NCBI GenBank assembly: GCA_028281525.1
Contig: JANQJR010000059.1
Location: 1 to 61,658 of the forward strand
Direction: 5' to 3'
Length of the DNA stretch: 61,658 nt
Source of the DNA: Magnetovibrio sp.
Lineage (GTDB): Bacteria; Pseudomonadota; Alphaproteobacteria; Rhodospirillales; Magnetovibrionaceae
The number at the start of each line of letters is the position of its first letter. Within the stretch, counting starts at the first letter, position 1. Made by a program: the position numbers and the translations under genes. The notes beneath the pieces were generated by a model. The model saw only the letters and a list, made by a program, of their open reading frames with translations, was not told the DNA's origin and did not search any database. Below, one piece after another: positions 1 to 61,658 of the stretch.

Positions 1-236
1 ACGAAGCTGTAATCGACGTGCAGCACCAAGAAGCGGTGGAAATTTTCCACGAACCAGGGGAAATGGTCGCTGAGGCCGGGCGCGCGGCCAAACGCCAGGG
101 GCAGGGCGAACAGCCCCGCCGTGCCCAATACGATCAGCGCCAGCACCGCCCAGCGGATCAGCCATATGCGCCCGCCCGGTGCGTCCATCACGGCGGACAG
201 GCGTTCCATCAGAGGGGGCTGGTGCGCGTCGCTCAT
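1..236 (-). CDS. N-terminus of a cbb3-like heme-copper oxidase subunit I homologue (partial)
   Basis: The gene starts at an ATG on the minus strand (complement of 234-236) and runs off the left edge, so only about 78 residues are visible. They contain a short soluble N-terminus, one hydrophobic segment (WLIRWAVLALIVLGTAGLFA) and the segment FHRFLVLHVDYSF. That segment resembles the first helices of cbb3-like subunit I proteins, where a His in a VVHVD-like context sits near the heme. It is the last visible gene of the oxidase cluster and lies 15 bases after the DUF420 gene. The family call is inferred from this short stretch and from gene order; another polytopic oxidase-associated protein is possible. 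Confidence 0.5.
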   Translation of the reverse strand, partial: MSDAHQPPLMERLSAVMDAPGGRIWLIRWAVLALIVLGTAGLFALPLAFGRAPGLSDHFPWFVENFHRFLVLHVDYSF

Positions 237-251
237 GCTTGCGATATCCGC

Positions 252-719
252 TTACCGGCCCGGCAAGTTGATGCCCGTATCCAAACACGGACCCGTGCAG
301 GGATACAGGTGCTGGGCCATGACGTAGACGACCACGCCGGATACCGCGACGAAGAACCACAGGGGCCAAGCCCACTTGACGACTTTCCTGTGCTTTTCGC
401 GGCGATCCGTGAGGCCAAAATAAACCGCCATGGGCACCAACGGCACGATGGCGGTGGCGCCCACCACGTGCACGATCAGGATCGGGAAATAAACCCAGCG
501 GATCAGTCCTTCGCCGCCGAATTTCGCGAATCCGCCGCCGAAGTGATAAGTGACATAGAGCGTTAGGAACATCACTGAGACCACAAGGGTCGTGATCATG
601 GTCTTCTTGTGGGCTTGGATGTCGCCGGCCTTGGCGCGGCCGCGCGCAATCCACAGCAGGGCCACGGTCGCGCCGTTGAGAACCGCATTGATGTGCGGGA
701 TGGTGGTGATTTCGATCAT
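252..719 (-). CDS. DUF420 family membrane protein
   Basis: A 155-residue polytopic protein with about four hydrophobic helices and several helix-embedded His residues (IPHINAVLNG near the start, VTYHFGG, LIVHVVGA). This matches the DUF420 family, which is regularly encoded beside cytochrome c oxidase genes and is thought to help assembly or function of the oxidase; its biochemical role is not established. It lies between a 70-residue membrane protein and the cbb3-like subunit I fragment on the same strand, so co-transcription with them is likely. A terminator after coxA may partly separate this trio from coxCBA. Confidence 0.75.
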   Translation of the reverse strand: MIEITTIPHINAVLNGATVALLWIARGRAKAGDIQAHKKTMITTLVVSVMFLTLYVTYHFGGGFAKFGGEGLIRWVYFPILIVHVVGATAIVPLVPMAVYFGLTDRREKHRKVVKWAWPLWFFVAVSGVVVYVMAQHLYPCTGPCLDTGINLPGR

Positions 720-754
720 GGAATTGCCTGGATTGGAAGGTGTGCAAAGGGGGA

Positions 755-967
755 TTAGTTCGGAGTGTCCTTCAGTTCCGTGCCCGGCGTGATGGGTTGG
801 TCGGCGCCGACGCCGACGTAGCCATGATTCTGGATGCGGTACATGGTGCCCGCGTACATGCCTACGGCGGCGATAAAGAACAGCCCGCCGATGATCCAGA
901 ATTTCAAGCGTGGAACGTGTGGTTGTTCTCCGCTATCTTGCCCATTGTTGCCGGTTGTTTCGTTCAT
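755..967 (-). CDS. small single-span membrane protein of the oxidase cluster
   Basis: A 70-residue protein with a polar N-terminus (NNGQDSGEQPH), one transmembrane helix (FWIIGGLFFIAAVGMYAG) and a short polar tail rich in Pro and Asp. There is no recognisable catalytic motif. A small one-helix protein between subunit I and DUF420 could be an accessory or fourth oxidase subunit, but that is inference from position only. The stop-to-start gap to the DUF420 gene is 35 bases, consistent with one transcript. Confidence 0.6.
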   Translation of the reverse strand: MNETTGNNGQDSGEQPHVPRLKFWIIGGLFFIAAVGMYAGTMYRIQNHGYVGVGADQPITPGTELKDTPN

Positions 968-1091
968 GAAAGAACACTCCCCATCTTTGGCCTTTTTGGC
1001 GTGTCCTGAGATATACCGCCAAGACGCTTCACACGCAAGAAAAGAGCATGTTACAGGGCGGAATTCCGCCGTTTCTACAAAGTGAATGGGT

Positions 1092-1120
1092 GAATAAAAC
1101 GGGGGCCCGAAGGCCCCCGC
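1092..1120 (-). terminator. intrinsic terminator after coxA
   Basis: An 8-bp GC hairpin (CGGGGGCC at 1100-1107 with GGCCCCCG at 1112-1119) closes a four-base loop that reads TTCG on the minus strand and is followed there by a T run (complement of 1096-1099). It lies about 30 bases past the coxA stop. A second small inverted repeat, CCGTGA-N4-TCACGG, lies at 1126-1141 between the stop and this hairpin. Confidence 0.8.
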
Positions 1121-1146
1121 TTAAACCGTGACGGTTCACGGATTGC

Positions 1147-2784
1147 TTACTTGGTGTTGTATTCGTACGGGCTCCAATTTTCATCGACCACGACGTCGGT
1201 GCCGCCGAAGTTGCCCGGGCCCGGAGGCGAAGCGGTGTGAGTCCATTCCAGGGAACGCGAATTCCACGGATTGGTCGGCGCCGGCTTACCCTTGAAGGCC
1301 GAATAGATGAAGTTGATCGTCTGCGTGATCATACCGATGGCGATGATGAACGCGCCGATGGTGGCGATCAGATGGTAATCCTCGAAGGAATAGCCCATCA
1401 CTTGGACGTCCTTGAACATTTCATAGTCCCAGTAGCGGCGCGGCATGCCTTCCTTGCCGATAATGAACAGCGGCCAGAAGGTCAGGTTCACGCCGACGAA
1501 GTTGGCCCAGAAGCTGAACGTGGCCATGCCACCGTCGGCGAAACGGCCGGTCATCTTCGGGAACCAGTAGTAAATGCCCGCGAACAGGGCGAACGCCGAG
1601 AACAGCGCCATGATGAAGTGGAAGTGCGCATGCACGTAGGACGTTTCCGACAGGTGCAGCGTCATCGACGGAATCGCCAGCGGGATACCGGTCAAACCAC
1701 CCAACAAGATCAGGTATAGGCAGGACGCCGCATACATCATCGCGGTGTTGTAGGTGATCGCGCCCTTATAGAGCGTGCCCCACAGCGAGATGGTCAAGAG
1801 CCCCACCGGCACCGAGATCAACAACGTGGTGACCATGTGGCCCAACCGGATCCAGTCCGGCATGCCGGCGATGTAAAGGTGGTGGACCCACACGATGCCG
1901 GCAATGCCGACGATGCCCCAGATGCCGGCGTAGATGGCGACCTTGTAGTTGAACACGCGGTTCTTCGCCATGGTCGCCATGATGTCGAACAGAATGCCGA
2001 CGGCCGGCAGGAAGATCACGTACACCGCTGGGTGCGAGTAGAACCAGAACAGGTTCTGGTACAACAGCACATCGCCGCCCGCGCTTGGGTCGTAAAAGTG
2101 CGTGCCCAGATACTTATCGAACAGCAGCAAGGTCACGGCGGCGGCCAGCACCGGAATGAACACAAGCTGAATGACGAACGCGGCGACAGTGGTCCACACG
2201 AACACGTTCAGTTGATTCCAGCCCATACCGGGCGCACGCATATAAATCACGGTGACCAGAAAGTTGACCGCGCCCAAGATCGAGGAGAAGCCGAGCAGAT
2301 GCACGGTGAACACGTACAGAGACGTGTTGGCCGCGGTCGTCACGGCATACGGCGGATAACCGGTCCACATGATGTCCGGGGCGTCCGGCACGATGAAACT
2401 GAGCAACGCCAGGATGATGGCGAAGAAGAACAGCCACACGGAAAACGCGTTGATGCGCGGGAACGCGACGTCGCGCGCGCCGATCATCAGTGGCAGGAAG
2501 TAGTTGGCCGCGAACCCGGTCAAACCCGGAATCAGGAAGGCCAGGATCATGGCCGCGCCGTGGAAATACAGATAGCCATTGTATTCCGTGCCGGATTCGA
2601 TGAACTGCATACCCAGTTCCATCTGCTCGTAGCGGATGATCAGGGCCATCAGGCCGGCGACGCCGAAGGCGGCCATGGAACCGACCAGGTACAGAACACC
2701 GATGCGTTTGTGATCGGTGGTCAGGACCCACTCTTTCCAGGCAGGTGCGGCTGCGTGGCCCGCGGTGGTGGTAGGTGTGCTCAT
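1147..2784 (-). CDS. coxA: cytochrome c oxidase subunit I (aa3-type, A2 class)
   Basis: Catalytic subunit of a heme-copper terminal oxidase that reduces O2 to water and pumps protons across the inner membrane. The 545-residue protein has the expected twelve or so helices. The heme a ligand His75 sits in YFHGAAMI, the helix VI motif is YSHPAVY (249-255), the CuB ligands are HH at 301-302, and a His-rich VHAHFHF stretch provides the heme a3 region. The helix VI motif has YS before HP and Ala where A1-type enzymes have Glu (GHPEV), which places it in the A2 class. It follows coxB by 28 bases and ends before a strong hairpin. Confidence 0.95.
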   Translation of the reverse strand: MSTPTTTAGHAAAPAWKEWVLTTDHKRIGVLYLVGSMAAFGVAGLMALIIRYEQMELGMQFIESGTEYNGYLYFHGAAMILAFLIPGLTGFAANYFLPLMIGARDVAFPRINAFSVWLFFFAIILALLSFIVPDAPDIMWTGYPPYAVTTAANTSLYVFTVHLLGFSSILGAVNFLVTVIYMRAPGMGWNQLNVFVWTTVAAFVIQLVFIPVLAAAVTLLLFDKYLGTHFYDPSAGGDVLLYQNLFWFYSHPAVYVIFLPAVGILFDIMATMAKNRVFNYKVAIYAGIWGIVGIAGIVWVHHLYIAGMPDWIRLGHMVTTLLISVPVGLLTISLWGTLYKGAITYNTAMMYAASCLYLILLGGLTGIPLAIPSMTLHLSETSYVHAHFHFIMALFSAFALFAGIYYWFPKMTGRFADGGMATFSFWANFVGVNLTFWPLFIIGKEGMPRRYWDYEMFKDVQVMGYSFEDYHLIATIGAFIIAIGMITQTINFIYSAFKGKPAPTNPWNSRSLEWTHTASPPGPGNFGGTDVVVDENWSPYEYNTK

Positions 2785-2812
2785 AGGTTTTCTCTCCCTT
2801 TAGGCCGTAGCC

Positions 2813-3523
2813 TTAACCTTCAGCAGCGACTTTGGCGAGCCATGCGTCGAATTCCGCTTGGGGAACGGCATGGATCGGGTTGGCCATTTGCGTGTGCGCT
2901 TCGCCGCAGAATTCGGCGCATTGAATGAACGCCGTGTCCTGCGCTTCAGCCGGATTGATCCAAACGTAGGTGATGCGGCCCGGCATCATGTCTTCCTTGA
3001 CGCGGTAGTGCGGTAGGCCGAACGAGTGAATCACGTCCTCCGAGGTCATGCGGAAAACCACCGGTTGGCCAACCGGAATCTTGATCGGGTTGTAATCGGT
3101 GCCGTCGGCGATGGTGCCATCCGGGTATTCATATTCGAAGTACCACTGATACCCGATCACTTTGATCTCCATGGCGTTGTCGGGGACACGGCGGTACGCG
3201 TTCCAGACGGTCCAGCCCTTGGCGGCCAGGTAGAAGTCATCGGCCATGAAAATCGAAGCCGGGATCAGTGCGAAAGCGATCGATTGAACGGTCGTAAGCT
3301 TTTTCGCAGTGCCGACTTGATCGGGGCTGGTGGCGCGATACTTGATCAGAAAGTAGATGGCGGCGACGGCCATGATCACGCCGATCACGGTGATATCAAA
3401 GATGACGACATCCCACAGCCGCTCCCATTCCTCAGCCGGATTGCGGATTGCCTGCGCGTGGGCCTGAGTGGACAGCGCCAGACCGCCCGCCAAACCCGTC
3501 ATGGCTGGCAGAAACTTTCTCAT
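2813..3523 (-). CDS. coxB: cytochrome c oxidase subunit II
   Basis: Electron-entry subunit carrying the binuclear CuA centre. I start it at the ATG complement of 3521-3523, giving 236 residues. Longer readings upstream in this frame only shadow the SCO gene. There is a signal-like N-terminus ending in AHA, two membrane helices, the aromatic stretch GYQWYFEYEYPDG, and the CuA site: a His near residue 165 (HSFGLPHY) and CAEFCGEAHTQM near 202-213, which supplies two Cys, one Glu, one His and one Met. There is no fused cytochrome c domain. The start overlaps the SCO stop as ATGA, a sign of translational coupling. Confidence 0.95.
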   Translation of the reverse strand: MRKFLPAMTGLAGGLALSTQAHAQAIRNPAEEWERLWDVVIFDITVIGVIMAVAAIYFLIKYRATSPDQVGTAKKLTTVQSIAFALIPASIFMADDFYLAAKGWTVWNAYRRVPDNAMEIKVIGYQWYFEYEYPDGTIADGTDYNPIKIPVGQPVVFRMTSEDVIHSFGLPHYRVKEDMMPGRITYVWINPAEAQDTAFIQCAEFCGEAHTQMANPIHAVPQAEFDAWLAKVAAEG

Positions 3524-4356
3524 GAATTTAACCTCCCTCTCGACCGCCTGCGGAAAAACAGGACGGAAACTGCAAAGGACGAGACGCCCAAGGACAAGGC
3601 GCCCACGCCAACAAACAACGGAATGCTGAGCGTGTATTTCCCCTCGGCATAGTTGTAGCTGTAACAAAGACTGATGGCGTAATCGACGATATCGGTAGGC
3701 TTGAACGCCCCCGCCTTGGCGTCGAAAACCGCCAGTTTGATATCTTTCGGCGCGGAATTGAGCGCATAGAGCACCCGCGCCAAACGCCCTTCCGGCGTCA
3801 GGAACATGAAGGCGCCCGGATGGAAGAACGTGCGATCCTGGGGCGACCAGAAATAATTGAAACCGATGGAATCGGTGAACGGCTTGATCTGTTCCTTGTC
3901 CTTGAACGTTGCGAAGGTCCACGAACCGTTCATGCTTTCGGTCATTTGCAAATGTTGTTTGAACACGCCGATGCTGGCCAAGTCGTCGTGCTCGTCGAAC
4001 GAAATGGTCAACACATTGAAATCCTCGCCGGGCGTGACGCCGGTGAGGTCTTCGAGTTGCGCGTTCAAATCCTGATTGATGACGGAGCAGCTTCCGTCGC
4101 AACTGTAATAGGACAAAACCAAGATCAGGGGCTTGCCGAGTTTGTCGGACAAAGCAAACTCTTGGCCCAGCCCGTCGATCAACTTGACGTCGCCCGCGAC
4201 CTTGGCGCCAAGATGCTTCTTTTCGTCGATGTGGAAGATGGTCGGGTCGATGTCCGATACGGGCACGGCGCCGCCGTACTGCGCTTGGGCCGGGAAGGCG
4301 GCCAAGGTGCAGGCGGTGAAAACGCTTGCCAGAAGGGTTCGTATGCGGATCATCAA
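3520..4356 (-). CDS. SCO family CuA-assembly protein
   Basis: Thioredoxin-fold copper chaperone or reductase that metallates CuA of subunit II. The 278-residue protein has a cleavable-looking signal peptide (ending AFPAQA), the copper-binding pair CDGSC at about residues 86-90, and the distal His in FFHPGAFMFLTPEGR. Unusually for a simple SCO it has a C-terminal transmembrane helix (FVGVGALSLGVSSFAVSVLF) followed by a basic FRRRSRGR tail. It sits between coxC and coxB, so the chaperone is made together with its client. The 4-base overlap with coxB suggests coupled translation. Confidence 0.88.
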   Translation of the reverse strand: MMIRIRTLLASVFTACTLAAFPAQAQYGGAVPVSDIDPTIFHIDEKKHLGAKVAGDVKLIDGLGQEFALSDKLGKPLILVLSYYSCDGSCSVINQDLNAQLEDLTGVTPGEDFNVLTISFDEHDDLASIGVFKQHLQMTESMNGSWTFATFKDKEQIKPFTDSIGFNYFWSPQDRTFFHPGAFMFLTPEGRLARVLYALNSAPKDIKLAVFDAKAGAFKPTDIVDYAISLCYSYNYAEGKYTLSIPLFVGVGALSLGVSSFAVSVLFFRRRSRGRLNS

Positions 4357-4379
4357 TCGGTGTCCGTCCGTTTCGCCGT

Positions 4380-5147
4380 TTACCAGAAGTAAATCTGGGA
4401 CACCACGAAGAACCAGACGATGTCAACGAAGTGCCAATACACCGATACGCAGCTCACGAACGTCTTGTTGGTGCGCCCGCCCAGCGCCGGGATCAACACC
4501 GCGACGAACGCGCCGAGACCGACCAGAACGTGCGAGGCGTGGAAACCGGTGATGGTGTAGAATGCGGTGGAATAAGCGTTGGTGGACGGAATGAAGCCTT
4601 CCCCGATCAGGTGGGCGTATTCATAGACCGTGAAGCCGAGGAACACCGAGCCGAGCACGATGGTCCAAATCCACCAGGTGTTGAATCCGGATAGGTTGCC
4701 GTGTTCGAGCTTTTCTTCGGCGATGTGCGCGGTCACGGAAGACGAGACCAGGACCACGGTCATGACCAGCGGAATCCACAACACGATATGCGGCGTGCCT
4801 TCGGGCGGCCAGGCGTCGATGCCCAAGCGCATCATCCAGTAGCTGGAAAACAGCGACAGGAAGATGAAGATTTCCGAAAGGATAAAGATCGGCAGGCCGA
4901 TGTTCGCCACGCCAGCCAAAAGTGGCGTTTCGCTCAGGCCTTCGTCGACCCACTTGGCGATGCCCGCCAGGGTCAGAACGGTGCCGACGCCGGCGGCGAT
5001 CGCCGTCAACAGCAAGTCGTCATAGACAAAGTAAAAGGAAAAGGCGATCGGAACCAATAGGAACGTTCCGGCAACCGTCCAAAGCGGCGCCCAGCTCCAT
5101 TCCCAGTGATGCGCGTGCGCGTGTGCGGTATCGGCGTCAGAAGTCAT
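4380..5147 (-). CDS. coxC: cytochrome c oxidase subunit III
   Basis: A 255-residue polytopic protein with about seven helices and the typical late motifs ITGFHASHVLVG and YWHFVDIVWFF of subunit III. The family stabilises subunit I and its proton uptake during turnover. It is the first gene of the minus-strand operon; a GGGGAGGG Shine-Dalgarno stands just before the ATG. The gene order coxC-SCO-coxB-coxA differs from the common coxBA-ctaB-ctaG-coxC order, and no ctaB or ctaG gene is visible here. Confidence 0.93.
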   Translation of the reverse strand: MTSDADTAHAHAHHWEWSWAPLWTVAGTFLLVPIAFSFYFVYDDLLLTAIAAGVGTVLTLAGIAKWVDEGLSETPLLAGVANIGLPIFILSEIFIFLSLFSSYWMMRLGIDAWPPEGTPHIVLWIPLVMTVVLVSSSVTAHIAEEKLEHGNLSGFNTWWIWTIVLGSVFLGFTVYEYAHLIGEGFIPSTNAYSTAFYTITGFHASHVLVGLGAFVAVLIPALGGRTNKTFVSCVSVYWHFVDIVWFFVVSQIYFW

Positions 5148-5203
5148 AATCCCTCCCCAAGGTCGGACATGGCCATAGACATGGCCACCAAAAAACTTAC
5201 GAC

Positions 5204-5242
5204 CCCTATTACACTGGCCCTATTACACTGGACAAAGTGTAA
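5204..5242. promoter_or_regulatory. tandem 14-mer plus inverted-repeat operator upstream of coxC
   Basis: The 14-mer CCCTATTACACTGG occurs twice head-to-tail with no gap (5204-5217 and 5218-5231). The second copy supplies the left arm of a perfect inverted repeat, TTACACT-N6-AGTGTAA (5223-5242). The site lies about 60-95 bases upstream of the coxC ATG. On the minus strand a TTGACT hexamer stands just upstream and TGTAAT hexamers fall inside the repeats, so a regulator bound here would overlap the likely promoter. The regulator is unknown. Confidence 0.5.
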
Positions 5243-5335
5243 AACGAGTCAAAATCGAATAAGCCTCTGGTAGGACGCCAGAGAATTGCCAGAACTTGGT
5301 AATATGGGATGAGATCACTGTCAATTGATTGTCCG

Positions 5336-5348
5336 TGTGCAATGCACA
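5336..5348. promoter_or_regulatory. 13-bp palindrome in the cox/rsbU divergent region
   Basis: A perfect palindrome, TGTGCA-A-TGCACA, about midway between the two divergent genes. It is longer than expected by chance at a given spot and could be a dimer binding site; no known consensus is matched with confidence. Confidence 0.3.
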
Positions 5349-5547
5349 ATAAACTTTGCGATATTTAAGAAATTCAATGCCGTAAGTGGCGGATAATCTA
5401 TGGTTTTGGCTTTATATTAGGTAAACTACATATAATGGTGCTGTTGTGGAAAAAAATATGGCGGCCAACGCCGTTTTTCGTGCTCAGGGCCCATCCGGCC
5501 AAAAAAACCGTGCAGATCAAACCGAGTCCCCTATAAATAACGGGAAT

Positions 5548-7320
5548 TTAGGGCCAGAACCCTAAGGGGGCTTTCGTGAGCGATCAGTTGGAACTCTTGG
5601 TCGAAATGGGCCGCCATTTCGCCGCCACCCAGGACATCGAAGCGACCATGAGCCGCGCGCTCGAGCGTATTTCCGAGCTGATGGGCGCACAAGGCGGTGC
5701 CCTGTTCGTGCTGGAAGGCGACCACCTGGTCTGTCACGCCAGCCACGGTCCCATTGATGTGGTTGGCCTCACCATCGAAAAGGGTAAGGGGATTATCGGG
5801 CGGTCGGTCTCGAACAACGTTTCCGAAATGGTGTGGGACGCGCAAAGCGACCCCAGCTTCTACAGCGAATTCGACAAGCAGTTCGATTTCACCACACGCT
5901 CCATTCTTTGCGCGCCCATGTCGGTCAAGGACGAACGCATCGGTGCCATCGAAATGGTCAACAAAAGCACCGGCGACGGGCTGTTCAATCAGGACGACCT
6001 GACGCTGCTGGAAGCGTTGGCTGCGTCCGCGGCCTTGGCGATCTCCAACGCGCGCATGGCGGGCGAGCTTGCTGAAAGGGAAGTCATGCGCCGGGAACTG
6101 CAACTGGCCGCGGAAATCCAGCGTGGCCTTCTGCCATCCGAGGACATCGAAGCCGACACACCGGTTTGCGGCGTCAACCGCCCGGCCCGCATCGTGTCCG
6201 GGGATTTTTTCGACCATTTCGCCTTATACGATGGGCGCATTGCGTTTACCTTGGCCGATGTCTCGGGCAAGGGCATGAATGCGGCGCTGTTGATGGCCAA
6301 GACCGCCAGTTTGTTCCGTTGTCTCGGCAAAGAGGACTTGCGCCCCGGGCGCTTGCTTCAGCGCATCAACGCCGAAGTCTGCGAAACCGCCATGCGCGGC
6401 ATGTTCGTGACCATGGTCGCGGGCGTTTACGATCCCGCCACCGGGCGCCTGGTGCTGGCCAACGCCGGGCACGAACCGCCGCTGGTGCACGGCACCGATG
6501 GGCGCTTTACGGCGTTGAGCGCGGGGGCGCCGCCGGTGGGCATTCCGCCCGAACTGACCGGTGGCGGACCGGTGCCCGAAGAGGTTTTGCATTTGGGCGG
6601 CGGCGCGCTTTATATCTTTACCGACGGCGCGACCGAAGGTTACGTTGCGCCGGGAAAGGAGTTGGGTGCGGACGGTTTCCAAGAGATCATCCGCACCGGC
6701 CAGTCCGGCGGTCTGGGTCCGCAGGCGCGCATCGCTGGGGTGGCCGACGCGCTGTGCGCGTCGGGCGAAGCATTGCGCGATGACGTCACGATTTTGGTGA
6801 TCGACGACACTGAACCTTTGAAGCGGCGGCTGGTCGGCGATCAGATGGCGCCGTCGATCGAGCTTCAGGATATGGCCGCCCAAGATCAACCCATCGAGGG
6901 TTCGCTCTGCGCCATGACCTTGCCCGCGCGTGCGGAAAGCTTGTGCATGGTGCGCCGCGCCGTTGGTCAGGCGAGCGAAACCTGCGGCTTTAACAAGGAA
7001 CAATGCCAAGATCTGGTGCTTGCCGTGGATGAGGCCTGCCAGAATGTGATCCGCCACGCCTATGCGGACAGTGAAGGCGACATGGATATCGACATTCGCC
7101 GTGAAAACGGATCGTTGGTGATTTTGATCCGCGATTTCGCACCGCAGGTGGACGTGCAAGCGATCCAACCCCGTGATCTGGATGATGTGCGGCCCGGCGG
7201 GTTGGGGGTGCATTTTATCCGCGAAGTCATGGACGACGTTGAACACTTGCCCCCGCCCGACGGACAGGGCAACCTATTGCGATTGAAAAAAGCGTTGAAA
7301 GTTTAGGGCCCGGACCCTGA
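5548..7320. repeat. dispersed GGGCCC-rich short motif, copies around the rsb-like genes
   Basis: Two copies flank the phosphatase-kinase gene: TTAGGG-N6-CCCTAA at 5548-5565 before its ribosome site, and TTTAGGGCCCGGACCCTGAG at 7302-7320, in which TAG is its stop codon. Others are at 7662-7680, 10401-10415, 15506-15516, 16242-16258, 22679-22696 and, on the minus strand, 39450-39464. Confidence 0.6.
5576..7306 (+). CDS. GAF-PP2C (RsbU/SpoIIE-type) phosphatase fused to an RsbW-type kinase domain
   Basis: A 576-residue regulator with a GTG start 7 bases after AAGGGGG. Domain order: GAF sensor (about 15-160); PP2C/SpoIIE phosphatase with metal-binding acids in SGDFF (about 208-212), DVSGKG (228-233), TDGATEG (349-355) and RDDVTIL; then a GHKL anti-sigma/serine-kinase domain (about 440-572) with an N-box DEACQNVIRHAY (from 485) and GGLG (541). 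This joins the phosphatase and kinase sides of an Rsb partner switch in one chain. The next gene encodes the STAS protein they would act on. No sigma factor gene is nearby, so the output target is unknown. Confidence 0.85.
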   Translation: MSDQLELLVEMGRHFAATQDIEATMSRALERISELMGAQGGALFVLEGDHLVCHASHGPIDVVGLTIEKGKGIIGRSVSNNVSEMVWDAQSDPSFYSEFDKQFDFTTRSILCAPMSVKDERIGAIEMVNKSTGDGLFNQDDLTLLEALAASAALAISNARMAGELAEREVMRRELQLAAEIQRGLLPSEDIEADTPVCGVNRPARIVSGDFFDHFALYDGRIAFTLADVSGKGMNAALLMAKTASLFRCLGKEDLRPGRLLQRINAEVCETAMRGMFVTMVAGVYDPATGRLVLANAGHEPPLVHGTDGRFTALSAGAPPVGIPPELTGGGPVPEEVLHLGGGALYIFTDGATEGYVAPGKELGADGFQEIIRTGQSGGLGPQARIAGVADALCASGEALRDDVTILVIDDTEPLKRRLVGDQMAPSIELQDMAAQDQPIEGSLCAMTLPARAESLCMVRRAVGQASETCGFNKEQCQDLVLAVDEACQNVIRHAYADSEGDMDIDIRRENGSLVILIRDFAPQVDVQAIQPRDLDDVRPGGLGVHFIREVMDDVEHLPPPDGQGNLLRLKKALKV

Positions 7321-7332
7321 GGGAATAAAAAA

Positions 7333-7665
7333 ATGGATATAGCACTGCAAGATCAAGGCGGCGCGGTGGTCGTCGCCGTATCCGGTGAAGTGGATTTGAG
7401 CACGTCGCCAAAGGTTCGCGACACCCTACTCGATTGCATCGCCCGGGGCAGCGCGGTGGTGGTCGATCTGTCGGGCGTCGCCTACATCGATTCATCCGGC
7501 GTCGCATCCCTGGTCGAAGCTTATCAGGCCGCCAAGTCCAAAGGGCTGGGTTTTTGCCTGGCCCAAGTCAGCGAAACGCCAATGCGTGTTTTGAAGCTGG
7601 CTCGTCTGGATCAGGTCTTCATCATTCACGATACACTCGATGAGGCGATTGCCGCTGTGGCTTAG
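7333..7665 (+). CDS. STAS-domain anti-sigma factor antagonist
   Basis: A 110-residue single STAS domain. The phosphorylation loop reads VAYIDSSGVASLVEA, with the conserved Ser in DSSG. In partner switching the unphosphorylated form binds the anti-sigma kinase; the upstream gene encodes both a matching kinase domain and a phosphatase. Because the following genes are an Mla-type transporter, a second reading is possible: in enterobacteria a STAS protein, MlaB, binds the MlaF ATPase. Its AGGGAA Shine-Dalgarno lies inside the short intergenic repeat that starts on the previous stop codon. Confidence 0.88.
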   Translation: MDIALQDQGGAVVVAVSGEVDLSTSPKVRDTLLDCIARGSAVVVDLSGVAYIDSSGVASLVEAYQAAKSKGLGFCLAQVSETPMRVLKLARLDQVFIIHDTLDEAIAAVA

Positions 7666-7746
7666 GGTCCGGGCGCTGATCATTGGATTGCTGCTAGGTT
7701 TAGACCAAGAGAGATCTGGGGGGATCGAGGGGAGGAAGACGGAAAT

Positions 7747-8574
7747 ATGGCCGAGGGTTCCAACCAAAACACCGCCCAATCGGCGTTCGGACGTTTCTTC
7801 GACAAGGTCGGACGCACATCCATTTCCGGATTGGAGGAAGTGGGGCGTCATGGCGTGATGCTGGTCGAAAGCCTCTATTGGCTGATCGCCGGTCCGCGCA
7901 TGAGCCAACCGGTGCGCCTCGGCTCGGTCATCGCGGAAATGATGGAAATCGGCGTACGCGCCATCGGCATCATCGGCATCATGGCCGCCGCCATCGGTGC
8001 GATGTTGGCTATTCAGGGCATCTATACGTTGAAGGTTTTCGGCGCGGAAGGCCACGTGGTCCTGGGCGTGGCGTTTTCCATGGTGCGTGAATTCGCGCCC
8101 TTGATCACCGGCATTTTGGTGGCGGGCCGCTCAGGCTCGGCGCTGTCGGCCCGACTTGGCACCATGAAGATCAATCAGGAGCTCGACGCCCTGGAAGTCA
8201 TGGGCATCAACCCGGTGCGTTTCCTGGTGGTGCCGTCCCTGATTGCGTCCCTGGTGATGGTGCCGGTTTTGACCTTCATGTCCATGGCCTTGGGTCTTTA
8301 TGCCGCGGCGCTCTACGTGCGCGCCACATTAGGCATGACCATGGCGGCGTTTTTCGATCAAACCATCAATGTGCTTTCGTTGGACGATCTTATGCACGGC
8401 CTTGGCAAGGCCGCCATCTTCGGCGTGCTGATCGCGCTGATCGGCGTGCTCAACGGTTTTCTCGTCAAGGGCGGCGCGGAAGGCGTCGGCAAGGCCACCA
8501 CCCGCTCCGTGGTGCAGTGCATTTCCGCCATTGTCGTGACCGACATGCTGTTCGCCCTGGTGGCGACGTTCTAG
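7747..8574 (+). CDS. MlaE-type ABC transporter permease
   Basis: Inner-membrane permease of a lipid (phospholipid) transport complex of the Mla/MCE class. The 275-residue protein starts with a short amphipathic N-terminus and has about five hydrophobic helices. The family core is visible as FAPLITGILVAGRSGSALSARLGTMK and ELDALEVMGINPVRFLV. The ATPase gene follows 15 bases later and the MCE protein overlaps that, so the three form one unit. It begins 81 bases after the STAS gene on the same strand. Confidence 0.9.
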   Translation: MAEGSNQNTAQSAFGRFFDKVGRTSISGLEEVGRHGVMLVESLYWLIAGPRMSQPVRLGSVIAEMMEIGVRAIGIIGIMAAAIGAMLAIQGIYTLKVFGAEGHVVLGVAFSMVREFAPLITGILVAGRSGSALSARLGTMKINQELDALEVMGINPVRFLVVPSLIASLVMVPVLTFMSMALGLYAAALYVRATLGMTMAAFFDQTINVLSLDDLMHGLGKAAIFGVLIALIGVLNGFLVKGGAEGVGKATTRSVVQCISAIVVTDMLFALVATF

Positions 8575-8589
8575 GCTGGGGATAAGAAT

Positions 8590-9447
8590 ATGAGCGAAGC
8601 TGCAACTGCCACCGTTCAAGAAGCACCCCCCGAAGCGCGCACTGTGATCGAGGTTCGCGATCTGGTCACCCACTACGGCCCGCGTGAAATCCTCCACGGC
8701 GTCAATGTCGACATCGTCGAAGGCGAGATCATGGTGATCATGGGTGGGTCCGGTTCGGGCAAATCCACGTTCCTGCGTCATTTGATGGCGTTGCAGCGCC
8801 CCACGTCGGGCAGCATCAAGATTTTGGACCACGATGTTTGGTCGCTGTCGCAAAAGCAATTGTTCGAGTTGCGCCGCAAGCTGGGGGTGGCGTTCCAGAG
8901 CGGCGCGCTGTTCAGCTCCATGACGGTGGGCGAAAACATCATGCTGCCGCTTTACGAACATACCAAGCTGGACCGCACGACCATGGAGATCATGGCGCGC
9001 ATGAAACTGGAAGTGGTGGAGTTGTCGGGGTTCGAGGATTTGATGCCGTCCGAGCTTTCCGGCGGCATGATCAAACGCGCCGCGGTGGCCCGCGCACTCA
9101 TCATGGACCCGCGCATCCTGTTTTTCGACGAACCCAGCGCGGGGCTCGACCCTGTGGTCTCCAAACAGTTGGACGAATTGATCCTGCGCCTGCGCGACGC
9201 CATGGGCATGACCATTTGCGTCGTGACCCACGAGTTGGACAGCGCATTCACCATTGCGGACCGCATCACCGTCTTGGACCAGGGCAACATTCTGTTCATC
9301 GGTACGGTGGACGAGTTGCGCAGCAGCGCGTCCGAGCGCATACAGAATTTGCTCAACCGCCGCTCGGAAGAAGCGGAAATCGATCCGGACGAATATCTGC
9401 GCCGCCTGACCGGCGACAAAGAAGAAGCTGAGGGAATGCCACGATGA
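8590..9447 (+). CDS. MlaF-type ABC transporter ATP-binding protein
   Basis: ATPase driving lipid transport between the two membranes. The 285-residue protein has Walker A GGSGSGKST (about 52-60), a Q-loop in VAFQSGALFSS, the signature ELSGGMIKRAAVARAL (from about 155), Walker B ILFFDEPSAGLDP (about 176-188) and the switch His in VTHEL. The Mla-type signature SGGM is clear. A long N-terminal tail of about 17 residues precedes the NBD. Its end overlaps the mlaD start by four bases (ATGA). Confidence 0.9.
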   Translation: MSEAATATVQEAPPEARTVIEVRDLVTHYGPREILHGVNVDIVEGEIMVIMGGSGSGKSTFLRHLMALQRPTSGSIKILDHDVWSLSQKQLFELRRKLGVAFQSGALFSSMTVGENIMLPLYEHTKLDRTTMEIMARMKLEVVELSGFEDLMPSELSGGMIKRAAVARALIMDPRILFFDEPSAGLDPVVSKQLDELILRLRDAMGMTICVVTHELDSAFTIADRITVLDQGNILFIGTVDELRSSASERIQNLLNRRSEEAEIDPDEYLRRLTGDKEEAEGMPR

Positions 9448-10403
9448 ACACGGCAAAGATCAACTACGTTGCGGTGGGGCTGTTCATCACCGCCGCTCTG
9501 GTGGGGACGATCGTCTCCATGGCCCTGCTGACGGGGCGCACAGGCAGCACCGATGCTTACTATGCGGTGTACAAGAACGTAACCGGCGTGAAGTTCGGCA
9601 CCCAAGTGCTCTACGAAGGCTATCCCATTGGCCAGGTGGAGGACGTCACGCCGGTGGCCGAAGGCGGTGCGATGAAATTCCGGGTCGATTATGAAGTGAT
9701 CGAAGGCTGGCAAATTCCCGACGATAGCATCGCGCGCATCGGCGCGTCTGGGCTTTTGTCGGCGATCACCATCAACATCGACGCGGGCGGCAGTCCCATC
9801 GCCTATAAGCCTGGGTCAAAGGTCAAAGCCCAGGAAGCGTCCGATTTGTTCAAGGTCATGTCCGGCGTGGCCAGTGATCTTTCCAACCTTGCCGAAAAAG
9901 ACGTGCGCCCATTGCTCGCGACCATCAACACCGCCGTCGGCAATTTTGCGGTTACGGTCGAAACGGTGGGTGAGTTGTTGGACGAAGACGGCCAAAAAAT
10001 GATCCGGCAGTTCGCCCAGGTCGCCAGCGACCTGTCGGATTTGATGGTGGACGTGAATGAACGCTTGCCGCGCATTGCTCAAAACGTGGATTCCTCCACC
10101 GCCAATTTCGCCGAGTTGTCGGAAGATTTAGCGAAAACGCGCCAACGGCTCGATCTGTTGTTGGGGTCGGCGGACGAGTTGATGACCACATCCGCCGCGA
10201 TGGTGGGCGAAAACCGCGCCGAGGTGCGCCGGTCCATCGAGGATTTGAAGCATGTCACGGATTCCTTGGCGCGCCACATCGATTCCGTAAACCAGAATGT
10301 GGAGGGTACGGCGCGCAACATGTTCGAGTTCTCCCGCGAAATCCGCCAGAACCCGGGCTTGTTGCTATCCGGTACCGCGCCGCAAGAAAAAGGCAATCAG
10401 TAG
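9444..10403 (+). CDS. MCE-domain (MlaD-type) periplasmic lipid-binding protein
   Basis: A 319-residue protein with one N-terminal membrane anchor (YVAVGLFITAALVGTIVSMALL) and a single MCE domain at about 35-115 (KNVTGVKFGTQVLYEGYPIGQVEDV). A long C-terminal helical region with heptad-like spacing probably assembles in the hexamer. Such proteins carry phospholipids across the periplasm together with MlaE and MlaF. No MlaC-type shuttle is seen; a lipoprotein follows instead. The stop codon TAG (10401-10403) opens a GGGCTCGGCCC-type repeat. Confidence 0.88.
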   Translation: MNTAKINYVAVGLFITAALVGTIVSMALLTGRTGSTDAYYAVYKNVTGVKFGTQVLYEGYPIGQVEDVTPVAEGGAMKFRVDYEVIEGWQIPDDSIARIGASGLLSAITINIDAGGSPIAYKPGSKVKAQEASDLFKVMSGVASDLSNLAEKDVRPLLATINTAVGNFAVTVETVGELLDEDGQKMIRQFAQVASDLSDLMVDVNERLPRIAQNVDSSTANFAELSEDLAKTRQRLDLLLGSADELMTTSAAMVGENRAEVRRSIEDLKHVTDSLARHIDSVNQNVEGTARNMFEFSREIRQNPGLLLSGTAPQEKGNQ

Positions 10404-10431
10404 GGCTCGGCCCTTAGACTAGGGAACATTG

Positions 10432-11037
10432 ATGATGCACCGATTGACGAAACCCATTGTGCCCGCCCTGCTTGCCATGGGTCTGCTGAGTGCGTGCGCC
10501 GCGCCGCCGCCCGCGCCGGAAGACGCATTTTATCGTTTGAACCCCCGCGCCGGCGGAGAAACGGCCGTTGCGCCGTTGCTCAGCGGCGTGGTCGAAATCG
10601 ACCGCTTCGTTGCCAGCGGCTCGCTCGCCAACCGGCCGCTGCTATTCGCCGAGGCGGGTTCCAACGCGGTCAGCGAATACCATTATCACTTCTGGATCGA
10701 AGCTCCGCCCATCTTGCTGCAAAACGCGTTGGTGTCGTATCTGCGCTCCGCCGGGGTTTCGAAACGTGTGGTCACGCCGGAAATGCGCGTTACGCCCGAT
10801 TACACCATCCGTGGACGGGTGATGCGTCTGGAAACGGTTCTGGGAAATCCCGCCACGGGCGTGGCTGAGTTCGAATTGAGTTTGCGCCGCGAACACGATG
10901 GCGAACTGATCGTGCTGGGGGAATACCTGGCCGAAGTGCCTTCTGGGCAAAACGGGGTGAAAACAGATGTCACGGCCATTGAGGCGGCGGTCGACAAAGC
11001 CTTTGCCGCTTTTGTCGCCGACATCGCGAACCCGTGA
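10432..11037 (+). CDS. ABC-type transport auxiliary lipoprotein
   Basis: A 201-residue lipoprotein with signal peptide and lipobox LLSAC (mature Cys about residue 22) followed by AAPPPAPEDAFYRLNP. It resembles the auxiliary lipoproteins (ABC_trans_aux family, PqiC-like) that sit at the outer membrane end of MCE transporters. I start at the first ATG after AGGGA; a TTG three bases earlier is also in frame. It lies 28 bases after the MCE gene, and its stop overlaps the following GTG start, so it closes the transporter operon while coupling to an RNA methyltransferase. Confidence 0.8.
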   Translation: MMHRLTKPIVPALLAMGLLSACAAPPPAPEDAFYRLNPRAGGETAVAPLLSGVVEIDRFVASGSLANRPLLFAEAGSNAVSEYHYHFWIEAPPILLQNALVSYLRSAGVSKRVVTPEMRVTPDYTIRGRVMRLETVLGNPATGVAEFELSLRREHDGELIVLGEYLAEVPSGQNGVKTDVTAIEAAVDKAFAAFVADIANP

Positions 11038-12395
11038 GCCATCCGCCGCGACGTCACCGGAAGGGCTGGCGGGGTGCGTCCACGCGGCGCAAACGTTCCG
11101 CCGCCCAAGTTCCCGTTGAGACCGTCGATGTCGAGGTCGATGCGCTTGGCGCGCAAGGAGACGGCATTGCCCAGGCGGCGATCCTCGCCCATACCCACAC
11201 GCTGTATATTCCGGGCGCGCTGCCCGGTGAAAAGGTGCGAGTGCGCACTGTGGCCAGGCGTGGTGATGGTTTTGCAGCGGAGCTGCTCGATATTCTTGAG
11301 CCCAGCCCGGAACGGGCCCAACCCCCTTGTCCCCATTACGCCCATTGCGGCGGATGCGCCTTGCAGCATTTGAACCGCGCCGGGTATGCGGATTGGAAGC
11401 GCAAGCGGGTGGTGCGGGCACTGGCGCAGCGGGGTTTTGCGGATGCGCCGGTTCACGATCCGGTCTTGATCGGCGAAGGCACACGCCGCCGCGTGACCTT
11501 CACCGCGGTGCGGCGCGGTCGCAAGGTGGTGGTCGGCTTCAACGCGCGTGCCAGCCACGATGTGGTGGCCATAGACAATTGTCCATTGCTGGTGGCGGAC
11601 TTGAACGCCTTGATCGGGCCTTTGAGCGCCTTGGCCGGGGATGTGTTGAGCGACGGCCATCGGGTGCGCATCCATGTGACGGCGTGTGAAAACGGTGCGG
11701 ATGTGTGGATCGAAGCCGGTACGTCACCGGAGCTGTCCACCCGCGAAGCCCTGGCCGCATTCGTGCGCGACACGCACGCGGTGCGTCTGGCGTGGAAGGA
11801 AGAAGGGCTTAGTCCCGAGCCCATCGCTCAAGAGGCTCTGCCATTGGTGTACCTGTCCGGCGTCCCGGTGGAACTGCCCTCCGGTGCCTTCTTGCAGGCG
11901 AGCGTGGAAGGCGAACACGCCATCCGCGATGGTGTCCTGGATGCCATTGGCGCGGACGCGACGCGCGTGGCGGATTTGTTTTGTGGATTGGGCAGCTTCA
12001 CCCTGCCGCTTGCGCAGCGCGCCGTGGTCGAAGCGGTGGACAGCGTCGAAGCGCCGCTGCGCGCCTTGGAGCGCGCCGCTGGGCGGGCGGATTTGGGTGG
12101 GCGGGTCTCGGTCCAGGTACGAGACCTCACCCGCCAACCGCTGGAGACGGGGGAATTGAACAAGTTCGACGCGGTGGTGTTCGACCCGCCTCGCGCGGGC
12201 GCTGCCGAGCAGGCTCAATATTTGGCGTATGCGGACGTGCCTTCGGTGGTGGGCGTATCGTGCAATCCCGCCACCTTCGCCCGGGATGCCCGAATCTTGG
12301 CGGATGTCAGGTATGAGCTGGTTTCCGTGCAGCCCATCGACCAGTTTACCTATAGCCCTCATGTGGAGTTGGTGGCCCATTTCGTGCGGCGATAA
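11034..12395 (+). CDS. TRAM-domain class I SAM-dependent 23S rRNA (uracil-5)-methyltransferase, RumA/RlmCD family
   Basis: Probably methylates a uridine of 23S rRNA at C5. The 453-residue protein has a basic N-terminus, a TRAM domain (about 25-85), a [4Fe-4S] Cys cluster CPHYAHCGGC (99-108, with a fourth Cys expected downstream near EACE-like positions), a SAM fold with DLFCGLGSFTLPLA, the motif FDPPRAGA and the catalytic Cys410 in VSCNPATF. The GTG start overlaps the previous stop as GTGA. A start further in cannot be excluded because the first 25 residues are not conserved in type. It is also possible that it modifies tRNA. Confidence 0.85.
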   Translation: MSHPPRRHRKGWRGASTRRKRSAAQVPVETVDVEVDALGAQGDGIAQAAILAHTHTLYIPGALPGEKVRVRTVARRGDGFAAELLDILEPSPERAQPPCPHYAHCGGCALQHLNRAGYADWKRKRVVRALAQRGFADAPVHDPVLIGEGTRRRVTFTAVRRGRKVVVGFNARASHDVVAIDNCPLLVADLNALIGPLSALAGDVLSDGHRVRIHVTACENGADVWIEAGTSPELSTREALAAFVRDTHAVRLAWKEEGLSPEPIAQEALPLVYLSGVPVELPSGAFLQASVEGEHAIRDGVLDAIGADATRVADLFCGLGSFTLPLAQRAVVEAVDSVEAPLRALERAAGRADLGGRVSVQVRDLTRQPLETGELNKFDAVVFDPPRAGAAEQAQYLAYADVPSVVGVSCNPATFARDARILADVRYELVSVQPIDQFTYSPHVELVAHFVRR

Positions 12396-12568
12396 TGCAT
12401 TATTTTTGAAGATTTTTTCGTCATAAATTTACAAACTGGTCCGGTTATATTACAAACCGCCCCAACCGATCGTTTCGGCGTTTCGGTGTGACCTCCCCTC
12501 ATAGTCGGCCCAGTATGGATTTTCACCATGGGATTTCGGCCCGCAAAAGCAGTGATGAGAGGAATTCC

Positions 12569-15508
12569 ATGGCGCACCAACCCCCCGCTGCCCTCAGCGA
12601 TGCCATGACATTTGACGCCTTCAAAGGCGCGGAAAAGAAAATTTTACCGGCGGCGTGCGAACTGCGCGACGAGCTGGCGGAAAAGCTTGCGCAATTCCAA
12701 AGCGAAGCGCGTGAAAATCACCTGCAATCGCCGACACGGCGTATGGCCCTGCATATTTCCCATCTGGGCCAGCAAGGCGAGGTGTCCATGAACGATCTTT
12801 CGGATCTGGTGCGCCTGCTGACCTTGAACGCGTTCAAGTATCGCGCCCAGAGGCTGCGCTCCTACGTCGGTGAAGTGGACGTTGAGAAAAACGAAGACCG
12901 TCTGCGTGCGCTGTTTGCCAACTTGGCCCAGGATGGCGATGGAGCAACGGCCCCGTTCGAAACCTTTCAAGAACGGGTCGAACGTGAAGTTTTCGGCATC
13001 GTGATCACCGCGCACCCGACGTTTACCGTGTCCGAGGACCTGACCCGGGCGGAAGCCGCCTTGGCGGTGGAACGGGGTGAAGACGGCGCCCCTTTGGGCG
13101 AAGCGGACTTGGACGCTCTTCTCCGCTCCATCGTGGAGACGCCCCATGGCACGCCGGACCAGATCGGCCTGGAGGACGAACAGCGTTTCGCCTTGATGGC
13201 CATCGGCAACATCCACAAAGCGCTACGCCGGGTGTATGCGACCGTGTTCGACGTGGCCCGTGAGGCCTATCCCGATCAATGGCAAACCCTCACGCCGCGC
13301 CTGCTGACCGTCGCCAGTTGGGTCGGCTACGATTTGGACGGGCGCGCGGACATTCGCTGGTCCGACACCTTGTCGCTGCGCATGGGCGTGGAACGTCTGG
13401 CGCTCGGCGACTATCTGAAGACTCTGGAGGCCATTGGTGACGCTGTCGAGGCCAAGGCCGTGTTGCAGGACGCCATTGCCACCATCGATCAGGACATCGA
13501 ACGCCTCAAGCTCGATCCTGAAAACGTCGACGAAGTCGGTGCGTTCAGCCGCGCCCTGGCGGACAGTCTGGAGAATCGCTTGATCAGTGTCGCGCGGATC
13601 ACCGACATTCTGACGGGGGCCATCGACGCGGGTTCGGATAAAACGGCGGAATTGGCCGTGTTGCGCGCGGAAATGGCCAATTTCGGTTTGGCTTTCGCGC
13701 ACACCCACATGCGCATCAACGCGACCCAGTTGACCAACGCCATCCGGCACAACATCGACATCACCACCGCGCCGGAAGACCCCGCCAACCGCCGGCGTTA
13801 TCTGGCGGAAATCGCCAGCCTGGTGGAAAGGGTCGAACCGGTCAGCGTCAACTTTGGCACCATCATGAATGAACGCGCCACGGCCAAGCGGGTGTTCATG
13901 TTGGTTGCGAAATTCTTGAAGTACGTGGATGCGAACGAGCCGGTGCGCTTCTTGATCGCGGAGTGCAACACGCCCTTTACGGTTTTGACCGCGCTCTATT
14001 TCGCGAAGCTGTTCGGGGTCGCCGACAAGATCGACATTTCGCCGCTGTTCGAAACCGGCTTGGCGCTGGACCAGGGGCACGAGATCATCACGGAACTGCT
14101 AAAAAACCCATCTTATGTCGAATATGTCAAAGGCCGTGGACGCATCTGCATGCAGACCGGTTTTTCCGACGCGGGCCGCTATATCGGCCAGGTGCCCGCG
14201 TCGCTGGCGATCGAACGGATCCGCATCAAGCTCGCCAAGCGCATCAAGCAAAGCGAGGTGGAGGATGTCGATCTGCTGATCTTCGACACCCACGGGGAAT
14301 CCATCGGCCGGGGCGCGCATCCGCTCAGCTTCGCCGACCGTCTGGATTACACCTACCCGCCGCAGGCGCGCGCCAAGTTCAAGGAAGCCGGCATTCACGT
14401 GAAGCAGGAGGTCAGCTTCCAAGGCGGGGACGGGTACGTCTATTTCTCCCACCCCGATCTGGCCTTCGCCACCGTGTGCCGCTTGGTCGAACATGCATTG
14501 ACGGGGCCTAAGAACGGCGGCTCGGCGGATGTGTTCTATGAAGACACGGACTATTCGCTGGACTATTTCATGACGGTGAAGGGCTTCAACGAGCGTTTGA
14601 TGGAAAATTCCAATTACGCCGCGACCTTGAACCTGTTCGGCACCAACCTTCTGTATCCGACCGGGTCGCGCAAGGTGAAGCGCCAGCACGAAGGTGGCGC
14701 GCAGGTGGACCTGGAGCACCCGTCCCAGGTCCGCGCTATCCCGCACAACGCCATCTTGCAGCAGCTGGGGTATTTTTCCAATTCCATCAGCGGGCATGGT
14801 AAGGCGATCGCCAAGGATCAGGACCGGTTCGTTGAAATCTTCCAACTCTCGGACCGTTGCCGCCGGTTCACCGCCATGGTGGCCTATGCGCGCCATCTAT
14901 CCAATCTGGATGCGTTGCATGGGTATGTTTCCCTGTTCGACCCGGCGATCTGGTTGCGTCGCGCGATGATCGAAAAGAACCCCGCGCGCGCCGAACAGAT
15001 GCAAACCCTGGCCGATATGCTGCGCCATTCGCGCCGCCACGAAAAGGTCAACCGCATCTATCGTATTTTCTTGAACGACACGCTCTATCTGGACCGTGGG
15101 CTCAAGGCCGTCGGCGCGGATCAGATGCTGCCGGAATTGGTGGAGGAATGCTATCCGGACCTACTTCTGCTCCACGCCGTGCGCATCGCGCTGATCCACG
15201 AAATGTTCCTGGTGGTGGCGCGTTTGCCGAAGTTCTCCGACCGTCATACCACCTCTTCTGAGGAGTTGATCAACGAGCTTCTGAATTTGGATGTGGAGCA
15301 TGCACTGGGCGTGCTGCGCCGAGCTTTTCCGGTCTCAGGGGCAGATTCGGACGCGAGCGCCTTCGGAGAGGAGGCGACCTACCACACCGACGCGGAACAC
15401 GGCTACGCCAAAGAGCACAAAGAGCTGTTCGAGCCGCTTGAGCGCCTTTACGACCTGTCGCGGCGCATTTCCACCGCGGTGGCGCACATGTCGGGTGCGG
15501 TGGGCTAA
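12569..15508 (+). CDS. divergent phosphoenolpyruvate carboxylase-like protein
   Basis: A 979-residue protein, starting at the ATG 6 bases after AGAGGA; an in-frame GTG 81 bases upstream lacks a comparable ribosome site. The fold-defining PEPC landmarks can be followed: TAHPTF (His149), ISPLFETGLALDQGHE (from about 490), TGFSDAGR (Asp534), ESIGRGAHP (Arg581) and VRAIP. Relative to canonical PEPC, however, FHGRGGSIGRGG has become FDTHGESIGRGA, the Lys after the metal-binding Asp is missing, the second Arg of the region after RAIP is not seen, and the C-terminus lacks the usual NTG. It may be a divergent anaplerotic enzyme or a PEPC-like protein with another role. Confidence 0.75.
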   Translation: MAHQPPAALSDAMTFDAFKGAEKKILPAACELRDELAEKLAQFQSEARENHLQSPTRRMALHISHLGQQGEVSMNDLSDLVRLLTLNAFKYRAQRLRSYVGEVDVEKNEDRLRALFANLAQDGDGATAPFETFQERVEREVFGIVITAHPTFTVSEDLTRAEAALAVERGEDGAPLGEADLDALLRSIVETPHGTPDQIGLEDEQRFALMAIGNIHKALRRVYATVFDVAREAYPDQWQTLTPRLLTVASWVGYDLDGRADIRWSDTLSLRMGVERLALGDYLKTLEAIGDAVEAKAVLQDAIATIDQDIERLKLDPENVDEVGAFSRALADSLENRLISVARITDILTGAIDAGSDKTAELAVLRAEMANFGLAFAHTHMRINATQLTNAIRHNIDITTAPEDPANRRRYLAEIASLVERVEPVSVNFGTIMNERATAKRVFMLVAKFLKYVDANEPVRFLIAECNTPFTVLTALYFAKLFGVADKIDISPLFETGLALDQGHEIITELLKNPSYVEYVKGRGRICMQTGFSDAGRYIGQVPASLAIERIRIKLAKRIKQSEVEDVDLLIFDTHGESIGRGAHPLSFADRLDYTYPPQARAKFKEAGIHVKQEVSFQGGDGYVYFSHPDLAFATVCRLVEHALTGPKNGGSADVFYEDTDYSLDYFMTVKGFNERLMENSNYAATLNLFGTNLLYPTGSRKVKRQHEGGAQVDLEHPSQVRAIPHNAILQQLGYFSNSISGHGKAIAKDQDRFVEIFQLSDRCRRFTAMVAYARHLSNLDALHGYVSLFDPAIWLRRAMIEKNPARAEQMQTLADMLRHSRRHEKVNRIYRIFLNDTLYLDRGLKAVGADQMLPELVEECYPDLLLLHAVRIALIHEMFLVVARLPKFSDRHTTSSEELINELLNLDVEHALGVLRRAFPVSGADSDASAFGEEATYHTDAEHGYAKEHKELFEPLERLYDLSRRISTAVAHMSGAVG

Positions 15509-15704
15509 GGTCCTAAATTTAAAAGAGAAAAGCCCCTTCTTTTACAGCTTAAGGGCGTGCCGGATGGCGGGCCCTTTGCGTTTGTTTTAGATTGCTGCGG
15601 TGCACTATATTAATCTTCCAATATATATGGATTTTATAACATAAACACGTATTATAGTGACCCAGGGAGAATATTAAATAATAAGAGGAAAGAGGTACGA
15701 AACG

Positions 15705-16139
15705 ATGAAAGTTGAGATGATTCTCCAGCGCAAAGGCGCCGACGTCATTTCATTGCGCCCCGAAGACACCATCCAGACGGCCACCGCCATTCTGACGGTG
15801 AACAAAATCGGCGCTCTGCCTGTGCGCAACGGTGAAGACGAACTGGTCGGCATCCTGTCTGAACGCGATATCGTCAAAGGCTTGCACGCCGTCGGTACCG
15901 GTTGCATCAACAGCACGGTCGCCGATTTGATGACGGAGAAAGTCACCACTTGCACGTTGGAAGACGACGTGGTCGAAGTGCAGCAGAAAATGCACAATGG
16001 TCGCTTCCGTCACATTCCGGTGATCAAGGACGGTAAGCTTTACGGTGTGATCTCTCAGGGCGACGTGATGCACATGTGCATCGAAAAGGCCCAGAACGAA
16101 GCCAATGTGATGCGCGAACTGGCCATCGCCAGAGGCTGA
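15705..16139 (+). CDS. CBS-domain pair protein
   Basis: A 144-residue protein made of two CBS motifs in tandem (about 8-60 and 72-130; HIPVIKDGKLYGVISQGDVM is the end of the second). CBS pairs bind adenine nucleotides and usually sense energy state. It has no fused effector domain, so its partner is unknown. A strong AAGAGGAAAGAGG ribosome site precedes the ATG. The AT-rich 190-base region upstream probably holds its promoter, and an intrinsic terminator follows, so it appears monocistronic. Confidence 0.88.
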   Translation: MKVEMILQRKGADVISLRPEDTIQTATAILTVNKIGALPVRNGEDELVGILSERDIVKGLHAVGTGCINSTVADLMTEKVTTCTLEDDVVEVQQKMHNGRFRHIPVIKDGKLYGVISQGDVMHMCIEKAQNEANVMRELAIARG

Positions 16140-16177
16140 TTCTGAGCTAAGACTTCGAACACCCCAAAATGTGTGCG

Positions 16178-16207
16178 CCCGGCGGGTTTCGGTCCGTCGG
16201 GTGTTTT
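16178..16207 (+). terminator. intrinsic terminator after the CBS gene
   Basis: Hairpin CCCGGCGG (16178-16185) with CCGTCGGG (16194-16201), one G-T pair, 8-base loop, followed by TGTTTTGTG. It is 39 bases past the CBS stop. Confidence 0.6.
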
Positions 16208-16282
16208 GTGTCTATAGACTCGATTATTAACCTTCTTGCTCCAGGGCCCGGACCTTAATATGCATAGTTTTTTATACACCAA

Positions 16283-16311
16283 TTGCTGATCGAAGAGCTT
16301 TGGAATTATAG
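16283..16311 (+). promoter_or_regulatory. sigma-70-like promoter for the cytochrome c fusion gene
   Basis: TTGCTG (16283-16288), a 17-base spacer and TTATAG (16306-16311). The predicted start would be about 50 bases before the chosen ATG at 16366. The surrounding sequence is AT-rich, and a copy of the GGGCCCGGACC motif lies just upstream (16242-16258). Confidence 0.4.
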
Positions 16312-16365
16312 TTACGCTCAAAGGTTGTGTCTGAGGCCTCCATTTGTCTAAAGGTAAAAGTTCAA

Positions 16366-18363
16366 ATGGCGTATTATCGCTTTCATTCCATCACCATCTT
16401 TGCTGTGATCTTTGGCATTCTCATCGTGGGTTCCAACACCGCTTGGGCCGAGCAGCAGCGCATTGTGTTCTTAGAGAGTCTGGAGAAGAAACTCAACGAG
16501 TTCGACAGGGCCATTACAGAGGGTTTGGGCGTTGAAGACCGAGAAAAGAATGAACCGAAGAGCACGCCAAGCCCCGAGACTGCTCCTTCAATCAGAGCAG
16601 CGCCTATACAGAAAACGCCCCCACTGTCCTACAACCAGGACAAATTGATGACTCTCCAAGTGCAGCAATCGCTTGCGGACCTTGGGTATAATGTTGGCGT
16701 TCCGGACGGCTTGTATGGGACCAGAACCAAACGGGCCATTCTGAAATTTCAAAGAGACACGGGGCTTAAAGAGACGGGAAACGTTTCGCCCAGTTTGCTC
16801 GTAAAACTGTCCCAACAGTCCGTTACGGTTAAAACAGCCCCAAAAAAGAATGAACAGGCTGTAACGGGCTCAAGCGTACCGAAAAGCAAACCGTCTCAAC
16901 GGGCAGCGCCTCAACCACGCCAAGAAATCACAAAGCCGAAAACTGACGCCAATGACCGACTTCCTTCCCCGCAAGTTGCGACGGTTGCAGGCCAAGGGCA
17001 AGATGGCTTCACCTTTCCAAGGGGCGATGCCAAAAAGGGAAAAAAGGCTTTCCGAAAACTCTGCGGTGTTTGCCATGGTTTTCGGGGGAATAAAATTGGG
17101 CCTCACCTGAAGAATGTTTTCAATCGCGAGGCTGCGGCGAGTGAAGTGGGGTTTCGGAAATTTTCGCCAGCGTTAAAGCACGCCGGTGAACAAGGGCTTG
17201 TTTGGACCCAGGATACTCTCTTTAGGTACTCGTTCAATCCCAACCAGTTTATGGCGAAGTATTTTTCCGACGGAATGGAGCACCGCGCAAATAGGCAGAA
17301 ACAGGTCAATCGTTTGCAGAAGCTGTTTGCGTCTGCTTACTTAAGTAAAATTCCCGACAATAGCTCCTGCCCGGATGGAGACAGCGAAAATATTGCCGAA
17401 GTACTTTATGAAAACGAGCTGCGCAGACTCAAAAGCACCCGCCAGAAAACAATAGAGTTTGTGAATGATTTTGCAGACATATTGGCATACATCGAAACAG
17501 AATCCGGACAATCGTCTCGGCAATCTTCCAGGGCAACAGACCCGAAGGCGGGTTTTGACTATTCCGATCACTTTTCCTTTATCGTGCCAAGCCTTGCCGG
17601 GGCGGAAGCTCGTTTCGCAAAGTACGGGCAACGGCCAAGTTTTGGCGCACCGGACCAGTCTTTGTTCAAGGTTTCCTTTGCCGGTGTCGACCGGCTAGAC
17701 CTCTATGAAAGGCCTCGCAGATCAAATGCCTATTGTGCATCGGTCCACCGCCTTATGGGAGTAGGGGCCGGAGGGGCTCCGGCTATGACCAAGTTTAAAG
17801 GGGACCTTTATTATCTTTCCAACTACACCATGAACGTCAAATTGGTACCCGAGGCTATGCGTATAGTGACCACAGGCCGGGTGGATACGTATGCCCAAGG
17901 GAGCTTTTGCGGATCGATCTTGAAGTTCCAATCAGAAAGCCGTGCAATGGGACTCGGCAAGTATTCGGTGTTTCCGACCGTGGAGGACATTATTGCTCAG
18001 GCGGACTGGAAAGAGGTCCTCGCGTCCCATCCGGAGGCCAAGCTCTTAATCGACACAAATTATGAGGGTTTGGAACTTATCGAGTCCGGGGGATTGGTTC
18101 CGTTTTGCCGCTATATGACCAATGAGCGCAGCCATACCTGGGCCATGCCTGCTGTCTTCTCAAACAGCGAAGACTTAGCCAAAAAGATTTATGAAAAAAT
18201 CTACAAAAAGGTACCGAAGGAAATGGCCTACGTCAGAGGGGGGAGCGCCGGTATGACCGATTCTGAAATCCAAGCGCTTAGGGAGCGCATGGAGTCTGAC
18301 TTTCAGCATGAAAAGGACCAGGCGGCTTTGGACTCGCTTATTTTCGATATGCTGGTGCGATGA
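16366..18363 (+). CDS. exported peptidoglycan-binding / cytochrome c fusion protein of unknown function
   Basis: A 665-residue exported protein; the ATG is chosen because it directly precedes a signal peptide (MAYYRFHSITIFAVIFG, ending NTAWA). Domains: coiled polar linker; PG_binding_1-type domain at about 97-147 (LADLGYNVGVPDGLYG); Pro/Lys-rich linker; a class I cytochrome c domain from about 222 with the heme motif CGVCH (233-237) and IGPHLKNVF. Its terminal helix (FADILAYIE, about 368-377) comes only after an insertion of roughly 70-80 residues. A C-terminal region of about 265 residues has scattered Cys and no family I recognise. Codon use is less GC-rich than in neighbours, and a transposase remnant follows. 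It may be a wall-attached electron carrier; the substrate is unknown. Confidence 0.7.
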   Translation: MAYYRFHSITIFAVIFGILIVGSNTAWAEQQRIVFLESLEKKLNEFDRAITEGLGVEDREKNEPKSTPSPETAPSIRAAPIQKTPPLSYNQDKLMTLQVQQSLADLGYNVGVPDGLYGTRTKRAILKFQRDTGLKETGNVSPSLLVKLSQQSVTVKTAPKKNEQAVTGSSVPKSKPSQRAAPQPRQEITKPKTDANDRLPSPQVATVAGQGQDGFTFPRGDAKKGKKAFRKLCGVCHGFRGNKIGPHLKNVFNREAAASEVGFRKFSPALKHAGEQGLVWTQDTLFRYSFNPNQFMAKYFSDGMEHRANRQKQVNRLQKLFASAYLSKIPDNSSCPDGDSENIAEVLYENELRRLKSTRQKTIEFVNDFADILAYIETESGQSSRQSSRATDPKAGFDYSDHFSFIVPSLAGAEARFAKYGQRPSFGAPDQSLFKVSFAGVDRLDLYERPRRSNAYCASVHRLMGVGAGGAPAMTKFKGDLYYLSNYTMNVKLVPEAMRIVTTGRVDTYAQGSFCGSILKFQSESRAMGLGKYSVFPTVEDIIAQADWKEVLASHPEAKLLIDTNYEGLELIESGGLVPFCRYMTNERSHTWAMPAVFSNSEDLAKKIYEKIYKKVPKEMAYVRGGSAGMTDSEIQALRERMESDFQHEKDQAALDSLIFDMLVR

Positions 18364-18364
18364 C

Positions 18365-18545
18365 ATCGCCAGCTCGTTATTGACGACGCCTGCGAAAATG
18401 GAGGCTTGGCGTAAAGATTATAACGAAGTTCGGCCGCACAGCGCCATCGGCAACGGCACACCGATAGCACTGCAAAATGGCTCCGGGGCACTCCCCCGCC
18501 ATGAGCCTCAACACCCGGAAAATCTCCAGTCGGGCGATCCAACGA
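18365..18545 (+). pseudogene. C-terminal remnant of an IS3-family transposase (orfB)
   Basis: One frame reads MEAWRKDYNEVRPHSAIGN from 18398, the highly typical end of the integrase core of IS3-type OrfB proteins, followed by a short Pro-rich tail. Everything upstream of about 18365 is replaced by the cytochrome c fusion gene, so no catalytic DDE core remains. No terminal repeats are evident. It marks a past insertion or recombination at the right edge of the low-GC segment. Confidence 0.8.
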
Positions 18546-18566
18546 TGGGGAGCGCTTCAGAACAGT

Positions 18567-19259
18567 TTAGCGCACTGCCACGCCGTCCTCGACGATGGCG
18601 AGCAGGGCTTCGATGGCGGCGTCGGCGCCGTCGGCGATCTGGCTGATGGTGCTGTCCAGCATGTAACACGGCGCGCTCACCAGCTTGTATTTGGGATCGA
18701 CCACCACGCCCACGTGGCCGGTGGCGCTGTGGTGCGCGCCCATGGCTTCGATGGCGCTTGCGGTGCCTTCGTCCTGGCCGATGGTGACGTCTGCGCCGTC
18801 CAGCAGTTTCGCCATGAACACCGGCGCGATGCACAGCGCCGCGATGGGCTTGTCGGCGGCGACGGTGCCTTGGACCGCTTTTGCCACATCCGCGTTGACT
18901 TGGCAGTCCGCGCCGTCGAAGGCGAAGGTGGAAAGGTTCTTGGCCGCGCCGAACCCGCCGGGAAAGGCCAGGGCGTCGAAGTCGGCCGGATCGTAGTCGG
19001 ACAGGGGCAGGATGACCCCGCGTGCGATGCGCGCGGATTCCACCAGCACGTTGCGGGTTTCGCCCTCAGTGACTTCGCCTTTCAAATGGTCGATCACGTG
19101 CGCCTGCTCGACGTCGGGGGCAAAGCATTGATAGTGGGCCCCATGGCGGTCCAACGCCAGCAACGTAAACACGCTTTCGTGAATTTCCGCGCCGTCGAAC
19201 ACCCCGCACCCCGAAAGCACGACGGCGACTTTTGGCGATTTTGCAGCTGAATCCGGCAT
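18567..19259 (-). CDS. elbB: ElbB-type glyoxalase (DJ-1/PfpI family)
   Basis: A 230-residue DJ-1/PfpI superfamily protein. The N-terminus VAVVLSGCGVFDGAEIHES and the nucleophile region AALCIAPVFMAKLL are characteristic of ElbB, once linked to isoprenoid synthesis and shown in E. coli to have weak glyoxalase activity. The central FPGGFGAAKNLS is also conserved. It is transcribed toward the IS remnant and away from gapR's start, 85 bases downstream of gapR on the same strand, so the pair may share a transcript. Confidence 0.9.
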   Translation of the reverse strand: MPDSAAKSPKVAVVLSGCGVFDGAEIHESVFTLLALDRHGAHYQCFAPDVEQAHVIDHLKGEVTEGETRNVLVESARIARGVILPLSDYDPADFDALAFPGGFGAAKNLSTFAFDGADCQVNADVAKAVQGTVAADKPIAALCIAPVFMAKLLDGADVTIGQDEGTASAIEAMGAHHSATGHVGVVVDPKYKLVSAPCYMLDSTISQIADGADAAIEALLAIVEDGVAVR

Positions 19260-19344
19260 GATGGCCTCCCTGTCTGACGGACAAGAAGTATAGCGAGTTT
19301 ATAGGCGGCTCTCAAACACAGGCCGCGGGTTCAAAAGTGTTGGA

Positions 19345-19587
19345 TTACATATCCAGCGCGCGCTTGTAGATATCGAGGATCTCTTCCTGTTCCTGGCGTT
19401 CCGAGACATCCATTTTGCGCAGGCGGATGATTTGGCGCAGAATCTTGACGTCGAAGCCCGAGCCTTTGGCTTCCGAATAGACTTCGCGGATATCCGCGGC
19501 CAGCGCGGCCTTTTCTTCTTCCAGGCGTTCAATGCGTTCCACGAAAGAGCGCAGGCGATCGCCCGCGATGCCACCAACGTCGGTCAT
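19345..19587 (-). CDS. gapR: GapR-family DNA-binding protein (DUF2312)
   Basis: An 80-residue, highly charged helical protein with the DUF2312 pattern: an N-terminal coiled-coil helix ([20 protein letters not shown]) and [13 protein letters not shown]. GapR in Caulobacter binds overtwisted, AT-rich DNA ahead of replication and transcription and stimulates topoisomerases. It is lineage-typical for Alphaproteobacteria. Length and motifs match the family fully. Confidence 0.93.
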
Positions 19588-19694
19588 GGGATTTCCCTTT
19601 TTATTCGAAATGCGTTGCGCAGGACCTTAGCCCCAGGCCCCGGGGCCGTCCATGTGGAAAAGATGGGGATAAGTGCGCCGGTCGGCCCTGGGTC

Positions 19695-20831
19695 TCAAAG
19701 GTCTTCGACGGTGGTTTCGATCAGCCAATCGACCACGGATTTCAGCGCCTCTTCCTCCGATGCGCCGACGCCCTTGGCGGTTTCGTAAACTTTGCATTGT
19801 TCGTGCGCGCTGGTGCCGGTCTCGAAGATGGTGGTGATGTGCGCGATTTCGCGCTGGCAGCCCAAGATCTGTGCGTCTTCCGCCAACATTTCCAACAGCT
19901 CTTGGATCAGTTCAGGAAACGGCACCATCTCACCCCGGCCAAAATCGATCATGCCCTCGTCCAGCCCGTAACGTTGCGCGCGCCAACGGTTTTCGTTCAC
20001 CAACATGTTGGCGTAGCCCCGCCAACGTTGGTTGGAGCGGCGCAGACGGTACAGCATGCGCAAGATGCATTGATACAGCGCCGCGATGGCGGCGGTGTCC
20101 TTGAGGCGCGTACATACATCGGTGATGCGCATTTCCACGGTGGGGAACTTGGCCGATGGGCGCAGGTCCCACCACAGCATGGAGGCGTCGGGGATCACGC
20201 CGACCTTCACCAAAATCTCCACGTGGCGCTGGTATTCGGCATACGAATCGAAGTGTCCCGGCAGGCCGGTGCGCGGCAGTTCGTCGAACACACTCAAACG
20301 GTAGGATTTCAACCCCGTATCCTCACCCCGCCAGAACGGCGACGAGGTCGAGAGCGCCAGCAGGTGCGGCAGGAAATAGCTGGCCTGGTTGAGCAGATCG
20401 ACGCGGAAGTCGTCGTCGTCGATGCCGACGTGCACATGCATGCCGCAGATCAACAAACGCCGCGCCACGCCTTGCATGGCGTTGGCCAGTTCGTTGTAGC
20501 GTTCCTTGTCGGTGTGAACCTGGTGGATCCATGCCGAAAACGGATGGGTCGACGCGGCGATGGGGGCCAGGTTGTACTCGCCCGCGATTTCGGCGACGGT
20601 TTTGCGCAAATCCGCAAGCTGCTCATAGGCTTCGCCCACATTGGCGCACACGGTGGTGCCGACTTCGATCTGCGCCTTCAAGAATTCGGGCCGCACCAAA
20701 TCCTTGATGCGATGCTCGAACGCTTCGAGCATTTCCGTCGGTGGCTCGCTGGCGAGCGCTCCGGTCTCCTTATCGACGAGCAGGTATTCTTCCTCGATAC
20801 CGATGGTGAAACTGGGTTCGCTGACCGCCAT
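19695..20831 (-). CDS. YbdK-type carboxylate-amine ligase (GCS2 family)
   Basis: A 378-residue ATP-dependent ligase of the glutamate-cysteine ligase 2 family. The start FTIGIEEEYLLVD, the central ICGMHVHVGIDD and the late NENRWRAQRYG are family hallmarks; the acidic GIEEEY and His-rich strands bind Mg-ATP. YbdK homologues have weak glutamate-cysteine ligase activity in vitro; the physiological amine is not established. It lies between gapR and an N-formylglutamate amidohydrolase family gene on the same strand, a pairing that may point to a shared glutamyl-compound pathway, though this is inference. Confidence 0.88.
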   Translation of the reverse strand: MAVSEPSFTIGIEEEYLLVDKETGALASEPPTEMLEAFEHRIKDLVRPEFLKAQIEVGTTVCANVGEAYEQLADLRKTVAEIAGEYNLAPIAASTHPFSAWIHQVHTDKERYNELANAMQGVARRLLICGMHVHVGIDDDDFRVDLLNQASYFLPHLLALSTSSPFWRGEDTGLKSYRLSVFDELPRTGLPGHFDSYAEYQRHVEILVKVGVIPDASMLWWDLRPSAKFPTVEMRITDVCTRLKDTAAIAALYQCILRMLYRLRRSNQRWRGYANMLVNENRWRAQRYGLDEGMIDFGRGEMVPFPELIQELLEMLAEDAQILGCQREIAHITTIFETGTSAHEQCKVYETAKGVGASEEEALKSVVDWLIETTVEDL

Positions 20832-20902
20832 ATAGCCCTCCCCAGGCCGAGTCTCCTCTATTTGACTCCTTCGATGGGGTCTAAGTCAACTGGGCCATAA
20901 AT

Positions 20903-21724
20903 TTAGAAGTTTTGGACTTCGTGCACACCGTCCAGGCTGAGGATGTGGCGCAGCCCGTCGGCCAGAATATCGGCCCAGTGGCCGGCTTCCTCTGACGTGG
21001 CGCAGTGGTCTTGGCGAATTTCCACTGCGCAATTGGCGATGCCCCCGGCCGCGCCGTGCGTATCGATGGTGTAGGCCAGTTCCCGCCCGGAATAGGGTTC
21101 GTTGTCGCCCACGTGCAAGCCATCCCAATGGCGCAGTTGTTCGACCAACGGCACCGCCATGCGCGGGTCGCGGTTCCACAACACGCCAATGTCCCAAAAG
21201 CGGTCTTCACCGTTCAGGCTGGGAGTGAAACTGTGAATGGAAAACAGCGCGGGCGGTTTGTCGTCGCGCCGCCATACGGACGCGATTTCCCGGTTGATGG
21301 CTTCGTGATACGGGGTGTGCAGGGTTTCGATGCGGCACGTCGCCTGTTTCTCCGTCAGGCCTTGATTGGCGGGCACGGTCACGTTGTCGCTGATTTCCGG
21401 GATGCAGCCGGGATCGCCGGGCTGACGGTTCAGATCGATCACCAGGCGGGAATAGGTGGCGATCACCGCGCGTGCGTCCAGACGGTCGGCCAAGCGCCGA
21501 GTGATCATGTCCGCGCCGATGTCATAGGCGATGTGCAAATCGAAGTGCTCAGACGCAAGTCCTAAATCGCCCAACACGCGGGGCACCCGCCGGCTGGCAT
21601 GATCCGAGACGATCACCAAAGGCGCGTGTCCACCGGGGTTGTAAACCTCGAACGGGCCGGGCTCGTCCTCAGCCAAGAGGGGGGCGTCACATTCTTCTGG
21701 GCAAATGTTCACGACGGTGCTCAT
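20903..21724 (-). CDS. N-formylglutamate amidohydrolase family protein
   Basis: A 273-residue zinc-hydrolase-like protein. I start at the ATG (complement of 21722-21724); longer upstream readings run into the divergent transporter gene. Family landmarks are VIVSDHASRRVP, LHIAYDIGAD, SRLVIDLNRQPGD, IHSFTPSL and VEIRQD. Members hydrolyse N-formylglutamate in histidine degradation or act on related amides. No hut genes are nearby, so the substrate is uncertain. It is divergent from the DMT transporter with a 48-base gap. Confidence 0.85.
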   Translation of the reverse strand: MSTVVNICPEECDAPLLAEDEPGPFEVYNPGGHAPLVIVSDHASRRVPRVLGDLGLASEHFDLHIAYDIGADMITRRLADRLDARAVIATYSRLVIDLNRQPGDPGCIPEISDNVTVPANQGLTEKQATCRIETLHTPYHEAINREIASVWRRDDKPPALFSIHSFTPSLNGEDRFWDIGVLWNRDPRMAVPLVEQLRHWDGLHVGDNEPYSGRELAYTIDTHGAAGGIANCAVEIRQDHCATSEEAGHWADILADGLRHILSLDGVHEVQNF

Positions 21725-21772
21725 ATCCCGATTATAGAATCTTCCGCTGTGTCTGGGGACAGGGGAATCGAC

Positions 21773-22681
21773 GTGCAAGACGAAAACATTGGCGCTGAGG
21801 GTGCCAAAACGCAACGCTTGGCCTTCGCTTTGCTGATTCTGGGTGCGGCAGGCATCGCGTTTGCGCCGATTTTCGTGCGTTTGTCGGAATTGGGCCCCAC
21901 CGCGACGGCGTTGCACCGCATGGTCCTGGCGGTGCCGTTTTTGTGGTTGTGGCTTGTGCTGGGTGGGCGCGGTACGGACGGGCCGCCGTTGCGCCGGGAG
22001 GAATACACGCGTCTCGCCTTGGCCGGATTTTTCTTCGCCGGGGACATGTCGATCTGGCACTTTTCCATCCACTACACCACCGTGGCGAACGCCACATTGC
22101 TCGCCAACCTATCCCCGGTTTTCGTCACGGTGTTCGGGTTCGTGTTGTTTCGCGAGCGGGTATCGCGCTTGTTTCTGAGCGGCATGGTTCTGGCGCTTTT
22201 GGGTGCGGTGACGTTGATGGGCGACAGCCTGCAATTGTCACGGCAGGGTTTCATCGGCGACGTTTTGGGCGTGGTGACGGCGGTGTTTTACGCCAGCTAT
22301 ATTCTCGCCGTCGGGCGCATGCGCGCGTACCTCGCGACCCGTGTGATCATGTTTTGGAGCACGTTGTTTTGTGCGGGGTTCTTGGTGCCTTTGACCTGGA
22401 TATCGGGGGAGGCTGTCATTCCCACGACGGCGTACGGCTGGTGGGTTTTGATTGGTCTGGCCGTGATTGCACAAGTTCTGGGACAAGGCCTGATCGCCTA
22501 CGCTTTGGCGCATTTGCCTGCCCAGTTTTCTTCCGTCAGTCTGTTGTTCCAGCCGGTGCTCGCGGCGCTGGCCGCGTGGGTTCTGTTTGCCGAAGCCCTG
22601 GGTCCATGGCAAGGGGTCGGCGCCTTGGTGGTGCTGACCGGGGTGCTGCTTGCCCGCCAGGGATCCCTGAAAAAGACCTAA
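21773..22681 (+). CDS. EamA/DMT-family transporter
   Basis: A 302-residue membrane protein with ten hydrophobic helices in two EamA repeats, for example AGIAFAPIFVRLSELGPTA and ANLSPVFVTVFGF in the first and LPAQFSSVSLLFQPVLAAL in the second. Such proteins export metabolites such as amino acids. I use the GTG at 21773 because AGGGGAAT precedes it by 6 bases; in-frame starts further upstream would overlap the divergent gene. Its stop (TAA, 22679-22681) opens a TAAGGCCCAAGTCCCTAG repeat copy. Confidence 0.85.
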   Translation: MQDENIGAEGAKTQRLAFALLILGAAGIAFAPIFVRLSELGPTATALHRMVLAVPFLWLWLVLGGRGTDGPPLRREEYTRLALAGFFFAGDMSIWHFSIHYTTVANATLLANLSPVFVTVFGFVLFRERVSRLFLSGMVLALLGAVTLMGDSLQLSRQGFIGDVLGVVTAVFYASYILAVGRMRAYLATRVIMFWSTLFCAGFLVPLTWISGEAVIPTTAYGWWVLIGLAVIAQVLGQGLIAYALAHLPAQFSSVSLLFQPVLAALAAWVLFAEALGPWQGVGALVVLTGVLLARQGSLKKT

Positions 22682-22703
22682 GGCCCAAGTCCCTAGTTTC
22701 CCC

Positions 22704-23018
22704 CTAGTTCCCAGATTTCTGCTGGGTGCCGTTCAGGCGGCGTTCCACCTCTTCCAATTCGGCCAATTGTGCGTCGCGGGCGCACACCGCTTGGCCCCGC
22801 AGCGCCCGGACCATGGCGCAGTCCTGCGCGGTGACCGCCGAAATGGCGTGGTCGCTCATGGTTTTGCCGGTGCTGGCGAAGCTGATGCCATCGAACGCCA
22901 ACGAAGCCACTTGGACCGCCGGTGGCAGGGCGGTGATGCAACTGCCGACGCTTGGGACCAAGGTGACTATGGCGGCGATCTTCAGGGCGGCGGTGGCATT
23001 TTGGGGGTAAGTTGGCAT
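22704..23018 (-). CDS. small exported or lipoprotein-like protein
   Basis: A 104-residue protein. The ATG at 23018 lies 5 bases after a strong GGAGG; the GTG six bases earlier sits inside that site and is rejected. The N-terminal hydrophobic stretch AALKIAAIVTLVPSVGSC could be a signal with a marginal lipobox. The segment PPAVQVASLAFDGISFASTG followed by KTMSDHAISAVTAQDC resembles small exported proteins of unknown role that I associate with Rhodospirillales. A CRP/FNR-type site lies about 80-95 bases upstream. Confidence 0.7.
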   Translation of the reverse strand: MPTYPQNATAALKIAAIVTLVPSVGSCITALPPAVQVASLAFDGISFASTGKTMSDHAISAVTAQDCAMVRALRGQAVCARDAQLAELEEVERRLNGTQQKSGN

Positions 23019-23085
23019 TTTCACCTCCGTAATAAAATATGATTTTTGTTAATTATTATTCCCCATAATATATAATGTAATCTTC

Positions 23086-23114
23086 TACTTTTAAAGTAAG
23101 TGATAGTAATCACA
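23086..23114 (-). promoter_or_regulatory. palindrome plus CRP/FNR-like box upstream of the small exported protein
   Basis: TACTTT-T-AAAGTA (23086-23098) abuts AGTGA-N6-TCACA (23099-23114). The second site matches the CRP core TGTGA-N6-TCACA at nine of ten positions and, read as GTGAT-N4-ATCAC, eight of ten positions of the FNR core. The region from 23019 to 23161 is very AT-rich and contains TATATT-like boxes for the minus strand. Confidence 0.5.
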
Positions 23115-23161
23115 TCTATTTATAAAATTAAATATTTAATTTAATAAAATTTTACAAATAA

Positions 23162-23196
23162 AAAAGACCGCACGCCGTAATGGTGTGCGGTCTTTT
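23162..23196 (-). terminator. strong bidirectional-looking terminator after the HhH fusion gene
   Basis: A 15-bp stem (23162-23176 with 23182-23196, one G-T pair) around loop GTAAT, A-rich on the left and T-rich on the right. On the minus strand it is followed by a T run, making it the terminator for the gene ending at 23278. Confidence 0.85.
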
Positions 23197-23277
23197 GAGG
23201 TGAGCGGAAATGCTCGGTTTTACGCCAGGGCGGGTTCCATTTTGGGGTCTTGCCGCCTTGGCGGGATGTGGTTGTCC

Positions 23278-24732
23278 TTAGTAGTTGGAAGTGGCCGGTG
23301 CAGCCGGTGTAACAGGCGCAGCTGGCGCAACCGGTGCAAACGGAACACGGCCGAACGGGGTGTAACCGTAGGGGCCATAACCATAGGGGCCGTAGCCATA
23401 CGGGCCGTAGGCGTTATAGCCGTTCCAGGCGTTGTTGCCGTAGGCCTGGGTGTTGCCGCGGCCGGAAAAGCTCATATCGAAATCCGCGCCGCCGTCGCCG
23501 TAGCCATAGCCGCGGCCATCGCCGTAACCGCGATTGCCCCAAGCCGGACCATACGGGCCGTAGGGATGCGGCGGCATAGCGATGCCGACCGGGGTCGTGG
23601 CCGTCGGAGCGGTGTCCGTAGCCGTTGCGGCCGGGGCCGGAGCACCCGTCATCGGGCCGCCATAGACCGGGCTGCCGAAGCCGCCGGTTGGCGTGTTTCC
23701 GGGACCCATGCCCGGGTTCGCCATAGCGCTCTGGTCTATTGTGCCAGGCCCCATGTGGGTCGGCATTTGCTGGGCCGGAACGCGGGCGATTGCCGGAGCC
23801 GCCGGGCTGGCGTCGGTGGCGGGGGCGGTCATGGCCGGTGCGGTCATCGTTTGGGCGGTGGACGTGCTGCCCATCAGACTATCGAGACCCAAAAACTCCT
23901 GCACGCCTTCCTGTTGAGCGAAGCCATAGGCGGCCAGCACCAGCAAAACGCCGGCGGCAGCGTAGCCGGGTTCCTTGAAGATGCTCGGCGTGTTGGTGTT
24001 GGAGGCAGGTTGTGTGGCCGGCGTGGGTGTAGCGGCAGGCTTTGCTTCAGCTTTCGGTGCGGGCGCGGGTTTCGCTTCGGCTTTAGGAGCGGGTTTCGCT
24101 TCAGCTTTCGGTGCGGGCGCGGGTTTCGCTTCGGCTTTAGCAGCGGGCTTTGCTTCAGCTTTCGGCGCGGGCACGGGTTTCGCTTCGGTCTTGGGTGCGG
24201 CTTTTGCAGCGGGCTTCGCTTCGGCTTTTGGCGCAGTTTTGGCCGGAGCTTTCTTCGCGGCGGCCTTGGCCGGGGCCTTCTTCGTCGCGGTGGCTTTGGC
24301 CGTGGTCTTTTTGGCGGCAGCGCTCTTGGCCGGAGCCTTCTTTGCGGGCGCTTTCTTCACCGTGGCCTTTGCAGCCGGCTTGTTTTCGGTCGCGGGCTTG
24401 TCTTCGGGCGTGTCGGTCATGTCAGTCACCTCCGGTTGGGTCGGCGCGCCAGCCGTGATTTTCACGGCGGCGGTTATATCTGCGGTTAAGTCGGTTTTAA
24501 GTGAATCGGTATTCGGGGCAGTATCGTCATCATCTCCACCCACCAAATCCTTGGCGGCGGCGATGGTGCCGGCGGCGCGTTCCGGTCCGAAACCGGGGAT
24601 GGCGCCCAATTTTGCAGGGTCGGCTTTGGCGACGTCTTCGACGGTTTGGAAACCAGCCTCCGTCAGGCGCTCAGCGGCGGCTTTACCGACGCCTTTGATG
24701 TCCTTGATGGTGCTTTTTTCCATGCCGTCCAT
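23278..24732 (-). CDS. helix-hairpin-helix / histone-H1-like / membrane-anchored sulfur-globule-like fusion protein
   Basis: A 484-residue protein of unusual build. Residues 5-60 are a helix-hairpin-helix pair (IKDIKGVGKAAAERLTEAGF and GAIPGFGPERAAG). Residues about 115-240 are Lys/Ala/Pro-rich (KKAPAKKAPAKSAAAKKTT), like bacterial histone-H1 tails. One transmembrane helix lies near 255-272 (AGVLLVLAAYGFA). The C-terminal third is Pro/Gly/Tyr-rich and ends with ADFDMSFSGRGN and repeated GPYGYGPYGY, homologous to the neighbouring 129-residue protein and reminiscent of sulfur globule proteins. Positive charge before the helix suggests the DNA-binding part stays cytoplasmic and the Tyr-rich part is periplasmic. 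Function is unknown. Confidence 0.75.
   Translation of the reverse strand: MDGMEKSTIKDIKGVGKAAAERLTEAGFQTVEDVAKADPAKLGAIPGFGPERAAGTIAAAKDLVGGDDDDTAPNTDSLKTDLTADITAAVKITAGAPTQPEVTDMTDTPEDKPATENKPAAKATVKKAPAKKAPAKSAAAKKTTAKATATKKAPAKAAAKKAPAKTAPKAEAKPAAKAAPKTEAKPVPAPKAEAKPAAKAEAKPAPAPKAEAKPAPKAEAKPAPAPKAEAKPAATPTPATQPASNTNTPSIFKEPGYAAAGVLLVLAAYGFAQQEGVQEFLGLDSLMGSTSTAQTMTAPAMTAPATDASPAAPAIARVPAQQMPTHMGPGTIDQSAMANPGMGPGNTPTGGFGSPVYGGPMTGAPAPAATATDTAPTATTPVGIAMPPHPYGPYGPAWGNRGYGDGRGYGYGDGGADFDMSFSGRGNTQAYGNNAWNGYNAYGPYGYGPYGYGPYGYTPFGRVPFAPVAPAAPVTPAAPATSNY
24046..24190. repeat. 54-bp tandem repeat in the Lys/Ala/Pro tail
   Basis: A 54-bp unit occurs at 24046-24099, 24100-24153 and partly from 24154, coding for alternating PKAEAKPA modules. 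The copies differ at only a few bases, so the tail length is likely to vary between strains. Confidence 0.8.
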
Positions 24733-24893
24733 TGCGGCGTTCCCCTGGGTATGCGTGATCGAAAAGGATCGGTTTTGCGATGCCGTTGCGCAAAAAGGCC
24801 GGCTGCAGAGCCGACCCGCACATACATCTTCGCATATTTTGATGACGTTCGCACCGGAGCGATTGGGCGCTCCGGTGCGAAGTCGTCGTCAAC

Positions 24894-25283
24894 TTACTGC
24901 TGAGCCGGAGCAGCCGGGGCAGCAAAAGCGCGCGGAGCGTACGGGTACGGAGCGTACGGAGCCGCGTAAGCCGGAGCCTGCGGAGCCACCAGTTCGCCCT
25001 TTTCGTTCACGGCCGGAGCCGCAACCGGAGCGTAGGCGTACGGAGCGTAGCCATACGGGTGGTAGCCGTTGTAGCCGTTCCAACCGTTATAGCCGTTGCC
25101 GTAGACGTTGGAGTTGCCGCGGGCGGACATGGAGAAGTCAAAGGCGCCGTCGCCATTGCCAAAGCCGTTGCCCCAGCCGTTGTTGTTGCCGTTGTTCCAG
25201 CCCCAGAAAGCCTGGGCGGAGGTGGCGGACAGAGCAGCCACACCGATGATGGAAGCGATCGCAAGAGTCTTGATGGTTTTCAT
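24894..25283 (-). CDS. sulfur-globule-like secreted Gly/Tyr/Asn-rich protein
   Basis: A 129-residue protein with a clear signal peptide (LAIASIIGVAALSATSAQA) and a low-complexity mature part: FWGWNNGNNNGWGNGFGNGD, then AFDFSMSARGNSN, then Tyr/Pro/Ala-rich YAPYAYAP. The DFxMSxxRGN core is shared with the C-terminus of the adjacent fusion protein. Gly/Tyr-rich small exported proteins with this look coat periplasmic sulfur globules in purple sulfur bacteria; the similarity is compositional plus one short motif, so the role is inferred. It lies 161 bases upstream of the fusion gene on the same strand. Confidence 0.75.
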   Translation of the reverse strand: MKTIKTLAIASIIGVAALSATSAQAFWGWNNGNNNGWGNGFGNGDGAFDFSMSARGNSNVYGNGYNGWNGYNGYHPYGYAPYAYAPVAAPAVNEKGELVAPQAPAYAAPYAPYPYAPRAFAAPAAPAQQ

Positions 25284-25638
25284 AACAAAAGTCCTCGAAG
25301 TTAGATGTTTGCAATATTCAACAGTTTCGACTGGCCCGTGCTGATGGGCATGTCAAAAGGTGTTCGCTTTTTTTGGGGGGGCGTTATTTTTATGTGGCTC
25401 TTGGCGGCCGCTTATTTATTAGCTGACCCTTATTTAGTAAATTCTAATACACGCGTCAACGCAAATGTGACATTGCGATACAACTTTTTCGATTATCAAT
25501 CGATCATCAAGGAGCAAGCCATTGGATTCGGAACAGGAATCCCGACGGAAAAAAATGGAAAAAAATGCTTGAATGGAGCCGATTTTGTCCTAAAAGCGAC
25601 ACTCGCCAGTCAGGAATGACGGAAAAACGTTCGAAACG
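25284..25638. other. 355-base intergenic region upstream of the sulfur-globule-like gene
   Basis: Low-GC region containing the minus-strand ribosome site AGGAC and a TTGACA hexamer (complement of 25351-25356), but no well-spaced -10 box. A 104-codon plus-strand reading frame spans it and encodes one hydrophobic segment, but without a ribosome site it is not called a gene. Nothing else is supported. Confidence 0.5.
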
Positions 25639-27147
25639 TCAGCCTGTGTCGAATTTGATTCCCTGCGCAAGGGGCAGATCGGTGGAGTAATTGATGGTGT
25701 TGGTGGCGCGGCGCATGTAATTGCGCCAAGCATCCGAACCGGACTCCCGCCCCCCGCCGGTGGATTTTTCACCGCCGAATGCGCCGCCGATTTCCGCACC
25801 GCTCGGTCCGATATTGACGTTGGCGATGCCGCAGTCGCTGCCGGCTGAGGACAGGAAGGCCTCCGCTTCGCGGATGTCGGTGGTGAAAATCGAAGACGAT
25901 AGCCCCTGATCGACATCGTTGTGGAGATGCATGGCGTCGTCAAAGCTCTGATAGCGCATGACGTATAGAATGGGGGCAAAGGTTTCGGTTTTGACGATGG
26001 CGGATTGCGTGGGCATTTCAGCGATGGCGGGCTCGACATAAAATGCATTGGGATATTCATTGCTGAGCACCCGGTTGCCGCAGAAGACCGTGCCGCCATC
26101 GGCGGTGACGGCGTCCAAGGCATGTTGCATTGCTTCGAACGCTTGAATATCGATCAGTGGACCAACCAGGTTCTCGGCATCCAAGGGATCGCCAATGCGA
26201 ATACTGCGGTACGCCGTTTTCAGTTTGTCGAGCAGCGGGTCATAGATATCCTCATGCACGATGAGACGGCGCAGCGAAGTGCATCGTTGGCCCGCCGTTC
26301 CCACGGCTGAAAACAAGATCGCGCGCACCACTAAGTCCAAGTCCGCACTGGGGGTGATGATCATGGCGTTGTTACCGCCCAATTCCAGCAAAGCCCGGCC
26401 GAACCGTTTGGCAATGCGCGGCGCGACCTCCGCGCCCATGCGGCAGCTTCCCGTGGCGCTGATCAGCGCCAGACGTTTGTCATCGACCATTTGTTCGCCC
26501 GCGCCGCGTTCGCCAATCACCACCTCCAAAAGGGAGCCCGGTGCGTCGCCAAAACGGTCCAGGGCGCGGTTAAAGATCGCGTGACAAGCCAGCGCGGTCA
26601 GGGGTGTTTTTTCGGATGGCTTCCACACCACCGGGTCGCCGCACACGATCGCCAGGGCGAAATTCCACGACCACACCGCAACGGGGAAATTGAAGGCGCT
26701 GATCACGCCGATGGCGCCCAGCGGATGCCAAGTTTCCATCATGCGGTGACCGGGGCGTTCGGACGCGATGGTCAGACCGTAAAGCTGGCGGGACAGACCG
26801 ACGGCGAAATCACAGATGTCGATCATTTCCTGAACTTCGCCTTCACCCTCCGCGAGGATCTTGCCGCACTCCAGGCTGACCAAATGGCCCAGGGGTTCCT
26901 TGGCGGCGCGCAGTTCTTCGCCCAATAGACGGATCAATTCGCCGCGCCGGGGCGCGGGCACGTTGCGCCACGTCAAGAACGTTTCGTGCGCACGGGCGAT
27001 TTTGGCGTCCACGTTATCCGCGCTGTCGAGCGCCAGGCACGCCAAACCCTGCCCGTCGATGGGGCTGGTGACATCCAAACCGTTGCTCAAGGCGCCTGCG
27101 CCGGCAACGTCGACGTCCAGGGCTTGTAAAATTTCCGCTGCATCCAT
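25639..27147 (-). CDS. amaB: ALDH7-type aldehyde dehydrogenase (alpha-aminoadipate semialdehyde dehydrogenase)
   Basis: Oxidises alpha-aminoadipate semialdehyde (piperideine-6-carboxylate) to aminoadipate with NAD in lysine catabolism. The 502-residue protein has the ALDH fold motifs ISAFNFPVAVWSWN, WKPSEKTPLTA, the catalytic Glu in LLELGGNNAMI and the catalytic Cys in GTAGQRCTSLRR. The antiquitin-specific end NIGPSGAEIGGAFGGEK is present. I use the ATG at 27147 after AGGAGA; an in-frame GTG lies 18 bases upstream. It is divergent from a saccharopine dehydrogenase-like gene, which supports the lysine assignment. Confidence 0.85.
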   Translation of the reverse strand: MDAAEILQALDVDVAGAGALSNGLDVTSPIDGQGLACLALDSADNVDAKIARAHETFLTWRNVPAPRRGELIRLLGEELRAAKEPLGHLVSLECGKILAEGEGEVQEMIDICDFAVGLSRQLYGLTIASERPGHRMMETWHPLGAIGVISAFNFPVAVWSWNFALAIVCGDPVVWKPSEKTPLTALACHAIFNRALDRFGDAPGSLLEVVIGERGAGEQMVDDKRLALISATGSCRMGAEVAPRIAKRFGRALLELGGNNAMIITPSADLDLVVRAILFSAVGTAGQRCTSLRRLIVHEDIYDPLLDKLKTAYRSIRIGDPLDAENLVGPLIDIQAFEAMQHALDAVTADGGTVFCGNRVLSNEYPNAFYVEPAIAEMPTQSAIVKTETFAPILYVMRYQSFDDAMHLHNDVDQGLSSSIFTTDIREAEAFLSSAGSDCGIANVNIGPSGAEIGGAFGGEKSTGGGRESGSDAWRNYMRRATNTINYSTDLPLAQGIKFDTG

Positions 27148-27239
27148 GGCGTGGTTCTCCTGCACTTGGTGGATGAAATGCGGGTGAAATGACGCCTGCT
27201 TCGTCCCTATATCTTCATGTAGGGAGTCTATAGCTCTAG

Positions 27240-27501
27240 GTCACGAACTCATAAATGGCATGAGAAATGGCGCTCAAACGGCCAAGAATCGCGCGAAAAA
27301 GCCTGCAGGGCGGGGTCGGTCCCCGGTCCAAGGGCTTTGACAACATGGATCGAAGCCGTTTCAGCGTTCGAAGGATATGGCGCATGTGCCCGCCTGCCGC
27401 GTTGCATGGACTTGAAAACCAACCAGGTTTCCTGCGTCCTTGCGCCTTGCAGGTGAACAAATGCGCTCATACCATTTCCATGCCATTTATGAGTTCGTGA
27501 C
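27240..27501. mobile_element. 262-bp MITE-like element with 23-bp perfect terminal inverted repeats
   Basis: The 23 bases 27240-27262 (starting GTCACGAACTCATAAATGG) are the exact reverse complement of 27479-27501, and the match continues imperfectly for about 8 more bases. The element is flanked on both sides by CTAG (27236-27239 and 27502-27505), a 4-bp duplication fitting the YTAR target of IS5-type elements. The interior has no transposase. It occupies most of the divergent region between the lysine genes; without it the gap would be about 136 bases. Confidence 0.85.
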
Positions 27502-27549
27502 CTAGTGTACCAGAAAAACGTAGCGTAAAACTAAGGCGGGGAGAGATTG

Positions 27550-28626
27550 ATGCTGCGGGTCTTGGTCTTGGGATCGGGAAAAATCGGCGTCAGCGTGGCA
27601 CTGGATTTGTTGGGTGCGGGGAATTACGCCGTCACTTTAGCGGACCATAGCGCAGAGGCCTTGGAGAGCCGTGCGCCGCAGGGGGCGGAGCAACTGGTCC
27701 TGGATGTCACCGACGACCGGGAACTTCTGGAGGCGCTTCATGACCAGTGGGCGGTGATCAATGCGTTGCCTTACTTCTTCAATGTGCGTATTGCGCAGGC
27801 CGCACGCGCGAGCGCGGTGCACTATTTCGACCTGTCCGAAGACACCGACGCCGCCGAAGGGGTGCGCAAAGTGGCGGAGGACAAAAGCGGTTCGCAAACT
27901 CTGATTGCACCGCAATGCGGGTTGGCGCCGGGGTTCATTTCCATCGTCGCCCATCATCTGGTTGGTGCCTTCGACGAGGTCCATGACGTGAAGCTGCGTG
28001 TCGGCGCGTTGCCGCAGTTTCCAGACAACATCCTGCGCTACAATCTGACCTGGAGCACCGAAGGTTTGATCAACGAATACTGCAATCTGTGCGACGCCAT
28101 CCATGAAGGAGAACGGCGCAAACTTGTGCCGCTGGAAGGGTTGGAGCGTTTTTCCCTCGACGGCATTGATTACGAAGCTTTCAGTACCTCGGGCGGCATC
28201 GGAACACTTTGCGATACGCTGGACGGAAAGGTGCGCAACCTGAACTACAAGACCGTGCGCTATCCCGGTCATCGCGATATGGTGCAGATGCTGGCGCGCG
28301 ATCTGAAGCTGTGCGAGCACCGCGAAACGTTCAAGGAACTGATTGAATTCGGCGTCCCGGTCACCCGCCAGGATGTGGTCTTGGTGTTCGTTACCGTCAC
28401 GGGCCTGAAGGCGGGGATGCTCACCCAGGACAGCTTCATGCGCAAAATCTACGGCGACGTGGCGGAAGACGGGCGCAGCGCCATCCAAAAAACCACGTCC
28501 GCCGGGGTCACGACCCTGGTGGATATGCTGCGTGAGGGCGAGTTGCCGGACCACGGTTTGCTCCGCTTGGAGCAGGTGGATTTTGAAACCTTCACTCAAA
28601 ACCGGTTTGGACAGGTCTATGCTTAG
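27550..28626 (+). CDS. saccharopine dehydrogenase-like / lysine 6-dehydrogenase family protein
   Basis: A 358-residue NAD(P)-dependent enzyme with an N-terminal Rossmann motif VLGSGKIGVSVALDLLGAG and the family core IAPQCGLAPGFISIVAHHL and FSTSGGIGTLCDTL. Members act on saccharopine or directly on lysine, giving alpha-aminoadipate semialdehyde, the substrate of the divergent ALDH7 enzyme. The ATG follows GGGGAGAG. Its last 35 bases overlap the end of the convergent histidine kinase gene. Which of the two activities it has cannot be decided by eye. Confidence 0.82.
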   Translation: MLRVLVLGSGKIGVSVALDLLGAGNYAVTLADHSAEALESRAPQGAEQLVLDVTDDRELLEALHDQWAVINALPYFFNVRIAQAARASAVHYFDLSEDTDAAEGVRKVAEDKSGSQTLIAPQCGLAPGFISIVAHHLVGAFDEVHDVKLRVGALPQFPDNILRYNLTWSTEGLINEYCNLCDAIHEGERRKLVPLEGLERFSLDGIDYEAFSTSGGIGTLCDTLDGKVRNLNYKTVRYPGHRDMVQMLARDLKLCEHRETFKELIEFGVPVTRQDVVLVFVTVTGLKAGMLTQDSFMRKIYGDVAEDGRSAIQKTTSAGVTTLVDMLREGELPDHGLLRLEQVDFETFTQNRFGQVYA

Positions 28627-30469
28627 TAACCGTGCCGTAAGCCTTTGTCTTCAATGGTGTGACCACGGTGCTGTCCAGAACCCGGTTTTTGGGCAAGATG
28701 ATGGTGGCTCGCGTGCCTTTTGAGGGGACTGAATCCAGTTGAAACGTGCCGCCGTGCAATTCGATGAGACTTTTGGTCAACGGTAGGCCAAGCCCCGTAC
28801 CTTCGTGCCTGCGATCCAGCCCGCTGTCCACCTGGCCGAATTGGGTCATGGCTTTCGCAAGTTCATCTTCATCCATACCGATGCCGGTGTCCGCAACGGT
28901 TATGCACAGGGTTCCGTTTGGGTTTTGATCCGTCGTTATGGTGACGCGGCCCCCTTCCGGGGTGAATTTTACGGCGTTCGAGAGCAGGTTGAGCAAAACC
29001 TGTTTCAAACGCCGGCTGTCCCCCAGGATCATCAGGTCTGGCTTCGTTCTCGTGATATTTAAGTTGAGCCCGCCTTTTGCGGCACGCGGCCGTATCAGGC
29101 GAGCGGACGCATGGATCAACTCGGCGATGACGATGTGGTCATCGTGCAGTTGCAGCTTGCCGGACTCGATTGCTGAAACATCAAGAATATCATTGATGAG
29201 CTCCAACAGATGTTGTCCGGAATCATGGATGTCGCAGATGTACTCCAGGTATTTTTCATGGCCCAGGGGGCCAAAATATTGCTGTGAGATACTATTGGAA
29301 AAGCCGATGATGGCATTGAGCGGTGTGCGCAGTTCGTGGCTCATGTTGGCGATGAGTTCGGACTTGGCGCGGTTTGCGATTTCGGCCTGCTTGCGGGCAC
29401 GCTTTGTGTGTTCTTCGGCCACTTTCTTTTCGGTGATATCCTCATGTATAGCGATGTAGTGTGACAGCTCGCCGTGTTCGTCGACCACCGGCGCTGCGAC
29501 CATGGACGCCCAAAAGAAACTGCCGTCTTTACGTTTGTCCTTGATCACGCCCCGCCATTCTTTGCCCGACTTCAGGTTTTGCCACATGCTGGCGTAATAA
29601 TCGGGTGGGGTGTCTCCTGACTTTAACATCCGCGGGCTTTGGCCCACGGCTTCATCATCGGTGTATCCGGTCATTTCCGTAAAGCGCGGATTGACGTATT
29701 CGATGGTTCCGTCCAGATCCGTGATGAACACCATGTTGGGGCTTTGGTTCAAGGCCTGGGACAGCTTGCGCAGATCGGTGTCCGTTTGTTTGCGTTCCGC
29801 GATTTCTTCTCGCAGCTTATGCGTTTGGTACTCCAGCCGCTTGAGGATCGGCATGGTGGTGCGAAAGAACATCCAACTGCCCAAGCCAATCGCGAACACG
29901 GCGATGGTGGCGACGATCATACCGGCGCGGTAAAAGGGTGCTTCGATTTCCGAGACGTTGACCTTGGCAACCAAGCCCAAATCCAATTCGGCGATGGGCT
30001 CAAACGCGGCCAGCACTTCGACGCCTTGGTAATCCAGCGCCTGGACGGTGCCGGATTGGCCGCTCAAGGCGAGGCGCATCGGCTCCGACAAATCGGAATC
30101 AATCGGCACCGGCTGTGGCTTTGCGCCCTGGATATTGCGATGATTGAGAATGAAAACGATTTTGTCACCGTCGCGTTTACCGACTACAAATTCGCCGGTC
30201 TTGCCAAACCCGTTGTAGGTTCCCAGTGCGTCTTCGATTTGACTGATGGTCGCGGCGGAGGCGCCGGCGGGATAGTTTTGGTTGTAACGGCGGTCGAAAC
30301 GCGCGACGGCGTCGATCAATCTGGCCTGGGATTGGACGGCGGCGACCAATTCGGCGCGGGATTGATTAAATGTCGTTTGGTGAAGCAGTCCGATGGACAC
30401 ACCGCCGATGGTCGCAGCCAATGCGGCCATGATCGCGGCTAAAACATAAATTGGTTTGTTCCGTCCCAT
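28592..30469 (-). CDS. PAS-domain sensor histidine kinase
   Basis: A 625-residue hybrid-free kinase. Two membrane helices (IYVLAAIMAALAATIGGVS and MIVATIAVFAIGLGSWMFF) bracket a periplasmic sensor of about 155 residues. Then come a PAS/PAC pair (about 240-365), a coiled linker, a HisKA domain with the H-box [17 protein letters not shown], and a HATPase with LLNLLSNAVKFTPEGG, DTGIGM and GTGLGLPL. I start at the ATG directly preceding the first helix; a GTG 45 bases upstream is possible. No response regulator is adjacent. The 3' end overlaps the convergent saccharopine dehydrogenase-like gene. Confidence 0.88.
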   Translation of the reverse strand: MGRNKPIYVLAAIMAALAATIGGVSIGLLHQTTFNQSRAELVAAVQSQARLIDAVARFDRRYNQNYPAGASAATISQIEDALGTYNGFGKTGEFVVGKRDGDKIVFILNHRNIQGAKPQPVPIDSDLSEPMRLALSGQSGTVQALDYQGVEVLAAFEPIAELDLGLVAKVNVSEIEAPFYRAGMIVATIAVFAIGLGSWMFFRTTMPILKRLEYQTHKLREEIAERKQTDTDLRKLSQALNQSPNMVFITDLDGTIEYVNPRFTEMTGYTDDEAVGQSPRMLKSGDTPPDYYASMWQNLKSGKEWRGVIKDKRKDGSFFWASMVAAPVVDEHGELSHYIAIHEDITEKKVAEEHTKRARKQAEIANRAKSELIANMSHELRTPLNAIIGFSNSISQQYFGPLGHEKYLEYICDIHDSGQHLLELINDILDVSAIESGKLQLHDDHIVIAELIHASARLIRPRAAKGGLNLNITRTKPDLMILGDSRRLKQVLLNLLSNAVKFTPEGGRVTITTDQNPNGTLCITVADTGIGMDEDELAKAMTQFGQVDSGLDRRHEGTGLGLPLTKSLIELHGGTFQLDSVPSKGTRATIILPKNRVLDSTVVTPLKTKAYGTVTKHRPVQTGFE

Positions 30470-30650
30470 GCCGAGGCCACCGCATTCACGTTGCGCTTCA
30501 TAGCGGCCCCCCACGGATCCGGTGCATGCCCCTTAAGCAAACCGGGCGTATCTCCAGCCGACAGCTTTACCGACGGCCCGAACAAGAACGTGGGACGAAT
30601 AATCCCGGTTTTCAAGGTGAATTTGTATGATATTTTTTTGGAGAGGAGAA

Positions 30651-30725
30651 TGGTGCCGCCGGACAGAATTGAACTGTCGACCTCACCCTTACCAAGGGTG
30701 CGCTCTACCCCTGAGCTACGGCGGC
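30651..30725 (-). tRNA. tRNA-Thr (GGT)
   Basis: A full cloverleaf is seen on the minus strand: acceptor GCCGCCG/CGGCGGC, D arm AGCTCAGGGGTAGAGC, anticodon stem CACCC/GGGTG around loop TTGGTAA (anticodon GGT), T arm GACAG-TTCAATT-CTGTC, and an encoded CCA at 30651-30653. Confidence 0.95.
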
Positions 30726-30960
30726 ACAATGCTTGAAGCTGTTGGGCTGGAAAGCGGGCGGAACATGCCACACGGTTCTGCGAAACGCAAGCGTCCTTGA
30801 TGCGATTTTTTTGAGCGAGCAGGAGGCGGCCTGTTCGTGCGAAACACAACGCGCCATGAACGTGTACGATGCACGACATCAGGAGAAGCGCGACGTCTTC
30901 TCCCGATATCTATTTGACAACGCTTTTTGCGTAACCGTTTGATCGATTAGCGGCATTTAC

Positions 30961-31542
30961 CTATGCCGCTTTACCAATCGCCATTGCGTCGGGAACTTCG
31001 ATCAGTTTTCCGGATTTCACGTCATAGATATACCCATAGACGGGAATGTTTTTCGGAACCAACGGGTGCGATTTGATCCGCTGGACGTCTTCTACGACGC
31101 TTTTGGCGTTGTCGCTGATGGTCAGCCAATCGATATATTTGCCCTCCGTCGATCCTGGACCATGGCCTGCATCGTGCCAACCGGATGCATCCACACTTGA
31201 CGTTTCCAGGCTGCTGGCGAGCAGATCACGCATGACCTCGTCGGTAAAGGTTTCCATGCCGCAGTCCGTGTGATGGATGACAAACCACTCGCGTGTGCCC
31301 AGTAATTTATAGGATATCACCAGCGAGCGAATGGCGTCGTCCGAGGCCCGCCCCCCTGCATTGCGGATGACATGGGCGTCGCCTTCGGCCAGTCCCGAAT
31401 ATTTTGCGGGATCGAGGCGTGCATCCATGCACGTCAGAATGGCAAAGTGGCGTCCTGGTGGCATGGGCAAGCTGCCTTTGTCGCCAAAGTGCGACGCATA
31501 CTCTGTGTTCGCAGCCAAGACTTCATCTAGAATTTTACTCAT
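30961..31542 (-). CDS. beta-class carbonic anhydrase
   Basis: Zinc enzyme that interconverts CO2 and bicarbonate. The 193-residue protein has the zinc and catalytic residues C38-M-D40-A-R42 and H91-T-D-C94 (in IHHTDCG), plus [15 protein letters not shown]. The pattern fits the class D-like beta enzymes. The ATG follows GGGAGG by 7 bases; longer readings upstream are not supported. It has an AT-rich upstream region with palindromes and appears to be transcribed alone. Confidence 0.92.
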
Positions 31543-31923
31543 TGTTGGTGCCTCCCTTGAAATGTTGGTTTTTGAACCACCACTTCCTCCTGAATTAAGA
31601 GACACGTTCTTAAAACACCCCCCAGGTACAAATATGAGGATACACTCTTTTATTGGATAAAAGCAAATCTGGAGAGCTCTGGTTGGGCGATAAATACCTT
31701 GTATATCAATATGATAATATACCATCCGACCTATATCTCATGGATTGGTTTGAAATTTCGTCCGCAAGGGCTTAACCAAGCTTTAGATGGCTTTTGACGT
31801 TTACAAGGGGGTCGGGGAAATGATCTGCTTGAGGAGCGCCAAGCGTTCAAAAACTGCTTTTAGCCACGCACGGGTTTGAGCGATGTGGCCTAAGCGATGA
31901 GGAAAGCAATACGGTCCCATGCC
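31543..31923. other. 381-base intergenic region upstream of the carbonic anhydrase gene
   Basis: AT-rich near the carbonic anhydrase gene. It contains CTTTTAT-TGG-ATAAAAG (31647-31663) and a longer imperfect palindrome with arms GTATAT and ATATAC (31701-31722). Either could be an operator for the minus-strand gene; the 200 bases closest to the plus-strand gene show nothing distinctive. Confidence 0.4.
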
Positions 31924-32097
31924 ATGAGCACCGAATTCGATAACAGGGATAAAACAGACTCTCAGCCGGACACCAAAACGGACCGGCAAGAGCGTCTCGA
32001 TCAGGCCTTGCGCGACAATCTGAAAAAGCGCAAGGCCCAGGCTCGCGCGCGCAAGGAACCCCAAAGTGATCCTGAAAAAGGCGCACAAAAGCCCTGA
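31924..32097 (+). CDS. small highly charged protein before murA
   Basis: A 57-residue hydrophilic protein rich in Lys, Arg, Asp and Gln (LDQALRDNLKKRKAQARARK), predicted as one charged helix. No domain is recognised. The ATG at 31924 is used; an in-frame ATG at 31897 would add nine residues. It precedes murA by 74 bases and is in the same direction, so it may share its transcript. Confidence 0.55.
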   Translation: MSTEFDNRDKTDSQPDTKTDRQERLDQALRDNLKKRKAQARARKEPQSDPEKGAQKP

Positions 32098-32171
32098 TTC
32101 CCTTTATAGCCTTGTGGGTTACGGAGCCTTAGGCTAAAAGCCGGGGCAATTTCATTCGATTTGGATAGGTT

Positions 32172-33458
32172 ATGGACAAGATTTTGATCCGGGGCGGCGT
32201 GCCCCTTCATGGCAGCATTGCCATCGGCGGTGCGAAAAATGCGGCGTTGCCCTTGATGGCGGCCGCCTTGCTTACCGATGATGTGTTGCGCCTGTCCAAC
32301 TTGCCGCATCTGGCCGATATCTCCACCATGGCACATCTGATGAGCGACATGGGGGTTAGTATCGCCATGGAAGGCGACGCGCCGGACGGCGGGCACATGG
32401 GCCGGGTGTTCGCGCTGGATGCCTCAGGCCTCAAAGACACCACCGCGCCCTACGATCTGGTACGGCGTATGCGTGCTTCGGTGCTGGTGTTGGGACCGCT
32501 GGTGGCCAAGCATGGACACGCCCGCGTGTCCCTGCCGGGCGGTTGCGCCATCGGCACGCGCCCGGTGGATTTGCACTTAAAAGCGCTGGAGACTTTGGGC
32601 GCGGACATCGAACTGTCCGAAGGCTATGTGGACGCCAAAGCTCCGAACGGTTTGGTGGGGGCGCATGTGCTGTTTCCCAACGTCACGGTGGGCGGCACCG
32701 AAAACATCCTCATGGCCGCGACCCTGGCCAAGGGCGAAACGGTGATCGCCAACGCTGCACGCGAGCCGGAGGTCACGGATCTGGCCCATTGTCTGGTCGC
32801 CATGGGCGCGAAGATCGAGGGCATCGGCACCGACACACTCAAGGTTCAGGGGCTCGAGAAGCTTCACGGTGCGGATTACGCCGTGGTGGCGGACCGCATC
32901 GAAATGGGCTCCTACGCCGTGGCCGCCGCCGTCACCGGGGGCGACGTGGTTCTCAAGGGCGGGCGTATCGACCTGATCGAAGGGGTGGTGGATGTGCTCA
33001 AAAGCGCCGGCGTCGATGTCGAAGAGGTCGAGGGCGGCTTGCGCGTCAGCCGCAAAAACGGCCGCATCAAGGGTTTCGACGTGATGACCGAACCCTACCC
33101 AGGGTTCCCCACCGACATGCAGGCGCAGATGATGGTGCTGGCCTCCGTCGCCGAAGGCGCGTCGATGATCACCGAAACGATTTTTGAAAACCGCTTCATG
33201 CACGTGCCGGAATTGGCGCGCATGGGCGCGGACATCAACGTGCATGGCCGCTCCGCCATCGTGCGGGGCGTGGAAAAGCTGTCCGGCGCGCAGGTGATGG
33301 CGACGGATCTGCGCGCGTCCAGTTCCCTGGTGTTGGCCGCACTGGTGGCCGAAGGGGAGACGGAAATCAATCGCGTCTACCATCTTGACCGGGGCTATGA
33401 GCGTCTGGAAGAAAAACTGGCCGCGTGCGGCGCACAAATCGAGCGTGTGCGCGGCTGA
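32172..33458 (+). CDS. murA: UDP-N-acetylglucosamine 1-carboxyvinyltransferase
   Basis: Catalyses the first committed step of peptidoglycan synthesis, adding enolpyruvate from PEP to UDP-GlcNAc. The 428-residue protein has the start [20 protein letters not shown] and the catalytic loop [15 protein letters not shown] with Cys125, the fosfomycin-reactive residue. The end [19 protein letters not shown] is also typical. It heads the conserved block with hisG, hisD and infA; hisG follows 108 bases later. Confidence 0.96.
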
Positions 33459-33566
33459 TCTGGTTCTCGCCGGCGCACCGTAAAATCCTGGAAACCCGCC
33501 CGAAAACCCTTTATATATGCCGCTTTTCCGGCTGCCCGTTGGGGGCCCGGACGTGGAGTAAAGATC

Positions 33567-34241
33567 GTGAGTGCATCTGCGAAAGACAAACTGGTCTTGG
33601 CGCTGCCCAAGGGCCGCATCCTCGAAGAGGTGATGCCCATCGTGCGCGCGGTGGGGATCGAGCCCGAAGCCGACTTCGATAATCCGAAGTCGAGGAAGCT
33701 TTCATTCGCCACCAATCACGATCATCTGGAAATCATTCGCGTGCGCAGCTTCGACGTCGCCACCTTCGTCGCCTTCGGCGCGGCGCAGTTGGGCGTGGCG
33801 GGCGCGGATGTGTTGATGGAATTCGACAATCCCGAAATCTACGCACCCTTGGATTTGGGTATCGGCTATTGCCGCATGTCCATCGCGGAGCCCAAGGAAC
33901 TGGGCGAAGAAGATGACCCCAGCACGTGGTCCCACGTGCGCGTCGCGACCAAGTATCCGGTGATCACGCAGAAGCACTTCGCCCAGCGCGGTGTGCAGGC
34001 GGAATGCATCAAACTCAACGGCGCGATGGAACTGGCTCCGCAAATGGGCCTGTGTTCTCGCATTGTCGATCTGGTCTCCACCGGTGCGACCCTTAAGGCC
34101 AACGGTCTGGTGGAGGTTGAGACCATCGCTGAAATCACCTCGCGCTTGGCGGTCAATCGCACCGCATGGAAAACCCGCCCCGATGAAATCGGCGGGTGGA
34201 TCGAAAAATTCCGGGAGGCTCTCGATGCCCAAGCGGCTTGA
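33567..34241 (+). CDS. hisG: ATP phosphoribosyltransferase, short form
   Basis: First enzyme of histidine synthesis, joining ATP and PRPP. At 224 residues it is the short form, which needs the regulatory partner HisZ; no hisZ is present in this window. Family motifs [23 protein letters not shown] and [13 protein letters not shown] are clear. It starts with GTG and overlaps hisD by 17 bases, so translation of the two is coupled. Confidence 0.93.
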
Positions 34242-35520
34242 TATCCAGGATGCGAATTTTGAGGCTCAGTTTCAGGAAGTCCTGGGGGTGCAGCGCGAAG
34301 CCGACGTGGACGTCGTTGAGGCGGTCAGCGCCATCTTGGCCGACGTCAAGGCGCGCGGCGATGCGGCGGTGGTGGACTACACCAACAAATTCGACCGCCA
34401 GAGCTTGAGCGCATCTGACCTCGCCATCACGGCGGATGAACTGGATGCGGCCACGGCCGAGATCGAGCCGGACTTGTTCGACGCCTTGAAACTGGCGGCG
34501 GAGCGCATCGAAGCCTTTCACGAACGCCAATTGCCGGAAATGGACGACTACACCGACGACAACGGTGTGCGCCTGGGCTATCGCTGGACCGCCATCGGTG
34601 CTGCGGGCCTTTACGTGCCGGGCGGTCTGGCGGCGTATCCGTCGTCCGTTCTGATGAACGCCATGCCCGCGCGTGTCGCAGGCGTGGAGCGCCTGGTGAT
34701 GGTGGTGCCGACGCCGGACGGCATCGTCAATCCGTTGGTGCTGGCGGCAGCGAAGCTTTCGGGCGTGACGGAAGTGTACCGCATCGGCGGCGCGCAGGCC
34801 GTGGGCGCGCTGGCTTATGGCACCGAAACCATCAAGCCGGTGGACAAGATCGTCGGCCCCGGCAATGCTTACGTGGCGGCGGCCAAACGCCAGGTGTTCG
34901 GTACTGTCGGCATCGACATGATCGCCGGGCCCAGCGAAATCCTGGTGGTGGCGGACGGCGAGAACGATCCCGGTTGGATCGCCGCCGATTTGCTCAGCCA
35001 GGCCGAGCACGATACCGCCGCGCAATCGATCCTCATCACCGATGACAAGGCCTTCGCCGACGAAGTGGAAAAGGCGGTGGAAAGCCACCTGAAAACACTT
35101 CCGCGTGAAGAGATCGCGCGCGCCAGTTGGCGGGACTACGGCGTGGTCATCACTGTGGACGACTTGATGAAGCAAGGTGTGTCCCTGGTCGACCGGGTCG
35201 CGCCGGAACACCTGGAACTGGCGGTGGCGGAGCCCGATCAGATGGCCGAAGAGGTTCGCGACGCGGGCGCGATTTTCTTAGGCCGCCACACGCCCGAAGC
35301 CATCGGCGATTACGTCGCCGGGCCCAACCACGTATTGCCCACATCGCGCACCGCGCGGTTCTCTTCCGGGCTGGGCGTGTTGGACTTCATGAAGCGCACC
35401 ACGTTTATCGGCTGCGATGCCGACAGTTTGGGCGACATCGGCCCGGCGGCGGTGAAGTTGGCCGAGGCCGAAGGTTTGCAGGCCCACGGCCTGTCGGTCT
35501 CCATCCGCTTGAACAAATAA
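34225..35520 (+). CDS. hisD: histidinol dehydrogenase
   Basis: Last two oxidations of histidine synthesis, histidinol to histidine with NAD and zinc. The 431-residue protein begins at the ATG after GGGAGG within the end of hisG; longer readings are out-of-frame shadows of hisG. Motifs include [57 protein letters not shown] and APEHLEL. The signature with the catalytic His pair is intact. Confidence 0.96.
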
Positions 35521-35537
35521 ACGGGGTGGAGGACGTC

Positions 35538-36014
35538 ATGTCCGACGAAAAGGCCTGCATTCAGGAAATCTTCCTCGACGAAGCGACGGTGGTGAACCGC
35601 AGCGCACAGGTGGAGCACGAGCGCAAGGTCGCCGTTTATGATCTTCTGGAAAGCAATTACTTCAAGTTGCTGGCCGGGCCCGAGGGTCCCTACATCCTGC
35701 ACCTGTCCATCGAAGAAAACCGTCTGGCCTTCGACATCCGAGCCGCGGATGACCAGCCGATCAAGCGCTTCATGCTGGCGTTGTCGCCGTTTCGCGCCAT
35801 CGTGCGCGAATACCTGATGGTGTGTGACAGCTATTTCAAAGCGATCAAGTCCTCCAGCCCGTCGCAGATCGAAGCCATCGATATGGGGCGCCGGGGGCTG
35901 CACAACGACGGCTCCGAAGTGTTGGAGCAACGCCTGAAGGACAAGGTCGAGTTGGACCATGACACCGCGCGCCGCCTGTTCACCCTGGTGTGCGTTCTGC
36001 ACATCAAGGGGTAG
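35538..36014 (+). CDS. UPF0262 family protein
   Basis: A 158-residue soluble protein of a family found in Alphaproteobacteria next to hisD and a low-molecular-weight phosphatase gene, exactly as here. The recognisable core is ERKVAVYDLLESNYF, followed by FMLALSPFRAIVREYLMVCDSYF and LHNDGSEVLEQRL. No biochemical function is known. The ATG follows GGTGGAGG, and the next gene starts 8 bases after its stop. Confidence 0.88.
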   Translation: MSDEKACIQEIFLDEATVVNRSAQVEHERKVAVYDLLESNYFKLLAGPEGPYILHLSIEENRLAFDIRAADDQPIKRFMLALSPFRAIVREYLMVCDSYFKAIKSSSPSQIEAIDMGRRGLHNDGSEVLEQRLKDKVELDHDTARRLFTLVCVLHIKG

Positions 36015-36022
36015 GGGGGCGC

Positions 36023-36463
36023 ATGTCGTTGCCGAGCGCGGTTCTCTTCTCCTGCACCATGAATTCCATCCGCTCTCCCATGGCGGCGGCGATCCTGCGT
36101 CATTTTCATGGCCGCGACATCTTCGTCGATTCCGTGGGCGTGCGCGCCAAGGACGTGGACGGCTTCGCCATCACAGTAATGGATGAAGTCGGCATCGATA
36201 TTTCCGAACACGAAGCCAAGACGTTCGAGGACTTGGAAGACAGTTCCTTCGACATGGTGGTATCGCTGTCGCCCGAGGCCCAGCACAAGGCCGTGGACTT
36301 AACGCGCTACATGGCGTGTGAGTTGGAATTCTGGCACACCTTCGACCCCTCCGTGGTCGAAGGCTCGCGTGAAGAACGCCTGGAAGCGTACCGCAAGGTG
36401 CGCGACGAGTTGATGGAGCGCATCAAGGACGCGTTCCCGCTGCCCGGCGCGGCGGGGGTTTGA
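36023..36463 (+). CDS. low-molecular-weight phosphotyrosine phosphatase family protein
   Basis: A 146-residue protein with the P-loop C11-TMNSIR-S near the N-terminus, the CX5R(S/T) signature of low-molecular-weight phosphatases and arsenate-reductase relatives. The later D-x-F-W region (ELEFWHTFDPS) supplies a candidate general acid. It lies 8 bases after UPF0262, and the pair is conserved, but the substrate is not known. An arsenate or protein-tyrosine role would be speculative. Confidence 0.85.
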   Translation: MSLPSAVLFSCTMNSIRSPMAAAILRHFHGRDIFVDSVGVRAKDVDGFAITVMDEVGIDISEHEAKTFEDLEDSSFDMVVSLSPEAQHKAVDLTRYMACELEFWHTFDPSVVEGSREERLEAYRKVRDELMERIKDAFPLPGAAGV

Positions 36464-36505
36464 GTCGGTTTTTCACGTAAATCTGGCGCAACTGCGGGAA
36501 AAAAC

Positions 36506-36535
36506 TTGACCTTTGGGGTGGAAGTGGCCTTTATG
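36506..36535 (+). promoter_or_regulatory. sigma-70-like promoter for infA
   Basis: TTGACC (36506-36511), an 18-base spacer and TTTATG (36530-36535), 47 bases before the infA ATG. It lies in the first gap of the block, consistent with separate transcription of infA. Confidence 0.45.
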
Positions 36536-36581
36536 GGGCCGCCCCAAACAAGGCTCAGGGGCTGAAACATAAGAGATATTG

Positions 36582-36800
36582 ATGGCTAAAGAAGAAGTTC
36601 TCGAATTTTCCGGGGTTGTCACCGAACTGTTGCCCAACGCCATGTTCCGCGTTGAGTTGGAAAACGGCCACGAAATCCTGGCGCACACCGCAGGCAAGAT
36701 GCGCAAGCACCGCATCCGCGTGCTCGCCGGCGACAAGGTCACGGTGGAAATGACCCCGTACGACCTGACCAAGGGCCGCATCACTTTCCGTTACAAATAA
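36582..36800 (+). CDS. infA: translation initiation factor IF-1
   Basis: A 72-residue S1/OB-fold protein that binds the 30S A site during initiation. The sequence from [19 protein letters not shown] to [12 protein letters not shown] is canonical and full length. An in-frame TTG three bases upstream is ignored in favour of the ATG. Confidence 0.98.
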
Positions 36801-36820
36801 GACCGTTACCAGTAAACTGA

Positions 36821-36845
36821 CGGCGATATCGGCGATATCGGCGAT
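36821..36845 (+). repeat. 9-bp tandem repeat between infA and maf
   Basis: The unit CGGCGATAT is repeated 2.8 times (36821-36829, 36830-36838, 36839-36845). It lies about 20 bases past the infA stop and has no other obvious function. Confidence 0.7.
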
Positions 36846-36889
36846 CCGGCCATAAGGGCAGGGGCCGAGGGGAAGGGGTACGTCTCAGC

Positions 36890-37480
36890 TTGACCGGTCA
36901 CGTTCCTTTGATACTGGCGTCCGCATCGCCCAGGCGCGTCGAGCTTCTGGCGCAGATCGGTGTGACGCCCGATCAAATCCTCCCCGCCCAAATCGACGAA
37001 ATCCCGCTGAAAAACGAGCGCCCCATCGACATGGCGCGTCGTCTAGCCGAAGCCAAGGCCGAGGAAATCTTCAATAACCACCCGGACGCTTGCGTCATCG
37101 GCGCGGACACCGTGGTGTGCGTGGGCCGGCGCATCATGGGCAAGGCCACGGACGAGGCCCAGGCGCGGGGCTTTTTAGAGTTGTTGTCCGGGCGTTCGCA
37201 CAAGGTTATTGGCGGGTTGGCGGTGATCGCGCCCTCTGGACGCGTGGTCAAGGCTGTCACCACAAAAGTCGAATTCAAGCGTCTGAGCCGCGAAGAGATC
37301 GACGGCTACATCGCCTCTGACGAATGGCGGGACAAGGCCGGAGCCTACGCCATCCAGGGCCGCGCGGGCGCGTTCGTGAAAAGCATTCATGGGTCCTACG
37401 CCAACGTGGTGGGGCTGGCGGTGCATGACGTTGCGGGTGCACTCAAGGGCCTGGGCGTACATCCGCCCGGGTTAATTTAG
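36890..37480 (+). CDS. maf: Maf/YhdE family nucleoside triphosphate pyrophosphatase
   Basis: A 196-residue house-cleaning enzyme that hydrolyses non-canonical or specific NTPs to NMPs. It has ILASASPRRVELLAQIG (substrate loop), IGADTVVCVGRRIMGKA and YAIQGRAGAFVKSIHGSYANVVGL. A TTG start is used, with GGGGAAGGGG upstream; no ATG lies before the conserved LASASPRR. It is followed 12 bases later by the ribonuclease gene, as in many Alphaproteobacteria. Confidence 0.93.
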   Translation: MTGHVPLILASASPRRVELLAQIGVTPDQILPAQIDEIPLKNERPIDMARRLAEAKAEEIFNNHPDACVIGADTVVCVGRRIMGKATDEAQARGFLELLSGRSHKVIGGLAVIAPSGRVVKAVTTKVEFKRLSREEIDGYIASDEWRDKAGAYAIQGRAGAFVKSIHGSYANVVGLAVHDVAGALKGLGVHPPGLI

Positions 37481-37492
37481 GGGAGTGGTCCG

Positions 37493-38971
37493 ATGGCGCT
37501 CGGTACCCTCATCATCCGTGTCCGCCCCGGCGAAACGCGCATCGCGCGCACGGACGCGGATGGTGTGCTCAAGGACTTCGCCATTTACCGCGGTCAAACC
37601 ACGGGGCTGGTCGGCGACGTGTTTTTGGGGCGCGTGAAAAAGGTCGTGCCCACCCTGGAAGCCGCGTTCGTCGATTTAGGCGCTGAGCGGGATGGCTTCT
37701 TGGCTTTGGCGGAAACCCGCCCGCAACAACATACCGGGGGGGAGACGCTCCGCGACCGCATTTCCGATTATGTGCACGAAGGCCAGGCCGTGATGGTGCA
37801 GATCACCGCCGCCGCGCGCGACGACAAAGGGCCGAAACTGACCCGCCGGATCAGCATCCCCGGCGCTTTGATGGTCTTGACGCCGGGTGACCCCGGCATC
37901 CGCGTGTCCAAGCGCATCGACGACAATGCGGAACGGGGCCGTCTGCGCGCCCTGCTGTCGGGGCATTTGTCGGGCAAAGACGGCTGCGTGATCCGCTCCG
38001 CCGCCCGGGGCGTGCGAGACAAAGCCGTGCAGGCGGAGATTGCGCTGTTGCATGCCCGCTGGGAAGAGCTGGAAGAGAATGCCGGCAATGCCACGGCGCC
38101 CGCGCTGCTCAGCGGCGATGTACCGCCCGCCGTGCAGTTCCTCATGGAAAACGGTCATGGGGGACTGGCGAGAATCGTCGCCGATGATCCCGAAACCGCC
38201 GCTCATGTGGAGGCGGAGCTGGACAAGTTGGGCGCGTTGCCCAAGGACGGGGTCGAACGCCATCCGGGCGGGACGGATGTGTTCGAGACTTTGGGCGTGG
38301 CCGATGCGGTCGAGTCTCTTTTGAGCCCGGTGGTGATGCTGCCGGGTGGCGGTTCGTTGATCATCGAAGAAACCGCCGCGTTGACCGCCATCGACGTGAA
38401 TGCAGGCGGGGCGTCCAAAGGCGGGCGCGGCAGCGATCTTGCGCTTGCCACCAATTTGGAAGCCATGGCAGAGGCGGCGCGTCAAATGCGATTGCGCAAT
38501 CTGGCGGGGTTGATTGTGATCGATTATCTTTCCATGTCCGGCAAGGACGGCCCGGGCCGCGTGGTCACGGCGTTGAAAGAAGCCGTGGGCACGGACCCCG
38601 CAGGCCCCCAGGTTTTGGGCACGACCAAGGGTGGGTTGCTTGAGATCACCCGCCCGCGCCGCCGCCCGCCGCTCAGTTCCCAATTGCTGGCCTCGTGCCC
38701 GGTGTGCGGTTCGACCCGCGCCGAGGCCCCTTTGTCGGTGGGGTATCGGGCCTTGGACCGGGTGCTGGCGGAGGTTTGGGCCCAGCCGTCGTTGATTCCG
38801 GCGTTACGCGCCTCTTCCTATGTGGTGCTGGCGCTGAAAGATCAGGGCGCGGGGGCTCTTGCGGAAGTCGCGGATAAGCTGGGTCAACCGTTGGAATTGA
38901 TCGCGGACGATACCATGGTCCACGGTCAATTCCAGATTGAGCCCTCGGAAAGGCCCGAAGGAAGGCCCTAG
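37493..38971 (+). CDS. rng: ribonuclease E/G family endoribonuclease
   Basis: Single-strand-specific endoribonuclease. At 492 residues without a long C-terminal scaffold it fits RNase G rather than RNase E. It has an S1 domain (GDVFLGRVKKVVPTLEAAFVDLG), the catalytic-acid region ALTAIDVNAGG, GLIVIDYLSM and a C-terminal zinc-link pair CPVCGS. The position between maf and yacG is conserved. Confidence 0.9.
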   Translation: MALGTLIIRVRPGETRIARTDADGVLKDFAIYRGQTTGLVGDVFLGRVKKVVPTLEAAFVDLGAERDGFLALAETRPQQHTGGETLRDRISDYVHEGQAVMVQITAAARDDKGPKLTRRISIPGALMVLTPGDPGIRVSKRIDDNAERGRLRALLSGHLSGKDGCVIRSAARGVRDKAVQAEIALLHARWEELEENAGNATAPALLSGDVPPAVQFLMENGHGGLARIVADDPETAAHVEAELDKLGALPKDGVERHPGGTDVFETLGVADAVESLLSPVVMLPGGGSLIIEETAALTAIDVNAGGASKGGRGSDLALATNLEAMAEAARQMRLRNLAGLIVIDYLSMSGKDGPGRVVTALKEAVGTDPAGPQVLGTTKGGLLEITRPRRRPPLSSQLLASCPVCGSTRAEAPLSVGYRALDRVLAEVWAQPSLIPALRASSYVVLALKDQGAGALAEVADKLGQPLELIADDTMVHGQFQIEPSERPEGRP

Positions 38972-38996
38972 GAAAAGCCCTAGGAAAGGTTAAGAC

Positions 38997-39209
38997 ATGA
39001 ACGACGACAAAGTGGTGAAACTGAAGACCAAAGCCGCGGACAAAGGCGGAAAATGTCCCATATGCTCTAAGCCTGCGAGCGCGGACTACAAGCCCTTTTG
39101 CTCCAAACGCTGCGCGGACATTGATCTCGGCAAATGGTTGGGGGAGGGCTATCGCATCCCCACCGAAGAAGTGCCCGGTTTCGACGACAGCTACGGCGAT
39201 GACGAGTGA
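38997..39209 (+). CDS. yacG: DNA gyrase inhibitor / zinc protein YacG
   Basis: A 70-residue zinc-ribbon protein with CPICSKPASADYKPFCSKRC, the four Cys ligands, followed by DLGKWLGEGYRIP. YacG binds GyrB and inhibits gyrase in E. coli. It is transcribed just behind rng with a 25-base gap. Confidence 0.92.
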   Translation: MNDDKVVKLKTKAADKGGKCPICSKPASADYKPFCSKRCADIDLGKWLGEGYRIPTEEVPGFDDSYGDDE

Positions 39210-39240
39210 CATCAACGTGCAAAAAAAGCGTCCGTGACGC

Positions 39241-39269
39241 TGGACAGACCCCCTGGAATTTCCTATAAA
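39241..39269 (+). promoter_or_regulatory. promoter for tRNA-Phe
   Basis: TGGACA (39241-39246), a 17-base spacer and TATAAA (39264-39269), 44 bases before the mature 5' end of the tRNA. Confidence 0.55.
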
Positions 39270-39313
39270 CCGGGCCTCACCAACGCACCGGCCTTTCGCG
39301 CCGGGTCTCTTAT

Positions 39314-39389
39314 GCCCAGGTAGCTCAGTTGGTAGAGCAGCGGATTGAAAATCCGCGTGTCGGTGGTTCGAATCCGCCCCTGGGCACCA
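39314..39389 (+). tRNA. tRNA-Phe (GAA)
   Basis: A full 76-base cloverleaf: acceptor GCCCAGG/CCTGGGC, D arm with GCTCAGTTGGTAGAGC, anticodon stem GCGGA/TCCGC around TTGAAAA (anticodon GAA), T loop TTCGAAT, and encoded CCA at 39387-39389. Its place after yacG is conserved. Confidence 0.97.
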
Positions 39390-39396
39390 TTCTTCC

Positions 39397-39433
39397 AAAG
39401 GGTTGGGCCTTACCGGGCCTGGCCCTTTTGTTT
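39397..39433 (+). terminator. terminator after tRNA-Phe
   Basis: AAAGGG and CCCTTT arms close an imperfect GC-rich hairpin (39397-39428) followed by TTTTGTTTTGG, directly downstream of the tRNA. Confidence 0.6.
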
Positions 39434-39461
39434 TGGGGTGTGACTGTTGCGGGCCCTGACC

Positions 39462-40037
39462 CTAGTTGAGTGTATCGCCCTGCATCAATCCCGGGATCAG
39501 TCCGCGCACGCCCACATAAGGGTGGTGTTCCATGGCCGCCAAAACGTTTTCGACGGTCAGGGGCTGGTTGCCTTGTTGCTGGTAGATGAGGGCCCGTCCC
39601 GCCAGGGCGCCGAAATGGCGGGGTTCGCGTTCCAGGGTTTTGGCGATGTCGCTCAGGGATTGTTCCAAGCCGCCCGTTTCAAAATGGATGATGGCGCGTT
39701 GGTTCCAGCCTTCGGCGTAATCGCTCCAGCGCTGAACCACATCGTTTAGGATAGCGAAGGCTTTCGTATAATTGGCTGTGCGCCGGGCCGCGAGAACCTG
39801 AGAGATGAGCTCGGCAAGCTCAGGGTCATCGGGTGTGGTCCACGCGACCCAAATTTTTTGTTCGATTTCGTAAGCAGCTTGTTCGTTGGGGGCAGCCTTG
39901 AGTTGGGCGAACAGGGCGTCGAGATGCGTTGAATGCGCGCTGTCCGAGGCCCATGCGGACCCTCCCATCAGGAGAGAAAGCAGCACCAAGGCTCGTAGCA
40001 CCAAGGCTTTGGGTATGAGGAGTTTGGTCATGCCCAT
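39462..40037 (-). CDS. exported TPR-repeat protein
   Basis: A 191-residue protein with a signal peptide (VLRALVLLSLLMGGSAWA) and two to three TPR-like helical pairs (AFAILNDVVQRWSDYAEGWN, GGLEQSLSDIAKTLEREPRH). I start at the ATG 40037; an ATG six bases later is equally possible, and an upstream in-frame start would add a long non-signal leader. It probably binds proteins in the periplasm, but no partner is visible. On the minus strand its stop lies in a CTAGGGTCAGGGCCC repeat copy. Confidence 0.75.
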   Translation of the reverse strand: MGMTKLLIPKALVLRALVLLSLLMGGSAWASDSAHSTHLDALFAQLKAAPNEQAAYEIEQKIWVAWTTPDDPELAELISQVLAARRTANYTKAFAILNDVVQRWSDYAEGWNQRAIIHFETGGLEQSLSDIAKTLEREPRHFGALAGRALIYQQQGNQPLTVENVLAAMEHHPYVGVRGLIPGLMQGDTLN

Positions 40038-40177
40038 GATTTTGGAAAACGGCACCGGGTTTTCAAGGCAGCAAAGGTTGCGGGCATCGCCTGCGTCCAG
40101 TTTCATAAATGCGCCGGGTTTCATGGGGACGGGTTTTTTCATTTGGCGATGGGATGGCCTCGCGTTAAGTCTGCGCC

Positions 40178-41293
40178 ATGACGACGGATAGAGATCTCGA
40201 AATTTTTCTCGTCACCGTACCGGGGTTGGAGCGTTTGCTCGCCCAGGAAGCGGTGGAGAAAGGGTTCAAGAAGCCCAAGGCGGGACGCGGTGGCGTCACG
40301 GTGTTCGGCGATTGGGCGGAGGTCTGGCGCGCCAACTTGGAACTGCGCGGGGTCAGCAAGGTTTTGGTGCGCATCGGCGCATTTCGCGCGCCGCACTTGG
40401 CGCAATTGGATAAGCGCGTGCGCAAATTTCCGTGGGCTGATTTTTTGCGTGCCGACGTTCCGGTGCGCGTCGAAGCGTCGTGCAAAAAATCCAAGATCTA
40501 TCATTCCGGTGCGGCCGTCCAACGGATCGAAAACGCGATCCGCGACACCTTGGGCGTGCCGATTGAGCCGGGCGCGGACATCACCGTCAAGGCTCGTATC
40601 CAAAACGATCTTTGCACGCTCAGCATCGACACTTCCGGCGAAGGGTTGCACAAGCGCGGTCATAAGGAAGCCGTCAACAAAGCACCTCTGCGCGAAACCT
40701 TGGCGGCTCTGTTTCTGCGTCAATGCGGATACGATGGGAACGAGCCTTTGCTCGATCCCATGTGCGGATCGGGCACCTTCGTGATCGAGGCCGCGGAAAT
40801 CGCGGTGGGCTTGAAGCCCGGACGGTCGCGGCGCTTTGCATTTGAACAGTTAGCCACCTTCAATGAACAAGCTTGGACGCAGATGTGCGAAGCGAGCTTG
40901 ACGAAGACACCCGCGAGCCGCTTCTTCGGTTTTGATCGGGACGCCGGCGCGATCCGTATGAGCCAAGCCAATGCGAAGCGCGCGGGCGTGGAAGACTTCA
41001 CGGAATTTCGCCAACAGCCGGTCAGTGAGTTGAAACCGCCATGTGAGAAACCCGGTCTGGTGATCGTCAATCCGCCCTATGGCGCGCGTATCGGCGATGC
41101 GAAAAAACTCAAAGCCTTGTATCAAGCGCTGGGCCAAACGTTGACGGAACGCTTCTGTGGTTGGCGTGTGGGGCTGGTGACGGCGACGGACAGCTTGGCG
41201 AACGCCACCGGCTTGGCGTTCGCACACGAAAGCACGCCGGTGTCCCATGGGGGCTTGCGCGTGAAAGTCTATGTGACGGGGCCGTTGGTGTAA
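40178..41293 (+). CDS. THUMP-domain class I RNA methyltransferase (RlmL N-terminal/TrmN-like)
   Basis: A 371-residue SAM-dependent RNA N2-guanine methyltransferase candidate. It has an N-terminal ferredoxin-like plus THUMP region (about 50-155, RVEASCKKSKIYHSGA), then the Rossmann methyltransferase with LLDPMCGSGTFVIEAAEIA, DRDAGAI and the catalytic NPPYG. It is much shorter than E. coli RlmL and lacks the second methyltransferase half, so it matches the stand-alone form. The substrate may be 23S rRNA or tRNA. Confidence 0.88.
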   Translation: MTTDRDLEIFLVTVPGLERLLAQEAVEKGFKKPKAGRGGVTVFGDWAEVWRANLELRGVSKVLVRIGAFRAPHLAQLDKRVRKFPWADFLRADVPVRVEASCKKSKIYHSGAAVQRIENAIRDTLGVPIEPGADITVKARIQNDLCTLSIDTSGEGLHKRGHKEAVNKAPLRETLAALFLRQCGYDGNEPLLDPMCGSGTFVIEAAEIAVGLKPGRSRRFAFEQLATFNEQAWTQMCEASLTKTPASRFFGFDRDAGAIRMSQANAKRAGVEDFTEFRQQPVSELKPPCEKPGLVIVNPPYGARIGDAKKLKALYQALGQTLTERFCGWRVGLVTATDSLANATGLAFAHESTPVSHGGLRVKVYVTGPLV

Positions 41294-41443
41294 GGAGCTG
41301 TGTGACCTGGGCCTTTCAATCCGCTGACGGTTGAGTGACCGCAAAAGCTGGCGTCCCAAAAGTCCTCTTAAAGTTCGGGGCTAGGTTTTGTCGGCGGAAT
41401 CCGTCATGGTAGGGGAAGCGATTCACGCCATGGGGGATGAACC

Positions 41444-42412
41444 GTGACTATGGAAGCGCCCGCACCCACTACGTTGCGCACTGCGATTCTCAAGCAGCGC
41501 GAAATGCTGACGTCCATGATCAGCCGCGCCATGCGCAGGCTGTCGCGTGAATGCGTGCCGTTGATGGCTGATCGCGCGGCGTTGGAAGCCCGCCTGACCC
41601 AGGCGCTTGATGAAATTCCTGACTGTAAGCACCTCTACGTCATGGATGCGGCAGGTGTGCAGATCGTTGCCAACATCACCCGTCACGGCCCGGACGAAGC
41701 GCACTTCGGGCGGGATCGCTCCAAACGGCCCTACATGCAAGGGATTCTCGGCACCACCAACTTCCGCTTGTCGGAAGCTTACATCAGCCGCAATTCCAAA
41801 CGCCCGTCTTTGACCGCGATCCGTTTGATCCGTGACGAGGACAGCGTGCACATCGGTTTTCTGGGTGCGGATTATGACTTGCGCGAATTGCCGGTGACCG
41901 AGGGTCTATACGAAGAAACCCAATCCTGGCGCCAAATCAAGGGCGACCCGTCCATCCGCTCCAACCTGTTCCAGCAGCAACGCGCGGAAAGCATGTTGGA
42001 TCAAAACCTGGATGTGGTGTTGCCGATGATGGTGGAACTGATGACCCATCACGGGGTGTTTCACGGCAAGCTGATGTTTTCCAGTTCGCGCGCGACCATC
42101 TGGCACGTGGACAATCCGTTCAGTTACCGTATCCTCGATATTGACGATCTGATGGACCCGAGCACGTGCATGGCCTACCCGCACCGCGCATACACGGACC
42201 GGGCGACGGTTCCGGCGGACGCCATCAAGCCGATATTTGAAATGTTCCGCGAACTGCGCTTCGCCGATGAAAACATCTATCTGCGCGGGGGCTCATTGAA
42301 CTTGTGCAACGGGCTGGTGGCGCTCAACTTCTCTTGCGACGGATCGCACTACATCCGCTACGACGAGTTTCTCAAAAATGGCATGGAATTCTGGTTCGGC
42401 GCCGCCGGGTGA
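41444..42412 (+). CDS. PDC sensor-domain protein
   Basis: A 322-residue protein with a PDC/Cache-like module at about 60-150 (YVMDAAGVQIVANITRHG, GRDRSKRPYMQG, LSEAYISRNSKRPSLTAIR). A C-terminal part of about 170 residues has no catalytic motif I recognise. There is no signal peptide or membrane helix, so the sensor would work in the cytoplasm, which is unusual for a PDC fold. It starts at GTG with the ATG two codons later also possible. The convergent LysR-type gene ends 14 bases downstream. Confidence 0.65.
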   Translation: MTMEAPAPTTLRTAILKQREMLTSMISRAMRRLSRECVPLMADRAALEARLTQALDEIPDCKHLYVMDAAGVQIVANITRHGPDEAHFGRDRSKRPYMQGILGTTNFRLSEAYISRNSKRPSLTAIRLIRDEDSVHIGFLGADYDLRELPVTEGLYEETQSWRQIKGDPSIRSNLFQQQRAESMLDQNLDVVLPMMVELMTHHGVFHGKLMFSSSRATIWHVDNPFSYRILDIDDLMDPSTCMAYPHRAYTDRATVPADAIKPIFEMFRELRFADENIYLRGGSLNLCNGLVALNFSCDGSHYIRYDEFLKNGMEFWFGAAG

Positions 42413-42426
42413 GGCCAGCCTTGTGA

Positions 42427-43335
42427 TCATATGGGCGACTTGACATCGCGGATCACGGAGATGAAGGCGTCGGCGGCGGGGTTGTCGATGTTGTCGCGGT
42501 GACGCGCAATCCAAAGCGTGTGCAAAATATGAAAACCTGGGACGTGCAGACGGTGGAGCTTGCCTTCCGTGACCGCGCGCGCGACCGCGAAGCGCGGCAG
42601 GAAGCTTGCGTGTTGGCCGGGCAACAGAACTTCCACCAAGGTGTCGGTGGAGCCCACCTCCAAAACCACATCGAGCTCCCCGATACCTGCGCGCGCAAGG
42701 CTTTCCTCCAAATCCGTGCGCGGCGATGAGCCTTTTTCACGCAAGACGTAGGTGAGGTCACCCAACCGATCGATCGGTACGCTTTCTGCGTTCGCCAGCG
42801 GGTGGCCAGGGCCGCACACCAGCCACAGTTCGTCGTCGATCCATTTTTGCACCAACAGATCCGGGTGGTCGGGCGCGCGTTCCATCAACGCCAAGTCGGA
42901 CACCCGGTTGGCGAGATTGGACTGCATCTGGCGGCTGTAGACCAGGCGGTTTTCGATCTTGTATTGATCGAACCGTTCCGCGAAACGCAGCAACAGTTGC
43001 GGCAAAAAGTGTTCGCCGATGGCGATGGTCGATTCCAAACGCAATGTCGACTGACCACGGGCGAGATTTTGCAATTCCTGGCGCAGCGCCAATTGGCGGT
43101 CCAAGGTCTGCACCGCCAGCAGATAGACCTTTTCCCCGGCCTTGGTGAGCCGCATGCGTCCGCCGACGCGCTCAACCAGGGGCAGACCGTAGCACGCCTC
43201 CAGGGCGCGCAAGCGCTTGGTGACCGCCGGTTGACCGACGTTCAAGGCGGCGGTCGCCGCCGATAGGCTGCCGCGTTCTATAACCGCTTTCAGCGCCGAC
43301 CATCCGCGCAAGTCGGGCAAATTTTTATATTCCAT
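42427..43335 (-). CDS. LysR-type transcriptional regulator
   Basis: A 302-residue regulator with an N-terminal winged helix (about 10-65: AVIERGSLSAATAALNVGQP) and a periplasmic-binding-like effector domain (RLESTIAIGEHFLPQLLLRF). It resembles the CysB/CbbR side of the family but its inducer cannot be read from sequence. It is divergent from the small membrane/UspA/TauE genes, a usual arrangement for LysR control of neighbours. An inverted repeat overlaps its own start codon. Confidence 0.88.
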   Translation of the reverse strand: MEYKNLPDLRGWSALKAVIERGSLSAATAALNVGQPAVTKRLRALEACYGLPLVERVGGRMRLTKAGEKVYLLAVQTLDRQLALRQELQNLARGQSTLRLESTIAIGEHFLPQLLLRFAERFDQYKIENRLVYSRQMQSNLANRVSDLALMERAPDHPDLLVQKWIDDELWLVCGPGHPLANAESVPIDRLGDLTYVLREKGSSPRTDLEESLARAGIGELDVVLEVGSTDTLVEVLLPGQHASFLPRFAVARAVTEGKLHRLHVPGFHILHTLWIARHRDNIDNPAADAFISVIRDVKSPI

Positions 43336-43344
43336 TTAGGAATA
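43328..43344. promoter_or_regulatory. LysR-type operator overlapping the regulator's start codon
   Basis: Perfect inverted repeat TATTCC-N5-GGAATA, containing ATTC-N7-GAAT and hence the LysR T-N11-A pattern (T43330, A43342). The ATG of the regulator is inside it (43333-43335), which suggests self-repression. A weaker palindrome, GCGGCATATTCCGC, lies at 43383-43396 toward the divergent genes. Confidence 0.5.
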
Positions 43345-43559
43345 TTAGTAAAACATTATTCATTGGCTGTCACGGACTCATTGCGGCATATTCCGCGCCA
43401 AGTCGAGCGCTGATATTTCAAGTTCAAACGTATTTTTCGTTTTTCGCCGACACGGCACGGACTAGATCACCCCCGGCCTAAGAAAATTCGATCTGTGCAG
43501 CGGTATTCTTCCATGGAATGCCGATGAGCCGGTTTTCCAAATTTGACAGGAATTGCCCC

Positions 43560-43883
43560 ATGATTGCACGCGCTTCCGCCGCCATCCAACGCATCCGGCC
43601 CCGCCGCGCGCCGCTGCGCACCCGCGCCATCCGCGCGCGCCGCTGGCGCCGCGCCCGCAAACGCATTGGACCCGTGACCTTCTTAGGCGTGCTCAGCGCG
43701 TTGCTCTATTACTTGCTGTACCGCTACGGCGCGGATATCCGTCACATGGCGGAAATGACCAATGCGGGCGAAACCAAGATGTTCTTCCTGGTGCCTATCG
43801 GCATCGCCTTCGTGTTTTCCATCGTCCACGGCTTGTTCACCGACCGTTTCTGGGAATCGGTGGGCTTGACGGCCAAGCGTTAA
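43560..43883 (+). CDS. small basic membrane protein upstream of uspA
   Basis: A 107-residue protein with an extremely Arg-rich N-terminus (RIRPRRAPLRTRAIRARRWR) and two hydrophobic helices (VTFLGVLSALLYYLLY and MFFLVPIGIAFVFSIVHGLF). I start at the ATG after CAGGAATTG; two earlier in-frame ATGs lack good ribosome sites. No known family. It is the first plus-strand gene opposite the LysR gene and is followed 32 bases later by a universal stress protein. Confidence 0.65.
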   Translation: MIARASAAIQRIRPRRAPLRTRAIRARRWRRARKRIGPVTFLGVLSALLYYLLYRYGADIRHMAEMTNAGETKMFFLVPIGIAFVFSIVHGLFTDRFWESVGLTAKR

Positions 43884-43915
43884 CCGTTTGAATGGACCAA
43901 GGAGAGTTCGGGACG

Positions 43916-44779
43916 ATGGAGGACGCATACATGGCACCAGCACAACTGTCGCCGGTCGGTCGGGTGGAAAAGGTTTTGTTGCCCACCGACGGTTCGACAT
44001 ACAGCATCGGCGCGGAAAAGATCGCGATTGAACTGTGCGCCCAGCACGAAGCCAAGCTGCACGTGATTTCGGCGATTATCCGTTACACGGAAACCGGCTT
44101 CATGGGCCCTCAGGCCGATGAGGAAATGGAAAAGAAAGCCGCCGCCCATCTGGCCGACGTGGAACGCCGGGCTTTGGAAGCTGGGGTCGAGGTCACCGTC
44201 GATTTGCTGGAAGGGGACGACCCCTATGAAGTGATCGTGGACACCGCGCGTTCCTTTGCCGCCGACCTGATCATCATGGGCCGTCGCGGCCGTCGCGGTC
44301 TGGCGCGCTTGATGTTGGGTGACGCCACCGCCAAGGTCATCGGCCACGCGCCCTGCGGTGTGCTGGTGGTGCCGGAAGAAGCGGAAATGTGGAAATCCAT
44401 GGTGTTGGCGACCGATGGGTCGCGCTACAGCGACGCCGCCGCCGTTACGGCCGCGGAGCTTGCCAAGCCGACCGGTTCATTGATCGGCGTGCTGTCGGTC
44501 AAGGTGCCGTCGCATTCCGAGCGGCGTCAAAACGAGGCCCGGCCGATCGTTGAACGCGTGGTCGATTTTTTGGGTCAGCAAGGCCTGCGCGCCGAAGGCA
44601 TCGTCGCCGAAGGCGTTGCGGACGAAACCATCATTCGCGTCGCCCGGGAACGCAAAGCCTGTCTGATCGTTCTGGGCAGCTTCGGGCGCACCGGTATCGG
44701 CCAAATTCTGTTCGGCTCCAAGGCCGAACGTGTGATCAACGCCTCCAAGGGTTCGGTCCTGGTGGTGCGTGGCGGCTAA
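43916..44779 (+). CDS. tandem universal stress protein
   Basis: A 287-residue protein of two UspA domains. The first has VLLPTDGSTYS and GRRGRRGLARLMLGDATAKVI (ATP-binding G-x2-G-x9-GS-like end); the second has MVLATDGSRYSDA and GSFGRTGIGQILFGSKAERV. I start at the ATG that AAGGAGA precedes; an ATG 15 bases later after GGAGG is equally good, and one 24 bases earlier is possible. It lies between the basic membrane protein and a TauE/SafE permease, suggesting a stress-responsive transport unit. Confidence 0.88.
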   Translation: MEDAYMAPAQLSPVGRVEKVLLPTDGSTYSIGAEKIAIELCAQHEAKLHVISAIIRYTETGFMGPQADEEMEKKAAAHLADVERRALEAGVEVTVDLLEGDDPYEVIVDTARSFAADLIIMGRRGRRGLARLMLGDATAKVIGHAPCGVLVVPEEAEMWKSMVLATDGSRYSDAAAVTAAELAKPTGSLIGVLSVKVPSHSERRQNEARPIVERVVDFLGQQGLRAEGIVAEGVADETIIRVARERKACLIVLGSFGRTGIGQILFGSKAERVINASKGSVLVVRGG

Positions 44780-44826
44780 CCCGGCTTGCGGTGGAACAAG
44801 AAAAAGAAGACTTAAGGAGACGCCTC

Positions 44827-45903
44827 ATGGAGGCCATTCAATTCCTCGACCTCACCCCTGTCACCGTTGTGATTTTGTTTCTTGTCGGCTTTGTCGGCGG
44901 CATGGTCAGCGGTTTCATCGGCTCGGGCGGCGCGTTCGTTCTGACGCCTGCGATGATGAGCATGGGCGCACCGGCCATTGTCGCCGTGGCGTCGAACATG
45001 GCGCATAAGTTCCCCAAGGCCTTGGTGGGCTCCATCAAGCGCGCAAAGTACGGCCAGGTGGACGTCAAGTTGGGTCTCATCATGGGCGTGTTTGCGGAAA
45101 TCGGGGTGTTTGTCGGCAAGAGCCAGATGACCAAAATCCGCGAAACTTTCGGAGATACCGGCACCGACTTGTATGTGTCCGCCATCTTCGTGGTGGTGTT
45201 GGCCATCGTCGGTGGGTTCGTGCTGCGCGACGCGTTGCGCAGCCGTCATCACGTCGGTGGCGAACAGGAGCACAAAACCCCGCGTCTGGCGCAATGGGTT
45301 CAGTCGGTGCACATTCCCGGCACCATGATGAGCTTCAAGTCGCTCGGCGGCAAAAGCGTTTCCGTGCTGTTCATCGCGCCGTTGGGTTTCGCCACAGGCA
45401 TGTTGGCGGCCAGCATCGCGGTGGGTGGTTTTATCGGCGTCCCGGCGATGATGTACGTGTTGGGCGTGCCGGCGATCATGGCGTCGGCCACGGAACTGGT
45501 GATCGCGTTCGTCATGGGCGCGGGGGGTTCGTTGTTGTACGCCTGGGACGGCTTTGTCGATATCCGCCTGTCGATGATTATCTTGGCGGGGTCGCTGTTC
45601 GGCGTGCAGATCGGCGCCATCGGCACGACTTACGTCAAGGACTGGGTGGTCAAATTGATCATGGCTATCATCATGTTGATCGTGCTGGTCAGCCGTTTTT
45701 TCAAGGTGCCGGTTTATCTGTCGGATTTAGGCCTGATCGCGACCCTCAGTGCGGAGTTGAGCGAACTTCTTTCCGCCATCAGTTTCGGCATGTTGGCCTT
45801 GGCGTTGTTCACCGGCGCGGGTGCGATCCTGGTGGCTTTGCTCAAGGGCATGGCCCAGCACCGGCGCGAAAGCGCCGAGTTGAACGAGGCCGTTTCGACC
45901 TGA
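44827..45903 (+). CDS. sulfite exporter TauE/SafE family permease
   Basis: A 358-residue inner-membrane protein with about nine helices and a glycine-rich start GFVGGMVSGFIGSGGAFVLTP, the TSUP family pattern. A central loop (SRHHVGGEQEHKTPRLAQW) separates the halves. TSUP proteins export sulfite, sulfoacetate or related anions, which would fit the sulfur theme of the window, but the substrate is not shown here. The ATG follows AAGGAG. It lies 47 bases after uspA and before a terminator. Confidence 0.85.
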   Translation: MEAIQFLDLTPVTVVILFLVGFVGGMVSGFIGSGGAFVLTPAMMSMGAPAIVAVASNMAHKFPKALVGSIKRAKYGQVDVKLGLIMGVFAEIGVFVGKSQMTKIRETFGDTGTDLYVSAIFVVVLAIVGGFVLRDALRSRHHVGGEQEHKTPRLAQWVQSVHIPGTMMSFKSLGGKSVSVLFIAPLGFATGMLAASIAVGGFIGVPAMMYVLGVPAIMASATELVIAFVMGAGGSLLYAWDGFVDIRLSMIILAGSLFGVQIGAIGTTYVKDWVVKLIMAIIMLIVLVSRFFKVPVYLSDLGLIATLSAELSELLSAISFGMLALALFTGAGAILVALLKGMAQHRRESAELNEAVST

Positions 45904-45953
45904 CACAACCCCTCAATGCGCTTTCCGATTTTGGAGCGTTACAGAACAATCAT

Positions 45954-45988
45954 AATCCCGGCCCGGTGACTGGCCGGGATTCTTGTTT
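45954..45988 (+). terminator. intrinsic terminator after the TauE/SafE gene
   Basis: Perfect 10-bp stem AATCCCGGCC (45954-45963) with GGCCGGGATT (45972-45981), 8-base loop, then TCTTGTTT. Confidence 0.85.
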
Positions 45989-46043
45989 GGATTCAAACAG
46001 GTGGAAGAAAACTCCAGGCGCACACGGAATCCGTGCCAAACCC

Positions 46044-46072
46044 TTTTTAATTAGATATTTCTAATGTATAAT
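46044..46072 (+). promoter_or_regulatory. promoter with internal operator for the third sulfur-globule-like gene
   Basis: A consensus -10 TATAAT (46067-46072) with only a weak -35 (TTTTTA, 46044-46049, 17-base spacer). The spacer contains the palindrome TTAGA-N4-TCTAA (46051-46064). A strong -10 with a weak -35 and a palindrome in the spacer suggests activator or repressor control. The leader to the ATG is about 107 bases. Confidence 0.45.
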
Positions 46073-46184
46073 TTTTGTTGGTGTGGATGGTCCACACCCG
46101 ATTTGTGACTTGAGTTTTAAGTGTAATGACTCCAGCGGTCCGCACTTTATCCAAAGCGGGCGCTGGCCAGGGAGGGAGTTAGAC

Positions 46185-46532
46185 ATGAAAAAAGTCTCTG
46201 TATTTCTCGCTTCGGCGACGGTTGCCGTGTTTGCGCTGTTCGCCATGCCCAATGACGCCGATGCGTTTTTCTGGAACTGGTTCGACGATGGTTGGGGCGG
46301 TCCTTGGGGTGGCGGCCCGTGGGGCGGCTATCCGTACGGCGGCTATGGCTATCCCGGCTGGGGCGGCTATCCATACGGTGGTTACGGTTATCCCGGCTGG
46401 GGCGGTTATCCCTACGGTGGTTATGGTTATCCCTATGGTGGATATGGTTATGCGCCATACGCTTATCCGTACGCGGTGCAGCCGGCGGTTCCGGCGGCTC
46501 CAGCGGCCCCGGCGCAGAGCGGCACCCAATAA
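46185..46532 (+). CDS. sulfur-globule-like secreted Gly/Tyr/Trp-rich repeat protein
   Basis: A 115-residue protein: signal peptide (KKVSVFLASATVAVFALFA, cleavage near DADA), an aromatic start FFWNWFDDGWGGPWGG, then a repeated GYPYGGYGYPGWG module and an Ala/Pro-rich end (AVQPAVPAAPAAPAQ). Composition and layout resemble sulfur globule envelope proteins and the two related proteins at 23278-25283, though it lacks their DFxMS motif. It has its own promoter region, a GGAGGGAG ribosome site and a terminator, so it is monocistronic. Confidence 0.75.
   Translation: MKKVSVFLASATVAVFALFAMPNDADAFFWNWFDDGWGGPWGGGPWGGYPYGGYGYPGWGGYPYGGYGYPGWGGYPYGGYGYPYGGYGYAPYAYPYAVQPAVPAAPAAPAQSGTQ
46326..46442 (+). 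repeat. 39-bp tandem repeat in the Gly/Tyr-rich gene
   Basis: Unit of 39 bp at 46326-46364 and 46365-46403, with a diverged third copy to 46442. The units differ mostly at third codon positions, so selection has kept the peptide. Confidence 0.8.
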
Positions 46533-46555
46533 TCTGGTTTTCCACCAGGCAAATG

Positions 46556-46587
46556 AAACCCCGCACGGTAATCGTGCGGGGTTTTTT
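46556..46587 (+). terminator. intrinsic terminator after the Gly/Tyr-rich gene
   Basis: Perfect 12-bp stem (AAACCCCGCACG at 46556-46567, CGTGCGGGGTTT at 46573-46584), loop GTAAT, followed by T residues. The loop sequence is the same as in the terminator of the fusion gene at 23162-23196. Confidence 0.9.
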
Positions 46588-46774
46588 GTTGTGCATTTAC
46601 TTGACTTAAATACTAAGGCTTAATTTGCGCCGACGGGCGACTGTGATATTGTGAGCGGAATGCGCGTCCAGCCCAAAGGTCCGAAAACGGGTGACATAAT
46701 CTGGGTGCAAATGGTGGGGAAGTGTAAAACGTATATGGACTGGTTATTGCCCGGCTTTAACCGGGAGTTGGAGA

Positions 46775-49135
46775 ATGCGCGCGATGATGTATAGCCTGGT
46801 CCGCCATTTCACCGTCGCCAGCGCCATCACCATTATATTGGTCAGTTCGGCCTTGGGTTTCGTCATTCATGACCGGCTGACCGGAGAACTGGTCAGCAAC
46901 ACGGAAATGCGCAACGCCTCTCTGGCGCGCTCTTTTGCCAACACGTTGGGCCCAAGCCTCAAACAGTTCCTTGATCGCGCGGTCGGCAAGTCTGCCGAAG
47001 AACTCGTTGCTAGCGAAGACTACCAGAAGATCAATTTTTACTTCCGTCTCGCCACTGCGGAATTGGATGTCTTGAAAATCGAGGTGTTCCTCCTGGACGG
47101 AAAGACGGTCTATTCGTCCGAGCAGGCGCGATTGGGCGAAGACCATTCGGCCAACAGCGGCTTTCTGGCCGCGCGTTCCGGCGATGTCGCCAGCTCCTTG
47201 CTGTTTCGCGCTCAGTTCAATGCCTTCGAGGGAACCGTAACGGATCGCGATGTGGTCGCCAGCTATGTGCCGATCTATTTCGCGGGCGAGATTGTGGGGG
47301 TGTTGGAGGTTTTTTCCGATGTCACCGTCACCAAGGAAAAAATCGCGGCTTTGACGGGCGAACTCCTGGCCGTGTTGGTGATCCTGTTTGGATTGCTGTT
47401 CTTAGTGCTTTACCTGATCGTGCGCCGCGCCGACGGCATCATGACCAGCCAGTACCATGAAAAACAGCGCGAAGTGGAAGAGCGTGAACAAGCCGAACTG
47501 GCATTGCGCGACAGTGAAAGCCGTATGCAGGATTTTCTCGAAGCCGCATCCGAATGGTTGTGGGAGACGGACGACCAGCATCGCTTTACATATTTCAGCT
47601 CCCGGATGGAGGACGTGCTGGGCATCCGGATCGAGGACGCTTTGGGCAAGTCCCGCTTGGATATGGTCGACCGGAGCTTTGAAACCGATGACGACAAGTG
47701 GTCCGATCACATCAAGGACCTGGATGCCCGCAAGCCGTTTCACGATTTCATTTACGCTTTAAGGGCCGGCAACAAACAAGCGTATATCCGCATTAACGGT
47801 GTGCCCGTGTTCGATGTGAATGGCGGTTTCAAAGGCTATCGGGGTACGGGCAACAACGTGACGCTTCGTATCCTCGCGGAACAGGAGCGCGCTCGCGCCG
47901 CGCAGCAGTTCTCTCTGGCGTTTCGCGCAAGTCCGGCGCTGGTGGCGATTTCCGGCCTGGAGACGGGGGTGCATCACGACGTCAACGAGAAATGGCTGGA
48001 AAACTTGGGGTTTGCGCGCGAGGACGTGATTGGCAAAAACGCCGAGGAACTGGGCATATGGGCGGAGCCCGAGGATCGGGAACGGCTCATCGCCGAAATC
48101 ACCGCGCACGGCCACGTCCGCGCTTTCGATGCGAAACTGAAAGCCAAGACCGGCGAAGTGCGCGATTATTTGCTCGATGGGGAGGTGATCGCGTTCGAAG
48201 ACGAGGACCGTTTGATGCTTGTGGCTCAGGACATCACGGCACGCAAGCGTGAACGCGAAACCCTACAGGAAGCGCACGATGTTCTGGAACGTCGCGTGCG
48301 GGCGCGTACTCAAGAGCTCTATGAAGCCAAGGAAAGCGCAGAGATGGCGAACCGCGCCAAGTCCGAATTCCTTGCCAATATGTCCCATGAATTGCGCACG
48401 CCGCTGAATGCCGTGATCGGCTTTTCAGATATCATCCGGCACGAAATGTTCGGCAAGATCGCAGAGCAGACCTACTTGGACTACGCCAGCCACATCAAGG
48501 ATTCGGGCGAGCATTTGCTCAAGCTGATTAATGACATCCTCGACGTGTCCGCCATTGAAGCGGGCAAGTTGGAACTGCGCGAGGAGGAAGTGGATATCTT
48601 TAGTGTGGTGGAATCCTGTATGCGGCTGGTCAACGAACGGGCAAAGAAGAAGAGTCTGGCCTTGACCAACACGATCACGGAAAACCTGCCGCAATTGGTC
48701 GCCGACGAACGGCGTATCAAACAGATACTCATCAACATTCTGTCGAATTCGGTGAAATTCACGCCGCGTGGTGGAGAGATCACCGTGGGTGCGCGTTTGG
48801 ATGGACGGGGCGGTATGATTTTGTCCGTCAAAGACACCGGAATCGGCATCGACAAGGACGACATCCCCAAGGTCCTCAGCCCCTTCGGCCAGGTCGACAG
48901 TTCGCTTGCGCGCCAGTACGAGGGCACGGGGTTGGGGCTCCATCTGACGCGCAACCTCGCCGAATTGCATGGCGGCCGGTTGGTCATCGAAAGCGAGGTG
49001 GGCCAGGGAACGGAAGTCAGTGTGCATCTTCCGCCCGGCCGCGTGTCCTATGAAAGTTCGCCAGCAGCGAGCGAAGAAAGCGACCAACCCATCGTCGATG
49101 AAGACGGTGCGAAGACTTATACCGGCATGTCTTAA
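46775..49135 (+). CDS. dual-PAS sensor histidine kinase
   Basis: A 786-residue kinase. Two membrane helices ([19 protein letters not shown] near 13-32 and [20 protein letters not shown] near 200-220) enclose a periplasmic sensor of about 165 residues. Two PAS domains follow (about 255-375 and 380-500), then a coiled helix, HisKA with [18 protein letters not shown], and HATPase with [22 protein letters not shown] and GTGLGLHL. The kinase core is close to that of the kinase at 28592-30469. No receiver domain is fused or adjacent. Confidence 0.9.
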
Positions 49136-49293
49136 AAAACCTTGCTTTGGCGCGGGTTTCCCGCCGGAGTTTTCTCAGGGGCTGGTAATTGCAGGCGATG
49201 GCGCTTATATTCGCCAAACCTTAAATATTGATGCATCCGGCGTGAGCATGAGGCCGTGTCGGCGAACCTGTTGATTTGCAAAAGGAAGACAGC

Positions 49294-49680
49294 ATGGCGA
49301 CCATCGCGCTCACTGCGGATAATCTTGAAAGCACTATCGAAGACAACGATATCGTCCTGATCGATTTCTGGGCCGAATGGTGCGGGCCGTGCAAGATGTT
49401 CGGTCCGATTTTCGAAGCCGCATCCGACAAGTACGAAGACGTCACCTTCGCCAAAGTCGATACCGAAGCCGAGCAGGTGGTTGCCGCGCAGTTCGGCATC
49501 CAGTCCATTCCCACTGTCGCGGCGTTTCGCGAACAAATCCTTGTGTTCGCTCAGCCGGGCGCTTTGCCTGCCGAAGCGCTGGATGAGCTGATCGGCCAAC
49601 TTAAGGCCCTGGACATGGACGACGTTCGCAAGAAAATCGCCGAAGCCCAGGCCCAGGCCGAATTGCAAGGCGACAACTGA
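49294..49680 (+). CDS. thioredoxin family protein
   Basis: A 128-residue cytoplasmic thioredoxin: FWAEWCGPCKMFGPIF with active site W29-CGPC33, and the cis-Pro loop SIPT. A C-terminal extension of about 20 residues (MDDVRKKIAEAQAQAELQ) is helical and not part of the canonical fold. The ATG follows AAGGAAGACAGC. The role is thiol reduction, with the exact client unknown. Confidence 0.9.
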   Translation: MATIALTADNLESTIEDNDIVLIDFWAEWCGPCKMFGPIFEAASDKYEDVTFAKVDTEAEQVVAAQFGIQSIPTVAAFREQILVFAQPGALPAEALDELIGQLKALDMDDVRKKIAEAQAQAELQGDN

Positions 49681-49751
49681 TTTTCCCCAAATCATGATGC
49701 TGAGCCATGGGGCCTGGACGGTTTTGGCGTCTGTGGTCTAGCTTTCAAAGC

Positions 49752-51386
49752 ATGAAGGCAACCATGCAATCCCCAGGACATCCTGTTTATGACCGCATCG
49801 CGTGGGCTGTGATGTTGGTGTTGCTGGGCGCGGTTCTGGCGGCGTTCAGGATTCCCGGTTTAGCCTGGGACGATCATTTCCAGAGCCATTACGGTGATCT
49901 GATTCTCGCTTATATTGAAAGCGGGTTTTCGGACGACCGGGTGTTTACGTACGCGAACTTAGGCCTGTACGGCGGGCTGTTCGACGCCATTGCGCAGTTT
50001 GCGGTGCGTTTTTCGCCGTTTTCTGCCTTGGACACCCGCCATCTGCTTAGCGCGCTTGCGGGATTGGCCGGGCTCATTGGGGCTTGGCGGTTCGCCCGAT
50101 ATCTGGGCGGCGCGCGGGCTGGATTGCTGGCGTTGTTGCTGTTGGCGGTGACTCCCAGCTTCGCAGGCCACGCCTTCATCAACGTCAAGGATATCCCGTT
50201 CGCTGCCGCGTACGTCTGGGCCTTGTATTTCGCCACCCGCACCGCCGTGGCGTTTCCCGAAATTCCAGTGCACGTTGCGGTGTTGGCCGGCGTTGCGGCA
50301 GGGGCTGCAATGGGGGTTCGTATCGGAGGGGTGTTGCTGCTCGGCTACATGGCTTTGCTGTTGACCCAGCATTATGTGTGGGTGCGTGCACGTGAAACGC
50401 TCCGGGGATGGGTGAGCGAGTTGGCCAGCGCCGCAGGCGCGATCTTGATGGTGCTGCTTCCGGCCTTTGTACTGACCTTCGTCTTGTGGCCGGCGTCCTG
50501 GGCCAATCCTTTGTTGATGGCCTTCGTGGCTTTGGTGGAAACCACGAGGTTCAGCATCGTCATCGATGTGTTGCTGGATGGCGTGTATTACCCGTCTGAC
50601 GGCCTGCCTTGGCACTATCTGTTTACGTACTTTGCTCTCAAGCTGCCGGAAATTCTGCTGCTCGCTGCGGGGGCCGGGTTGCCGCTGACTTTGATGTTGT
50701 GGTGGCGTGCGCTCAAAGCCAGCGATCGGCCTTTGGGTTTCGGATTAAGCGTCATATACATGGGCATCCTCATTCCTGTGGGCTATGCCCTGGCGGCGGG
50801 CAGTTCCCATTACGACGGCGTACGCCACTTCCTGTTCATTCTCCCGCCGCTGGCGATCATCGGGGCGTTGGGGCTCGCTACATTGTGGGCTTGGTTGGAG
50901 GAACGGAACCCGGCGTCATTGGGATTGATCGCGGCGTTTGTCGCCTTTGGCCTGGCGATGGGGGCGGTGCGGGTGGTTCAGTTGTTCCCTTACACGTACG
51001 CTTCGTTCAATGCTTTTGCAGGCGGTCTGCGTGGCGCAGAAGGGCGTTTTGAGACCGATTACTGGGCGCTCGGCTACAAGGATGCGGCCAAGATGTTGAC
51101 CCGGCACATGGGCATGGGCGAAAAGCCGTATACGGTCTATGTGTGCGGCCCCCAGCCGTCCGCTGCGCCGTTTTTGGATGCGCGGGCGCGTATCGTCGAC
51201 GATATCGAAGAGGCCGATTTTTTTATCTGTCTGCCGCGTTGGGGTTACGACGATGCCGTGCAGGCGCCGGTGGTTGGCGAGATCCTCGCCGGTGGCGCGC
51301 GTATGGCCGTGATCAAGGATTTGCGATCGGGGTTTGACATTGTCGGTGCGAAGCCTAAGACTTTGAGTCTTAAGGGACAAAACTGA
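49752..51386 (+). CDS. GT39/PMT-like membrane glycosyltransferase
   Basis: A 544-residue polytopic protein with about eleven helices and a GT-C fold start: the first periplasmic loop has the acidic pair in GLAWDDHFQSHYGD. Later loops contain FPYTYASFNAFAGG. A soluble C-terminal part (about 470-544) follows. GT39-like enzymes use polyprenyl-phosphate sugars, and the next gene encodes the matching type of GT2 enzyme. The ATG at 49752 is used; one at 49764 is also possible. Confidence 0.75.
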   Translation: MKATMQSPGHPVYDRIAWAVMLVLLGAVLAAFRIPGLAWDDHFQSHYGDLILAYIESGFSDDRVFTYANLGLYGGLFDAIAQFAVRFSPFSALDTRHLLSALAGLAGLIGAWRFARYLGGARAGLLALLLLAVTPSFAGHAFINVKDIPFAAAYVWALYFATRTAVAFPEIPVHVAVLAGVAAGAAMGVRIGGVLLLGYMALLLTQHYVWVRARETLRGWVSELASAAGAILMVLLPAFVLTFVLWPASWANPLLMAFVALVETTRFSIVIDVLLDGVYYPSDGLPWHYLFTYFALKLPEILLLAAGAGLPLTLMLWWRALKASDRPLGFGLSVIYMGILIPVGYALAAGSSHYDGVRHFLFILPPLAIIGALGLATLWAWLEERNPASLGLIAAFVAFGLAMGAVRVVQLFPYTYASFNAFAGGLRGAEGRFETDYWALGYKDAAKMLTRHMGMGEKPYTVYVCGPQPSAAPFLDARARIVDDIEEADFFICLPRWGYDDAVQAPVVGEILAGGARMAVIKDLRSGFDIVGAKPKTLSLKGQN

Positions 51387-51392
51387 TACGCC

Positions 51393-52391
51393 ATGAGCAT
51401 GACGCCATCCGAAGATCCACCGATCGAATTGTCCGTCGTGGTGCCGATGCGCAACGAAAGCCTGAGCGTGTCGGAGCTGTTCGATACGCTGCTGCCCGTG
51501 CTGCAAGACACCGGCAAGAGTTATGAGATTCTCTGTATCAATGATGGCAGCACGGACGACACCTTGGCGTTGCTCCTGGCCCGGCAAAAAGACGAGCCTG
51601 CAATCAAGATTGTTGATCTCTCTCGCGGCTTCGGCAAAGAGGCGGCGCTGACATCCGGAATCGATCATGCCCAAGGGGCAGCCGTGGTCACCATGGATGC
51701 GGACCTCCAGCACCCACCGGACGTCATTCCCGACTTCATCGCCAAATGGGAAGAAGGCTACGAGGTGGTTTATGGTGCGCGCCGGTCGCGCACCAAGGAT
51801 GGTTGGCTCAAACGCCTGACGTCTCAGGGCTTTTATGCCGTGTTCAATCGCTTGAGCGACACCAAATTACCGCCGGATGCGGGCGACTTCCGCCTGATGG
51901 ACCGCGTGGTGGTGGAGGCGCTGAAACGTTTGGGAGAGCATTCGCGCTTCATGAAAGGCATGTTCGCCTGGGTCGGGTTTAAACAGGTCGGCGTGCCGTT
52001 CGAATGTCCAGAGCGCCAAGCGGGCGAAAGCCAATGGTCTTACTTCAAGTTGTTGCGCTTCGCCCTGGACGGCATTTTTTCGTTCAGCAGCGCACCGCTC
52101 AGGTTGTGGACCTGGATCGGCACAACAACGGCGTTTTTTGCCTTGGTCTACGCATTTTTTCTCGTACTCAGAGTTTTCATTTACGGCCGGGACGTGCCGG
52201 GTTATGCGTCGATTATCGTCGCGATTTTATTCTTCGGAGGCGTGCAATTGATATCCGTCGGCGTGCTCGGCGAATACATCGGGCGGATATTCCGCGAAAC
52301 CAAGAGTCGCCCCATATACATCGTCAAACGCACCTACGGTTTGGACGACCCTAAAGCCTTTCCAGACGCGTCACCTGAACCCGGCGATTGA
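51393..52391 (+). CDS. GtrB/DPM1-type GT2 glycosyltransferase
   Basis: A 332-residue enzyme that probably transfers a sugar from a nucleotide donor to undecaprenyl phosphate. It has the GT2 start LSVVVPMRNESLSV, INDGSTDDT, the metal-binding TMDADLQHPP, and two C-terminal helices (TTTAFFALVYAFFLVLRVF and SIIVAILFFGGVQLISVGVL). It directly follows the GT39-like gene, which could use its product. Its end overlaps the convergent lipoprotein gene by 41 bases. Confidence 0.88.
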   Translation: MSMTPSEDPPIELSVVVPMRNESLSVSELFDTLLPVLQDTGKSYEILCINDGSTDDTLALLLARQKDEPAIKIVDLSRGFGKEAALTSGIDHAQGAAVVTMDADLQHPPDVIPDFIAKWEEGYEVVYGARRSRTKDGWLKRLTSQGFYAVFNRLSDTKLPPDAGDFRLMDRVVVEALKRLGEHSRFMKGMFAWVGFKQVGVPFECPERQAGESQWSYFKLLRFALDGIFSFSSAPLRLWTWIGTTTAFFALVYAFFLVLRVFIYGRDVPGYASIIVAILFFGGVQLISVGVLGEYIGRIFRETKSRPIYIVKRTYGLDDPKAFPDASPEPGD

Positions 52392-53487
52392 CGTCGCCTT
52401 CGGGATTGTCGCGGGCCAGCAACCGGCTTTCGCCATATCCGACCACCTTAATGCGTGCGGGATCGATGTCGAACATCATGATCAGATATTCTTGTACCGC
52501 CTGGGCGCGCCGTTCTGAAAGTTCCCGGTTATAAATCTCTGTTCCTAAAGCGTCGGTGTGCCCGGCGATTTCAAAGCGGTAAACTTCAAGTGCTTCGGAC
52601 GTCAGCGCAGCTCCTAAGTTGTCGAGCACGTCCAGGGCTTCCGGTTTGAGAATGGCGCTATCGAACTCAAAGAAAACCTTAATGTTGATGGAAGGCGGCG
52701 CGCTATCGGATGCGAGCCGTTCGGTCATCACCGGTGATGAAGCAGCCGTGTAGTGGCGGGTGGGTGCGCATGGGCCCTCTAAGTCGGTACCCATCAAACC
52801 TGCGGCCAGAATTTTACCACCGGTTTGTCTCAGGTAATCGGTCGAACAGGTGGCGCAAAGTGCGCGCGCGCCTTCGAACAGCGTGAGGTTGCGTTTGATT
52901 TTTTCGCGGTGTGGGCCTTGCTTGAACGCGATGCGCAAAGTCTCTATGCCTTCGTCAAGTCTTCCCGATAAGGCCTGGGAAATTCCTAAGTTGTTCATCA
53001 CCGCCGCATCGTCGGGGCACAACGCCAAGGCCTTTTTGTAGGCTGCTTCCGCGGCGGCGTAACGTTCCAGGTAGTCGTTGCCGATACCCAGTGCGGAATA
53101 GAGCCGCCAGTCGCGGGTTTCGCCTTGGGTGGCGCGCGACAGCAATTCGACCCCTTCGATACTGTGCCCTTGGGTCAGGCGGATTTTGCCCAATTCGGCG
53201 AGGAAGCGCGCATCCGAACTGAAGCGCACACGGGCATCCGCCAGGACGCCATCCGCTTCTTCCAGCCGGCCCGTCCAGCGCAGGTTGCGCGCCAAGCCGA
53301 GGACGCCTTCGATTTCACCGGGATGCTCCTGAACCAGTTGACGGTAATGGCGAATGGCTTCGTCATGGGCCGTAACTTCCGCCGGATTCAAGGATACGGT
53401 CGGTTCGGGTGTTTTTGTGCCCGCACATGCCCCCACAACGGCGGCGAGCAGAGCAAAAAACAACGTTTTTCGGCAGGACTTGATCAT
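52351..53487 (-). CDS. TPR-OmpA family lipoprotein
   Basis: A 378-residue lipoprotein: signal with lipobox VVGAC (mature Cys near 21), TPR repeats at about 40-180 (MNNLGISQALSGRLDEGIET) and a C-terminal OmpA-like peptidoglycan-binding domain (VFFEFDSAILKPEA, FEIAGHTDALG, LSERRAQAVQEYL). It would tether an outer-membrane complex to the wall; the layout resembles Tad-pilus-associated and other TPR/OmpA lipoproteins. I start at 53487; the ATG six bases earlier is an alternative. Confidence 0.82.
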   Translation of the reverse strand: MIKSCRKTLFFALLAAVVGACAGTKTPEPTVSLNPAEVTAHDEAIRHYRQLVQEHPGEIEGVLGLARNLRWTGRLEEADGVLADARVRFSSDARFLAELGKIRLTQGHSIEGVELLSRATQGETRDWRLYSALGIGNDYLERYAAAEAAYKKALALCPDDAAVMNNLGISQALSGRLDEGIETLRIAFKQGPHREKIKRNLTLFEGARALCATCSTDYLRQTGGKILAAGLMGTDLEGPCAPTRHYTAASSPVMTERLASDSAPPSINIKVFFEFDSAILKPEALDVLDNLGAALTSEALEVYRFEIAGHTDALGTEIYNRELSERRAQAVQEYLIMMFDIDPARIKVVGYGESRLLARDNPEGDVNRRVQVTRLERL

Positions 53488-53648
53488 CGTCATTTCCCGT
53501 ACACTCCCAAGTTTTGTATGGTCTATAGCGTGGCCAGGGGGAGAGCCGCAGTGACAAGGCTCACATCGCCAAACCTTCGTGATCGGCGGGGCGTTTTGCT
53601 TGTGCGTGTGTGCCAAAATGCGCGCCGTTCCTCAAGGAGCAGAGATCC

Positions 53649-54884
53649 ATGACCACCCCCCCGACCATCAAAATCGAAGATCCTTTCGCGGACCGCCCGC
53701 AACCGGCTTCCAACTTCGCCCTGTTCAACTATGGTTTCCGGCCCTTTTTCTTTTTGGCGGGCTTGTTTGCCGTGATCAGCGTGCCGATGTGGGTTGGGCT
53801 GTTTGCGGGACACATGGATATGGCTCTTGTTGCCAATCCGGTGCTGTGGCATGGCCACGAAATGCTGTTTGGTTTCGCTGCCGCCGCCATCGCAGGGTTC
53901 TTTCTCACCGTGGTGCCCAATTGGACCAAGGTCAAAGCCGCACGGGGACCGGTGTTGATGGTGCTGGCTGCTCTGTGGCTGATTGGCCGGGTCGCGTTCT
54001 GGACCCAGGCGATCATCCCCTATGGTTTGGTGATTGCGGCCGATATGTTGTTTTTGATTGCTTTGACCGCCACCGTGATCCGACCCCTGATCGATCCCCA
54101 GCACCGCCGGCAGTTCCTCTTCGTGCCCATTTTGCTGGTGTTGATCGCCGCCAACGCTATGACGCATCTTGGCATCTTGGACGTGGACATTTTTGATCTG
54201 GACTGGGGCGCGCGCGGCTTGGTCCTGGGTATAGATGCCATAATCGTGTTGATCGCTGTGATGGGCGGGCGGGTCACCCCCAGTTTCACGTCCAGCTATC
54301 TGGGGCATGGCGATCCGGCCATCAAGGTTCGTCAAAATCCCCAATTGGATCGTGCTGTGCTATGGGCCACGTGGGCTGTATTGGTGGCGGACCAACTGGT
54401 TTTCGAAACGCCGATTGCCGGTGGCGTCGCGTTGATCGCCGGTGTATTGCACGCGGTGCGTTTGGCGGGTTGGCAAGGGCACCGCACATTGGGCAACCCC
54501 ATCTTGTGGGTGCTGCACTTGGCCTATGGTTGGCTGGTGGTGGGACTCGTGTTGAAGGGGCTCGGTGCGTTCGATCTGTTCCGGCCGAATGACGTGTTGC
54601 ACGCTCTGACCATCGGCGCCATGGGCACTTACATTCTGGGTATCATGAGCCGCGCGTCCCTGGGCCACACCGGTCGGGTGATCAATGCGGCGCCGCTCAC
54701 CGTGGGGGCGTATGTTTTGGTCAGTGCCTCTGCACTGGCGCGTTTGGCGGTGATCGCTTTTCCCTCCTTGACGTTGGAATGGGTGATGATTTCGGGATTG
54801 GCATGGTGCGTCGCTTTTCTGGCGTTTATGGTGGTGTACGCGCCAATCCTGATGCGCCCACGCATCGACGGGCGACCGGGTTAA
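53649..54884 (+). CDS. nnrS: NnrS family protein
   Basis: A 411-residue membrane protein with about twelve helices. The family is recognised by FNYGFRPFFFLAGLFAV near the start, WHGHEMLFGFAAAAIAGFFLT, GGRVTPSFT and the late GTYILGIMSRASLGHTGR. NnrS is a heme- and copper-containing protein linked to nitric oxide tolerance in denitrifiers. No NO reductase or regulator is adjacent. The ATG follows AAGGAG; upstream in-frame starts are less likely. Confidence 0.9.
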   Translation: MTTPPTIKIEDPFADRPQPASNFALFNYGFRPFFFLAGLFAVISVPMWVGLFAGHMDMALVANPVLWHGHEMLFGFAAAAIAGFFLTVVPNWTKVKAARGPVLMVLAALWLIGRVAFWTQAIIPYGLVIAADMLFLIALTATVIRPLIDPQHRRQFLFVPILLVLIAANAMTHLGILDVDIFDLDWGARGLVLGIDAIIVLIAVMGGRVTPSFTSSYLGHGDPAIKVRQNPQLDRAVLWATWAVLVADQLVFETPIAGGVALIAGVLHAVRLAGWQGHRTLGNPILWVLHLAYGWLVVGLVLKGLGAFDLFRPNDVLHALTIGAMGTYILGIMSRASLGHTGRVINAAPLTVGAYVLVSASALARLAVIAFPSLTLEWVMISGLAWCVAFLAFMVVYAPILMRPRIDGRPG

Positions 54885-54982
54885 GGTCAAGATCAGTCCC
54901 TCTGCAGCCTCAAATAAAACCACATGGACGCGCTCAGCATGTTTTGGAATAATGCCTTTGATTGCGTTCAAGGGGTTGCAGT

Positions 54983-55510
54983 TTGGCGTACATTCGCGAA
55001 GTTCCTTTGGAATACGATGATCTGCCCGCGCACTTGCGTGAGGCCGTGGATTACTGGCGCACTCTGAAAGGCAAGCGTGTGGGGCCGTCTTGGCGTGAAG
55101 TCGACATGCTGCAATTGCCTTATCAACTGCTGCCGACCACAGTGGTGGTGGATTGCGTCGAAGAGATGGGTGCGCCCGTCTATCGGTACCGGTATTACGG
55201 GTCGGGACTGCGCAACCTGCATGGTGTCGAGTTGACCGGCAAAACGCCTATGGACCTTCCCGTTCAATCCCTGGCGGAACGGATCGTTTCAGGATTCGAA
55301 TCCGTACGATCGACAAAAGCGCCGGTGTTCTCCGTCTACGGCGCCGAAGAGATGGATGGATTCGGTGATTTTCTCAATGTCGTCCGGCTGCCTTTGGCGG
55401 ATCACAGCAACGAAGTCACCAAAATTCTCGGCATTATCCGCTACACCAAGAATGATTTGGGTTTGAACGAAGTGTTCAAAAAAATCCAGATACAGGAAGA
55501 CTTTGGTTAG
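54983..55510 (+). CDS. PAS_5-type PAS domain protein
   Basis: A 175-residue soluble protein of the alphaproteobacterial PAS_5 type: REAVDYWRTLKGKRVGPSWR, then LPYQLLPTTVVVDCVEE and YRYRYYGSGLRNLHGVELTG. It has no output domain. I start at the TTG seven bases after AAGGGG; the coding region starts there with AYIREVPLEYDDLP. It ends 4 bases inside the convergent CheY-like gene. It probably senses a ligand and acts on a separate partner. Confidence 0.75.
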   Translation: MAYIREVPLEYDDLPAHLREAVDYWRTLKGKRVGPSWREVDMLQLPYQLLPTTVVVDCVEEMGAPVYRYRYYGSGLRNLHGVELTGKTPMDLPVQSLAERIVSGFESVRSTKAPVFSVYGAEEMDGFGDFLNVVRLPLADHSNEVTKILGIIRYTKNDLGLNEVFKKIQIQEDFG

Positions 55511-55872
55511 GCGGGGATCAGGGACTTGATTTGCCCCAGCAAGACGTCGAAATCGATGGGTTTGAGTACGTAGGCATCGCAGCCGAAATTGTACATATCA
55601 TCGCGCATGTCCGACGTGGACATCACCGATAACGCGATGACGGGAATCTTGGCGGTGCTTTCGTCACCACGCAACGCCTGCATCACGCGGGTGCCGTCCA
55701 TGACCGGCATATTGATGTCGAGAATGATCAGGTCGGGATGATCATTGGACGCTTGGGCAACGCCGTCTTGGCCATTTTTCGCTTCCTGCACGCTATGACC
55801 AGCGTTGCTCAGGTGTGCGTTCACAAGTTCCCGGATATCCGGGTCGTCATCAATGATCAGGATATTTCCCAT
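55507..55872 (-). CDS. single-domain (CheY-like) response regulator
   Basis: A 121-residue receiver domain without an output domain. It has the acidic pair in LIIDDDPDIREL, the phosphoacceptor Asp in LIILDINMPVMDG, the conserved Ser/Thr in IALSVMS and the Lys in YVLKPID. It is not next to a kinase, but two orphan PAS kinases lie in this window. Phosphorelay use is an inference. Confidence 0.9.
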   Translation of the reverse strand: MGNILIIDDDPDIRELVNAHLSNAGHSVQEAKNGQDGVAQASNDHPDLIILDINMPVMDGTRVMQALRGDESTAKIPVIALSVMSTSDMRDDMYNFGCDAYVLKPIDFDVLLGQIKSLIPA

Positions 55873-55952
55873 TCAGGGCTCACTTGGTTATTGTTGGTGT
55901 CCGCTTTTATGGCATCAATATAGGATCATTAGGGTTGGGAAGCAAAGAGCCC

Positions 55953-56345
55953 ATGGCCGAAAATTCAAGCAATACTGGTAGGTCCATTACTGGCAAACCC
56001 GTGCGGAAGTATGACGTTTTGGCCCTGTGGCGCGGCGACATGCCGTTGGGGACGGCGTTTTGGCTGTGGGGCGCGCTCGGTGGCGCAGGGCAGTTGGTCG
56101 CTTTTTCGGTTCTTTTGCTGATGCTCAACGGTGCGCCGGAAGGCACGGCTGGGTGGGCGCTGCTGGGCTGGGTGGCGTTTATGTACGTCTACTTCGGGTT
56201 TGTATTCATTAGCATTTGGCGCGCTGCCGCGCGCACGACGGAGCGAAGCTATGCCTGGGGCGCGCGGGTGATGGTGATTGTCGGCTGGATTTTGGCGGCC
56301 GCGATCACGGTGCAAGTGTTGTTGATGGGCGGCTCGTCCCATTGA
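55953..56345 (+). CDS. three-helix membrane protein of unknown function
   Basis: A 130-residue protein with a polar N-terminus of about 35 residues and three hydrophobic helices (GAGQLVAFSVLLLMLNG, LLGWVAFMYVYFGFVFISIW, VMVIVGWILAAAITVQVLLM). No motif is recognised. It starts at the ATG after GGGAAGC and lies 37 bases before the PseC-like gene's upstream region on the same strand. Confidence 0.6.
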   Translation: MAENSSNTGRSITGKPVRKYDVLALWRGDMPLGTAFWLWGALGGAGQLVAFSVLLLMLNGAPEGTAGWALLGWVAFMYVYFGFVFISIWRAAARTTERSYAWGARVMVIVGWILAAAITVQVLLMGGSSH

Positions 56346-56424
56346 TTGTAGGGATTTCCGCCATAGTTTCGTCTCAGGCTTTGTGTTAGGGGTCGTCCAA
56401 TTTGATCGTTTCGGGATTCGCAAA

Positions 56425-57618
56425 TTGAGCAAGGATGGTTTTATCGGCTACGGTCGCCATTTCATCGACGACGACGATTGCCGCGCCGTTGAAAAGGTGC
56501 TGCGGGGCGACTGGTTGACCCAGGGTGAAACCACCACCCGGTTCGAAGCGGTTTTGGCGGAACGTGTCGGCGCCAAGTACGCCGTGGCGGTGAGCAGCGG
56601 TACGGCGGCTTTGCACATTGCGGCCTTGGCTGCGGGGTTGGGACCGGGACAGTGGAATTTGACCAGCGCTCTGACCTTCGTCGCCTCCGCCAACGCCGGT
56701 GTGTATTGCGGTGCGGACAGCACCCTTGGCGATATTGATCCCCATACCTTGTCCATGTCGCCGGCGGCCGTGGAACGGGCGCGCCGGGAGCAACCCGGTA
56801 TCAAGACCGTGATCCCGGTGCACTATGCGGGCCTCAGTTCGGGCATGGAGGCTCTTCGCCGTGCTTGTGGAGACTGTGTCGTTATCGAGGACGCCTGCCA
56901 CGCGCTTGGCGCGACGGAGGAGGATGACGTCCCCGTCGGCGCTTGTGCGCACAGTGATATGGCGGTGTTTTCATTTCATCCCGTCAAACCCATCACCACC
57001 GGTGAAGGCGGTGCGGTGACCACCAACGACAAAGAGCTTTATACCCGGATGATGGAGTTGCGCACCCACGGCATCATGCGGGATCACGACCGGTTCGAGG
57101 ACCCAGAGCAAGCCATGGATGGGAAAGACGCAGCCCCTTGGTATTACGAGCAGCAGAACCTGGGGTTCAATTACCGTATGACCGATATCCAGGCCGCCCT
57201 GGGGTTGTCGCAGATGGATAAATTGGAGACCTTCACGCAACGCCGCCGGGATATTGCCGGACGTTATGATGAGGCCTTCCGTGGTGTTGCAGGCATGAGC
57301 TTGGTGCAAAACACGGCGGCGGAACGCAAGCGCTCGGCTCACCATATTTACGTCGCCCTGTTTGATTTCCCCGCCCTGGGCTGTACCCGTACGCAGTTCA
57401 TGGGGAAACTGAAAAGCCAAGGCATCGGCACGCAGGTGCACTATATTCCGGTCTATCGCCAACCGTTTCACAAGAGACGTTTAGGCGATGTTGCGGCCAA
57501 CTATCCCAACACCGAAGCCTATTACGCCCAAACACTGACGCTCCCTCTTTTTCCGGCCATGACGGATGAGGATGTGGAGCGGGTGATCGCCAGCGTACAG
57601 AATGCCCTTGGCGTTTAA
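56425..57618 (+). CDS. DegT/DnrJ/EryC1-type sugar aminotransferase (PseC-like)
   Basis: A 397-residue PLP enzyme. Motifs: GDWLTQGETTTRFE, VAVSSGTAALHIA, EDACHALGA and the PLP-binding Lys188 in FHPVKPITTGEGGA, with the later LGFNYRMTDIQAALGLSQ. The pattern fits PseC, which aminates UDP-4-keto-6-deoxy-L-AltNAc for pseudaminic acid on flagellin, but related sugar aminotransferases are not excluded and no pseB or other pse gene is visible here. A TTG start is used before SKDGFIGYGRHFI; the ribosome site is weak. Confidence 0.75.
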   Translation: MSKDGFIGYGRHFIDDDDCRAVEKVLRGDWLTQGETTTRFEAVLAERVGAKYAVAVSSGTAALHIAALAAGLGPGQWNLTSALTFVASANAGVYCGADSTLGDIDPHTLSMSPAAVERARREQPGIKTVIPVHYAGLSSGMEALRRACGDCVVIEDACHALGATEEDDVPVGACAHSDMAVFSFHPVKPITTGEGGAVTTNDKELYTRMMELRTHGIMRDHDRFEDPEQAMDGKDAAPWYYEQQNLGFNYRMTDIQAALGLSQMDKLETFTQRRRDIAGRYDEAFRGVAGMSLVQNTAAERKRSAHHIYVALFDFPALGCTRTQFMGKLKSQGIGTQVHYIPVYRQPFHKRRLGDVAANYPNTEAYYAQTLTLPLFPAMTDEDVERVIASVQNALGV

Positions 57619-57688
57619 GCAGGCATGGCGGGCCCGTGTCTGACGTGCTAGATGTTGAACCTTCATTCATTGATTTTATGGAATCGCC

Positions 57689-57913
57689 ATGAGAACCACT
57701 GAAATTGCCCGCGTGCAGGAATATCTGCGCAAAGCCTTCAACAACAACCGCATTGCGGTGCCGCCGCCGATGAAGGCCGATGCACCGGTGGAAGTCTATA
57801 TCGGCGATGAATTCGTTGGCGTTCTCCACAGGGACGAGGATGAAGGTGAAGTTTCTTACACCTTCATGATGACGATCCTGGATATGGACCTGCCGCCGCT
57901 TCCCGAACTTTAA
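57689..57913 (+). CDS. DUF3126 family protein
   Basis: A 74-residue protein with the DUF3126 pattern: EIARVQEYLRKAFNNNRI at the start and EVYIGDEFVGVLHRDEDEGEVSY later. The family is restricted mostly to Alphaproteobacteria and has no assigned function. It precedes the arfB-like gene by 24 bases. Confidence 0.88.
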   Translation: MRTTEIARVQEYLRKAFNNNRIAVPPPMKADAPVEVYIGDEFVGVLHRDEDEGEVSYTFMMTILDMDLPPLPEL

Positions 57914-57937
57914 CAACGATTGGAGCGGGGCACGGCC

Positions 57938-58360
57938 ATGATTCGCGTCACCGGCACGATCGCTCTGTCCGATGACGAAGTCGAGGAGCGATTCATTCGT
58001 GCCCCCGGCCCCGGCGGCCAAAACGTCAACAAGGTCGAAACCGCCGTACAATTGCGTTTTGACGCAGCTCATTCCAAGGCGTTGAATCCGGCCATCTTAT
58101 GCCGCTTAAAAATCCTGGCGGGACGGCGCATGACGGCTGATGGTGTGATTGTGATCACCGCACACCGCTATCGCACCCGGGAACAAAACCGCAAGGACGC
58201 TTTATTGCGCTTGTTGGACTTGTTGCGCGCGGCGGCAAAAACGCCAAAAAAACGCCGCAAAACCAAACCTTCCCAGGCTTCGGTTCGGCGTAGGTTGGAA
58301 GCGAAGAGGCAGCGCGGTGTCCTTAAGCAAGGGCGTGGGCGGGTTCAAAATCCGGATTGA
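57938..58360 (+). CDS. arfB: alternative ribosome-rescue factor ArfB (YaeJ)
   Basis: A 140-residue peptidyl-tRNA hydrolase that rescues stalled ribosomes. It has the GGQ motif in RAPGPGGQNVNKVETAVQLR, and the basic C-terminal tail (KKRRKTKPSQASVRRRLEAK) that inserts into the mRNA channel. The ATG is chosen over an upstream TTG. It is convergent with the DUF6489 gene, 8 bases away. Confidence 0.93.
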   Translation: MIRVTGTIALSDDEVEERFIRAPGPGGQNVNKVETAVQLRFDAAHSKALNPAILCRLKILAGRRMTADGVIVITAHRYRTREQNRKDALLRLLDLLRAAAKTPKKRRKTKPSQASVRRRLEAKRQRGVLKQGRGRVQNPD

Positions 58361-58368
58361 AGGGCCAG

Positions 58369-58641
58369 TTACTTCTTGGTTTTGCCTGTTGCCGCACTTG
58401 TTGCCGCCGTCATGCTGTCCCAGAACATTTTCTGAAATTGTTCCAGCCCTGGCATGCTGCCCATGTTGGCCCCCGGCATCCAGGCCTTCATCAGGTTTTC
58501 TACATCCATAGAGGACATACCGGCTTCCATGCGTTTTTGCATTTCCGTCATCATGGATTCCTGGATGGGCTTGACGTCTGGCAAGCCGAAAAAGGTACGG
58601 GCTTCTTCGGGGGTGCATTCGACGTTTATGGTGACTTTCAT
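58369..58641 (-). CDS. DUF6489-like small protein
   Basis: A 90-residue protein: VTINVECTPEEARTFFGLPD, then Met-rich MTEMQKRMEAGMSSMD and EQFQKMFWDSMTAA. I associate this pattern with the alphaproteobacterial DUF6489 family. The Met-rich amphipathic end resembles phasin-like or membrane-touching helices, but no function is known. The ATG follows GGGAGCTCC-type sequence on the minus strand. Confidence 0.7.
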   Translation of the reverse strand: MKVTINVECTPEEARTFFGLPDVKPIQESMMTEMQKRMEAGMSSMDVENLMKAWMPGANMGSMPGLEQFQKMFWDSMTAATSAATGKTKK

Positions 58642-58759
58642 TGGGGGAGCTCCAATTTAAAACTGACAACGGCCGTTAACGTTAAGGTAGCCTTCGTTAT
58701 TGCGCAATTGCGGATTACAGCGTCAAAACCATCCATCATGTTCATATTGCGAACAGACC

Positions 58760-58789
58760 TTGATTTTCCACGACGAATTCTTGTATATA
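58760..58789 (+). promoter_or_regulatory. promoter for the winged-helix/RfaH operon
   Basis: TTGATT (58760-58765), an 18-base spacer and TATATA (58784-58789), 37 bases before the ATG of the regulator. A palindrome AACGGCCGTT lies about 90 bases upstream. Confidence 0.4.
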
Positions 58790-58825
58790 TTACGCGTTCA
58801 TGCTGCGAACAAAATTTGATGGGGC

Positions 58826-59494
58826 ATGCGGATTGTGCCGGATTCCAACGATACACGCGACGGCCTGAAGCTGACGGACCGAGCGACATTGAGCCTGCTT
58901 TCCACTCTTGAAGAGGGCGAGCCGGTAACCCAGCGTTCCTTGGCATCAAGCATCGGTGTGGCCTTGGGGCTCACCAACAGTCTGCTCAAACGCGCGATCA
59001 AGAAAGGCTTGGTCAAGGTTCAAGAGGCTCCAGCCAAACGTTATGCCTATTACGTCACGCCGAAGGGGTTCAGTGAAAAAAGTCAGTTGGTTGCGGATTA
59101 CCTATCTTCATCCTTGAACTTTTTTCGCAAGGCGCGCGATCAATATAGCGATATTTATAGCCAAGCCTTGGCAAACGGTCATCGGCAGGTCTTACTCTAT
59201 GGCACTGGGGAATTGGCGGAAATCGCCGTTCTTTCGGCAATTGACAGTGGGATCGAACTGAAGGCCATTGTTCACGTCGGCAGAAATCTCGAAACTTTTT
59301 CCGGATTGCCTGTCGCGGGTAGTTTAGATACCGATTTGCTTTCCACGGCGGACGCGATCGTGATCACCAGCTCCGAAACCCCGCAGGCCGATTACGACGC
59401 GTTGCGCCAGCATCTGCCGGACGATCGCATCTACGCTGTATCCTTGTTGCATATCAGCCGCAACAGCGCTGAAAACGAAGGGGGTGGGACATGA
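58826..59494 (+). CDS. winged-helix regulator with a Rossmann-like C-terminal domain
   Basis: A 222-residue protein. The N-terminus (about 15-90) is a MarR-like winged helix (VTQRSLASSIGVALGLTNSL, KRYAYYVTPKGF). The second half looks like a nucleotide or nucleotide-sugar binding fold with VLLYGTGELAEIAVL, similar to CoA-binding and sugar-acyltransferase N-domains. Its stop overlaps the next start as ATGA, so it is coupled to the RfaH/NusG paralogue. Such pairs stand at the head of glycan loci; the ligand is unknown. Confidence 0.8.
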   Translation: MRIVPDSNDTRDGLKLTDRATLSLLSTLEEGEPVTQRSLASSIGVALGLTNSLLKRAIKKGLVKVQEAPAKRYAYYVTPKGFSEKSQLVADYLSSSLNFFRKARDQYSDIYSQALANGHRQVLLYGTGELAEIAVLSAIDSGIELKAIVHVGRNLETFSGLPVAGSLDTDLLSTADAIVITSSETPQADYDALRQHLPDDRIYAVSLLHISRNSAENEGGGT

Positions 59495-59988
59495 GTGGTT
59501 GGTTCGTGGTGCGCACCAAGTCCAATGCAGAGGACCGCGCGGTTTGGCATTTGAAAAACCAGGGCTTCGATGTCTATCTGCCCCGCTACCGCAAACAGGT
59601 GCGCCACGCGCGCAAGACCCAAACCGTGTTGCGCCCGTTATTTCCCGGTTACATGTTCGTTCGCATGGACCCGGCGCGACAGCGCTGGCAGGCGGTCAAT
59701 GGTACGGTTGGTGTGGTGTCTTTGGTGCAGTTTGGCGATTTGCCTCATCCCATATCCAGCGAGGTTGTCGAAGCGATTCGCGCGCGCGAGGAAGACGGCG
59801 CCGTGAGCTTGGCCCCGCAAGGCCTGCAAAGAGGTGACCGTGTCCGTGTGCGTGAAGGCGTGTTTGTCGATCATATGGCTTTGCTGGAGGAAGTCTGCGA
59901 TCAAAAGCGGGTTTTCTTGTTGCTGGAACTGATGGGCCGCAAAGTACGGGTCAAAGTCCAGACGGAACATCTGGAAAAGGTTTCTTGA
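59491..59988 (+). CDS. NusG/RfaH-type transcription antitermination factor
   Basis: A 165-residue NusG paralogue: N-terminal NGN domain (WFVVRTKSNAEDRAVWHLKN, YLPRYRKQVRHARK, LFPGYMFVRMD) and a KOW-like C-terminal domain (GDRVRVREGVFVDHMALLEE). Specialised paralogues of this kind act on one or a few operons, typically for polysaccharides. Here it overlaps the regulator and precedes a ManC-type gene, fitting that use. An ops-like recruitment site is not obvious. Confidence 0.88.
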   Translation: MSGWFVVRTKSNAEDRAVWHLKNQGFDVYLPRYRKQVRHARKTQTVLRPLFPGYMFVRMDPARQRWQAVNGTVGVVSLVQFGDLPHPISSEVVEAIRAREEDGAVSLAPQGLQRGDRVRVREGVFVDHMALLEEVCDQKRVFLLLELMGRKVRVKVQTEHLEKVS

Positions 59989-60049
59989 TCTGCTGGGGTC
60001 GGCGTTTGCCACACGCCCAAGTAGTGATGGAACATGAAAGGTGTCTGTC

Positions 60050-61468
60050 ATGCCTCATATCGTTCCAGTGATCTTATCTGGGGGGACGGGTTCAAGATTG
60101 TGGCCCATGTCTCGCTCCCTATATCCGAAGCAGCTTCAGGCGCTTTATTCCGACCAGAGCATGCTGGTGGAAACGGCCGGACGTGTTTGCGGTGACGACT
60201 TTGCAAAGCCGATTGTTATTTGCAATGCGGAACATCGTTTCATCATCGCTGAACAGCTGCATGCCGCAGGGAACGCGCCGCACGAAATCGTGCTGGAGCC
60301 GGTTGGACGGAATACTGCACCGGCTGCCGCCGTTGCGGCGATGATAGCGCTGGATGATGATCCTGATGCTTTGATCCTTTTGATGCCGTCCGACCATATG
60401 ATTACCAAGCCTAAAGCCTTCTTGAGTGCGTGCCGGCAGGCCAAAGCCGCTGCCCAGGACAACATCCTGGTGACATTTGGTGTCTTGCCCCACGGTCCGG
60501 AAACCGGTTTCGGCTATATCCGCCGGGGCGCTGCCGTGCCGGGGCGTGAAGGTTGCTTTGCTGTGGAGCGTTTCGTCGAGAAGCCTGACAAAGAAACCGC
60601 CAAGGCCTACCTTGCCGAAGGCGGGTATTTCTGGAACAGCGGAATTTTTCTGTTTAGCGCTCGCCAATACTTGGAAGAGCTTTCGAGAAATTATCCGGAG
60701 ATGACGGAGTTGTGCCGTCAATCCATCCAACACGGACAACGGGATATGGACTTTTTCCGTCTGGCGGAAAAGCCTTTTCATGACATTCGGGGCGATTCCG
60801 TCGATTACGCGGTGATGGAGCGCACCGCCAATGCGGCGGTGGTGCCTGTGGATATGGGATGGGATGATGTCGGGTCGTGGTCGGCATTGTGGGCGGTGGG
60901 TGAGAAGGATACAGACGGCAACGTTTTGCTTGGCGATGTGGTGGTCAAGGATGTGGAAAGTTCCTATGTGCGCAGTTCCGGCCAGTTGGTGGCCGCCATC
61001 GGCCTCAAGGACACCATTGTCGTCGCCACCGACGACGTGGTTTTGGTCGCGGACAAAGACTGTGCCCAAGAGGTCAAGACCGTGGTCGAGACGTTATCCG
61101 ATGGCGGACGAGACGAACACATTTTGCATCGGCGCGTATTTCGCCCCTGGGGGTGGTATCAGTGCATGGACGCCGCCGCCCATTTTCAGGTTAAACAACT
61201 TTCCATCAAACCCGGAGGTGTGTTGAGCCTGCAAAGTCACCAGCACCGTTCCGAACACTGGGTCGTGGTTTCGGGTGTCGCAAGCGTGGTGCGGGGAGAA
61301 GAAGAAATTACCTTGGAGGTCAATCAGTCCACTTATATTCCGGCGGGCGTCAAACACCGCTTGGAGAACAAGGGCGAAGAGCCGCTGCGCATCGTCGAGG
61401 TGCAGAGCGGGAGCTACCTCGGCGAAGATGATATCGAGCGGTTTGAGGATGTCTACGGACGAAAATAA
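60050..61468 (+). CDS. manC: mannose-1-phosphate guanylyltransferase / mannose-6-phosphate isomerase
   Basis: A 472-residue bifunctional enzyme making GDP-mannose. The N-terminal nucleotidyltransferase has PVILSGGTGSRLWPMSRSLY, the substrate motif FVEKPD and GYFWNSGIFLF. The C-terminal cupin domain (from about 345) has the isomerase-type metal ligands in QSHQHRSEHWVVVSG. The ATG follows AAAGGTG; a GTG nine bases earlier is possible. It is in the direction of the RfaH-like gene and the likely first glycan gene. Confidence 0.93.
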   Translation: MPHIVPVILSGGTGSRLWPMSRSLYPKQLQALYSDQSMLVETAGRVCGDDFAKPIVICNAEHRFIIAEQLHAAGNAPHEIVLEPVGRNTAPAAAVAAMIALDDDPDALILLMPSDHMITKPKAFLSACRQAKAAAQDNILVTFGVLPHGPETGFGYIRRGAAVPGREGCFAVERFVEKPDKETAKAYLAEGGYFWNSGIFLFSARQYLEELSRNYPEMTELCRQSIQHGQRDMDFFRLAEKPFHDIRGDSVDYAVMERTANAAVVPVDMGWDDVGSWSALWAVGEKDTDGNVLLGDVVVKDVESSYVRSSGQLVAAIGLKDTIVVATDDVVLVADKDCAQEVKTVVETLSDGGRDEHILHRRVFRPWGWYQCMDAAAHFQVKQLSIKPGGVLSLQSHQHRSEHWVVVSGVASVVRGEEEITLEVNQSTYIPAGVKHRLENKGEEPLRIVEVQSGSYLGEDDIERFEDVYGRK

Positions 61469-61482
61469 AAGCTCAAGCGCGC

Positions 61483-61658
61483 TCAGCGTGAACGCGCCAA
61501 AACGTTTATGCCCGAAGCGACGACGTTGAACGATGCTTCGTTGAGTTTTTTGGGCAGTAACCGCTCCAACCCCTTCAGGGCCGGAGTGAGGAGCGGCACG
61601 GGAAACTGTGCAAAGTGGGCGATGATGTAACGGGTGCTGAGAACCTTGCGCCCGGGCG
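61483..61658 (-). CDS. C-terminal end of a probable class I methyltransferase (partial)
   Basis: A minus-strand frame is open from the right edge to a TGA (complement of 61483-61485). Its 58 residues, KVLSTRYIIAHFAQFPVP near the start and SFNVVASGINVLARSR at the end, look like the last strands of a small-molecule SAM methyltransferase. The identification rests on a short end only, and the gene is convergent with manC, 14 bases away. Confidence 0.4.
   Translation of the reverse strand, partial: PGRKVLSTRYIIAHFAQFPVPLLTPALKGLERLLPKKLNEASFNVVASGINVLARSR

Follow-up and report, generated by a model that had tools for sequence, protein, structure and literature searches.

Two kinds of bacterial storage granule, those of PHB and of polyphosphate (polyP), are cytoplasmic, and the proteins that tether them are soluble. 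PHB granules are joined to the nucleoid by PhaM and PhaF, which have histone-like domains, and by PhaH, which has a helix-hairpin-helix (HhH) domain (PMC13052382), and polyP granules by AlgP, with its KPAA repeats (PMC9239181). The sulfur globule proteins (Sgps) of Allochromatium are periplasmic and have signal peptides, SgpA–C being small, secreted proteins of 11–13 kDa, and the globules appear randomly placed in many species (PMC10386293). Organelle positioning was reviewed in 2025 for carboxysomes, magnetosomes and the granules of PHB and polyP; the words "sulfur" and "periplasm" do not occur in the main text of that review. Among the open-licence PubMed Central papers found, the placement and sharing of periplasmic sulfur globules are not explained.

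We describe a locus in Magnetovibrio sp. in which a sulfur globule protein (SGP) domain ends a 484-residue membrane protein that also carries an HhH domain and a basic linker. This distinguishes the protein (hereafter, the fusion) from SgpA and SgpB, which we take to be the proteins that define family PF17228; the likeness to them is that the C-terminus of the fusion and the product of the adjacent gene both score above the PF17228 cut-off, the latter with a signal-peptide-like start. PhaM, PhaF and AlgP each unite a granule-binding part with a histone-like part that binds DNA non-specifically (PMC13052382, PMC9239181, PMC3556143), a union that the fusion would share. It differs from them in that its granule is expected to be periplasmic, which obliges the fusion to cross the membrane, and in that no phasin was found among its Pfam or NCBIfam matches, an SGP domain being present instead. 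PhaH of Caulobacter crescentus, an alphaproteobacterium like the host of the fusion, is a granule tether whose HhH domain serves for DNA, a comparison made by description only; in PhaH, however, the HhH is C-terminal and the PHB-binding part N-terminal (PMC13052382). The fusion combines an HhH with a linker of histone-H1-like composition. By analogy it may work as these four tethers do, although we do not file it as a member of that group.

Architecture of the fusion and its gene unit

The stretch of DNA that was analysed, here called the window, is 61,658 nucleotides long and forms contig 17 of a 3.58-Mb genome. Both reading frames were confirmed at the coordinates given in an earlier note on this DNA, which had proposed a link between the chromosome and a periplasmic storage structure. 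The four parts named there for the larger protein (HhH, Lys/Ala/Pro (K/A/P) linker, membrane helix and Tyr/Gly-rich C-terminus) are each present, as judged by Pfam, composition and AlphaFold. The features are as follows.

24894..25283, minus strand: gene of the 129-aa secreted SGP, partner of the fusion (PF17228 at 24969-25202)
25209..25283, minus strand: signal-peptide-like N-terminus of the secreted SGP, aa 1-25, ending AQA (by eye; hydrophobic core by hydropathy)
24850..24879, minus strand: the first of two hairpins between the genes, following the SGP stop codon and with a stem of 12 bp (sequence)
24792..24816, minus strand: the second hairpin, which precedes the fusion gene and, with the five T behind it, resembles a terminator by eye (sequence)
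23278..24732, minus strand: gene of the 484-aa fusion, with HhH, K/A/P linker, transmembrane (TM) helix, low-complexity spacer and SGP domain in that order (frame and Pfam, intact orthologues)
24547..24705, minus strand: (HhH)2 domain, aa 10-62 (PF14520, AlphaFold, RadA/Rad51 fold likeness)
23977..24534, minus strand: Lys/Ala/Pro(/Glu)-rich linker, aa 67-252, of histone-H1-like composition and with no predicted secondary structure
23920..23970, minus strand: predicted transmembrane helix, aa 255-271 (AlphaFold and hydropathy), probably N-in/C-out by the positive-inside rule
23551..23919, minus strand: Pro/Ala/Met/Gly-rich spacer, aa 272-394, probably periplasmic (AlphaFold and alignment)
23296..23550, minus strand: SGP domain (PF17228), aa 395-479, core DFDMSFSGRGN (Pfam, shuffles)

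In Pfam, aa 395-479 of the fusion match SGP, the sulphur globule protein family (PF17228), with an E value of 5.9e-11 and 43.5 bits against a cut-off of 26.7 bits, and the 129-aa neighbour matches the same family (E 1.2e-13, 52.2 bits against 26.7). Because a curated model matches both proteins, what had been a guess by eye, that they are sulfur globule proteins, is confirmed. The supposed kinship of the fusion's C-terminus with the neighbour also held: besides the two family matches, the pair reached a local score of 210, compared with a mean of 53 and a maximum of 95 among 500 composition-preserving shuffles (z 16.3), and an unrelated C-terminus is thereby rejected. The neighbour, by its SGP match and its signal-peptide-like start, is probably the secreted sulfur-globule-like protein that it had been taken for. 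The fusion has no signal peptide and has a predicted membrane helix instead.

The SGP gene lies upstream of the fusion gene on the same strand, with a gap of 161 bp in the window. At the other Magnetovibrio loci, that of the split gene described below included, two hairpins were seen by eye at the same places with sequences that differ from the window's; behind the second come T-runs that differ in length, some of just two or three. The folding energy of the SGP–fusion gaps lies 3.4–5.3 SD below that of mononucleotide shuffles at the five intact Magnetovibrio loci; the only RNA families that Rfam matched in the window are two tRNAs. Such an arrangement would be expected to yield an excess of secreted SGP over the anchored form, the latter being made in lesser quantity either by read-through or from a promoter of its own.

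Residues 10-62 of the fusion match HHH_5 (PF14520) with an E value of 4.5e-12 (46.7 bits, cut-off 27), and in the full-length AlphaFold model the HhH alone is confident (block means above 90 at aa 11-60). The membrane helix is weakly supported in that model (block means 49-58), and the SGP part and most of the remaining chain are of low confidence and unstructured. In structure the HhH model comes closest to the N-terminal domains of RadA/Rad51 (lowest Foldseek E 3.3e-3, with no match reaching 1e-3), superposing on several RadA chains at 0.8-0.9 A across 56-57 columns, and a sequence profile found further relatives in the PDB in Topo V, L32e, NusA and a reaction-centre chain. The linker reaches 88% K/A/P, with 16 Lys, in its richest 60 residues. 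The description of this linker as an H1-like tail thus stands as regards composition but has no counterpart in Pfam, where no histone family matched the 484-aa protein up to E 1. Nor did the Pfam matches of the fusion include a winged helix or any other domain that binds DNA sequence-specifically.

Recurrence among relatives

Of six Magnetovibrio genomes searched, counting that of the window, five encode an intact fusion, and in all five its gene immediately follows that of a secreted SGP. The other four encode full HhH–linker–TM–SGP proteins of 403 (or, from the first start, 420), 464, 526 and 458 aa (G002, a Magnetovibrio MAG; G003; G004; G005), 128–166 bp downstream of the SGP gene and on its strand. 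G004 is the cultured Magnetovibrio blakemorei MV-1, which itself forms sulfur globules. In the sixth genome, G001, a 67% complete MAG of 430 contigs, the HhH-TM part and the SGP part lie in different frames beside an SGP gene; in G007 the start of the HhH alone is visible where the contig ends.

Further members occur in two other families. The Rhodospirillaceae MAG SI037_bin24 (G022) encodes a 319-aa protein with HHH_5 and SGP matches (G022a), whose gene begins 174 bp downstream from a tandem SGP gene. Another HhH-TM protein of this MAG (G022b), its gene 39 bp away from a different SGP gene, contains a charged repeat and is rich in Gly/Tyr/Pro at its end. In a third family, the HhH-TM proteins of G487 and G488 have a charged coil and end in a YPY-rich stretch; their genes are at a distance of about 1.5 kb from an SGP gene, and in G487 the interval contains a DsrE2 sulfur carrier (232 bits, cut-off 210) and an ArsR-type regulator. 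The expectation that the same order of parts would recur in other sulfur-oxidising Alphaproteobacteria is thus borne out by four more Magnetovibrio genomes and by G022. At E 0.01 HHH_5 was matched in nine of nine aligned members and SGP in six, whose SGP stretches all exceed the family cut-off. The C-termini of G022b, G487 and G488 did not match the Pfam SGP model, and these three are therefore counted as members by order and place; the G487 C-terminus was equalled by five of 500 shuffles in its score against the neighbouring SGP. The HhH core residues and the order of parts are kept across Magnetovibrio and the two other families while the linkers diverge, from long in Magnetovibrio to 28-34 aa only in the three most distant members (G022b, G487, G488). 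One aligned member of nine matched the HC2 histone family (E 0.0035).

The net charge of the HhH is 0 in the window protein; among the remaining eight intact members, six range from -2 to -5 and the two from G022 have +2 and +3. The second Gly of the second hairpin is lost in four of the five intact Magnetovibrio members. In four HhH-only proteins with basic tails the HhH carries a net charge of +1 to +5. These small proteins of the same order resemble the fusion in having a homologous HhH followed by a basic tail, and differ in lacking an SGP domain and an evident membrane helix and in having tails richer in Lys.

Within the order, SGP was found over the cut-off in 17 of 317 genomes, eight of which hold an intact member (G487 and G488 counted). 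In the other 300, no intact member was found among the matches listed; the six genomes that matched the family profile did so with small HhH proteins. A further 14 genomes that had matched SGP or an SGP-like sequence (eight in the order, six outside; three of the 14, all from a single family outside the class, have 3-4 SGP places apiece) yielded no HhH–SGP protein among the matches listed. The family profile at E 0.01 matched ten of these 14, and none of G085, G509, G052 and G592, the matches being SGP stretches or HhH in long frames. HhH frames were re-read in five of the 14 (the rows of G523 and G065 not among them); four were NusA-like in length and ends, by eye, and the other, of 346 aa in G041, had no SGP match. 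Fifteen of 384 further genomes of the class, the window's own excluded, matched the profile; the combined architecture was absent among the loci opened from the matches listed, which held small basic-tail HhH proteins or NusA-like frames of about 500 aa, G994 having no HhH match. Because the profile searches scored a limited number of candidates in each genome, a diverged member could have escaped them. The locus scan drew on 62 sources, the window and the long loci, with the short loci (L001-L054, L079-L107, L118-L145) left out. The fusion as a general feature of all SGP bacteria is rejected for the genomes tested, and since several SGP genomes are without it, globules in themselves do not require it.

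The window's own genome has six SGP places on five contigs, and both dsrA and soxB. Over the cut-off, dsrA was found in 21 and soxB in 15 of the 21 genomes tested; neither is specific to SGP genomes, because the tested set includes SGP-free relatives. Cultivated marine alphaproteobacterial magnetotactic bacteria formed sulfur globules when fed a sulfur compound (PMC4169400).

Topology and candidate roles

A hydrophobic stretch between the linker and the C-terminal part is present in all nine aligned members, although it is only moderately hydrophobic in the host species (best Kyte-Doolittle mean 1.27-1.29). In G022a there is one more such stretch, which is weaker and contains Arg. Eight of the nine have a net positive charge in the 15 residues ahead of the helix, where the window protein has no charge, and eight a net negative charge in the 15 residues that follow, where G022a is at net 0. 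Because these flanking charges fit the positive-inside rule, we predict that the HhH and linker lie in the cytoplasm and the SGP part in the periplasm. The whole C-terminal side has a negative balance in the five Magnetovibrio members and is net positive in the four outside the genus, for which the argument is therefore weaker. Cysteine is absent from all nine. The fusion would accordingly be predicted to be a type II, single-pass membrane SGP.

Based on this arrangement, a simple model would suggest that the fusion ties periplasmic globules to the nucleoid, as PhaM, PhaF, PhaH and AlgP do for their granules but across a membrane; we put its chances a little short of even. The C-terminal SGP domain would join the protein coat of the sulfur globule in the periplasm, next to the co-encoded secreted SGP, and the single membrane helix would fix the protein in the inner membrane. 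On the other side, the K/A/P linker, and perhaps also the HhH, would hold DNA non-specifically. The protein would in this way connect globules with the nucleoid across the inner membrane, and would set their site of formation, their number and their sharing at division. A chromosome link is plausible by analogy with the four tethers and from the linker; the putative DNA contact, if real, rests mainly on that linker, because the HhH is neutral or acidic in seven of nine members and its second hairpin degenerate in four. The seemingly random position of globules in many species (PMC10386293) speaks against the tether. The earlier interpretation is borne out in part. Its sulfur-globule identity, the secreted SGP next door, the recurrence and, as a prediction, the anchoring by a single pass are supported; the partitioning of globules to daughter cells, which it had offered as an example, is one of several possible outcomes.

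Alternatively, the fusion may be a membrane anchor that makes no contact with the chromosome: the SGP domain would dock globules at the inner membrane, close to the enzymes by which they are filled and emptied, and the HhH and linker would bind a cytoplasmic protein, the ribosome, RNA or polyP. A cytoplasmic protein, RNA or polyP as partner is a serious rival because of the neutral or acidic HhH, the short linkers in three members and the single weak histone match in nine. The HhH is neutral or acidic in seven of the nine intact members, and folds that contact RNA or protein are found among its relatives (L32e, NusA, the reaction-centre chain). Globule sulfur in A. vinosum is oxidised further in the cytoplasm, by rDsr (PMC10386293), which, like the DsrE2 neighbour in G487, would suit such docking. 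The long linker of the genus, however, is K/A/P-rich like the tails of AlgP and PhaF, and the small HhH homologues in relatives bear strongly Lys-rich, nucleoid-protein-like tails; we consider docking of this kind a real possibility that is probably not the case. The fusion could also be a structural SGP bound to the membrane, its N-terminal half a recruited, functionally neutral fragment of a nucleoid protein and its sole role that of an extra coat protein. Six SGP places in the genome make redundancy likely, and the HhH-plus-basic-tail proteins without SGP are a possible donor family, but the HhH core residues and the order of parts are kept in three families while the linkers diverge, and we regard this explanation as unlikely.

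A sensor in the manner of ToxR or CadC, with the periplasmic SGP part reporting globule load and the cytoplasmic, DNA-binding-like part altering the transcription of sulfur genes, would account for the presence of both parts in one polypeptide and for the regulators near the SGP locus of G487. The lack of a sequence-specific DNA-binding domain among the Pfam matches and the prediction that most of the protein is unstructured, at low confidence, argue against it, as does the behaviour of K/A/P tails in known cases, which are taken to bind DNA broadly (PMC13052382, PMC9239181); it appears more improbable still. Finally, a chance or assembly-made join of two genes, the failing that the earlier note had allowed for, could cite the separate frames of G001, but the frame is intact in five Magnetovibrio genomes and one other family, and G001 is incomplete and highly fragmented. 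These intact homologues refute such a join, to which we attach practically no weight.

Tailed RND exporters at other SGP loci

A second type of SGP-linked membrane protein bears on the tether model. At other SGP loci an RND permease carries a C-terminal extension of 190-344 residues, 41-53% K/A/P, with the motif RRGIRLK near its end in all 12 proteins read to the C-terminus, which come from two classes (eight genomes belonging to the order, one from elsewhere in the class and three from beyond it). The nearest SGP gene to each of the 12 lies 1.3-3.7 kb away on the same strand. The three genomes outside the class are presumably those of purple sulfur bacteria, and in two of their three proteins the extension is not net basic. 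Several extensions contain further hydrophobic stretches, by eye, and the tail is missing from two RND homologues at these loci that are more distant. The copy in the window's genome (G000:C33) matches ACR_tran with 494 bits and the HC2 histone family (PF07382) with 40.6 bits against a cut-off of 40; it scores 40.9 bits with the NCBIfam H1-like model, under the cut-off of 80, and this protein, the one scanned, has no HhH or SGP domain. G041 has the tailed exporter and lacks the fusion. From the 31 of 47 pattern places read in the order, RRGIRLK was confirmed in RND frames in at least 11 of the 17 SGP genomes (in G488 the tail is cut by the contig end) and in at least three non-SGP genomes (G010, G012 and G594, the last without a K/A/P tail). 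An exporter gene beside sgpD has been described (PMC10386293).

Like the fusion, these exporters are SGP-linked membrane proteins with a long K/A/P-rich terminal tail; they differ in being unrelated, AcrB-type transporters whose tail is C-terminal and bears RRGIRLK. The tail parallels the fusion because two unrelated SGP-linked membrane proteins carry such K/A/P-rich parts. More generally, it is possible, if on balance doubtful, that Proteobacteria which store sulfur link an inclusion outside the cytoplasm with the chromosome, across the inner membrane, by means of both the HhH-TM-SGP fusion and the RRGIRLK-tailed RND exporter, each with a histone-H1-like cytoplasmic part. We know of no described organelle–nucleoid link that crosses a membrane in such a way. 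Within open-licence PubMed Central, "sulfur globule protein" and "helix-hairpin-helix" never occurred together in one paper, and the titles and abstracts found on sulfur globules with nucleoid and segregation, or with RND, exporter and SgpD, described no such protein.

With a conserved gene of defined architecture in the cultured Magnetovibrio blakemorei MV-1, the placement of globules becomes directly testable. If the tether reading is true, the nucleoid would serve as the cell's ruler for something that lies across a membrane.

Tailed RND exporters near sulfur globule protein genes

RND exporters encoded at sulfur globule protein (SGP) loci carry long Lys/Ala/Pro-rich C-terminal tails, and in all 12 proteins read the motif RRGIRLK lies close to the end. 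Nine come from the class of the window and three from outside it (loci L069, L113, L115, L155, L117, L108, L065, L061, L158, L162, L163, and L165). The tail of the exporter from the window's own genome (contig C33) matches HC2, a histone-like family.

L069 12214-16419, RND exporter with Lys/Ala/Pro tail, own genome (G000:C33)

The tail and RRGIRLK also occur on RND exporters of two same-family relatives, G010 (L226) and G012 (L227); SGP was not found in these genomes, which are 86% and 81% complete, respectively.

Two Pro/Tyr/Gly-rich frames with a signal-like stretch adjoin the exporter, close to SGP genes. Such a frame may encode an additional globule coat protein.

L108 330-992
L061 2296-3117

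Small HhH proteins

Small helix-hairpin-helix (HhH) proteins with strongly Lys-rich tails form an unnamed family in the order, resembling nucleoid proteins. This family possibly donated the N-terminal half of the 484-residue HhH–SGP fusion.

L063 9914-10282
L093 1501-2082
L110 6724-7218
L092 1525-1962

Flanks of the fusion gene

Window 22704-23024, small lipoprotein-like frame on the downstream side of the fusion gene
Window 24733-24893, gap between the secreted SGP and fusion genes, with two intergenic hairpins

In another Magnetovibrio (G003), the equivalent position is occupied by a counterpart of the downstream frame with about 46% identity. Both hairpins recur in the same gap of L055, L056, L057, L058, and L059, conserved in position and not in sequence, with a T-run of varying length after the second. 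The pair could possibly impose a step-down in expression from the secreted to the anchored SGP.
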